The position numbers were made by a program, and so were the translations under genes. A stretch of 41,587 bases of DNA from Thermoleophilia bacterium (GTDB taxonomy: Bacteria > Actinomycetota > Thermoleophilia > BMS3ABIN01): positions 1 to 41,587 of the forward strand of contig JACUUL010000011.1 in NCBI GenBank assembly GCA_014859345.1, written 5' to 3'. Below are positions 1-41,587 of the stretch, piece by piece; within the stretch, counting starts at the first letter, position 1; the number at the start of each line of letters is the position of its first letter. The notes under the pieces are model-generated. The model searched no databases. It was not told the DNA's origin and saw nothing but the letters and a program-made list of their open reading frames with translations.

Positions 1-180
1 TTTTACATGGACACCAGCCTCCCCAGCGCTTCGCACCGGCGCAATGACAACGGATTAGTCTGCCTGGTCTCCCGGAAGGGTAACAAGGTGAAAAAATGGG
101 GAAAAGCCTGGAAAAGGAACGGCGAACTGGATGGTGAACGTGAGCGTATCTTGTTTTTCATACCGGAGGGAGGAGTACCC

Positions 181-810
181 GTGCAGATAATCGACATCTC
201 CGTGCCCATCTATACAGGCATGGTGTTCTACCCGGGTGATACCGGGGCGGTGGTAGAACCTGTCAGGCGGATTGCCGAGGGGGCTGATTCGAATATCTCA
301 GAGCTCAGGCTGGGGTCGCACACCGGGACCCATGTTGACGCGCCCCATCACTTCGAGAACAACCGGGAGACCGTGGACCGCATTCCCCTGGAGGTGCTGG
401 TCGGGCCGGCCCGGGTGGTGGATCTGACCGGAGTCGAGGCGCTCATATCACGCGAGAACCTTATCGCGGCAGGGGCGGATGGCGCCGAGCGGCTGCTGAT
501 GAAGACAACCAATTCTGGACTGTGGGCCCGGCCGGAGTTTGCCTCGGATTTTGTGGCTTTGGCCGGCGATGGCGCGGATTACCTGATCCAGCAGGGCGTG
601 AAACTTGTGGGAATCGACTATCTTTCGATCGAGCAGTTCAAGCCCGAAGAATATTATGTGCATCACGCGCTGCTGGGCTCGGGAATAACCGTGCTGGAGG
701 GAACAGACCTCTCGGAAATTGAGCCGGGTGATTACGATCTTGCCTGCCTGCCCCTTAAAGTTCTCGACGCGGACGGAGCACCCGCCAGAGCCGTGCTTAT
801 CCGGAGATAG
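181..810 (+). CDS. Cyclase-family protein (kynurenine formamidase-like metal hydrolase)
   Basis: A protein of 209 residues from a GTG start. The open frame extends upstream to position 7, but that part looks unrelated to the family. The GTG at 181 follows a strong GGAGGGAGGAG ribosome site and begins directly with the family N-terminus (QIIDISVPIYTGM). The hallmark metal-binding motif HTGTHVDAPHHF is intact near residues 48-59. Known members (cyclase/KynB family, PF04199) are Zn or Mn hydrolases acting on N-formylkynurenine, isatin or similar amides and cyclic compounds; the substrate here cannot be read from sequence. It is followed after 9 bp by a DapA-like aldolase gene with its own ribosome site, so the two are probably co-transcribed and may serve one catabolic route. 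Family assignment is secure; the reaction is not. Confidence 0.85.
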   Translation: MQIIDISVPIYTGMVFYPGDTGAVVEPVRRIAEGADSNISELRLGSHTGTHVDAPHHFENNRETVDRIPLEVLVGPARVVDLTGVEALISRENLIAAGADGAERLLMKTTNSGLWARPEFASDFVALAGDGADYLIQQGVKLVGIDYLSIEQFKPEEYYVHHALLGSGITVLEGTDLSEIEPGDYDLACLPLKVLDADGAPARAVLIRR

Positions 811-819
811 GAGGCTGTC

Positions 820-1695
820 ATGGAGGGAATTGGCGGAGTCGCGGTGGCGACGATCACCCCCTTCAAGTCCGGCGGCGACGAGATCGATTACGGGATGATC
901 GAGAAACATCTTGAGCTCATCGGGCGGGAAGGGGCCCATGGCATCGTGCCGGCCGGCACCAATGGCGAGTTTCCTTCGTTGACACTGGACGAGAAGAAAA
1001 AGGTGCTCGAGGTCGCGGCGGCCGCACGAGGGAATATGTATATGATCGCAGGCTGCGGTTCCTGCAGCCTGCCGGAGGTTCTGGACCTGGTCTCTTTCGC
1101 GCAGGACTCGGGAGCGGACGCGGCCCTGGTAGTGCCTCCTTTCTATTTCAGGGACGCCGGCGAGGACGGCATAATCAGTTTTTACCGGCGGGTGCTATCC
1201 GCGACCAGCTTGCCCATCGTCCTTTACAGCATACCCATGTATTCCGGGTTAGCGATCAGCGACCGCATGATCGAGTCATTGCTGGATCACGGCAATCTTT
1301 CGGGAATAAAGGATTCCGGCGGCGATCCGGCCCGCACACGGGAATTGATCGGCCGGTATCCGCAGCTAAAGATATTTGGCGGAAGTGACAGCCTCGCGGG
1401 AGAGGCGGTGGCCGGCGGCGCGGCCGGCCTGATCTCGGGCGTCGCCAATGCCTTTCCCGGGCTGATCCGGGATCTTTGGGAGGCCCGCGGCGGCCGGGGC
1501 GATGCAGCCGCGGTCGGCCGCAAGGTTAGCGACGTGAGGAAGGTGCTTGCGGCTTTTCCCTGGGTAGCTGCCACCAAGGCGGCGCTTGAGCTCAAGGGGC
1601 TGCCGGAGTCGCATGTGAGGCCGCCCTTGCTTGATCTGACCGGCAAACAGAAGGAAGAATTGAAAGCGGCGCTGGCGGAGCTGGGAGTGGTTTAG
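820..1695 (+). CDS. DapA/NAL-superfamily aldolase (dihydrodipicolinate synthase family)
   Basis: A 291-residue TIM-barrel Schiff-base aldolase/lyase, the usual family length. Visible hallmarks are the GTNGE substrate-carboxylate loop (residues 46-50, GTTGE in classical DapA), the catalytic tyrosine in YSIP (Tyr136), and the Schiff-base lysine in GIKDSGG (Lys164). The ATG follows AGGAGG with good spacing. The family includes 4-hydroxy-tetrahydrodipicolinate synthase (lysine biosynthesis), N-acetylneuraminate lyase and 2-keto-3-deoxy-sugar-acid aldolases. The GTN variant of the loop and the pairing with a cyclase-family hydrolase, rather than with lysine genes, favour a catabolic keto-acid aldolase. 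That is inference. It ends 5 bp from the convergent glucosidase gene. Confidence 0.85.
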   Translation: MEGIGGVAVATITPFKSGGDEIDYGMIEKHLELIGREGAHGIVPAGTNGEFPSLTLDEKKKVLEVAAAARGNMYMIAGCGSCSLPEVLDLVSFAQDSGADAALVVPPFYFRDAGEDGIISFYRRVLSATSLPIVLYSIPMYSGLAISDRMIESLLDHGNLSGIKDSGGDPARTRELIGRYPQLKIFGGSDSLAGEAVAGGAAGLISGVANAFPGLIRDLWEARGGRGDAAAVGRKVSDVRKVLAAFPWVAATKAALELKGLPESHVRPPLLDLTGKQKEELKAALAELGVV

Positions 1696-1699
1696 GCTC

Positions 1700-3922
1700 C
1701 TATTCGGTGACGATGGTGCGGATGTTGCCGACCTTTTCGGTCACCACGAACGAAGTGACTTCTCCATCGCGGCGGAATTTCAGAGAGATCGCCGCCTTGC
1801 CCACCCTGAGGCTCTTGATGTCCACGTCTTTAAGCCAGCGCGGCAGCATCGGGCTTTCCACGTACAGGGTATTCGCGGGCGCGTCAGCCTCGATGCCCAG
1901 CAGCGCCTGCAAAATCATGAACATGGAGCCGGCAGCCCAGGCCTGGGGGCTGCAAGCCACCGGATAACTGACCGGCCTGCTGATTGAACGCTTGGTGAAT
2001 CCGCAAAACAGCTCCGGAAGGCGGTAATAGTCGTAATGCAGGGCCGCCTCGAACAGGCCCGTGGCCACTCTTTCGGCCTCCTCGTTGAAACCATACTTTT
2101 TCAGACCGCGAATGATCAAAGAGTTGTCGTGAGGCCATACGCTGCCGTTATGATAGCTCATGGGATTGTAGTTGATGGAAGACTTGCTCATGGTGCGGAT
2201 CCCCCACCCGGAAAACATATCGGGCTGCATAAGCCGCCCGGCCAGAACAGAGGCCTTTTCCTCGTCCACGATGCGCGCCCAAAGCCCGTGCGCAGGGTTG
2301 GACGTCACCGTGCGAACCGGATTCTTGTCTCCATCCAGGGCCAGCGCGAAAAACCCCTCCTTTTCCATCCAGAAAACCTCGTTGAATTTTTTCTTGAGCT
2401 CTTCCGCCTGACGAGCCAGGCCAGCGGCCCGTTCGCGGTCGCCCAGCAGATCGAATAGCTGGCTCATGCGGCGCTTGGCGTAATAGACATAGGCCTGCAC
2501 TTCAGAAAGAGCGATCGGAGTTCCAGCCAGGCGTCCGTCGGTATGCACCACGGAGTTTCCGGAGTCCTTCCAGCCCTGGTTTATCAGGCCCCTTCTGGAT
2601 TTTGTCTCGTACTCCACGAAGCCATCGCCATCGGCGTCTCCATAAGTGTCGATCCAGGCCAGGGCCATATCTATCGAATCAACCATTGAGCGGGCGAATT
2701 CGAGGTCACCTGTCCATTTGACGATGTCAGACACAAGCACCAGGTAAAGAGCCGTGGCATCGGCGCTGCCGAAGTAAGGTGTGTGCGGTATGGCCCTGAT
2801 ATTGGCCAGCTCGCCCCTCCTGACTTCGTGGAAGATCTTGCCCGGCTCCTCGTCGCGCCAGTGATCCAGGGTCCTGCCCTGCAGTTGTGTGAATACCCGG
2901 GCTGTCTCTCTGGCCGGATGGGGGTCCAACATCATTATCTGCAGGCAGGTGATGAGGGTGTCGCGCCCGAACGGGGTCACGAACCAGGGCACTCCGGCGC
3001 TCAGAAAATGGCCCATCTCGGTACTTGTCCAGAGCATACGGATGTCACGCTGGCTGCTTCGGAGCACGGCTGTAAACAGCTCATTGTCGGTTACGATCTG
3101 GCTGGAAGTCTCGAACCAGGCTTCATAGCTCTTCCTGATTTCGCCGATGGCCCTGTTGAAATCGGTCTCCCTCTCCCCGGTGGTGGGCAGAACGGGCTCG
3201 ACGCTGAGCTTGATGACCCGCCGCTCTCTGGGCTTCAGCTGGAAACGGTAAACGGCGGTTGTCCCCTCGATGGACGAGGGCGGCGTTTCCAGCCTGATCA
3301 TGGTTTTTCGGAGAATGGCATCAAGGCCGTGATAAGCCAGCAGGATGGAGTCCTCCGCCACCTTGGGAGCCAGGCGGATGCCGTACTTGGTGCGCTTGGT
3401 GCCGCGGACCTCGAACATGTCGGCGAAATCAGAGTCGAATTCGATCTGGAGCGAGACATCCACAGGGAAATGGTTGTAGTTCTTGATCCGGACCAGTTCG
3501 TAGAGCTTGTCGTTGATCACCCGGATGCGCCGGATGTTGATCGTTTCCTGCGGGACTACGGTGCCGTCGGCAGACATAAAATCCGCGTTGGTAAGCTCAA
3601 TCTGGCTCATGAAGCCACGGTCCGCTGTGGATGACAGCAAAACCGGCGTCGAGCCGAGAAGCGTCATGTTAAAGGTGCTCAGAAACCGGGTGTCCTGGTA
3701 ATAAAGCCCCAGGCCGGACGTATCTTCGCGGGCCACATTACCCTCGATATCGCTGTAAAGGAAGAGCTCACCTTCCTTGACCACGAGCTTTTCCTTCTTG
3801 ACATCGACAATGACAAAGGGTTCGCCCTGGGCCAGTACGCGTCCGGCGTCCTCGGCAAGCACCTCGAAATACTCGTCGCCGATCTTGATCTGCCGGCCGT
3901 TGGTTACATCAGGGCTGGACAT
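1700..3922 (-). CDS. Amylo-alpha-1,6-glucosidase family protein (glycogen debranching-like)
   Basis: A 740-residue protein of the bacterial glycogen-debranching family. The N-terminal beta-rich domain (about residues 15-270) contains the conserved SGLGLYYQDTRFLS segment. The C-terminal (alpha/alpha)6 glycosidase domain (about 290-720) shows the typical blocks PWFVTPFGRDTL, PGKIFHEVRRGE, YFGSADATALYL and GWKDSGNSV. Known relatives hydrolyse alpha-1,6 branches or act on glucosyl-glycerate-type solutes, in the cytoplasm. No glycogen synthase or phosphorylase lies nearby, so the in vivo substrate is open. The gene is convergent with the aldolase and divergent from the radical SAM gene. No clear Shine-Dalgarno precedes its ATG, so a slightly different start or a leaderless message is possible. 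Confidence 0.85.
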   Translation of the reverse strand: MSSPDVTNGRQIKIGDEYFEVLAEDAGRVLAQGEPFVIVDVKKEKLVVKEGELFLYSDIEGNVAREDTSGLGLYYQDTRFLSTFNMTLLGSTPVLLSSTADRGFMSQIELTNADFMSADGTVVPQETINIRRIRVINDKLYELVRIKNYNHFPVDVSLQIEFDSDFADMFEVRGTKRTKYGIRLAPKVAEDSILLAYHGLDAILRKTMIRLETPPSSIEGTTAVYRFQLKPRERRVIKLSVEPVLPTTGERETDFNRAIGEIRKSYEAWFETSSQIVTDNELFTAVLRSSQRDIRMLWTSTEMGHFLSAGVPWFVTPFGRDTLITCLQIMMLDPHPARETARVFTQLQGRTLDHWRDEEPGKIFHEVRRGELANIRAIPHTPYFGSADATALYLVLVSDIVKWTGDLEFARSMVDSIDMALAWIDTYGDADGDGFVEYETKSRRGLINQGWKDSGNSVVHTDGRLAGTPIALSEVQAYVYYAKRRMSQLFDLLGDRERAAGLARQAEELKKKFNEVFWMEKEGFFALALDGDKNPVRTVTSNPAHGLWARIVDEEKASVLAGRLMQPDMFSGWGIRTMSKSSINYNPMSYHNGSVWPHDNSLIIRGLKKYGFNEEAERVATGLFEAALHYDYYRLPELFCGFTKRSISRPVSYPVACSPQAWAAGSMFMILQALLGIEADAPANTLYVESPMLPRWLKDVDIKSLRVGKAAISLKFRRDGEVTSFVVTEKVGNIRTIVTE

Positions 3923-4221
3923 GGCGATAAAAAGGGAGGTATATGGAGCTGCGGTTTCGATTTTTTTGCAGGAGGGTACATTCTTGCAGAAAATTAATCA
4001 TGGAGGGTGGCAGAATGGTCCATCCTTTACATAGGAATCTTCTTGCGTATTCTATCAAACATGTCATCGGCTTTAGAAGTAATAACAATATTGCGTACCC
4101 GCGTCATTCTATACCCGTATTTCTCTTTGGTTCGCCCTTAAAAAAAATTTTTCATGCGCCATTTTTTTCGATAGATTTATACAAAACAGTTTCATGTGAG
4201 GAAGATTAAGGGGAGATTGCC
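3923..4221. other. AT-rich divergent intergenic region
   Basis: 299 bp between the divergent glucosidase and radical SAM genes, markedly more AT-rich than the flanking coding DNA, with long A and T runs near 4140-4190. It must hold the promoters of both genes, but I could not pick a convincing -35/-10 pair. An 88-codon open frame (3943-4209) behind GGGAGG lies here; its composition does not look coding and it is not called. Confidence 0.5.
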
Positions 4222-5676
4222 ATGGATCTCAATCTGATTTCTCGCGGCAAGGGAGTTTTCAATCGTGCGAGGCATGAGGCGGCGGAACGGGTGTTCAGCC
4301 AGTCTCTGAATGTTCTGGCACATTCACCGGACCGGAATTATCAGCGTGTGGCCCAGGCTCTGGGCCGGCTCGCCAAGACCAAGCAGCAGCGGATGGTAGC
4401 GGACTGGATGAGCGGCTACCTGGCGCCAGGCGGTCCCGGCGCCGAGTATTTCAACCGGGTGCTAAAAAACGTTCATCCCAATGTGCGAAAAAACTATTTT
4501 GCCAGGACTATCGTCAGCCTTTTCTTCCGCGACCCGGAGGTATCCAGGCGCCTGATCGAGCAGGAAGGCGTCAGCGTTCCCAACCTGATCGTCATCTCCC
4601 CGACCATGCGGTGCAATCTTGATTGCGTCGGGTGCTATGCAGGGAACTACACCAAAGCCGACGACCTGCCGGCCGAGGTCATGGACCGGCTCATAACGGA
4701 AGCAAAGGAGATGGGCATCCGGTTCTTTGTCATCACAGGCGGTGAGCCATTTGTTTACCGGCCTCTCCTGGGTTTGATCGACAAGCATGATGACGTCGCT
4801 TTCCAGATATACACCAACGGCACGCTCATCGACGACAAAATGGCAGTTCGCCTGGTTGAACTGGGCAATGTCGCCCCCGCTATCAGCGTGGAAGGCTTTG
4901 AGGAAGAGACCGACGCCAGGCGGGGCGCCGGCACCTTTCAGAAGGTAATGCGGACCATGGACAGGCTTCATGAGCGGGGTGCGGTTTTCGCATTCAGCAC
5001 CACGGCTTCGCGCCGGAACATAGATGTGATTACCAGCGACAGTTTCGCGGATCTGATGATCGGGAAGGGCGTCTCCTACGGCTACTATTTCTCCTATGTC
5101 CCCATTGGGAAGTCACCCGATCTGGCATACATGCCTACCCCGGCCGAGCGCCACAAGCTGCGCGAGGGAGTAAACCGGATACGTCGGGAGAAACCGGTTC
5201 TGGTGGGCGATTTCTGGGGAGACGGGACTTTAACCGGAGGCTGCCTGGCGGCCGGGCGCAAATACGTGCACATAAACAACAAAGGCGATGTCGAGCCGTG
5301 CGTCTTCTGTCATTTCGCCACCGACAACGTCAAGGAGACGACTTTGCTGGAAGCACTCAAATCGCCCTTCTTTCAGTCTATCCGCGACCGTCAGCCTTTC
5401 GGCCACAACCTGCTGAGGCCATGTCCCATAATCGACCATCCCAAGGTGATCCGCAAAGCGGTTGAGCAATTTGGCGCCTACAGCACGCATGAGGGCGCCG
5501 ATACCCTGATAACAGATCTGAGCGAAGGGCTCGACCGGTACGCGGAGGAACTTGAACGGTCGGCGGAAAGCTTTTGGGACACCGAATATTCCTGGGCCCA
5601 GAACTGGCTCACGGACGAGCAGAAAGCGGCGGCATCAAGGGCCGAGGCCAGTCTGCGCGAAGATGCGCGGGTATAA
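4222..5676 (+). CDS. Radical SAM protein with C-terminal cysteine-rich (SPASM-like) region
   Basis: A 484-residue protein. Residues about 130-139 hold the radical SAM cluster motif CNLDCVGC (CxxxCxxC), followed by the GGEP SAM-binding motif near residue 174 (ITGGEPF). A cysteine-containing C-terminal block (TGGCLAAGRKYVHINNKG, then EPCVFCH and RPCPIIDHP) looks like an auxiliary Fe-S region of the SPASM/twitch kind. About 120 N-terminal helical residues precede the radical SAM core, which is unusual for short maturases. The ATG at 4222 follows GGGGAGA. Radical SAM enzymes of this broad group (COG0535) modify peptides, cofactors or lipids; I recognise no specific characterised subfamily and no precursor peptide nearby. 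It is followed by the IlvD/Edd dehydratase, 28 bp from stop to the favoured downstream start. Confidence 0.85.
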   Translation: MDLNLISRGKGVFNRARHEAAERVFSQSLNVLAHSPDRNYQRVAQALGRLAKTKQQRMVADWMSGYLAPGGPGAEYFNRVLKNVHPNVRKNYFARTIVSLFFRDPEVSRRLIEQEGVSVPNLIVISPTMRCNLDCVGCYAGNYTKADDLPAEVMDRLITEAKEMGIRFFVITGGEPFVYRPLLGLIDKHDDVAFQIYTNGTLIDDKMAVRLVELGNVAPAISVEGFEEETDARRGAGTFQKVMRTMDRLHERGAVFAFSTTASRRNIDVITSDSFADLMIGKGVSYGYYFSYVPIGKSPDLAYMPTPAERHKLREGVNRIRREKPVLVGDFWGDGTLTGGCLAAGRKYVHINNKGDVEPCVFCHFATDNVKETTLLEALKSPFFQSIRDRQPFGHNLLRPCPIIDHPKVIRKAVEQFGAYSTHEGADTLITDLSEGLDRYAEELERSAESFWDTEYSWAQNWLTDEQKAAASRAEASLREDARV

Positions 5677-5677
5677 T
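5672..5677 (+). promoter_or_regulatory. Possible -10 element before the dehydratase gene
   Basis: A perfect TATAAT overlaps the stop codon of the radical SAM gene and would place a transcript start near 5684, about 20 nt before the favoured ATG of the dehydratase. No matching -35 hexamer is visible at 16-18 nt, so this may be coincidence. Confidence 0.25.
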
Positions 5678-5704
5678 TCCCGTCCTCAACTTCACAGTCA
5701 GCGA

Positions 5705-7426
5705 ATGCGGTGGGGGCCGGAGGTAGACCCGCTCAGGATCGGATGCGGCTGGAAGCCCGAAGATCTGAAAAAGCCCTGGCTCCTGATTGAAAGCAGCGGC
5801 GGGGAGTCGCATCCAGGCAGCGTACACCTGCCTGGGCTGGTTGATCTGGCCCGGGAAGGGGCCAGGCAGGCCGGTCTGGCGGTGGCCCGCTATAGCTGCA
5901 CCGATATCTGCGACGGCATCGCCCAGGGAACCGAGGCCATGAGTTACTCGCTGGCCTCCCGGGAACTGCTGGCCATGGCGGCCGAGCTTCATTTCAAGGC
6001 GGGGCATTTCGACGGCTGGCTGGCGGTCTCCGGCTGCGACAAGGCGATACCCGCGCACCTGATCGCAGCAGCCAGGCTGAACCGGCCGGTCATCTTTCTC
6101 CCCGGAGGCGTCATGCACACCGGTCCCGGGGACATTTCTGTTGACCGCGTTGCCGAGCTTTATGCCAGGCTCAGACGCGGGGAAATCAGCGAGGAGCAAT
6201 ACCGCCATCACAGTCTCACCGCGGTTCCCTGCCCGGGCGCCTGTAATTTCCTGGGAACGGCCGTCACTATGCAGATACTCACAGAGGCCCTGGGGCTGGC
6301 GTTGCCGGGGTCTGCGTGCTGCCCCACCACGGAGCCCCGCCAGGCCCGGTTGGCACAGGCGACCGGGAAGGCCGCGGCGGCGCTGGTGGCAAGTGGGACC
6401 GTGGCGGCGGACATCGCCGACGAGAGGGCGCTTGAGAATGCCCTGGTGGTTCACGCCGCGGCCGGCGGCTCCACCAATGCCATGATCCATCTGCCGGCCC
6501 TGGCGGCCGAATTTGGCCTCCCCTTCTCCTGGGACAGGGTGAGGGAGATAAACAACCGGGTTCCCTGGATACTGAATCTGCGACCATCGGGCGAACATAC
6601 CGCCGACCTGTTCTGGCACGCGGGCGGGGTGCCGCGACTCATGTGGGAAATCAGGGATCATCTAAACCTCGACGCCGGCAGCGTTACCGGGCGGACCGTA
6701 GGCGATAACCTGAAGGAGCTGAACGCCGCCGGCAGCTTTGACAAGGCGCCCCGGAAGCTTGAGGAGCTGGGCCTGGAGGTCGCCGATATCATCAGACCGG
6801 CCTCAAGTCCGCTCGAACCGCAGGGTAGCCTGGCCGTGCTTTTTGGAAACATCGCTCCTCGCGGCGCCGTCTGCAAGCGCTCCGCAGTGGCAGAATCGAT
6901 GAGGTTTTTTGAGGGAACGGTTCGCGTCTTTGACGGTCAGGAGGCCGCCCTCAATGCGGCGCTGGCGGGTGGGATCAGCCCCGGAGAAGTCATCGTCATC
7001 AGGTTCGAGGGACCCCGGGCTGCGGGGATGCCCGAAATGTTCTACCTGACGGCTGCCCTGGCTATCGACCAGGAGCTCAATGAAGGGGTTGCGCTGGTGA
7101 CCGACGGGCGGTTTTCGGGAGCGACACGGGGCCCCTGTATCGGACATGTCAGCCCGGAGGCGGCGGCCGGGGGGCCAATTGGAGCGGTCGAGGATGGCGA
7201 CCGGGTCCGGATCGACCTGGATACCGGCACGATCGACCTGGTGGCGTCCGGCGGCCGGGAAGGCTCTTCCCGCGAAATGGCCAACCTTCTCGACCGGAGG
7301 CTGGCGGCCATGAAACCCTGGAGGGCGCCGCAGCGGAAGGGGTTGCTGGCGGTGTACGCGCGCCTTGCCGGACCGGCGGACCGGGGAGCCCTGATGGAGC
7401 CGCCGGAATTTGATGCAGAACGTTAA
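5705..7426 (+). CDS. IlvD/Edd-family dehydratase (dihydroxy-acid or sugar-acid dehydratase)
   Basis: A 573-residue Fe-S dehydratase. The frame is open back to 5552, overlapping the previous gene. ATG 5705 (or ATG 5663) gives the natural N-terminus; neither has a good ribosome site. Family blocks are all present: CDGIAQG, SYSLASREL, VSGCDKAIP (cluster Cys), PCPGACNFLGTA (cluster Cys), GGSTNAMIHLP, and GRFSGATRGPCIGHVSPEA near the C-terminus. The first cluster position reads PGSVHL, without the extra Cys of the 2Fe-2S type, as in E. coli IlvD. Dihydroxy-acid dehydratases serve valine, leucine and isoleucine synthesis. However, the central INNRVPWILNLRPSGEH...AGGVPRLM stretch recalls the YjhG/YagF sugar-acid branch, so the substrate is uncertain. 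No ilvB, ilvN or ilvC is adjacent. Confidence 0.8.
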   Translation: MRWGPEVDPLRIGCGWKPEDLKKPWLLIESSGGESHPGSVHLPGLVDLAREGARQAGLAVARYSCTDICDGIAQGTEAMSYSLASRELLAMAAELHFKAGHFDGWLAVSGCDKAIPAHLIAAARLNRPVIFLPGGVMHTGPGDISVDRVAELYARLRRGEISEEQYRHHSLTAVPCPGACNFLGTAVTMQILTEALGLALPGSACCPTTEPRQARLAQATGKAAAALVASGTVAADIADERALENALVVHAAAGGSTNAMIHLPALAAEFGLPFSWDRVREINNRVPWILNLRPSGEHTADLFWHAGGVPRLMWEIRDHLNLDAGSVTGRTVGDNLKELNAAGSFDKAPRKLEELGLEVADIIRPASSPLEPQGSLAVLFGNIAPRGAVCKRSAVAESMRFFEGTVRVFDGQEAALNAALAGGISPGEVIVIRFEGPRAAGMPEMFYLTAALAIDQELNEGVALVTDGRFSGATRGPCIGHVSPEAAAGGPIGAVEDGDRVRIDLDTGTIDLVASGGREGSSREMANLLDRRLAAMKPWRAPQRKGLLAVYARLAGPADRGALMEPPEFDAER

Positions 7427-7517
7427 TCGGGCGGCGGATTTTATGCCCCCTATCGGATATCCACCTTTTTATTAAATGCCCCTCCCTCTTGGGGGAAGGG
7501 TCCCCGCTTCGCTTAAA

Positions 7518-7537
7518 GGTTAACACTTCCGTTAACC
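7518..7537. repeat. Inverted repeat GGTTAAC-N6-GTTAACC upstream of the N-ATPase operon
   Basis: A perfect 7-bp inverted repeat with a 6-nt spacer; each arm contains a GTTAAC palindrome. It sits about 90 bp before atpD, in the only sizeable gap ahead of the operon, and so could be an operator or part of the promoter. TTAACC could serve as a -35, but no good -10 follows. Confidence 0.4.
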
Positions 7538-7559
7538 CGGGAATCTTATTTACGCATGA

Positions 7560-9503
<1,944 letters not shown>

Positions 9504-9508
<5 letters not shown>

Positions 9509-9734
9509 CACCAGGCGCAGAAATTCCCGTTTCTGGTATGACTTCGCGAGGTTCAACCTGACGGGCTGGTCGATAGTCATCCCCACCCTGCTGGGGCTCC
9601 TGGCAGGACGGTGGATCGACGACCGGTGGCCCGGTCCCTTTTCCTGGAGCCTGGCGCTGATGCTGGCCGGGCTCTTCCTGGGCAGCCTGAATGCCTGGTA
9701 CTGGATCCGCAGAAAGGATCAAACGCCGAAATGA
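9504..9734 (+). CDS. atpQ: N-ATPase small membrane subunit AtpQ (ATT start)
   Basis: A 76-residue membrane protein easily missed because its frame has no ATG, GTG or TTG start. Reading back from TGA 9732-9734 gives two hydrophobic segments (GWSIVIPTLLGLLAG and SWSLALMLAGLFLG) joined by RWIDDRWPG, and ending LNAWYWIRRKD. This is the characteristic AtpQ/AtpI-like pattern found between atpC and atpR in N-ATPase operons. The best start is ATT at 9504, inside ATTAA at the atpC stop, with GGAGG (9493-9497) 6 nt upstream. The only other near-start, CTG 9558, would cut into the conserved part. It ends in an ATGA overlap with atpR. Known role: thought to be involved in assembly or ion supply; not firmly established. 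Confidence 0.85.
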
Positions 9735-10072
9735 ACACGTCCGTCGTGATAATCCTGTCCCTGGCGGCCGGAGCCGGGCTGGGCGGTGCTTATTTTGGAG
9801 GCCTCTGGCTTACTCTCAGGCGCCTTCCCGGGTCTCCGCATCCCGGGACGCTGGTGTTCGGCAGCTATCTCGGCCGGCTGGGAATCTGTCTGGCGGGGCT
9901 TTACCTGGCCGCCGCCGCCGGCGGCTGGCAGGGACTCCTCGCCTTCCTGGCGGGAGTCATGGCGGCCCGTTGCCTGCTGGTCCAGCGCTGCCGTCCGGGC
10001 CGCCGGAAAACGCCAGGATGTGTCGCCGAACGGGCAGTAGTCACCACCGGAGAGGAGCGCGTGTGGAATTAA
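9731..10072 (+). CDS. atpR: N-ATPase small membrane subunit AtpR
   Basis: 113 residues from ATG 9731, overlapping atpQ by 4 bp. There are three predicted membrane segments (about residues 4-27, 41-63 and 66-84), with a LRRLPGSPHPG loop between the first two and an Arg-rich cytoplasmic tail. Position and topology match AtpR, the second N-ATPase-specific small subunit, which is proposed to interact with the c ring or a subunit. The final ~25 residues, beyond the last membrane helix, look poorly conserved. It overlaps the a-subunit gene by 10 bp. Confidence 0.8.
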   Translation: MNTSVVIILSLAAGAGLGGAYFGGLWLTLRRLPGSPHPGTLVFGSYLGRLGICLAGLYLAAAAGGWQGLLAFLAGVMAARCLLVQRCRPGRRKTPGCVAERAVVTTGEERVWN

Positions 10073-10818
10073 GCCCAGACTCAACCGTTTTCTGGAGCCG
10101 GGGGCCGGTTCACCTCAACCTGACCATCGTGACGACTTGGGCGGTGATGGCTCTGATAGTCTTTCTGGCGTGGCTGGCCACCAGGGGACACCGGCTGTAT
10201 CCGCCTTTTTCGCGGTCGCAGAGCATATTCGAGGCCGTAGTCACTGTCATCCGCAACCATATCCGCGACATGCTGGGACCGGACGTGCCGCGCTACCTGC
10301 CTTTCATCGGGACACTTTTCCTGTTCATATCCTTTTCCAACCTGCTCATCATCTTTCCCGTATACCATCCGCCGACGAGCTCGCTGTCAACGACGGTGGC
10401 GCTGGCGCTCTGCGTGTTCTTCGCCGTGCCTATCTATGGCATTGCCAATGTCGGAGTCAAGGGTTACCTCAAGCACTACATCGAGCCCTCCGTCATCCTG
10501 CTGCCTTTGCATGTCATGGGGGAGGCGGTCCGGACCCTTACCCTGGCGGTAAGGCTGTTCGGCAGCATGATGAGCGAAATCCTGATCGCGGGAGCGTTGC
10601 TGGCCATCCTTCCTTTCCTGCTGCCTGTGGTCATGAAAGCTTTCGGCCTGCTCATCGGTCAGATACAGGCCTACATATTCGCGATGCTGGCGTCGATCTA
10701 CATCGCTTCTGCCAGCAGCGCGCGGGAACATGTGATCCGCGAAAAAAGAAATGGCCAGAAGCCGCAATCATCCTCCGGCCGGCCACAGGTCCAGGAGAAA
10801 GGAGAGCAGGATGGATAA
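10063..10818 (+). CDS. atpB: N-ATPase subunit a
   Basis: The stator ion-channel subunit, 251 residues from GTG 10063. The frame is open back to 9691, but that stretch overlaps atpR. The GTG follows GAGAGGA and begins the normal N-terminus (ELSPDSTVFW). There are five to six hydrophobic helices. The essential arginine is in the conserved TLAVRLFGSMMSE block (about residue 163), preceded by LHVMGEAVRT. The late helix contains LIGQIQAYIFAMLASIYI, typical of subunit a. A charged Gln/Lys-rich tail follows. It overlaps atpE by 8 bp. Confidence 0.92.
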   Translation: MELSPDSTVFWSRGPVHLNLTIVTTWAVMALIVFLAWLATRGHRLYPPFSRSQSIFEAVVTVIRNHIRDMLGPDVPRYLPFIGTLFLFISFSNLLIIFPVYHPPTSSLSTTVALALCVFFAVPIYGIANVGVKGYLKHYIEPSVILLPLHVMGEAVRTLTLAVRLFGSMMSEILIAGALLAILPFLLPVVMKAFGLLIGQIQAYIFAMLASIYIASASSAREHVIREKRNGQKPQSSSGRPQVQEKGEQDG

Positions 10819-11080
10819 CATCGCCATTATTGGCATCGTCTCAATGGTGGTGGCGGGTCTGACCATGGCCATCGGCTCCATCGCGCCGGCTCTGGCGATG
10901 GGCCGGGCGGTGTCGCGGGCGCTCAGGTCGATCGCCCAGCAGCCGGACGAATCGGATGTACTCACCCGCATCCTGTTCGTGGGCATGGCCATGATTGAAT
11001 CGATAGCCATCTACTGCTTCGTCATCTCCATAATACTGATATTTGTCAATCCGTTTTGGGGCCATTTCAGAGGCGGATAG
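10811..11080 (+). CDS. atpE: N-ATPase subunit c (rotor ring) with altered ion-binding site
   Basis: An 89-residue helical hairpin from ATG 10811, behind AAGGAGAG. The polar loop is RSIAQQPDES (conserved RQP-type loop). Helix 2 carries the ion-carrying glutamate in the MIESIAIY block: Glu63, Ser64 and Tyr68 match the Na+-coordinating E, S and Y of Na+-dependent c rings. In helix 1 the conserved segment reads IAPALAMGRAV, so the residue that is Gln in Ilyobacter tartaricus and usually Glu in N-ATPase c subunits is Met30 here (codon 10898-10900). Part of the sodium ligand set is therefore missing. It ends LIFVNPFWGHF, typical of the family. Confidence 0.93.
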   Translation: MDNIAIIGIVSMVVAGLTMAIGSIAPALAMGRAVSRALRSIAQQPDESDVLTRILFVGMAMIESIAIYCFVISIILIFVNPFWGHFRGG

Positions 11081-11092
11081 GAGCCGAGCCAG

Positions 11093-11893
11093 ATGGAGAT
11101 CGATCTTTTTACGACATCCGCTCAGATCGTCAACTTTCTGGTGCTGGTGCTGCTGCTCAAACGCTTCCTCTACAAGCCCATCGTGAGGACCATGGACAGG
11201 CGCGAGAACGAGATCGCCGAGCGGGTATACGAAGCACGCATCAGGGAGAAAAAGGCCAAGCGGGAAGCGCGGATCAGCCGGGAGAAGCGGCAGGAGCTCG
11301 AAGACCGCCGCGCGGAGATTCTTGCCCATGCCCAGGACGAGGCGGAGGCCTGGAAGCGGGAAGCGATGCGGCAGGCTCGGGATGAGATCAGGGAGGCCAA
11401 GGCCCGCTGGCATAAAGCCATAGAGCGTGAGAAGCAATCTTTCTTCAAGGATTTGCGCCGCCGCATGGGCGAGGAGGTTTGCCGGGTGTCCCGCCAGGCG
11501 CTGGATGACATGGCCGGGGAGGATCTGGAGCGCCACATGATCGAGATCTTCCTCAAGCGGCTCGAAGGGATTGAAGCCGAGGACTGGTCCCGTCTGGCCG
11601 CAGTGGCGGCCGGTCCTGAGCAGGGGGTCGCCGTGCTCACGGCATTTCCAATCGACGAAGGCGTAAGCAGCAGGATCAAAACCGTGGTCGAAGCAAAGCT
11701 TAAGAGGCATGCCGACGCCAGAGCAGAGCCGGTCAGGGACGGGATCCGGGTCCGGTTCGAGGTTTCTCCGGACCTTATATGCGGCATCGAGCTGAGGGCC
11801 GGCGGCTGGAGGGCGGCCTGGAGCATACAGAGCTACCTGGAAGCGATGGAGGAGCGCCTGGCCTGGTCTTTTGCCGGGAGTTCGCCCGAGTGA
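11093..11893 (+). CDS. atpF: N-ATPase subunit b with delta-like C-terminal domain
   Basis: 266 residues, much longer than a plain b subunit (~160). The order is one N-terminal membrane helix ([19 protein letters not shown]), a long charged coiled-coil stalk (about residues 30-125), then a C-terminal domain resembling the delta subunit, ending [19 protein letters not shown]. No separate atpH (delta) gene lies in the operon, so the fusion must supply the peripheral-stalk contact to F1, as known for N-ATPases. It abuts atpA (TGATG overlap of 1 bp). Confidence 0.9.
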
Positions 11894-13452
11894 TGGCAAA
11901 TTCGCGTGAAAGCGACGGGCTCCGGAACGCGGTGGATGAGGCTTTTGACGTCATCGAGGACGCGACCCGCGGCCGGGAACCTCGGCTCAGTTTTGAGGAG
12001 TCGGGCACTGTCCGCTCGGTAGGCAAGGGCATCACCAAGGTCGGGGGCATTCCCGGGGTGAGGTCGGAAGAATTGGTTAAATTCGCCGGCGGCAAGCTGG
12101 GCATCGCCATCAATCTGGAACCCAGGGAAGTAGCGGTCGTGATGCTGGACAGTCTGGAGGGCGTCGAAGCGGGCCAGGAGGTGCGGCGTACCGGCCGGGT
12201 GGTGGACATACCGGTGGGGCATGGGCTTCTGGGCCGCGTGGTCGATGCCAAAGGCCGCCCGCTGGACAATCTGGGTCCGGTGGCGTTTTCCGAGAGGTGG
12301 CCCATCGAACGGCCGGCGCCGCCGATAATGGACCGGGCGCCGGTGAGCGTGCCGCTCATGACCGGAATCCAGGTTATTGACGCGCTGATTCCAATCGGCC
12401 GTGGCCAGCGTGAGCTGATTCTGGGCGACCGGCATACCGGAAAATCCGCAATCGCCACGGACGCGATTATCAGCCAGGCCGGAACCGATGTTATCTGCGT
12501 ATATTGCGCCCTTGAACAGCGCAGTTCCGCGGTGGCCGGGCTGGTAGACGACCTGCGCAGTCACGGAGCGATGGAGAACTGTGTGGTAATGGTGGCTGCC
12601 GGCGAGGATCCGCTGGGCCTCAGGTACGCCGCACCCTACGCAGCCACGTCCGTGGCGGAATACTTCATGGAGCAGGGGCGCGATGTCGTCATAGTTTATG
12701 ACGACCTCACGCGGCACGCGCGGGCCTACCGGGAGCTCTCGCTGCTTCTGAGGCGTCCGCCGGCGAGGGAGGCCTATCCGGGCGATATTTTTTATCTGCA
12801 CTCGCGGCTGCTGGAGCGGTCCACAAGGCTGAACGACGAGCTCGGGGGAGGGTCGCTGACGGCTCTTCCCATCGTGGAGACGGAGGCCCAGAATATCGCC
12901 GCCTACATTCCCACCAACCTGATCTCGATTACTGATGGACAGATATACCTCTCGCCCAGACTCTTTCAGGAGGGCATTTTGCCGCCGGTTGACGTGGGCC
13001 GGTCCGTTTCCCGGGTGGGAGGCAAGGCTCAGCTTCCGGCCTACAAGGCAGTAGCCGCAGATCTGAAGCTCTCGTACTCACAATTCGAGGAGCTGGAGAC
13101 CTTTTCGCGATTTGGCGCCACCCTGGAGGAGAAGACTGCCCGCGCTCTGGAGCGGGGCCGCCGTGTCCGCGAGGCCCTCCGGCAGCCGCAGTACCAGGCC
13201 CGGACCGCTCCCCAGCAGATAGCCATATTGCTGGCGGTCACCCGGGGGTATCTCGACGGCGTGCCCCTTTCGCGGATAGAGGCGGCCAAGCAGAAGGTGC
13301 AGGAAGAGATGGCGCTCCACCTGCCGGAGCTAAGCCGGCATATCCTGGAAGGCAAGGAGCTCGGGACCAAGGATCTGGATGCCATAACCTACCGTATAAG
13401 GAACACGCTGGAGGAGCTGAAGCAGGCCGATGCCGACGCTGGAATCGCTTAG
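11893..13452 (+). CDS. atpA: N-ATPase subunit alpha
   Basis: 519 residues from ATG 11893 (GTG 11890 is one codon upstream). The frame is open further upstream, but that part overlaps atpF. The N-terminal beta-barrel contains [15 protein letters not shown]. The nucleotide-binding loop reads GDRHTGKS (residues 178-185; usually GDRQTGKT). It is the non-catalytic nucleotide-binding subunit of the F1 head. Downstream blocks are typical, including [15 protein letters not shown] and [13 protein letters not shown]. It overlaps atpG by 23 bp. Confidence 0.95.
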
Positions 13453-14386
13453 AAACCGGATTGACACCGGTGAGGACATGCAGTCGATCGTAGGAGCCAT
13501 GAAGGTTCTGGCCATGGCCGGTATCCGCCGCATGGAACAGTCCCTGGCCGCCTTGTCGGTTGCCAGGCGCGCGGTTGAGCTGGGACTTCAGGGAGCTCTG
13601 ATGAACCGCCCGCGGGATGTGGAATTCGGGAACGGGCCGGCAGGCCGGTTATGCGCCATCATTTTCGGTTCAGAACAGGTGCTTTCCGGGCAGTTTAACG
13701 AGCAGATCGTGGAGTATTTCCAGGAATGGCTGGACGGGCTGGAAAGAAGCGGGCCTGGCCAGCTCACTGTGCTGGCTATGGGCGAGCACGTAAATTACCG
13801 GCTGGCTTCGGCCAGGGTGCCGGTAAGCCGCCATTTTCCGCTCCCTGGCTCAATGGCCATGGCGCGAGGAACTGCCCATGACGTTTTCATCCATCTGGAG
13901 GATCTCCGGCGCCGGGAACTCCTTGACCGGGTCACGCTCTTTTTTCACAGGCCGCGATCCGGTGCTTCGTACAGGCCAGTCGCGATAAATTTGTATCCGC
14001 CGGATCCGGAATGGCTCGAGGAGCTGGCCGCCCGGCCCTGGCCGTCGCGCTCGCGTCCGGAGATCGTCATGAACTGGCGCGAGCTCTTTACCGCGCTCGC
14101 AAGCAATTACCTGTTCATCAGCCTGCACGGTGCTTTCGTAGAATCATTGATGAGCGAGAATTCCAGCCGGCTGCTGGCCATGCAGGTAGCGGAGCGAAAC
14201 ATTGGTGAGTATCTGGATGACCTGAAACGCCAGCTCAACCACCAGCGCCAGGGCCAGATTACGGCCGAGCTGCTGGATATAGTAGCCGGCTCGGAGGCGC
14301 TGTTCGGGGGAATCGAGGAGGAGGAATACGGGCAGGAGATCTATGCCCTCCGTGAGGAGAGCCCCTACCCGGGACAACTTGGATAA
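13430..14386 (+). CDS. atpG: N-ATPase subunit gamma
   Basis: The central stalk subunit, 318 residues. The N-terminal helix [21 protein letters not shown] and the C-terminal helix containing [30 protein letters not shown] form the antiparallel coiled coil inside the F1 head. The start at 13430 lies within the last codons of atpA. It is the last gene of the operon and is convergent with apgM, leaving a 19-bp gap with no obvious terminator hairpin. Confidence 0.92.
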
Positions 14387-14405
14387 CGCAAGCCATCCAC
14401 CCGCC

Positions 14406-15614
14406 TCAACCCGACCGGATAAACCATTCCATCAGCTCCCAGCCGCGCATGAACTTCCAGCCGCTTTGGCGCGCCGATTCCTCGTCGAAGGCAAGCCCCT
14501 GTCCCTGGGCCGGCCGGGACGGATCATAAAACAGGAAAGGCACGGGGTCGTGGTTATGGGTTTTGGTGGAAAGTGGCGTGGCGTGGTCCGGCAGCATCAG
14601 GATGCGGTGCTCCGGAAAGCTGTCCAGGCCGGACAGGATTGTTCCCAGCAGATCGGCGTCGAAACGCTCGATGGCCTTGATCTTCTCCTTCACGTCACCG
14701 GCGTGCGAGGCTTCGTCGGGGGCCTCGACATGAACATAAACCAAATCCCTCTGCTCCAACTCTTCCAGAGCGGACCGTCCCTTGGCCGCGTAATCGGTAT
14801 CGAGCCATCCGGTGGCCCCGGGAACCCGGACCACTTTCAGGCCTGCATATGTCCCCAGGCCCTTTACCAGGTCTACAGCCGAGATCACGGAACCGTCGAG
14901 GCCGAAGCGCTCGCGGAAACGAGGAAGCCGCGGCGCTGTACCCTGGCCCCAGAGCCAGATCATGTTTGCCGGAGCCTCTCCCCGCGCTACGCGGGCGGCG
15001 TTTACCGGATGGTCCTCAAGCAGGCGGGCAGAGCTCTCCATCAGACCTCGCAGCCAGCCCGCGTCTTCGCCCTCAGGCAGGTGCCCGGCCACCGGCTGTC
15101 CGGTGATGTCGTGGGGCGGGGTGCAGGCTGCCCTGAGTCCCTTGCCCCGGGAGATCATGATGTGGCGGTAACTCAGGCCCGGGTAAAACGAAGCCTCGGC
15201 GCCTCCCAGATCCTGCTGCACCAGGGCCAGCAACCGGGTTGCCTCCTCCGTGCCGATATGACCAGCTGAGAAGTCGCGCATAACGCCATCCTCCACGTGC
15301 ACCAGGTTGCAACGGAAGGCCACATCTCCCGGGTACATCCTGAGCCCGAGACTGGCAGCTTCCAGAGGGGCCCGGCCGGTGTAATATTCATGGGGGTTGT
15401 ATCCCATCACACAGAGGTTGGCCACATCACTCCCGGCCGGCAGGTCTTCCGGGATGGTCTGTACGAGGCCTATGCTGCCGGCCGTGGCCAGCCTGGCGGA
15501 GTTGGGCGTTGAAGCGGCCTGAAGCGGGGTCTGCCCTCCCAGCTCGTCCCGGGGCTGATCAGCGGAGCCGTCAGGGATGAGGATCAGGTATTTCATCGGG
15601 ATGCCAGGATTCAT
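14406..15614 (-). CDS. apgM: Cofactor-independent phosphoglycerate mutase (archaeal-type ApgM)
   Basis: 402 residues, interconverting 3- and 2-phosphoglycerate in glycolysis/gluconeogenesis. Metal and catalytic blocks are visible: [11 protein letters not shown] at the N-terminus, [14 protein letters not shown] (the catalytic Ser is expected here), [16 protein letters not shown] and [20 protein letters not shown] near the C-terminus. The annotated ATG overlaps the thrC stop as ATGA, suggesting coupling. An internal ATG (15596) that begins [10 protein letters not shown] is the more usual family start and cannot be excluded. It is the third gene of the hom-thrC-apgM unit; this group is often linked to threonine and serine metabolism genes, and early annotations confused it with homoserine kinase-like ThrH. 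No thrB-type kinase is otherwise present here. Confidence 0.88.
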
Positions 15615-16681
15615 AACCCCAGCTTTCTGACCACCTCGTTATAATCAGCGGGGACGCGGGTGGGGCCTGGACCGGTGAGGATGGCGGTGTCGGGATCCTT
15701 AAGGCCGTGCCCGGTCAGCACGCAGACCACAGTAGCCCCCGCCTTTATGACGCCCTGATCCCGTTTCTTGATGACGCCGGCGATGCCCGCCGCTGAGGCC
15801 GGTTCGCAAAAGACGCCCTCGGTGGCGGCCACGCGGTGATAAGCGCCGATGATCTCATCATCAGTAACCATGTCGATGAAGCCGCCGGAGTCCCGGGCCG
15901 CTTCCAGGGCCTCGCCGCCCCGGGCCGGGTTGCCGATCCTGATAGCCGTGGCCACCGTTTCCGGATGCTCCACCGGATGCCCCAGGACCAGCGGCGCGGC
16001 TCCAGCGGCCTGGAAGCCGATCATGCGGGGCAGGCTCTCACAGAGGCCCTCCCGCAGGTATTCGTTGAAACCTCTCCAGTAAGCGGTGATATTGCCGGCG
16101 TTGCCCACTGGTATTGCCAGGTGATCGGGGCAGCGGCCCAGCGTGTCGACAACTTCGAAGGCCCCGGTCTTCTGCCCCTCCAGCCGGAAGGGGTTGATGG
16201 AGTTGACCAAGTGGACCGGGTACTCCTCAACAATTTGGCGAACGATGTCAAGCGCGTTGTCAAAATTGCCGGGGATGGTGAGGACCTCGGCTCCGTGCGC
16301 CACCGCCTGCGCCATCTTGCCGGCGGCGATCTTGCCTTCGGGGATGATGACGATGCAGCGGATTCCCGCCCGGGCCGCGTACGCGGCCGCCGCCGCCGAC
16401 GTGTTTCCCGTGGAGGCGCAGATGACCGCCTTGGCGTCCTCCTCCAGGCCCTTGGAAACCGCCATGGTCATGCCGCGGTCCTTGAAGCTGCCGGTTGGGT
16501 TCATCCCTTCCAGCTTGAGGTACAGGTCGATTTTTAGCTGTCCGCTGAGCCGCGGGGCGTAGAGCAGGGGTGTGCCGCCCTCAGCGAGGCTGACCACCGG
16601 TGTATTTTCGGAAACCGGAAGAAAACGGCGGTATTTTTCGATCAGCGCCATACCTCGCTGGGGAGCAATGTCAGTGTTCAT
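15611..16681 (-). CDS. thrC: Threonine synthase
   Basis: A 356-residue PLP enzyme converting O-phosphohomoserine to threonine. The PLP lysine is in [10 protein letters not shown] (Lys67), and the phosphate-binding loop is [17 protein letters not shown]-like block near the N-terminus: AEGGTPLLY. The start at 16681 overlaps the hom gene by 11 bp; an internal ATG at residue 11 is an alternative that matches the usual family N-terminus ([12 protein letters not shown]). Second gene of the hom-thrC-apgM unit. Confidence 0.92.
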
Positions 16682-17963
16682 GTTCCTTGCCCTCGACCCG
16701 GATCGGCCGGGGTTTCCCCCTGACTCCCTCCAGATTCACGATCGTGTCCAGAGCGGCCTGGAAGCTGGCTTCCCGCACCGGATGGAAGATCATGACCAGC
16801 TCCGCATGGGCTCCCCGCCCCTTCTGGATGACGCTCTCGATGCTGACGCCGTTGTCTCCGAACACGCGGGCGATGGCCGCCAGGACCCCGGGTTCATCCT
16901 TGACCTCAAGCCTCAGATAAAAGGTCGACACGACATCGTCATCCGGAAAGAACCCGAGGTTCCGGTAGGCAACGGGATTCTCCAGAGGCGACACCTGCGG
17001 GCGGGTCACGATGGAAACCATGTCGCTGAGGACGGCTGAGGCGGTCTCCATTCCTCCCGCCCCCGGTCCCGAGAGCATGATTTCGTCGATCGCTGTTCCC
17101 TTCAGAAAAACAGCATTATAGGCGCCGCTGACCGTGGCCAGGGGATGGTCATCCGGCACCAGGGCGGGATGCACTCTCACGTTTACGCGCTCGCCGTATA
17201 ACCTGGCCACTCCAAGCAGCTTGATGGTATAGCCGAGCTCCCCGGCAAAGGCGATGTCCAGCGAGCTGATGTTCTCGATGCCGGCGCAGGCGACGTCATC
17301 GAGCCCGACCGGGGTGTGGAAAGCAATCGATGCCAGGATCGCCATCTTGGCGGCGGCATCCTTGCCGTTGATGTCTTCTGTGGGATCCGCCTCGGCGTAA
17401 CCCCGTTCCTGGGCCCGGGCCAGGGCATCCTCGTACTTTGAGCCGGTGCGTCCCATCTCAGTGAGCACGTAGTTGGTAGTACCGTTGACAATGCCAGAGA
17501 TGCTCTTCAGGTCAGCAGCCACCATAGATTCCCTCAGCACCTTGATAACGGGGATCGCTCCGGCGACGCTGGCCTCGAACTGGATGCGGGTGCTGTTTTC
17601 CCGGGCGAGCTCAAAAAGGTGGGCGCCCCGCCGGGAAAGCAACTGTTTGTTGGCTGTGACTACCGCCTTGCCCTTTTTCAGTAAATCTGAGACAAAGTCA
17701 TAAGCCGGGTCGACTCCACCGATCAGCTCCACCGCAATGCTGATCTCATCGTCGTCGAGGATATCGGCGAAATCACTGGTGAAAATGTCCTGGGGAGCGC
17801 CCGGGCGCGGCTGGGAAGGATCGCGCACCAGGATTTTTTTTATAAAGATGCTGCTTCCCGTAGCTTCCGAGATATCCCGCGCCTGGTCATCGAGGAGACG
17901 GTAGACATTGGAACCGACCGTTCCGTAACCGAGCAATCCGATGGATATTCGCTTGTCTGCCAA
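16671..17963 (-). CDS. hom: Homoserine dehydrogenase with C-terminal ACT domain
   Basis: A 430-residue enzyme reducing aspartate semialdehyde to homoserine. The N-terminal NAD(P) fold has [11 protein letters not shown]. The catalytic domain shows [13 protein letters not shown] and [18 protein letters not shown]-terminal ACT domain (about residues 345-420; [19 protein letters not shown]) is the usual site of threonine feedback inhibition. The start is TTG at 17963 behind GGGAGC. No threonine-rich leader peptide is visible upstream, so control is probably allosteric or by another promoter-level signal. Confidence 0.93.
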
Positions 17964-18018
17964 CTTGCTCCCAGTTCAGGAATTTGATATTCGATATGCG
18001 CGGTGTTGCCAACGCCAA

Positions 18019-18024
18019 ATCATA
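18019..18024 (-). promoter_or_regulatory. Possible -10 element for hom
   Basis: On the minus strand TATGAT occurs 55 bp upstream of the hom start, within an AT-richer patch. The matching -35 position is only a T-run, so the call is tentative. Confidence 0.25.
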
Positions 18025-18108
18025 TCAGGAGAAGTAATGAGAAAAAAGATACAATGCCGGAGAGCAACACCGGATGCGAAATGTTGGTTCAGGTTCGCTG
18101 AAGCGGAA

Positions 18109-19233
18109 CTACAGGCGCACGGCTCCGGCGTAACCGGCGACCCAGCTGACGCCGGTGATGGAAACTACCGCCCCTTCGAAAGGCGCATGGATCATGCTGC
18201 CGCCACCGACGTAGATTCCCACATGGCTGATCGGATTGCCGAAGAACACGAGGTCACCGGGCGCCAGCTGGGAATAGCTGACCGGCGTACCATAATAGTA
18301 CTGGGCCGCGGCGGAGTGCGGCAGATAAATGCCTACCTGCGCGAACACGTATTTAACCAGCCCGGAACAGTCAAACCCGCTTGGAGACGAACCGCCCCAG
18401 ACATAAGGGACGCCCAGATATTGCATGGCAATGGATACTACGCCGCCGTTTGATGGAGGTGGAGGGGAAGGGTTGCCCGGCGCCGGCGACCATTGATTGG
18501 CGCCGGCGCCCGAAGCGGGGAGATCTGCCGCGGGCGCCGAAGCTTCACTTCCTGGCTGGCCTCCTGCCCGTTCCTGCTCAATCTGCCGGGCCAGAAGTTC
18601 TGCAACCTCCCCTTCTATCCCCGATAGCAGGTCCTCTCGCGCGGCCAACCGGGACTCGATGCCGGATTTTTCTTCCTCAACAGTAGCCAGGAGCTCCTCC
18701 TGCCGCTGCCTGGCATCCTCGAGCTCTTTCTGGATGCCTGCCGCCTCGGTTTTGAAAGCAAATACCTCATCGACGACAGACCGGTCCTGGGCGCTGATCC
18801 GGCTCAGCAGGTCGAACCGGCTCACGAAATCTTCGAAGGTGGCGGTGTCGAGCAGGACATCAATGAAGCTCAGCTGTCCGTCCCGGTAAATGTTGCTCAG
18901 CCTCTTTGCCAGACGGTCCCTGGCCTGATCCAGCTCCCTGACCGCCTCAGCCAGGGTCGCTTCGTTCTCGGCAATCTGCCGGCGGGTGATCTCCAGCTCC
19001 GAATTGGCCTGGTTGTACCGCTCAATGGCCTGCTCCGCCGAAAGGTTGATGGCCGCTATCTCCTCTTTGAGGCGGTCGGCTTCGGCTTGTTTGGCAGACA
19101 GTCCCGCAGGTTCAGCCATCACCGGAACCGCCTGGGCCAGGGCCAGGACCATCAGAACGGCGGCGGCAGCCGCGGCTGCCAGCAGGCCGTTTCCGTTTAT
19201 GAATGCCGCTTTCTTTACGTTAAATCCAGTCAC
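18109..19233 (-). CDS. Secreted coiled-coil NlpC/P60 peptidoglycan hydrolase
   Basis: 374 residues from GTG 19233, which begins a good Sec signal peptide (basic NVKK, an Ala-rich core, then a VMA-like cleavage site near residue 41). A TTG at 19272 would add 13 residues. The order is signal peptide, long coiled coil (about residues 45-225, resembling PcsB/RipA-type regulators), a Pro/Gly/Ser linker, and a C-terminal NlpC/P60 domain. Catalytic residues are visible: Cys in GFDCSGLVKY (about 289), His in SHVGIYVGG (about 337) and His in MIHAPF (about 349). Enzymes of this build cleave peptidoglycan stem peptides during growth or cell separation, with the coiled coil controlling activity. It is divergent from the diguanylate cyclase gene. 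Confidence 0.9.
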   Translation of the reverse strand: MTGFNVKKAAFINGNGLLAAAAAAAVLMVLALAQAVPVMAEPAGLSAKQAEADRLKEEIAAINLSAEQAIERYNQANSELEITRRQIAENEATLAEAVRELDQARDRLAKRLSNIYRDGQLSFIDVLLDTATFEDFVSRFDLLSRISAQDRSVVDEVFAFKTEAAGIQKELEDARQRQEELLATVEEEKSGIESRLAAREDLLSGIEGEVAELLARQIEQERAGGQPGSEASAPAADLPASGAGANQWSPAPGNPSPPPPSNGGVVSIAMQYLGVPYVWGGSSPSGFDCSGLVKYVFAQVGIYLPHSAAAQYYYGTPVSYSQLAPGDLVFFGNPISHVGIYVGGGSMIHAPFEGAVVSITGVSWVAGYAGAVRL

Positions 19234-19522
19234 AAAGACTCTATTTTGCTTTGGACCATCTCGCCAGGACAAGAGCCCGGCATTGCCTTTTTATATTCGC
19301 CGGAGTCCAACTCTCCCCTGCAAAAATACGCAAGGCGTGATTGCCGGGATGAGGCCGAGCAATCTTTATAAAGGAATAAAGGAAAGTTTGTTCATACCGA
19401 TTGAATACTGGAATTCCGGAAGAGAGGCATAAATGAAATTACTGCCGGAATTTCCGATGAAATGGTCAAAGGCCTGAGTAGCGAAATCGATTCCCAGTCC
19501 TGTGAGCCACAGGGGGCGCGAC

Positions 19523-20776
19523 ATGCTGAATTTTCTCTCGATGCACATGTTGTCAATGCGGCGGATATTCGTCGTCATGGTGACTTTTGGCCTTTTTATG
19601 GGCCTGATGTTTCCGTACGTGGTGGATCCTTTCGTGGTATGGGAGCCAGACCGCAAGATATATTTCAGGCTGGCATGCCTGGCCGCCGGCCTGGCTGTGG
19701 GAGCTTTCTGCTTCTTGCTGGTAAGAATGACCATTTATCACAACAACACGCTGCTGGCCCGCCGGAAGGCCGAGCTGGAGGGCGCCAAGGAGAGATTTGC
19801 CTCGCTGACCAGACGGGCCATTGAAACCAGGGACTGGTCGGTCGTTTTTGAGGATCCTCATCTGCCCACCTGCTGGCGGGTCAAAGGCTGCGACTTCTCT
19901 GACTGTCCGGCTCATGGACATGAACACGTTCGGTGCTGGCTGTTGACGGGAACCTGCTGCGACGGACGGACACAGGGGCAGTTCGCTCAGAAACTGGGGG
20001 ATTGCTCTGCTTGCGAGGTGTACCGGGAGGCGGTAGGACAGGATCCGATCAATGAGATTGGCGAGAACTTCAACAGCCTTATGCTGGCCGTGCATGAGAA
20101 GGAGGGGCAGCTTGCCTCAGCCCACGAGGAACTGCAGGCCCGCTATTCCGAACTGGAGGTCCTGCATCGGCAGGCGCGGAAGATGGCCACTACGGACCTG
20201 TTGACAGGCCTGAAAAATCACGCGCATTTCCAGAAGCTTCTAAGACGCAAGCTCAATGAAACAAGGAAGAAAAGAAGTCAGCTGTCGCTGGTGATGCTGG
20301 ATCTTGATCATTTCAAGGAGATTAATGACTGCCACGGCCACCAGAAGGGGGACGAAGTGCTTAAACGGGTTGGCGGCTTCCTGCGGGAAAAGGTTACACA
20401 TGGATTCGCGGCCAGGTATGGTGGCGAAGAATTTATCCTGGTGCTGCCGGGGGTCGGCTGCGACGCCGCGGTTGAACTTGCGGATGGCCTGCGGGTGAAA
20501 TTGCGCGACCTGGTCCGGAGCGGAGGCTTACAGATGTCGGCAAGCTTTGGCGTCGCTGATTTTCCCGCGTCAGCGCGTGATACGAACGGGCTGATCAAAG
20601 CTGCCGATTTGGCTCTTTTGTGCGCGAAACGCAAAGGACGAAACCGGGTGGAAAACTTCCGGGATCTCTCCGAGGACGACCTGCGCGACCGGAGGAGCGT
20701 AGACCTTTCCGGCAGAGGGAGACATGAGCTTCTGGCCGATGATCCGGGGCGGGGTTCGCGCCGCGCAGTCAGTTGA
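19523..20776 (+). CDS. Membrane diguanylate cyclase with two-CW-type Cys-rich domain
   Basis: 417 residues from ATG 19523, behind AGGGGGCG (a GTG at 19502 is 7 codons upstream). Two membrane helices (about residues 10-38 and 49-71) are followed by a short linker and a Cys-rich domain (about residues 108-180) with CWRVKGC, DCPAH, RCW, TGTCCDG and CSACEVY, which resembles the two-CW domain. A coiled-coil segment leads to a GGDEF domain whose active site reads RYGGEEF (about residue 300). No RxxD inhibitory site is seen just upstream of it. The product is therefore predicted to make c-di-GMP in response to a signal sensed by the Cys-rich domain, perhaps metal or redox; that input is inference. 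Its last codons overlap the leuA promoter. Confidence 0.88.
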   Translation: MLNFLSMHMLSMRRIFVVMVTFGLFMGLMFPYVVDPFVVWEPDRKIYFRLACLAAGLAVGAFCFLLVRMTIYHNNTLLARRKAELEGAKERFASLTRRAIETRDWSVVFEDPHLPTCWRVKGCDFSDCPAHGHEHVRCWLLTGTCCDGRTQGQFAQKLGDCSACEVYREAVGQDPINEIGENFNSLMLAVHEKEGQLASAHEELQARYSELEVLHRQARKMATTDLLTGLKNHAHFQKLLRRKLNETRKKRSQLSLVMLDLDHFKEINDCHGHQKGDEVLKRVGGFLREKVTHGFAARYGGEEFILVLPGVGCDAAVELADGLRVKLRDLVRSGGLQMSASFGVADFPASARDTNGLIKAADLALLCAKRKGRNRVENFRDLSEDDLRDRRSVDLSGRGRHELLADDPGRGSRRAVS

Positions 20777-20801
20777 AATCCCGTTCAAACTCAAATATGA
20801 T
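20773..20801 (+). promoter_or_regulatory. Sigma70-like promoter of the leu operon
   Basis: TTGAAA (20773-20778), a 17-nt spacer, then TATGAT (20796-20801): five of six consensus bases in the -10 and optimal spacing. It overlaps the end of the upstream diguanylate cyclase gene. The expected transcript start is about 20808-20811, coinciding with the ATG of the leader peptide, so that message would be essentially leaderless. Confidence 0.7.
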
Positions 20802-20810
20802 AACGGATTG

Positions 20811-20945
20811 ATGGTTGCATCATATCGGAACAGTTTTTTCACGTCACGTGATGCGGCTTCCTCCATGGGAGCCGGCCCGCCGCCGGCTGCCCTGAGCCTC
20901 CTTCTTGGCCTGCTTCTCCTCCCCCCGGCGGGGGAGATTATCTGA
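20811..20945 (+). CDS. Leucine-rich leader peptide of the leuA attenuator
   Basis: A 44-codon frame starting at ATG 20811, right at the predicted transcript start, or 26 codons from ATG 20865; neither has a clear ribosome site. Residues 28-37 read LSLLLGLLLL, giving eight Leu codons within ten (20892-20921), using CTG, CTC and CTT. Its stop TGA (20943-20945) is the first part of a terminator stem. Leu-codon runs just before leuA are the classic sensor of leucyl-tRNA charging in ribosome-mediated attenuation. The peptide itself probably has no function. The frame and Leu run are seen directly; the regulatory role is inferred from placement. Confidence 0.75.
   Translation: MVASYRNSFFTSRDAASSMGAGPPPAALSLLLGLLLLPPAGEII
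20919..20936 (+). promoter_or_regulatory. Leader hairpin at the end of the Leu-codon run
   Basis: CTCCCCC pairs with GGGGGAG around a CGGC loop; the 5' arm includes the last Leu codon. A second perfect stem, AGCCGGC/GCCGGCT (20870-20888), lies just upstream of the Leu run. A ribosome stalled on Leu codons would open the 20919-20936 hairpin, freeing GGGGGAGATT to pair elsewhere, possibly with AATCT and the U-run after the terminator. Confidence 0.45.
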
Positions 20946-20981
20946 CAGTTTGCCCGTGCGGCAAACCCGTCAATCTTTTTT
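20943..20981 (+). terminator. Attenuator terminator of the leu leader
   Basis: A stem of TGAC + GTTTGCC (20943-20954) pairs with GGCAAAC + GTCA (20960-20972) around a CGTGC loop: 11 bp with a 1x2 internal mismatch, followed at once by ATCTTTTTT (20973-20981). This is an intrinsic-terminator layout placed between the leader peptide and leuA. A weaker hairpin, AAACCA/TGGTTT (20985-21003) with a T-run, follows just before the leuA ribosome site and could be a second stop or a mutually exclusive structure. Confidence 0.65.
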
Positions 20982-21018
20982 CCGAAACCACGCAATTTGG
21001 TTTTTTTGAGGAGAAGCC

Positions 21019-22539
21019 ATGAATCCTGAACGCATAATCATATTCGACACCACCCTTCGCGACGGAGAACAGTCCCCGGGCATCAGCCTGAACTCTTTCG
21101 AGAAGCTGGAGATAGCGGAGCAGCTGGCGCGCCTGGGCGTCGACGTCATCGAGGCGGGGTTCCCGGTGTCTTCGCCGGGCGATTTCGAGGGAGTGCAGAA
21201 GATAGCCCGGGGCGTTTCCGGCGTGACCGTCTGTGCCCTGGCGCGGGCCATCGAGAACGATGTCCGCACCGCCTGGGACGCGATCAGGGAGGCCGAACGC
21301 CCCCGTATCCATACTTTCATCTCGACGAGTGACATTCATCTTCAGCACCAGCTGCGCAAATCCCGCGAGGAAGTCGTGGAGATCGCCAGGCGCATGGTGG
21401 CGCTGGCCGCAAGCCTTGGCGATGACGTGGAGTTCTCGGCCATGGACGCCACCCGGAGCGACCCGGATTTCCTGGCCGCTGTTCTGCGGGTGGCGATAGA
21501 CGAAGGGGCGCGCACCATTAACATACCGGACACGGTGGGCTACGCGATCCCGACGGAGTTCGCGGAGTTCATCAGGGGACAGTATGAAAGGGTGCCGGGA
21601 CTGAACGATGTGGTGGTCAGTGTCCATTGCCACAACGACCTGGGCCTGGCGGTGGCCAATTCGCTGGCCGCGGTCGAGGCCGGCGCCAGGCAGGTGGAGT
21701 GCGCGGTAAACGGCCTGGGCGAGCGGGCCGGCAACGCTTCGCTGGAAGAGGTCGTCATGATCCTCAAAACCAGGGAGGCGTCACTCGGAATGGGCGCCGC
21801 AGTAAACACCGCGGAGATCACGCGCACCAGCCGGCTGGTGAGCCAGCTGACCGGTTACGAGGTACCGCCCAACAAGGCCGTCGTGGGCAAGAACGCTTTC
21901 GCGCACGAGTCCGGGATACATCAGGACGGGGTGCTGAAGGAGCGCACAACTTACGAGATCATGAGCGCCGCAAGCGTCGGGCGGGGCCACAGCGACATCG
22001 TGCTGGGCAAGCATTCGGGAAGGCACGCCCTGAAGTCGGCCATGGAGGAGCTGGGATATAATCTGTCGGAGGACGAGCTCAACCAGACCTTCGCCCGGTT
22101 CAAGAAAGTGGCTGACAAGAAGAAACACATCACGGCGGTTGACCTGGAGGCTCTGGTGAGCGAAGAAGTGAGGACGCTGTCGGACATCTACGAGCTCAAA
22201 TCCTACGAGGTGAGCTCGAGCTCGGAATTCATTCCCACCTCCCAGGTTATCATCGAGAAAGAAGGAGAACGCCTGATGGGCAAGAGTTTCTCCGGCGGTT
22301 CGATGGAGTCGATCTTCATGGCCATCGATGACGCTGTGGGAACCAAAGGCAAGCTGAAGGACTACCAGGTGCACTCGGTGACCGAGGGCAAGGATTCCCT
22401 GGGAGAGGTGCGGGTGGTGGTCGAGGTAGGCGACAAACCGTACGCCGGCACGGCGCTTTCCATCGACGTGATCGAGGCAAGCGCCAAGGCTTATGTGCGG
22501 GCGCTCAATAACGCCTACAGAGCCGGGGCGGTGAACTGA
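21019..22539 (+). CDS. leuA: 2-isopropylmalate synthase
   Basis: 506 residues, condensing acetyl-CoA with 2-oxoisovalerate, the committed step of leucine synthesis. The catalytic TIM barrel has DTTLRDGEQSPG at the N-terminus, SVHCHNDLGLA (metal-binding His) and VNGLGERAGNA. The linker contains GKHSGRHAL, and the C-terminal regulatory domain (about residues 385-500) is present, as expected for a leucine-inhibited enzyme. The ATG follows GAGGAG. It is the first structural gene of leuA-leuC-leuD-leuB-ilvE-cimA and is preceded by the leader attenuator. Confidence 0.95.
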   Translation: MNPERIIIFDTTLRDGEQSPGISLNSFEKLEIAEQLARLGVDVIEAGFPVSSPGDFEGVQKIARGVSGVTVCALARAIENDVRTAWDAIREAERPRIHTFISTSDIHLQHQLRKSREEVVEIARRMVALAASLGDDVEFSAMDATRSDPDFLAAVLRVAIDEGARTINIPDTVGYAIPTEFAEFIRGQYERVPGLNDVVVSVHCHNDLGLAVANSLAAVEAGARQVECAVNGLGERAGNASLEEVVMILKTREASLGMGAAVNTAEITRTSRLVSQLTGYEVPPNKAVVGKNAFAHESGIHQDGVLKERTTYEIMSAASVGRGHSDIVLGKHSGRHALKSAMEELGYNLSEDELNQTFARFKKVADKKKHITAVDLEALVSEEVRTLSDIYELKSYEVSSSSEFIPTSQVIIEKEGERLMGKSFSGGSMESIFMAIDDAVGTKGKLKDYQVHSVTEGKDSLGEVRVVVEVGDKPYAGTALSIDVIEASAKAYVRALNNAYRAGAVN

Positions 22540-22551
22540 TTGCCGGAACCG

Positions 22552-23811
22552 ATGACGATAACCGAGAAGATCCTGGCGCGCGCCTGCGGCCGGGAAGAGG
22601 CCCACGCCGGCGAGTTCGTCAATGCCCGCCTGGACCTGGCGCTGGCAAATGACATCACGGCGCCTCTGGCAATCAAGGAGTTTGAGGCGGCCGGCGTCGG
22701 GAAGGTCTGGGACCCGGACAGGGTGGTCATGGTGTGCGACCACTTCGTTCCGAACAAGGATATCCAGTCGGCGGAGCAGGCCAAGCTGGTGCGTGATTTC
22801 GCACGCCGCCAGGAACTGGGCAATTTCTTTGACGTGGGCCGGATGGGCATCGAGCATGTCATCCTTCCGGAGAAGGGACTGGTCGGGCCCGGTGACGTGG
22901 TCATCGGCGCCGACTCCCATACCTGCACCTACGGCGCCCTGGGAGCCTTCGCCACCGGGGTGGGCAGCACTGACCTGGCGGCCGGCATGGCCACCGGCGA
23001 GGTGTGGCTCAGGGTGCCCGAGTCCATCCGTTTGAACTATCACGGCGAGCCGGGACCGTTTCTGACCGGCAAGGATTATATCCTGTACACCATCGGGCTG
23101 ATCGGCGTGGACGGCGCCCTCTACCAGGCCATGGAATTCGCCGGCGAGGCGATCGAGGCCCTGTCGATGGACGGGCGCTTCACAATGTGCAACATGGCCA
23201 TCGAGGCGGGCGGCAAGAACGGCATTGTCGAGCCGGACGCGGTGACGGAGGAGTACATCCACGGCAGGTTCAGAGGGGAGCCGAAGTATTTCAGCAGCGA
23301 CCGGGAGGCTGCCTACGCCCGCGTGATCGACATCGATGTGGCGGCAATGCAGCCCCAGATAGCCAAGCCCCATCTGCCGTCCAACACCGTGCCGGCCGCG
23401 GATATCGCCGGCCTCAAGGTGGACCAGGTGGTCATCGGCTCCTGCACCAACGGCAGGATCGAGGATCTGAGGATGGCGGCCGAGGTGATGAGGGGGCGCA
23501 AGGCGCATCCGGACGTGCGGGTTCTGGTCTTCCCCGGCTCCCAGAGCGTTTACCGGGAGGCCATCCGGGAAGGGCTCATCGATGTGTTTGTCGAGGCTGA
23601 GGCGGCCGTCAGCACGCCCACCTGCGGGCCCTGCCTGGGCGGGCACATGGGCATCCTGGCCGCCGGTGAGCGGTGCGTGGCCACCACCAACCGCAACTTC
23701 GTGGGCCGGATGGGACACGTCGATAGCGAGGTCTACCTGGCCGGACCCTACGTGGCCGCGGCCACCGCTGTTGCCGGCGAGGTGGCCGTACCGGAGGAGG
23801 CGCCGGCATGA
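22552..23811 (+). CDS. leuC: 3-isopropylmalate dehydratase large subunit
   Basis: 419 residues from ATG 22552. A TTG at 22540, directly after the leuA stop, would add four residues; neither has a strong ribosome site, and coupling to leuA is likely. Cluster and active-site blocks typical of the ~420-residue bacterial/archaeal LeuC type are visible: [26 protein letters not shown] and [12 protein letters not shown] (Fe-S cysteines). With LeuD it isomerises 2- to 3-isopropylmalate. The same pair probably acts on citramalate made by CimA from this operon. Confidence 0.95.
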
Positions 23812-24314
23812 GCGGCATGGTATTCGAGGGGACAGCGCACAAGTTCGGGCGCGACGTGGACACCGACGTGATCATTCCGGCGAGGCACCTGAAAACAACC
23901 AGTCCGGACGAGCTGGCCGCTCACTGCATGGAGGACATCGACCGGGATTTCATCAACCGGGTCAAGCCGGGCGACATCATCGTGGCGGAACAGAACTTCG
24001 GGTGCGGCTCCTCACGGGAACAGGCGCCGGTGGCCATAAAGGCGGCAGGCGTGGCCTGCGTCGTCGCGGTGTCGTTCGCGCGCATCTTCTACCGCAACGC
24101 CATCAACATCGGTCTGCCGATCCTGGTTTGTCCGGAAGCTGCCCGGGAGACCGAGAGCGGCGACCTGCTCCGGGTGGACCTGGATAAGGGCGAGGTCACC
24201 AACCTGACCAGGGGAAAGGTTTATGAGGCGGAGCGCTTCCCCGAGTTCATGCAGAAGATCGTGGCGGCGGGCGGCCTGATGGGCTATGTGAAGGAACGAC
24301 AGAAGGAGCAATAG
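23808..24314 (+). CDS. leuD: 3-isopropylmalate dehydratase small subunit
   Basis: 168 residues, overlapping leuC by 4 bp (ATGA). It shows [15 protein letters not shown] at the N-terminus, the [12 protein letters not shown] substrate-binding loop and [16 protein letters not shown]. This is the swivelling domain of the LeuCD isomerase. A 106-bp gap follows before leuB; it has no clear promoter or terminator, although a TTGACA occurs in it without a good -10. Confidence 0.95.
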
Positions 24315-24420
24315 ATTGATATCGGAAGCAGCGAAGCGTATAAAACAAGTCAAGCGAGCGGCCCCGGCAGGAATGCAGGCTTGACAATCATTTAAGGACA
24401 GGCGAAGCAATGGAGGCCAG

Positions 24421-25479
24421 ATGCACAACATAGCGGTAATGCCCGGTGACGGCACCGGGCCGGAGGTGGTTCGCGAAGGCTTGAAAGTTCTGGCGGCGGC
24501 GGCCGCGCGGCATGATTTCCAATACGAGACCACGGATTACGACTTTGGCGGCGACCGTTACCTGAAGACGGGGGAGACGCTGCCCGATTCGGCCATCGAC
24601 GAACTGGCCTCCCATGACGCCATCTTTCTGGGAGCCATCGGCCATCCCGACGTGAAGCCGGGCATCCTGGAGCGGGGCATCCTGCTGAAAGCCCGCTTCG
24701 CCCTTGATCAGTACATAAATTTGCGACCGGTCAAACTCTACCCGGGCGTGCAGACCCCCATAAAGGACAAGGGGCCGGAAGACATTGACTTCGTGGTGGT
24801 GCGCGAAAACACTGAAGGCCTGTACGTGGGCGCCGGAGGCTTCCTGAAGGCAGGCACGCCTGACGAGGTGGCCATCCAGGAGAGCATCAACACCCGCAAG
24901 GGGACGGAGCGCTGCATCCGATATGCTTTCGAATATTGCCGCGAGCGGGGGAAGGAGAACAAGCTCACATTATGCGGCAAGACCAACGTCCTTAACTTCG
25001 CGCACGATTTGTGGCAGCGTGCTTTCAACGAGGTGGCGGCGGAGTATCCCGGCGTCACCACGGATTACGCCCACGTGGACGCCATCTGCATGTGGTTCGT
25101 GAAGAATCCGGAATGGTTCGACGTTATCGTCACCGACAACATGTTCGGAGACATCATCACCGACCTGGGCGCGATGATCCAGGGAGGGATGGGCATCGCC
25201 GCGGGCGGCAACATCAACCCCGGGGGGGTCTCCATGTTCGAGCCCATCGGCGGTTCGGCGCCCAAATATACGGGCATGAACATCATCAATCCGATGGCGG
25301 CCATTGCCGCGGTGCAGATGATGCTGGAGGTACTCAAGGAAAAAGAGGCCGCGGCGGCTGTCGACAGGGCCATCGCCCACGTCACGGCGGAAAAACTGAA
25401 GAGCCTGGCCGTGGGCAGGACCGGGTACTCAACCTCCGAGATAGGGGACATGGTGGCCGAACGCGTGCGGGAAGGGTAG
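24421..25479 (+). CDS. leuB: 3-isopropylmalate dehydrogenase (isocitrate/isopropylmalate dehydrogenase family)
   Basis: 352 residues from ATG 24421, with GGAGG 5 nt upstream. It has the beta-decarboxylating dehydrogenase blocks [44 protein letters not shown] and the NAD-binding [13 protein letters not shown] region. The NAD-loop and the YVGAGG insertion resemble the actinobacterial/tartrate-dehydrogenase-like LeuB branch rather than E. coli LeuB. The operon position makes isopropylmalate, and probably methylmalate from CimA, its substrates. Confidence 0.9.
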
Positions 25480-25528
25480 CGAGGACCTGAGAGCAGATTA
25501 GTGGCGGGATTAGTTTGAAAGGAGCCTT

Positions 25529-26443
25529 ATGCCGATACCTGAGGTCTCGAAAATTTGGATGAACGGCAAGCTGGTTGACTGGCAGGATGCCACGGTGCAT
25601 CTGCTGACGCACGCGCTGCATTACGGATCCGGCGTTTTCGAGGGCATCCGGGCCTATGACACCGCCAAAGGGACCCATGTTTTCCGGCTGACCGATCACA
25701 TGAAAAGGCTGGAGCGTTCGGCAAAGATTTACATGATGGATTTGCCGTTCAGCGTCGAGGAGCTGGTTCAGGCGACCAAAGACGTCATCCGGACAAACGC
25801 GCTGGAGAGCTGTTACGTGAGGCCGATAGCTTATCGCGGCTACGGCGAGATGGGTCTCTTTCCGCTGCATGCACCGGTGGACGTGGCTATTGCCGTCTGG
25901 CCCTGGGGAACCTACCTGGGCGATGAGGGCATAAAGCACGGCATCCGGGCCAAGATTTCCTCCTTCCGCAGATTCGGGCCCAACAGCATGCCGCCGGCGG
26001 CCAAGGCCACCGGCCAGTACATCAACTCCAGCCTGGCGAAGGTGGAGGCAGTCAAGGCCGGCTACGAGGAAGCGATTCTGCTGGATGACCAGGGGAACAT
26101 CTCGGAAGGCTCCGGGGAGAACATATTCTTGGTAAGAGACGGAGCGATAGCGACACCGCCGACGTTCTGCGACGTGCTCGATGGCATCACCGCCGATACC
26201 GTGTTCGCTATCTGCAGGGACGAAGGCATCCCCCTTGACAGAAAAGTGCTGGTGCGCTCTGACCTGTATACGGCCGATGAGGCTTTTCTGACCGGCACGG
26301 CGGCCGAGATCGTGCCGCTGAGGGAGGTCGACGATCGCGTCATCGGCACGCCGGGGCCGGTAACCAGGAAGATACAGGATATTTTTTACGGCATTATCAA
26401 GGCCGAGAACGATAGATATGCGGACTACCTGGAATGGGTGTAA
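25529..26443 (+). CDS. ilvE: Branched-chain amino acid aminotransferase
   Basis: A 304-residue fold-type IV PLP enzyme. Lys159 in PPAAKATGQYIN is the PLP lysine. Other hallmarks are HYGSGVFEGIRAY, YVRPIAYRGYG and ISEGSGENIFLV. It carries out the last transamination to leucine, isoleucine and valine. The ATG follows GAAAGGAG. It is in the leu operon, 49 bp after leuB. Confidence 0.95.
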   Translation: MPIPEVSKIWMNGKLVDWQDATVHLLTHALHYGSGVFEGIRAYDTAKGTHVFRLTDHMKRLERSAKIYMMDLPFSVEELVQATKDVIRTNALESCYVRPIAYRGYGEMGLFPLHAPVDVAIAVWPWGTYLGDEGIKHGIRAKISSFRRFGPNSMPPAAKATGQYINSSLAKVEAVKAGYEEAILLDDQGNISEGSGENIFLVRDGAIATPPTFCDVLDGITADTVFAICRDEGIPLDRKVLVRSDLYTADEAFLTGTAAEIVPLREVDDRVIGTPGPVTRKIQDIFYGIIKAENDRYADYLEWV

Positions 26444-26495
26444 AATTTCCTGGAAAACGCCTAAAAGAACAATATCCGTACGCCGTTCCGCGTAT

Positions 26496-26568
26496 GTCAT
26501 TCCCGGCAAGCGAAAGGACGTGTTTTTACTTAAACCGATTTCCGGCAGCTTTGCTTTCCCGGAGTGAC
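26496..26568. repeat. Imperfect inverted repeat in the ilvE-cimA gap
   Basis: GTCATTCCCGGCAAGCGAAAG (26496-26516) is nearly the reverse complement of CTTTGCTTTCCCGGAGTGAC (26549-26568), separated by about 32 nt. The pair would fold into a long hairpin in the leader of cimA. The GTCATTCCCGG-type arm resembles short dispersed extragenic repeats in other bacteria. Similar fragments (CGGGATGACA near 29329, GTCATCCTG near 33766) occur in other gaps of this window. Confidence 0.5.
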
Positions 26569-26588
26569 AATCCGGAAATTTTACAGAT

Positions 26589-28184
26589 ATGAACAGACGC
26601 ATAGAAATATATGACACGACTCTTCGTGACGGCATGCAACGGGAAGGCATGAGCGTCTCGGTGGACGAGAAGGTCCAGATCGCGCTGAGGCTGGACCGCC
26701 TGGGCGTGCACTACATCGAGGGAGGCTTCCCGGGCTCGAATCCCAAGGATGTCGAGTTTTACGAAAAGATGTCCAGGCAGAAGCTGCGGACGGCAAAGAT
26801 GGCCGCCTTTGGCATGACTCACAAGCGGGGCGTCAAGCCGCACCAGGACCCTCTGCTCAAGCAGCTGCTCAAGGTGGAAACGCCGGTGGCGACCATTGTC
26901 GGCAAGAGCTGGAAGCTGCATACCCGCAAGGTAATTCGGGTGGGCCTGGAGGAAAACCTGAAGATGATTGAAGACACTGTCCGCTACCTGGTCAGACGCG
27001 GCCGGGAGGTCTTCTATGACGCGGAACATTTCTTCGACGGTTTCCGGGACGACCCGGAGTATTGCCTGGCCACGCTCAGGGCGGCAGCCGGCGCGGGGGC
27101 TTCCCGTTTGATTCTTTGCGACACGAACGGCGCGACACTGCCAGGGGAGGCGGCGGCGGTCGTGGGCCGCGTGCGCGAGGAGATTCCCGAGGTGCCGGCG
27201 GGCATCCATGCTCACAACGACTCTGATTGCGCCGTCGCGGTTTCACTGATGGCCGTGGAAGCCGGGGCCGATCAGGTTCAGGGCACCGTCAACGGGTACG
27301 GCGAGCGCTGCGGCAACGCCAACCTCATATCCGTCATTCCCGATCTGAAACTGAAGATGGGGCTGGACTGCGTCAGCGACAAACAGCTTGCCGAACTGAC
27401 CGAAACATCGCATTACGTGGCGGAGATCTGCAATGTGAGCCCGGAGACGCACCAGCCTTTCGTGGGCGAGAACGCCTTTGCCCACAAGGGCGGCCTGCAT
27501 GTGAGCGCGGCCCTCAGGGACGCCCGCACTTTCGAGCATATCGACCCGGCCCTGGTCGGCAACCGGCAGCGGATCCTCGTGAGTGAGCTGGCCGGCCGCG
27601 CCACCCTGCTCAAGAAAGCGGCGGAGATGGGCATGGACCTCGGCAAGGACAAGGAAACCCTGGGCCGGATGCTCAAGCGGCTCAAGGAGAAGGAGCATCA
27701 GGGATACCATTACGAGGTGGCCGACGCGTCGCTGGAACTTTTCCTAAGGCGTGAGCTGGGCCTGCACGAGCCCCTGATAGAGCTGGACAACTTCCGTATC
27801 ATCGTCCAGAAACGCAAGCGGGCCGTCATCAGCGAGGCCAAGATAGTGCTCAAGGGAGAGCATGGGACAGAGATGCCCATCGCCTTCGCAGAGGGAAACG
27901 GACCGGTAAACGCGCTGGATATCGCGCTCAGGAAACTGCTGCCGGTGAGATATCCCAAACTGGCGGAAGATCTTTCCCATATCCATCTGGTCAATTACAA
28001 GGTGCGCATCCTCAACGAGCACCAGGGCACAGCCGCAGTCACCCGCGTGCTGCTGGATTCCAGTGACGGCCACAACACATGGGGCACTATCGGCGTCTCT
28101 GAGAACATCATCGAAGCCAGCTGGGAGGCGCTGGTCGACAGCCTCGAGTACGGTCTTACCAAGAAGCGCCGGCGCCGCCGCTGA
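26589..28184 (+). CDS. cimA: (R)-citramalate synthase
   Basis: A 531-residue LeuA paralogue. It starts IYDTTLRDGMQREGMSVSVDEK, contains GIHAHNDSDCAVA (metal His), VNGYGERCGNANL, and FVGENAFAHKGGLHV, and has a C-terminal regulatory-like domain followed by a KKRRRRR tail. The DGMQREG and GHND-like variants match the citramalate synthase branch, which condenses acetyl-CoA with pyruvate to give a threonine-independent route to isoleucine. No strong ribosome site is seen before ATG 26589. The adjacent leuCD and leuB would complete that route. Confidence 0.9.
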   Translation: MNRRIEIYDTTLRDGMQREGMSVSVDEKVQIALRLDRLGVHYIEGGFPGSNPKDVEFYEKMSRQKLRTAKMAAFGMTHKRGVKPHQDPLLKQLLKVETPVATIVGKSWKLHTRKVIRVGLEENLKMIEDTVRYLVRRGREVFYDAEHFFDGFRDDPEYCLATLRAAAGAGASRLILCDTNGATLPGEAAAVVGRVREEIPEVPAGIHAHNDSDCAVAVSLMAVEAGADQVQGTVNGYGERCGNANLISVIPDLKLKMGLDCVSDKQLAELTETSHYVAEICNVSPETHQPFVGENAFAHKGGLHVSAALRDARTFEHIDPALVGNRQRILVSELAGRATLLKKAAEMGMDLGKDKETLGRMLKRLKEKEHQGYHYEVADASLELFLRRELGLHEPLIELDNFRIIVQKRKRAVISEAKIVLKGEHGTEMPIAFAEGNGPVNALDIALRKLLPVRYPKLAEDLSHIHLVNYKVRILNEHQGTAAVTRVLLDSSDGHNTWGTIGVSENIIEASWEALVDSLEYGLTKKRRRRR

Positions 28185-28226
28185 CGCGGTGAGCGGGCAG
28201 ACCGGCAATGAGCCAGGACTGTAGCT

Positions 28227-28847
28227 GTGGCGCATCTGAGCTCAGGATCTCCGTCCAAGATAATCGCCGTGGGCCTCAACTACCGGTCCCACGCGGCCGA
28301 GCTGGATATGCCCGTGCCCAAGGAACCGGTCATCTTCCTGAAGCCGCCCTCGGCCGTCATCGGCGCAGGCGACACCATTGTGCTGCCGCCGGACGCGGGC
28401 AGGATAGACTACGAGGCCGAGCTGGCCGTAATCGTCGGCGCGACTGCCAGGAATCTGTCCAGGGAAAACGCGGCCGGGGCGGTGCTGGGATACGCATGCG
28501 CCAACGATATCACCGCCCGGGACCTGCAGGCCCGGGACGGGCAGTGGACCCGGTCCAAGAGTTTTGACACCTTTTGCCCTTTAGGGCCAGGGGTGGAGGT
28601 GGAGCCGCCACCTCCGGAGGCCCGCGTCGAGCTGTTCCTCAACGGCGAGCGGCGGCAGAGCTCGCCTCTTTCCGACATGATCTTCCCTCCGCTTGAGCTG
28701 GTATCTTTTATCTCCGGGATCATGACCCTGGAGCGCGGCGATGTCATACTGACCGGCACGCCGCCCGGGGTGGGTGCGTTGACCGCCGGTGACACGGTGA
28801 CAGTCAGGATTGACGGGATCGGCGAACTGGTCAACAGCGTTCGCTAG
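28227..28847 (+). CDS. Fumarylacetoacetate hydrolase (FAH) family protein
   Basis: 206 residues from GTG 28227, with AGGA upstream. The typical short FAH fold shows GLNYRSHAAEL, PVIFLKPPSAV, the metal-binding DYEAELAVIVG (Glu-x-Glu), ANDITARDLQ and ILTGTPPGVG. Family activities include acylpyruvate hydrolysis, oxaloacetate decarboxylation/tautomerisation and aromatic-acid catabolism. Being tightly downstream of cimA, it may be a housekeeping oxaloacetate or acylpyruvate enzyme; the exact reaction is unknown. Confidence 0.88.
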   Translation: MAHLSSGSPSKIIAVGLNYRSHAAELDMPVPKEPVIFLKPPSAVIGAGDTIVLPPDAGRIDYEAELAVIVGATARNLSRENAAGAVLGYACANDITARDLQARDGQWTRSKSFDTFCPLGPGVEVEPPPPEARVELFLNGERRQSSPLSDMIFPPLELVSFISGIMTLERGDVILTGTPPGVGALTAGDTVTVRIDGIGELVNSVR

Positions 28848-28955
28848 GCCCAGTCACCTGATCATCAGCGCGCAGCCGGAACAGGGAAATTTCCGATTTC
28901 TGTCGAACCCATTGATATTGCAGGTTTAGGGTTTCAATTACAGAAAGGAGAGAAC

Positions 28956-29303
28956 ATGCGGCTCAAGGGAGGATTGTTAAACGGCAGCCTCGCCGCTGTC
29001 TATGGAGCGGCCGGCTTCATTCCCCTGTTTATGACAATGGGCCAGCACCGTGATATGCAGACGGCATGCTACGTGCTGGCGGTGGCCGGGATTCTGCTCG
29101 CTGTTTACTGGCTGGTAACCGGGGAGGCCATGGGCATACCTGTCCTTCTGATCGGAATAGTCTTCGCGCCCCTGGGGTACTGGGCCGAGCACGTGGCCCT
29201 GCAGATCGGCAGCGCCGGCCTGGGCGTGGCGGCGTTTGTCATCGCGGTGACGATGCTGGCCAGGGCTCTGCCGGTGGGTGCGGAGTCCGTGGAGGGCCGA
29301 TAA
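28956..29303 (+). CDS. Small four-helix membrane protein, function unknown
   Basis: 115 residues from ATG 28956, behind AGAAAGGAGAG. Four hydrophobic segments (about residues 8-28, 38-58, 60-78 and 83-106) and few charged residues outside the loops suggest a polytopic inner-membrane protein. I recognise no family. Good ribosome site and coding-like composition support a real gene. Confidence 0.7.
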   Translation: MRLKGGLLNGSLAAVYGAAGFIPLFMTMGQHRDMQTACYVLAVAGILLAVYWLVTGEAMGIPVLLIGIVFAPLGYWAEHVALQIGSAGLGVAAFVIAVTMLARALPVGAESVEGR

Positions 29304-29317
29304 GGGCGAAACCCGCT

Positions 29318-29331
29318 CCGAGCCGGCTCGG
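29318..29331. repeat. Perfect 14-bp palindrome CCGAGCCGGCTCGG
   Basis: A fully palindromic site between the small membrane protein gene and dnaE, flanked by CCCG and CGGG-like sequence. It could be a weak terminator stem or a binding site; no T-run follows. Confidence 0.3.
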
Positions 29332-29481
29332 GATGACAAACAGCGAGGGAGAGGGGACGTCGCTGAAGATAAAGGACTGAATCAAGACGAATTGGTGACG
29401 GGAGCCCTTGTCGTCCGGGCAGGCTACAGATTTAGGCTCCGGGCAAGGTCCCGGGCAATGGATTAAACGCGGCGGAGGAAA

Positions 29482-29487
29482 TATAAT
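29482..29487 (+). promoter_or_regulatory. Possible -10 element of dnaE
   Basis: A perfect TATAAT 29 bp before the favoured dnaE start. The -35 position has only poor matches (TGGATT), so confidence is limited. Confidence 0.35.
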
Positions 29488-29515
29488 CAACCGTCGTGAG
29501 GGTAAGGGAGAACTT

Positions 29516-32500
29516 GTGAGCGAGTCGAGCGCCAATTCCGCTGGCGGAGCGCCGGCGTCCCCGCCGCCGCCCGGCTTTGTTCACCTGCACGTGCACAGCG
29601 AATATTCGGTCCTGGACGGCGCCGTGCGCGTGGTGCCGCTGCTCGAGCGCTGCCAGGAGCTGGGCATGCAGGCGGTGGCCATCACCGACCACGGCGTGCT
29701 CTCCAGCGCTGTCGAGTTCTACCGCGAGGCCGTCAAGCGCGGCATAAAACCTATCATCGGTTTCGAAGCATACGTGGTGGAGGACCGTTCCGACAAGACC
29801 CACCCGGGCGAAGGTCGCTGGCATCACCTGACGCTTCTGGCCTCCGATAACAACGGCTATCAGAACCTGATGCGCATCAGCTCCCGGGGGTTTCTGGAAG
29901 GCTTTTATTACAGGCCCCGGGTCGACATGCGGGTCCTGCGGGACCATCCGGAAGGCATAATCGCCCTTACCGGCTGCCTCAAGGGAAGAGTGCCGTACCT
30001 GCTGCAAGGCGGCGACATGAACGGCGCCCTGGCAGAAATGCGTCAGTTACAGGATATTTTCGGCGATGACAACGTTTACGTCGAGATACAGGATCAAGGC
30101 CTGAAAGAACAGGAGCAGATCAACCCGCTGCTGGTCGAACTTTCCCGGCGGGCCGGCGTCCCCCTGGCGGCCACCAACGATGTCCACTATCTGAGGCACG
30201 AGGACGCCGCCTCCCACGACGCCCTGCTTTGCATCCAGACCGGCAGCACCCTCGATGATCCGAAGCGTCTCAAGTTTCGCAAGGACACGGATAGCGAGGA
30301 GCTTTGCGAGGAGTTCTATCTCAAGAGCGCCGCAGAGATGGCGCTCGCGTTCCCGGGCAACCCCGAAGCGCTGGCCGGCACCCTTCAGATCGCCGAACGC
30401 TGCGATGTTTCCATGGAGTTCGGCAAGCTGCTGCTTCCGGAGTTCGAGGTCCCCCGGGACAGCGACGCCGATTCCTACCTGCGCCGGCTCTGTGAAGAGG
30501 GGCTGGCCAGCCGCTATCCCGACGGGGAATCACCTGAAGCCCGCGAGCGGCTCGAGTTCGAGCTGGAAACGATCCAGGAAATGGGCTTTTCCTCTTACTT
30601 CCTCATTGTCTGGGATTTTGTCAAGTACGCGAAGGACAACGACATCGCCGTGGGACCCGGCCGCGGCTCGGCGGCCGGCAGCCTGGTCTCGTATTGCCTG
30701 GGCATCACCGATATCGACCCTCTCAAATATGATCTGCTCTTCGAGCGGTTCCTAAATCCCGGACGCAAGAGCATGCCGGACATCGACATCGACATATCCC
30801 AGAACGACCGGGAGAAGGTGATTTCCTACGTGACCGGGACGTACGGCCGTCTCAACGTGGCCCAGATCATTACCTTCGGCACCCTGGCGGCTCGGGCGGT
30901 CATCAAGGATACCGGCAGGGTGATGGATGTGGCCTATTCGGCGGTTGACAAGCTCGCCAAGCAGATACCCGAGATCCCGAAGATTACCCTGGAAGAATGC
31001 CTGCAGCCCGGCCAGGATTTCCGGCAGGCGTACGACAACGATCCACAGGCGCGCGAGATAATCGACAGGGCCCGGCCGCTGGAAGGCCTGAAAAGGAACG
31101 ACTCCATCCATGCTGCGGGCGTGGTCATCTCCGGCAGGCCGCTTACCGATTACATCCCCCTGCAGCAGAAGGGCGCGGGCGCCGAGCTGATTACCCAGTT
31201 CACCATGAACCATGTCGAGGCGCTGGGGCTGCTGAAGATGGATTTCCTGGGCTTGAGAAATCTCGATATCATCAAGACCGCAGTCCGGCTCATAAAGGAC
31301 AGCAGCGGCCTGAAGATCGACCTGTCGTCGCTGCCGCTTGACGACGGCAAGACCTTCGAGATGCTCAGGCAGGGTTTGAGCGACGGCGTTTTCCAGCTGG
31401 AGAGCTCCGGCATGAAAGAAGCGCTGCGCGAGGTCGGCCCCACCTGCTTTGAGGATATCATCGCCCTGGTGGCGCTGTACCGCCCCGGGCCGATGGAATA
31501 TATAAAAGTTTACGCCAGGAACAAGCGCAACCCGGAAGGCGTCAAGTACCTGGATCCGCGCCTCAAAGAGATACTCGAGCCCACTTATGGCGTGGCCGTT
31601 TACCAGGAGCAGCTCATCGAGACCGCCAAGAAGCTGGGGGGATTAAGTCCGGCCGAGGCCGACGACCTGCGCAAGGCAATCGGCAAGAAGATGGGCGACC
31701 TGATGGCCACGCTCAAGGACAAATTTGTCGCCGGCTGCCGCCAGAACCAGGTGACGGAGGCCGCCATCAAGGAGCTCTGGAAACTCATGGAGGCGGCCGC
31801 GGATTATTCTTTCAATAAATCGCATGCCGCGGCCTACGCCATGGTGGCCTACCAGACCGCCTGGCTCAAGGCGAACTATCCGGTGGAGTACATGGCCGCC
31901 ACCATCTCCAGCGTCATGTCCACCAAGGACAAGGTCCCCTTTTACGTGAGCGCCTGCTCTCGCATGGGCATCGAGGTGCTGCCGCCGGATGTGAATGAAA
32001 GCGGCAGCGACTTCCGGGTGGTTGACGGGCGCATCAGGTTTGGCCTGACGGCGGTCAAGAACGTCGGCGCCAAGGTCATCGATGCCATCATCGAGGCCCG
32101 GGATCAGGACGGCCCCTTCGTTTCGGTCTTTGACTTTTGCCGCCGGGTCGATTCCCAGCAGCTGAAAAAGAACGCCCTCGAGAGTCTGATCAAAAGCGGT
32201 GCAATGGATTCCACCGGAGCCAGCCGCAAGGGCATGCTCGTGGTAATGACGCAGGCCCTGTCGATGGGAGCCCAGGTTCAGCAGGACAGCCTTTCGGGGC
32301 AGGGGTCGATCTTCGACCTCGTGGAACCGGGGGGAAACGGAGACCGGAACGTCAGCGATCCGGTTATCCCATCCGGGGAGTTCTCCTCCGGGGAGCTTTC
32401 CAGGCTGGAGAAGGAAACGCTGGGCATTTTCGTATCAGGGCATCCCCTCATCGGGCTTGAGGAGGAGATCGGCCGCGCCGGCGCCGTCACGATCACGGAT

Positions 32501-33097
32501 CTGCAGGAAGCCGGCGATAAGTCCGAAGTAAAAATCATCGGCATGATCGGCAAGATCAAGCGGCTGACCACTAAAAGGGGGGATCCGATGGCTTTCGTCG
32601 ACCTCGAGGACCTGGGGGGAGCCACGGAGGTGGTGGTTTTCAACGACGTCTACAACCGGAGCCGGGATCTGCTGGTAGAGGATGAAGTCGTTTTCGTAAA
32701 GGGGCGCGTCGACCAAAAAGGGGTCGATGAAGACGGCAACCGGGAAGTGAAAGTGATCGCCGCGGAGATCGAGCCGTTTATCCCGGGCCGAAAACCGCAA
32801 GATCACGAGCCGGGTGCCGCCGGCGGCCGGGATAAAGGCTCAGAGGCTGTGCGTCTGAACCTGGACCTTCGTGACCTGGAATGCCGGCCGGATCTTTTAA
32901 GCAGCATCAAAGAGGTCTGCCGGAGCTATCCCGGCGGGGCGCCGGTAATTCTGAACATGGCCACAGACGATGGCGTTCGCCGGTTCAGGCTGGGGCGGGA
33001 GTTCAGCGTACGGCCTCATCCGGAGCTGGTTTCCCGGCTTCAGGTATTGTTTGGCGAAAACCGGGTCGATGTGATAGCTTCTCATCTTACCGTTTAG
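29516..33097 (+). CDS. dnaE: DNA polymerase III alpha subunit
   Basis: The replicative polymerase, 1193 residues from GTG 29516, behind AAGGGAGAA; the frame is open upstream to 29408 but without homology. The order is an N-terminal PHP domain (HLHVHSEYSVLDG, ITDHGVL; metal residues look intact, so a PHP nuclease is possible), the polymerase core with catalytic aspartates in MPDIDIDISQNDR, a (HhH)2 region, then an OB-fold (IIGMIGKIKRLTTKRGDPM) and a C-terminal domain. It is DnaE1-type in layout rather than PolC. It is followed after 19 bp by a roadblock-like gene. Confidence 0.96.
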   Translation: MSESSANSAGGAPASPPPPGFVHLHVHSEYSVLDGAVRVVPLLERCQELGMQAVAITDHGVLSSAVEFYREAVKRGIKPIIGFEAYVVEDRSDKTHPGEGRWHHLTLLASDNNGYQNLMRISSRGFLEGFYYRPRVDMRVLRDHPEGIIALTGCLKGRVPYLLQGGDMNGALAEMRQLQDIFGDDNVYVEIQDQGLKEQEQINPLLVELSRRAGVPLAATNDVHYLRHEDAASHDALLCIQTGSTLDDPKRLKFRKDTDSEELCEEFYLKSAAEMALAFPGNPEALAGTLQIAERCDVSMEFGKLLLPEFEVPRDSDADSYLRRLCEEGLASRYPDGESPEARERLEFELETIQEMGFSSYFLIVWDFVKYAKDNDIAVGPGRGSAAGSLVSYCLGITDIDPLKYDLLFERFLNPGRKSMPDIDIDISQNDREKVISYVTGTYGRLNVAQIITFGTLAARAVIKDTGRVMDVAYSAVDKLAKQIPEIPKITLEECLQPGQDFRQAYDNDPQAREIIDRARPLEGLKRNDSIHAAGVVISGRPLTDYIPLQQKGAGAELITQFTMNHVEALGLLKMDFLGLRNLDIIKTAVRLIKDSSGLKIDLSSLPLDDGKTFEMLRQGLSDGVFQLESSGMKEALREVGPTCFEDIIALVALYRPGPMEYIKVYARNKRNPEGVKYLDPRLKEILEPTYGVAVYQEQLIETAKKLGGLSPAEADDLRKAIGKKMGDLMATLKDKFVAGCRQNQVTEAAIKELWKLMEAAADYSFNKSHAAAYAMVAYQTAWLKANYPVEYMAATISSVMSTKDKVPFYVSACSRMGIEVLPPDVNESGSDFRVVDGRIRFGLTAVKNVGAKVIDAIIEARDQDGPFVSVFDFCRRVDSQQLKKNALESLIKSGAMDSTGASRKGMLVVMTQALSMGAQVQQDSLSGQGSIFDLVEPGGNGDRNVSDPVIPSGEFSSGELSRLEKETLGIFVSGHPLIGLEEEIGRAGAVTITDLQEAGDKSEVKIIGMIGKIKRLTTKRGDPMAFVDLEDLGGATEVVVFNDVYNRSRDLLVEDEVVFVKGRVDQKGVDEDGNREVKVIAAEIEPFIPGRKPQDHEPGAAGGRDKGSEAVRLNLDLRDLECRPDLLSSIKEVCRSYPGGAPVILNMATDDGVRRFRLGREFSVRPHPELVSRLQVLFGENRVDVIASHLTV

Positions 33098-33116
33098 GCA
33101 ATCCAAAGGAGATGCT

Positions 33117-33491
33117 TTGCCGACTGCCAGGGAAGCATTAGATGAACTTCTGGAGATGTCATCCAGCATCCGGCATGCAGTCATCGTGCGGGGCGATAAC
33201 GAGGTGCTAGCAAGCACTTTTGCCTCCAGCGCCGCAGAGGCCGCCATGGTCAGACAGGCCCGGGCGATGATCGACGAGGCCCGCGCCGCCGTCGGAGAGA
33301 TGGGCCGGTCTCCTCTGACCCAGATATTCGTGGAGGCAAAATCCGGCTGCGTGTTCGTGGCTCTGGGCGAGAGGGATACCTGGCTGGCGGCGACCACCGG
33401 CACCGAGCCGACCGTGGGGCTGGTGCTTTACGATGTAAATACGGCTCTCAGGACCGCCCTCGAGGGAGAAGCGGCCGAGGGCGGAAAATAG
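33117..33491 (+). CDS. Roadblock/LC7-like domain protein
   Basis: 124 residues from a TTG start at 33117, with AAAGGAG directly upstream. The pattern LLEMSSSIRHAVIVRGDNEVLAS, then a central helix and FVEAKSGCVFVALGE, matches the roadblock/longin-like (MglB-type) fold. In bacteria these small proteins often pair with Ras-like GTPases; none is present in the window. It sits in the dnaE unit, 9 bp ahead of a one-TM protein gene. Confidence 0.7.
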   Translation: MPTAREALDELLEMSSSIRHAVIVRGDNEVLASTFASSAAEAAMVRQARAMIDEARAAVGEMGRSPLTQIFVEAKSGCVFVALGERDTWLAATTGTEPTVGLVLYDVNTALRTALEGEAAEGGK

Positions 33492-33500
33492 GGGGATCAG

Positions 33501-33716
33501 ATGGCCAAAGGAAAGTTGGGCAGAATGTTTTTCGGACTGGTGCTGTCGGCCGGCTCCGCCGTGGGGCTCACCTATCTGCTCAGGCGCATGCGGCGCCAGG
33601 CGCGGGTCGAGCTTTATTTTGATGACGGCTCGATGCTGGCCATCAACAGCAAGACCTCCGAGCTGTCGGCGCGCCTGACCTCCATGGCCGACGACCTGCT
33701 CCGGAATGCGATGTAG
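33501..33716 (+). CDS. Small single-TM protein of unknown function
   Basis: 71 residues from ATG 33501, behind GGGGGATC. There is an N-terminal membrane helix (about residues 8-26), a basic RRMRRQAR stretch, then a short soluble tail (VELYFDDGSMLAIN). It follows the roadblock gene closely, which suggests the two products work together, perhaps at the membrane. No family is recognised. Confidence 0.65.
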   Translation: MAKGKLGRMFFGLVLSAGSAVGLTYLLRRMRRQARVELYFDDGSMLAINSKTSELSARLTSMADDLLRNAM

Positions 33717-33798
33717 GCTTCCGGAGAGTCGCCTCTCTCAGATTTACCCCCCAGGGCCGTCATCCTGTTTATTCCCGAATTCCTCATCGTGAGCGCAC

Positions 33799-33816
33799 CG
33801 GGTAACCCGTTTTTTT
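33799..33816 (+). terminator. Likely intrinsic terminator after the dnaE unit
   Basis: A short GC stem CGGG-TAA-CCCG followed directly by seven T residues (33810-33816), about 80 bp after the last gene of the dnaE unit. The stem is short, but the T-run is good. Confidence 0.45.
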
Positions 33817-33952
33817 CCTTGATTTCCTTCTTACAGGTTACAAGTTGGCCGCTGCTGGAAATAGTTTAAGGGTCTGTTGCTCCAAGGACCCCCGTCCAGG
33901 ACCGAATGGTATATGAGACGGGCTCCGCTCCGGGACCGCCGGGAGGTAGTTC

Positions 33953-35338
33953 TTGCTGGTTGAAAAAGATCTGGCCGCCAAGGCCATTGATGAAGCCCTG
34001 AAGCGGGGAGGGGACTTTGCCGAGATATATGCCGAGCGCCGGCAGAGCGTCAGCCTGAGCCTGGAAGACAGCCGGCTGGAGCGAAGCTCAACCGGCCTGG
34101 ACGCGGGAGCATCCATCAGGGTGATCATGGGACGCAACCTCTCCTTTGTATCGACGGACAGTCTCGAAGAGGAATCAATCCTGCAGGCGGCCCGGCTGGC
34201 CGGCGAGGGCCTTGCCAACGGCGGCGCCCGGCCGCAGCAGCTCTCGCTTATCGGCATCTCTTCTCCGCACACCATCGAAATACCGCCGGATTCGGTTCCT
34301 ACTCCCGAAAAAGCCAGCCTCCTGCGCAGCGCCGATGAAGCGGCGCGCGCAACCGGCACTGAAATCGTCCAGGCTTCCATCTCATATGGTGACGACGTCA
34401 GCGAAGTCATGGTGGCCAATTCCGAGGGCGCCCTGGCCACGGAGGAGCGGACCAGGGTGCGGATCATTGCCCGGGTGGTGGGAGCCAGGAACGGCATCAT
34501 GCAAACCGGCTACGAGAGTGTCGGGGCCCACAAGGGCATGGAGATTCTTGGAGACAAAACGGCGGCGGCCGCCGGCAGGGCCGCAGGCGAGAAGGCGCTG
34601 GCCATGCTGGACTCCAGGCCGTCGCCCAGCGGCAAGATGACAGTAGTCATGCACCGGGGTTTCGGAGGCGTGCTCTTTCACGAAGCGTGCGGTCATGGCC
34701 TGGAGGCCGACACGGTGGAGAAGAACACAAGCGTCTTCGGCGGCAGGATGGGGGAGCAGGTGGCCGCCGGCATGGTGACGCTCGTTGACGACGGCAGCAT
34801 TCCCGGCGAATGGGGCTCCAACGCCTTCGATGACGAGGGCACGCCCACCCAGCGCACTGTGCTCATCGAGGAAGGGCGCCTGGCCGGTCTCATGTATGAC
34901 GGCCTTAGGGCCCGGAACGCCGGCGTGAAGTCCACCGGCAACGGCCGCCGGCAATCGTTCCGGCATGTCCCCATTCCCAGAATGACAAATACGTTCATCC
35001 TCGATGGCGCGCATACCCGTGATGAGATCATTGCCGCGACCGAGTTGGGGTTTTACGCCAAGACCCTCTCCGGCGGCCAGGTGGAAACCGCCAGCGGCGA
35101 TTTTGTCTTCGGGGTTTCGGAGGGCTACCTGATTGAAAAAGGCAGGATCACGAGTCCCTTGCGAGGAGCTACCCTGATCGGCAATGGCCTCACAGCGCTC
35201 ATGAACATCGACATGATCGCGGATGACTTCGAGATGAACATCGGCCTCTGCGGCAAGGACGGCCAGAGCGTGCCCGCCGGCAGCGGCCAGTCCACCTTGA
35301 GGATCCAGAACATGACTATCGGCGGCACGGAGGTGTAG
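33953..35338 (+). CDS. tldD: TldD, metalloprotease subunit
   Basis: 461 residues from a TTG start, with GGGAGG 6 nt upstream. The zinc site is the HExxxH motif in FHEACGHGLEAD (His about 243). N-terminal repeats typical of TldD/PmbA precede it. With TldE it forms a heterodimeric protease known to process peptides such as microcins and to degrade unfolded peptides. Tightly followed by tldE. No obvious precursor peptide lies nearby. Confidence 0.92.
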   Translation: MLVEKDLAAKAIDEALKRGGDFAEIYAERRQSVSLSLEDSRLERSSTGLDAGASIRVIMGRNLSFVSTDSLEEESILQAARLAGEGLANGGARPQQLSLIGISSPHTIEIPPDSVPTPEKASLLRSADEAARATGTEIVQASISYGDDVSEVMVANSEGALATEERTRVRIIARVVGARNGIMQTGYESVGAHKGMEILGDKTAAAAGRAAGEKALAMLDSRPSPSGKMTVVMHRGFGGVLFHEACGHGLEADTVEKNTSVFGGRMGEQVAAGMVTLVDDGSIPGEWGSNAFDDEGTPTQRTVLIEEGRLAGLMYDGLRARNAGVKSTGNGRRQSFRHVPIPRMTNTFILDGAHTRDEIIAATELGFYAKTLSGGQVETASGDFVFGVSEGYLIEKGRITSPLRGATLIGNGLTALMNIDMIADDFEMNIGLCGKDGQSVPAGSGQSTLRIQNMTIGGTEV

Positions 35339-35341
35339 CGG

Positions 35342-36685
35342 ATGCTGGATATGGCCCGAAAAGCCCTGGCTCATGCATCCCGGACGGGGGCGGGACAGGC
35401 CGAGGCATTCGCCCTTGTGACCCGGTCGTTGAGGATCAAGGTTTACAGGCAGGATGTCGAGGAACTCGCGTCCGCCACCGGCAGCGGCGTGGGTGTCCGC
35501 GTTTTCAGCGAGGACGGCGTGGGATATGCCTATACTACCGACTTGTCGGAAGCCGGGCTGGAAGAGGCCGCCCGCCACGCGGCAGCCAATGCTGCGGTCA
35601 CCGCCGGTGATGAGTTCATGGGACTGCCGGAGCCGGCCGCAGAATTTCCCGAACTCGACCTGTATGCCGAGAAACTCAATCAGACCGGCGTCCAGGAAAA
35701 GATCGGCCTGGCCGCCGCCATGGAGCGGGCCGCCCTGGAAAGTGACAAACGGGTGGCTCAGGTGGAAGCCGCCGTATACGCGGAAGGCGAGGGCCGGGTG
35801 GCAATCGCAAATTCCCTGGGGTTTGCGCGCCAGTACCGGGAAACCAGCTGTTACGCATACGCGCAGGCTGTCGCTGAGCAGGAGGGCCAGATGCAGATAG
35901 GCATCTCTTTCACCACAGGAAGGGAGCCGGGACAACTGGAAGGCCCTGCCTGCGGGCGGGAGGCGGCCGCGCGGGCGGTGGCGCTGCTGGGGGCCACCCA
36001 GTGCCAGAGCCTCAGCTGCCCCGTGGTTATGGACCCGTTCGTGACCGCGGGCCTGGTGGGCGTGGTGGCTTCGGCGCTTAACGGGGAGGCGGTGCAGAAA
36101 CAGCGTTCAATACTCGCCGGCAAAGAGGGCCAGGCTGTGGCCAGCGAGGCAGTGAGGCTTGTGGACGAGGGCACTCATCCCGACGGCCTGGCCAGCGCTC
36201 CTTTTGACGGCGAGGGGGTACCTACCCGCAGGACGGTACTGGTAGATAATGGCATTTTACAGGGATTTTTATACGACTCCTATACTGGCCGCAAGGCAGG
36301 CAAATCCTCGACTGGAAACGGCGTCAGGGGCTCCTACCGCTCCATGCCTCATGTGGGCGCCACCAACCTGAGGCTGATTGATGGAACCAGGCCCCTTCAG
36401 GAAATGATTGCCTCGGTTGACCTGGGGCTTTACGTCAGCGATGTCAGCGGCATCCATTCTGGAGCAAACCCGGTTTCCGGAGACTTCTCAGTCGGCGCAG
36501 CCGGGGTTTTGATAAGAGGAGGAGAACTGGCAGAGCCCGTAAAGGAGGTGACCATCGCCGGGAATCTGCTCTCCATACTGGGATCGATCGAGGCCGTGGG
36601 GAACGACAACCGCTGGGTGCCGTTTGGCGGAAGCATCCATGCGCCGTCGCTTCTGATCGGCGAAATGACGGTGAGCGGTAAATAG
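35342..36685 (+). CDS. tldE: TldE/PmbA, partner subunit of TldD
   Basis: 447 residues, starting 3 bp after tldD, with GGAGG 8 nt before the ATG. It has the same fold as TldD but lacks the HExxxH site (the region reads VVMDPFVTAGLV), as expected of the non-metal subunit. The C-terminal GNLLSILGSIEAVGND block is typical of the family. Confidence 0.92.
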   Translation: MLDMARKALAHASRTGAGQAEAFALVTRSLRIKVYRQDVEELASATGSGVGVRVFSEDGVGYAYTTDLSEAGLEEAARHAAANAAVTAGDEFMGLPEPAAEFPELDLYAEKLNQTGVQEKIGLAAAMERAALESDKRVAQVEAAVYAEGEGRVAIANSLGFARQYRETSCYAYAQAVAEQEGQMQIGISFTTGREPGQLEGPACGREAAARAVALLGATQCQSLSCPVVMDPFVTAGLVGVVASALNGEAVQKQRSILAGKEGQAVASEAVRLVDEGTHPDGLASAPFDGEGVPTRRTVLVDNGILQGFLYDSYTGRKAGKSSTGNGVRGSYRSMPHVGATNLRLIDGTRPLQEMIASVDLGLYVSDVSGIHSGANPVSGDFSVGAAGVLIRGGELAEPVKEVTIAGNLLSILGSIEAVGNDNRWVPFGGSIHAPSLLIGEMTVSGK

Positions 36686-36693
36686 GGAAAGAG

Positions 36694-36717
36694 GCCCTTT
36701 TTTGGCTTGTAAAGGGC
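36694..36717. terminator. Hairpin after tldE
   Basis: GCCCTTT (36694-36700) pairs with AAAGGGC (36711-36717); the T-run is inside the loop rather than after the stem. It lies between tldE and the HU gene and could be a weak terminator. A poor promoter-like pair (TTGTAA 36707-36712, then GATAGT) overlaps it and might drive the HU gene. Confidence 0.3.
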
Positions 36718-36780
36718 ATTTCCATCTGATAGTGTGCAACCGGCCAGCTTCTGAAACCCTTTAGACCAGGAGGTATGGAA

Positions 36781-37053
36781 GTGGGGAAATCTGATTTTGT
36801 CAGCGCGGTGGCGGACAAGGCCAACCTCAACAAGACGCAGGCTTCTGCAGCTGTTGACGCGTTCATCGATGTCGTGACCGAAACGCTCAAGAAGGGCGAA
36901 GAGGTCCAGTTCACGGGTTTCGGCAAGTTCAGCGTGCAGAAGCGCGCCGCCCGCGAGGGCATCAATCCGCAAACGAAAGAGAAGATACAGATAAAAGCAA
37001 GCAAGGTGCCGAAGTTCTCAGCCGGCAGCCAGCTGAAGTCGGCGATCAAGTAA
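36781..37053 (+). CDS. HU-family DNA-binding protein
   Basis: 90 residues from GTG 36781. ATG 36775 lies directly against the AGGAGGT ribosome site, while GTG 36781 is about 7 nt after it and gives the normal HU N-terminus (GKSDFVSAVADKANL). The DNA-binding arm region FTGFGKFSVQKRAAREGINPQT and the basic C-terminal strand are intact. HU homodimers bend and compact DNA. Single gene with its own terminator. Confidence 0.93.
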   Translation: MGKSDFVSAVADKANLNKTQASAAVDAFIDVVTETLKKGEEVQFTGFGKFSVQKRAAREGINPQTKEKIQIKASKVPKFSAGSQLKSAIK

Positions 37054-37186
37054 AGCAGACGCTCAGACCGGATGCCGTTCCGGGTAGCGAAGCACGCGCA
37101 GCGCCCGGAGCAGTCCCGCCAGAGCACGAGCCGGCTTGCACTTGCAAGAGACCGGCAGCCGCTGTGGTTCGGAGTGAAGTCTTAAG

Positions 37187-37223
37187 CGAGGGGGGGCGGG
37201 CCCGCAGGGCCCGCCCCCCCTCG
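37187..37223. terminator. 17-bp perfect GC-rich hairpin between convergent genes
   Basis: Arms of 17 bp at 37187-37203 and 37207-37223 (beginning CGAGGGGGGG) pair perfectly around a GCA loop. It lies between the HU gene and the convergent lipoprotein gene, a position suited to a bidirectional terminator. There is no T-run on either side, so it may act by structure alone or with Rho. Confidence 0.6.
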
Positions 37224-37256
37224 TGTGCGTATTGGGTAAAAATAATGCCGTTCGCG

Positions 37257-38090
37257 CTACTGCCCAAACTTCATGCGCAGCTGGACCTGATCTTCCATAA
37301 TCAGCTGCGAAAGCTCCTTCATCCTCTCGATCCTGGCGTTGAAACCGGCCACGTCAGCGCGGCGCTCCTGCCTGATCTCCTCACGCACCGCTTCCGAGTT
37401 CCCGAAAACCTCTGACAGGTCTGCCGAGGCGGCATCGATCCGGCCCTGATCGCCGGACGCGATCCCGGCGATGACCTCCTGCAGGCCGGATCCCAGACTG
37501 TCCAGGTTATCCAGGAAGCGTCCGTGCTCGAGCGACGCCGACGCCGGGGGAGTCATTTCTTCTGCCTGGACAAGCGCGTGACTTATGGTGCCGGCGAAGG
37601 CCTCAATAGCGGCGGTGAGCGCCACCTCGCTTTCGGCCTGCCTTGCCTGTGCGGCGAATTCCCCGGCCGCCTCCTCGTAGGCGGCGCTCACGGGCTCCAT
37701 CCGTTTGCGGTAGTTGCCAATGCCGATGAGCTCACCCAGGACCTGGGAGCCCTCCGCATACAGCTCAAGCAGGTGTTCCCTGAGCGGTTGAGCTGCCGGG
37801 GGCGTTTTCAGCTCCTCGATCTCCACCCGCCCCGCTTCGACGGCAAGCCTCTTTTCTTCAAGTCTTGATACTGCTTCTTCAAGCGCGGCCGCCTCTGTCC
37901 GCCCCAGGTCCTCAAGTACTTCATTAAGGTCAAGCAGCGCAGCGTCAGAGATTTGCTGGATGCGGCCCACTTCCGCCAGGTAGCCGTCGACAGCCATCGC
38001 CTCAGTGTAGGCGCAGCCTGCGGCGAATATTAATAAGAGAAACAGGGGCCAAAGAAGGACCGGCAGGCACTTTTTCCGCCGTGGTCTCAT
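37257..38090 (-). CDS. Putative lipoprotein, coiled-coil rich
   Basis: 277 residues. A basic N-terminus (RPRRKK), a hydrophobic stretch and a lipobox LIFAAGC (Cys about 26) mark it as a membrane-anchored lipoprotein. The rest is mostly helical, Ala/Glu-rich, with no cysteines and no recognised domain. Its function is unknown. Confidence 0.8.
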   Translation of the reverse strand: MRPRRKKCLPVLLWPLFLLLIFAAGCAYTEAMAVDGYLAEVGRIQQISDAALLDLNEVLEDLGRTEAAALEEAVSRLEEKRLAVEAGRVEIEELKTPPAAQPLREHLLELYAEGSQVLGELIGIGNYRKRMEPVSAAYEEAAGEFAAQARQAESEVALTAAIEAFAGTISHALVQAEEMTPPASASLEHGRFLDNLDSLGSGLQEVIAGIASGDQGRIDAASADLSEVFGNSEAVREEIRQERRADVAGFNARIERMKELSQLIMEDQVQLRMKFGQ

Positions 38091-38198
38091 CAGCTACCCG
38101 TACTACCGGCTTCTGGACGCCATTGAGCCCCGCAGGTATAGCTGACCCGGCCGTCTGTTATAACCCGGGAGCCCCGCAGCCGGGCAGAATGCGCGTGA

Positions 38199-38507
38199 TT
38201 ACCGCGCGCGGGGGGGGGTGTTAGCCATAAGGATATCGCTCTGGACACCGAAAAGTTCAAGCGATCGGGACCGGGCCACCGCCTGAGCCCGGGTGGCTGC
38301 CCCCAACTTTCTAAAAATCCGAGAGACATACGTCTTTACCGTCTCGGGGCTCAAAAAAAGCTGCCCGGCTATTTTCCTGTTGCTGAACCCCATCATGATA
38401 AATTTCAGAATCTCAACCTCGCGCTTGCTTAGTACGGCGCGGGTGCTGCCCCCGATCTCCTGCCGGTAGCCAAGGTGTCTGATGACCTTCCTCCCAATGC
38501 CGCTCAC
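38199..38507 (-). CDS. Stand-alone LuxR-type HTH regulator
   Basis: 102 residues from GTG 38507. A complete LuxR/GerE DNA-binding domain is present (LSKREVEILKFIMMGFSNRKIA, SPETVKTYVSRIFRKLGA). There is no receiver or ligand-binding domain, as in GerE-type single-domain regulators. A sigma70-like promoter just upstream puts the transcript start about 11 nt before the GTG, which explains the lack of a ribosome site. The C-terminal codons contain a tract of nine G on the plus strand (poly-Pro codons). The target is unknown; the neighbouring secreted giant is the nearest candidate. Confidence 0.75.
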   Translation of the reverse strand: MSGIGRKVIRHLGYRQEIGGSTRAVLSKREVEILKFIMMGFSNRKIAGQLFLSPETVKTYVSRIFRKLGAATRAQAVARSRSLELFGVQSDILMANTPPRAR

Positions 38508-38524
38508 AATACAAGAGGGAAAGA

Positions 38525-38553
38525 ATAATACGATTGAAGTTAATAAAAATCAA
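38525..38553 (-). promoter_or_regulatory. Sigma70-like promoter of the LuxR-type gene
   Basis: On the minus strand TTGATT (38553-38548), a 17-nt spacer and TATTAT (38530-38525) give optimal spacing in an AT-rich patch. The expected transcript start is near 38518. Confidence 0.6.
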
Positions 38554-38824
38554 TACGACCAGATATGTTTTTTTTATCATTGCACTTGTTTGCGGGCATT
38601 ACCCAGGATTTATCTTTCTGGATAACAACTCCGTGCCTGTCATCCAGGCCGCAGTTAAGAATCTGCCTTCAGCGTTGAAAAGGTTGATTTTCGTCTCCCC
38701 GTTTCCCAGAGATGACAACCTGGGCTCGGCAAATTGTTGTAAAGCTCCCATGACTTCCCAAGTCTTTCGATAAAGTGTCTTCTGACCCCGAAGAGATGCC
38801 GCCTGCCAGGAAAAATCGGCCAAT

Positions 38825-38875
38825 GTCCCCCATTTGGGGGACAAAATCCGGCAAAGTTCACCCGTTTGGGGGACA
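38825..38875. repeat. Dyad GTCCCCCA-TT-TGGGGGAC and downstream partial repeat
   Basis: A dyad with 8-bp perfect arms (38825-38842). The sequence TTTGGGGGACA recurs exactly at 38833-38843 and 38865-38875, 32 bp apart (about three helical turns). This looks like a pair of operator sites ahead of the secreted protein gene; the binding factor is unknown. Confidence 0.5.
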
Positions 38876-38952
38876 GACAGACCTCACCGGACGAGCTAGG
38901 GTTTTTGGGAAACCAAAGGCAGAGGAGCCTAATCCGGCAAAAGGGGTTAAAA

Positions 38953-41587
38953 GTGTTTTTTCCCAGGCTTAAAAAAAGAAAGCTTGCCATCCTGGCGGCC
39001 CTGGCTCTGGTTGTCTCGCTTACGGCCACGCTCATTCCGCAAAATGCGCTCTCCTACTTTATTGTTGGCGAGATCAAGCCGCCGCTCTTTACCATGATTC
39101 CGGCCATTCCCATGCCTGGGGAGGAGGAGGGGCACGAAGCCGCGGAGGCGCCCGAGGAGGCGCCGGCCGCAGCGGATGCCGGCGCCGGGGTCGGCTCTCC
39201 CGAGGGCGATTTCGGCTGGGCGGTTCTCCCTTTCGAGGACTGGTACCGGGGGGCGGATGACAATACCGCCTACCTCTTTTTCGAGCCGGAGCCGTATGAT
39301 GAATTTGATTTTGAGCTTATCGATATGGATGACTGGCTCTGGGACCTGGATCCCGCCTATGACCGGTCCTTGCCGGTGCTTCTGGTAAAGTTTGATCCGG
39401 ACGCGGCCCAGGAGCAAATAGCAGAGCTGCTTGCCCTTTACGGGGCGAACGATCTGGGAAGGGTGCCGGACAGCGGCATTTACAGGATACAGGATGCCGG
39501 CGGCCTGGGAAGGCTGCTGGTTGAAGGTCTGAAAGAAAGCGGCCTGGCCGTTTCCGTGCAGCGGGACCGCAGGTACGGTCCTGAGGTCATGGCCGAGGCC
39601 ATCGCCCAGGCGCTTGCGGCGCTTGATGAGCGGCTGGCTGAACGGGCCCTGGGGGCCGCCGCCGGCCAGGAAGCTGCCGGCTGGATAGCCTCCCCCATAG
39701 ATTACGTCAGGGATGAAACTGCCTATCCGGCCGGCTCCGATACGGAAACATCCGGCTGGAACGGCTCCCCGGCCAACGCCGATCCTGCCTTTATGATGAC
39801 ATCTGAAGAACAGGTCCAGGCCACGGCCCTGGAGCTGCCGCCAAAGGATCCGGAAGCATGGACTCCTCCGCTAAATACTCCCATTACTTTTGAAAGCGCC
39901 GTACTGGATGAGTACGGCAATCCGGTGCCGGGCACGGAAACGCAAGAGCCTGTCCCTGCCTATGATTACTACCCCGAACCTTACGCCGAGCCGGCCCCGC
40001 CTGCAGTCGCAGCGCCGGCGCCACCGGAAACATACCAGTCTGTGGAAGCCGCGCCCGCACCGTCGGGCTCTGACGATTTTGAGGCAGCTTCGCAGTCCGA
40101 ACCGCCGCCGGAGCCGGCAGTCACCCCGGATTCAGGCATCTCAGAAACAGGAGACTCCAGCCTGGTTTTACATCAAACCGTGGCCGCAGAGGAGACCGTT
40201 ACGGAGGCAGAGCCCGCGCCGGCAGATGAGATATCTTCCGAGGAAACCGGGCCTCTTGCTGAAACAGAGACAGATCCTCAATCAGAGGTTGAGGAACTTG
40301 AGCTAAAGAGCTTCGACTATGCCGAATTCACCGATTACTATGTGAGCCTGGGCTCGGTGGGCATCCGCTTTGCCGCTTCGGGCGCCCCGGGAGAGGAGCT
40401 GGCAAGCGTATCCTTAGGTGATAAGGGTTTCGGGATGGAGGCGCCGGCGGATGCAGAAAGCCGGACCGAACCGCAGCCGGTCCAGCAAAGCGGCAATTCC
40501 CTGGCGTACTCTTTGGCGAATGACATCATTACCTTTACGCCGCTTTTAAGTGGCCTGCTGGTGAGCATCGACACCTACGCGGAGGTATTCGGTCTGGACC
40601 TGCCCCTGTTTGGCCTTTTTGCCGAGCCGGCTGCAAACGGCATCATCTTCATAAACGCTGACACCGGCCAGAAAGCATTTGAGATCATACCGGGCAAGGG
40701 CGCCCCGGGGGGCCAGGCGATCGCGCTGCTGGAACTGGATGAGGCCGTCCGGCTTATACTAAGCAGCCGGGATGAGACCGGTAGCCAGCTTCCCTTTACC
40801 TTCGAGATCGTGCCTGCCGTTGTCCAGGAAAAGGTCGCCGGCCAGGTCATCCCCGGCCCTGCGGCCGGTTTCCGGGAGTACGACACACCCGAAGGCTACT
40901 TGGCAGTCGTCGATCTGGGTGGGGGCAGAATCTACTTTGAGCCTGTTCCCGGCGCCCCGGACTCAGCGTTAAGTCCGCTGACAATAGGCGACTTTACGGA
41001 GTTTGAAGGGGCGGCCGGAGACGCAGGCCTGCGCTTTAAGCAGGTCCCCTACGGCTTTGAGCAGGAGATCGTGCTCTCCGAACCGCCGGCCGCCAACCGT
41101 TTCGAGCTGCCGGTTTCGGTGGAGGGCCTGTTCCTCCAGCAGAACGAGGGCGGCTACATCGAGGTGCTGGACGGCGAGGGCAACCAGCTGGCTGTAATCA
41201 CGGCGCCCAGGATGTACGATTCCCGCCCGGCCACCCGGGGCGGCCCGGCAAGCTCCACCGGGCTTCTACTGGAGCTTGTTGAGGGCAAGGACGGCTGGCT
41301 GCTGGCGGTTACGGCCGATGAGGCCTGGCTCAATGATCCGGAGCGGGTTTATCCGGTGTTTATCGATCCGAGCGTGTCGGTCTGGTTCCCCAACAATGAC
41401 ATGCTGCCCACCTCCACGCCTACTTTCTTCTGGAGCACGGATTTTGAGAACACGATCACCCAAATAACCATTGGCACCGATCCGGGCTCGAAAGACCAGT
41501 GGGACTTACATACATTCCAGAACCAGGTTTACGCCTCCCCCGACCTTGGCCGCGTCTTTAGCTTTACGCTGCCTGCCACCAGCCAGC
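38953..41587 (+). CDS. N-terminal part of a very large secreted protein (RHS-like region at the cut end)
   Basis: The frame is fully open from GTG 38953 (AGGGG 7-8 nt upstream) to the window end: 878 codons so far, with no stop. Order: a Sec signal peptide (RLKKRK then a hydrophobic stretch, to about residue 33); an acidic Glu/Asp-rich region; a block at about 141-208 (PVLLVKFDPDAA, LLALYGAND, QRDRRYG) recalling subtilase-type prodomains; a long Pro/Glu/Ala low-complexity region (about 260-455); then beta-rich domains. Near residues 792-808 WLNDPERVYPVFIDPS matches the block often seen ahead of RHS/YD-repeat modules in wall-associated or polymorphic-toxin proteins. Function unknown; secreted or surface-attached is the safe reading. 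Confidence 0.75.
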   Translation, partial: MFFPRLKKRKLAILAALALVVSLTATLIPQNALSYFIVGEIKPPLFTMIPAIPMPGEEEGHEAAEAPEEAPAAADAGAGVGSPEGDFGWAVLPFEDWYRGADDNTAYLFFEPEPYDEFDFELIDMDDWLWDLDPAYDRSLPVLLVKFDPDAAQEQIAELLALYGANDLGRVPDSGIYRIQDAGGLGRLLVEGLKESGLAVSVQRDRRYGPEVMAEAIAQALAALDERLAERALGAAAGQEAAGWIASPIDYVRDETAYPAGSDTETSGWNGSPANADPAFMMTSEEQVQATALELPPKDPEAWTPPLNTPITFESAVLDEYGNPVPGTETQEPVPAYDYYPEPYAEPAPPAVAAPAPPETYQSVEAAPAPSGSDDFEAASQSEPPPEPAVTPDSGISETGDSSLVLHQTVAAEETVTEAEPAPADEISSEETGPLAETETDPQSEVEELELKSFDYAEFTDYYVSLGSVGIRFAASGAPGEELASVSLGDKGFGMEAPADAESRTEPQPVQQSGNSLAYSLANDIITFTPLLSGLLVSIDTYAEVFGLDLPLFGLFAEPAANGIIFINADTGQKAFEIIPGKGAPGGQAIALLELDEAVRLILSSRDETGSQLPFTFEIVPAVVQEKVAGQVIPGPAAGFREYDTPEGYLAVVDLGGGRIYFEPVPGAPDSALSPLTIGDFTEFEGAAGDAGLRFKQVPYGFEQEIVLSEPPAANRFELPVSVEGLFLQQNEGGYIEVLDGEGNQLAVITAPRMYDSRPATRGGPASSTGLLLELVEGKDGWLLAVTADEAWLNDPERVYPVFIDPSVSVWFPNNDMLPTSTPTFFWSTDFENTITQITIGTDPGSKDQWDLHTFQNQVYASPDLGRVFSFTLPATSQ

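Follow-up and report, generated by a model that had tools for sequence, protein, structure and literature searches.

Results

A leucine-rich leader ORF lies directly ahead of leuA

The window analyzed here, a stretch of 41,587 nucleotides, belongs to a draft Thermoleophilia genome (2.08 Mb in 122 contigs) and carries the gene order leuACDB-ilvE-cimA behind a leader region (Table 1). The 5' neighbor of the leader and leuA is a diguanylate-cyclase gene that ends at 20776. The –10 box of the leader promoter ends 9 nt before the leader ATG in 16 of the 17 genomes of the window's family and 10 nt before it in the remaining one (L016). Transcription would thus start just 5' of the ATG at 20811 and, because this short spacing recurs in the family, the leader ORF is probably leaderless.

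A preliminary description of the locus, made by reading the DNA alone, had pointed to a frame with eight leucine codons in ten, placed directly before leuA, and both observations hold. The codons are CTG AGC CTC CTT CTT GGC CTG CTT CTC CTC (LSLLLGLLLL), the stop is the TGA at 20943-20945, and across the six frames of the 41.6-kb window no other site reaches at least 7 Leu in 10 codons. With few exceptions, the 17 family leaders share the C-terminus LLLLP(L)xGEII*. Their internal indels preserve the frame, and TGA, TAG and TAA are each in use as stops. Over the last 16 codons of these leaders, synonymous differences exceed nonsynonymous ones in frame (pS 0.305, pN 0.173), the corresponding pS/pN values in the two other frames being 0.154/0.214 and 0.186/0.193. 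These sequence patterns support the view that the leader peptide is translated and would sense leucine for leuA.

One further hairpin, at 20855-20873 within the leader ORF, is conserved in the window's family only; its GGGAGG arm could pair with CCTCCC of the leucine run.

Table 1. Features of the leuA leader and of the genes behind it, in window coordinates
Feature	Position	Strand	Evidence or conservation
Leader promoter, TTGAAA - 17 nt - TATGAT	20773..20801	+	Consensus scan 10/12
Leader ORF MVASYRNSFFTSRDAASSMGAGPPPAALSLLLGLLLLPPAGEII*, 44 codons, probably leaderless	20811..20945	+	Conserved in 17/17 family genomes
Upstream hairpin within leader ORF, GGCTTCC TCCAT GGGAGCC	20855..20873	+	Family form CCTCCC..GGGAGG
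Leucine codon run, 8 Leu in 10 codons	20892..20921	+	LLLL(P) kept in family and class
Base stem, 5' strand (anti-Shine-Dalgarno) GCTTCTCCTC, inside Leu codons	20912..20921	+	
C5/G5 hairpin, end of leader ORF	20922..20934	+	Class-wide; 100% of cells paired, some two-sided changes
Second hairpin (core 20948-20966), the 'terminator' stem of the preliminary description	20943..20972	+	Core invariant in family
U-run after second hairpin	20976..20981	+	U-rich in 17/17 family members, longest run 3-8
Base stem, 3' strand, leuA Shine-Dalgarno region GAGGAGAAGC	21008..21017	+	
leuA, 2-isopropylmalate synthase (TIGR00973 / NF002086 type), regulated gene	21019..22539	+	hmmscan E = 5e-226
leuC, leuD, leuB, ilvE and citramalate synthase (cimA) genes, 3' of leuA	22540..28184	+	hmmscan

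The leucine codons are complementary to the leuA Shine-Dalgarno region

The strongest pairing in the leader, overlooked in the preliminary description, joins 20912-20921 to 21008-21017 as a perfect 10-bp complement that forms the outer stem of the MFE structure. The leader (20808-21018) folds better than all of its shuffles (200/200, z = –3.7). We then folded it by ribosome position, an equilibrium calculation in which only the RNA ahead of the ribosome was allowed to pair. In the ribosome-free RNA the base stem had a mean probability of 0.82; it kept 0.69-0.98 while the ribosome was still upstream, until the A-site reached 20901, and dropped to 0-0.04 when the run was covered. With a ribosome on the run, the predicted cost of opening the leuA start region dropped in the window from 13.0 to 6.2 kcal/mol and, as a mean over the 17 family members, from 12.8 to 7.8 kcal/mol, with a gain above 2 in 16 of them. 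Much of this effect is due to composition, since a shuffle of the leucine run alone accounts for a mean of just 2.2 kcal/mol in the family, the specific part of the effect. The Shine-Dalgarno still pairs partly and weakly with the U-rich tract in the stalled-state fold. A ribosome stalled at leucine codons is predicted to open the base stem; it would leave the proposed terminator hairpin untouched.

As a contiguous helix, the base stem is significant against shuffles (p<0.05) at 13/17 loci of the window's family (f1) and at 8/13 in family f4; when the window's helix is clipped to 7 bp, p = 0.13. A permissive test that allows gapped duplexes does not single out the window by itself (z = 0.5), and gapped-duplex and local-alignment complementarity tests with cross-family partners gave a weak result, being too permissive in GC-rich sequence; they were complemented by the contiguous-helix test and by covariation counts. 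There is no within-family covariation in f1 because the base stem is nearly invariant there. One f1 locus, L012, has an altered run with a matching altered partner, GCTCCTC with GAGGAGC. The partner strand of families f33 and f35 usually lies off the Shine-Dalgarno, its end being some 20-50 nt short of the leuA start codon; support for sequestration of the Shine-Dalgarno in the literal sense is therefore best in f1 and f4.

The hairpins enclosed by the base stem

The hairpins and the U-run named in the preliminary description were recovered where it had placed them: a hairpin overlapping the end of the leucine run (the C5/G5 hairpin), an 11-bp stem starting at the TGA, a U-run behind it, offset by a few nucleotides, and a weak hairpin before the leuA ribosome site, at about 20984-21003. 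The core of the 11-bp stem is GTTTGCC-CGTGC-GGCAAAC, to which TGAC/GTCA is added across an A/CC mismatch. Its pairs vary compensatorily across the class, and in some family members the outer TGAC/GTCA is changed in a compensatory manner to TAAC/GTTA. The 19-nt hairpin GTTTGCCCGTGCGGCAAAC (20948-20966) is invariant, loop included, in 17/17 family members, beyond what pairing needs. A simple terminator scan of the window did not report the hairpin at 20943-20972. When leaders of relatives were aligned, the leucine run and the hairpin proved conserved; U-richness at the position corresponding to the U-run is absent in the other class families, which retain the hairpins.

The leader layout is conserved across the class

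Besides the 17 genomes of the window's family, about 80 further class genomes, like most of those compared still in draft, have the layout. We examined the leuA upstream regions of 105 class loci, the 17 family loci included; the layout turned up in 98 of them by a simple search, and most of the remaining 7 show it by eye. A near-leaderless Leu-rich ORF is followed by a C-run/G-run hairpin, a second GC hairpin and the Shine-Dalgarno, with the leader stop in the loop of the C-run/G-run hairpin or just after it. The peptide usually ends in LLLLPLRGE* or LLLLPR*. The leader of L034, from a Thermoleophilia bacterium MAG whose leuA is 82% identical to that of the window, is that of family member L015.

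A covariance model (R1) was built from 13 family leaders and 40 matches were aligned; a second model (R2) recovers leaders outside its building set. The base stem and hairpins of the R1 alignment contain 59 two-sided cells versus 16.6 in shuffled alignments (0/500; slid controls 4-19), and loci outside the R2 building set contain 37 versus 13.7 (0/500). Counts of this kind are inflated by the fitting of both alignments (A3 and A5) to the structure; the leaders compared are also related to one another. Rfam covariance models, including the leu leader and the T-box, did not match the leader at gathering score, and relaxed thresholds brought chance matches only.

The element accompanies several leucine genes

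The window's genome has a single R1 match, before leuA. Scanning 61 class genomes with R2 gave 50 matches, 44 of them directly upstream of a same-strand leuA. Among the 6 others, L238 precedes a leuA (leuA_bact) gene that had gone unmatched in an earlier leuA search. The element also stands before another leuA (L239) and, at L241, before a gene of the leuA_yeast type whose genome carries a leuA_bact with its own leader as well. Two class matches, L240 and L242, were judged to be chance. In one class genome the element lies before leuS, the leucyl-tRNA synthetase gene (L237, G083:C85:25863-25958).

In a wider scan, 160 of 299 class genomes had a match at E≤0.001. Two of the extra sites sampled from it, L245 and L248, precede leuA_yeast. 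One genome has a second copy before leuCD, which there lies apart from leuA (L244, G141:C1:1236995-1237098), and another has two near-identical copies 1.1 kb apart upstream of leuA (L243, G272:C50:4305-4416 and 5428-5527). Outside the class there were matches in only two genomes (G401 and G355); those inspected look like low-complexity sequence and were judged to be chance. Since the element accompanies leucine genes of unrelated ancestry, a leucine sensor is the best explanation for it.

Discussion

The locus combines a leader ORF with a coding signature, a base stem with covariation across the class, a predicted effect of ribosome position on folding and an association with leucine genes. 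From these features we infer leaderless initiation, ribosome stalling, the direction of the regulation and control of translation rather than of RNA level. We propose, with a probability of roughly 0.7, that the leader is a leucine-responsive ribosome-mediated attenuator acting mainly on the initiation of leuA translation. According to this model, transcription would start just before the leader ATG and ribosomes would load straight onto the leader ORF. With ample leucine, the ribosome would clear the leucine codons and terminate at the TGA at 20943; 20912-20921 would then pair with 21008-21017, enclosing the inner hairpins, and leuA translation would be low. At low levels of charged tRNA-Leu, it would stall on the leucine run and cover 20912-20921, which would free the Shine-Dalgarno region and allow leuA to be translated.

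The preliminary description proposed a classical transcription attenuator, in which the hairpin at 20943-20972 and its U-run terminate transcription unless a ribosome stalled on leucine codons permits an antiterminator to form. The part of that proposal concerning a translated, leucine-sensing leader stands, given the excess of pS over pN in frame; the transcription termination part we regard as unlikely. In favor of termination, 17/17 family members have both the hairpin and a U-rich tract, the outer stem shows the compensatory changes described above, and classic Leu leaders with terminators precede leuA in other Actinomycetota (L120, L137 and L139). However, a ribosome on any leucine codon has its front edge at or before about 20933 and misses the hairpin, whose folding would be prevented by a ribosome that has reached the stop codon. 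Termination would thus have the wrong sign, because the stalled ribosome leaves the hairpin free and there is no antiterminator to compete with it: the pairing suggested for this role, GGGGGAGATT with AATCTTTT, is not conserved, and no conserved antiterminator was found among relatives. In addition, the U-rich tract does not follow the stem immediately and in some members contains no run longer than 3, other class families have the hairpin without the U-run while retaining all else, and the terminator scan was negative at the window leader. As a stem with an immediate U-run does exist elsewhere in the phylum, in the three leaders just named, the contrast between the window and true Leu attenuators is meaningful. 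No likelier, in our judgment, is control at both levels, with leucine-dependent sequestration of the Shine-Dalgarno and a partial terminator, either constitutive or coupled, that only the window's family has. It would account for a U-rich tract conserved only in f1 beside a base stem and hairpins found class-wide, and the compensatory variation of the outer stem in some members means that a terminator may play a minor role in f1; yet the tract could instead be a spacer or give the Shine-Dalgarno a second pyrimidine partner, as it does when the stalled state is folded.

Alternatively, the conserved hairpins could bind a regulatory protein and the Leu-rich ORF be secondary, a role already suggested for the LEU element in leuA operons of actinobacteria. 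The family-wide invariance of the second hairpin, loop included, fits such a role, as do that published proposal and the Streptomyces Leu-codon mutants (PMC1262725). On the other hand, the sequence of the hairpin varies freely between class families that retain the leucine run, and recurrence before several leucine genes fits leucine sensing by codons; we consider protein binding improbable. A broader version of our main reading, translational attenuation by leucine, is in our estimate an even bet: a class-wide transplantable leucine sensor in which the codons of a leaderless Leu-rich ORF double as anti-Shine-Dalgarno, controlling translation without a terminator or pseudoknot, now standing ahead of several leucine genes that are not homologous to one another (two leuA types, leuCD and leuS) and perhaps sharing ancestry with the pseudoknotted LEU element.

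In erm and cat translational attenuators, a ribosome that stalls while translating a leader ORF releases the Shine-Dalgarno from sequestration. The window's leader would work in the same way, except that the signal would be leucine limitation and not an antibiotic. It shares with the classical Leu attenuators (L120, L137 and L139) a short Leu-rich leader peptide upstream of leuA. Those leaders encode short peptides such as MSQNLLLT* and have terminator-like stems with U-runs. Their stem is directly followed by the U-run, whereas the conserved competing pairing in the window involves the Shine-Dalgarno.

As described by Seliverstov et al. 2005 (PMC1262725), the LEU element has an ORF whose Leu run pairs with the leuA Shine-Dalgarno to form a base stem, with a pseudoknot inside it. 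The Leu-run leader ORF, the Leu-run/Shine-Dalgarno base stem and the lack of an evident terminator are common to both systems. Inside the base stem, however, the LEU element has its conserved pseudoknot and the window has simple nested hairpins, which may or may not correspond to the alternative nested hairpins described for the LEU element with the same base stem. Interleaved helices of at least 6 bp were absent from the window and present in the actinomycete leaders L113-L116. The LeuA proteins also differ, that of the window being of the TIGR00973 type and those of LEU-element actinomycetes of the leuA_yeast type. In a related Streptomyces leader, Leu-codon mutations are reported to deviate from the prediction of classical attenuation (PMC1262725), a point against our model, although such mutations would alter the base stem too.

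The Leu leader peptide LeuL1 of Streptomyces lividans (MRFGLLLLSCRGEGL*) is encoded by a leaderless ORF ahead of leuA, where no typical intrinsic terminator is present (PMC8079986). It resembles the class leaders in being leaderless and in its C-terminus, LLLL..RGE compared with LLLLPLRGE*, and differs from them in its inner RNA structure and in its non-orthologous leuA. The likeness of the peptide ends LLLLSCRGE and LLLLPLRGE is a lead pointing to possible common ancestry. L116, which carries the LeuL1 peptide, is unmatched by model R2; together with the lack of a pseudoknot and the other leuA type, this makes the window's leader a variant acting in the manner of the LEU element without belonging to it.

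The description of the LEU element (PMC1262725) did not settle how leucine controls actinobacterial leuA, and the literature searched offered no later resolution, nor anything on a Thermoleophilia leader or on leaderless cysteine attenuators in mycobacteria. The simpler, pseudoknot-free form of the element studied here, its clear covariation and its recurrence at several leucine genes make Shine-Dalgarno sequestration directly testable, and a covariance model is now available to annotate a leader family absent from Rfam. Most likely, the leader is a conserved leucine translational attenuator, a new variant related in kind to the LEU element.
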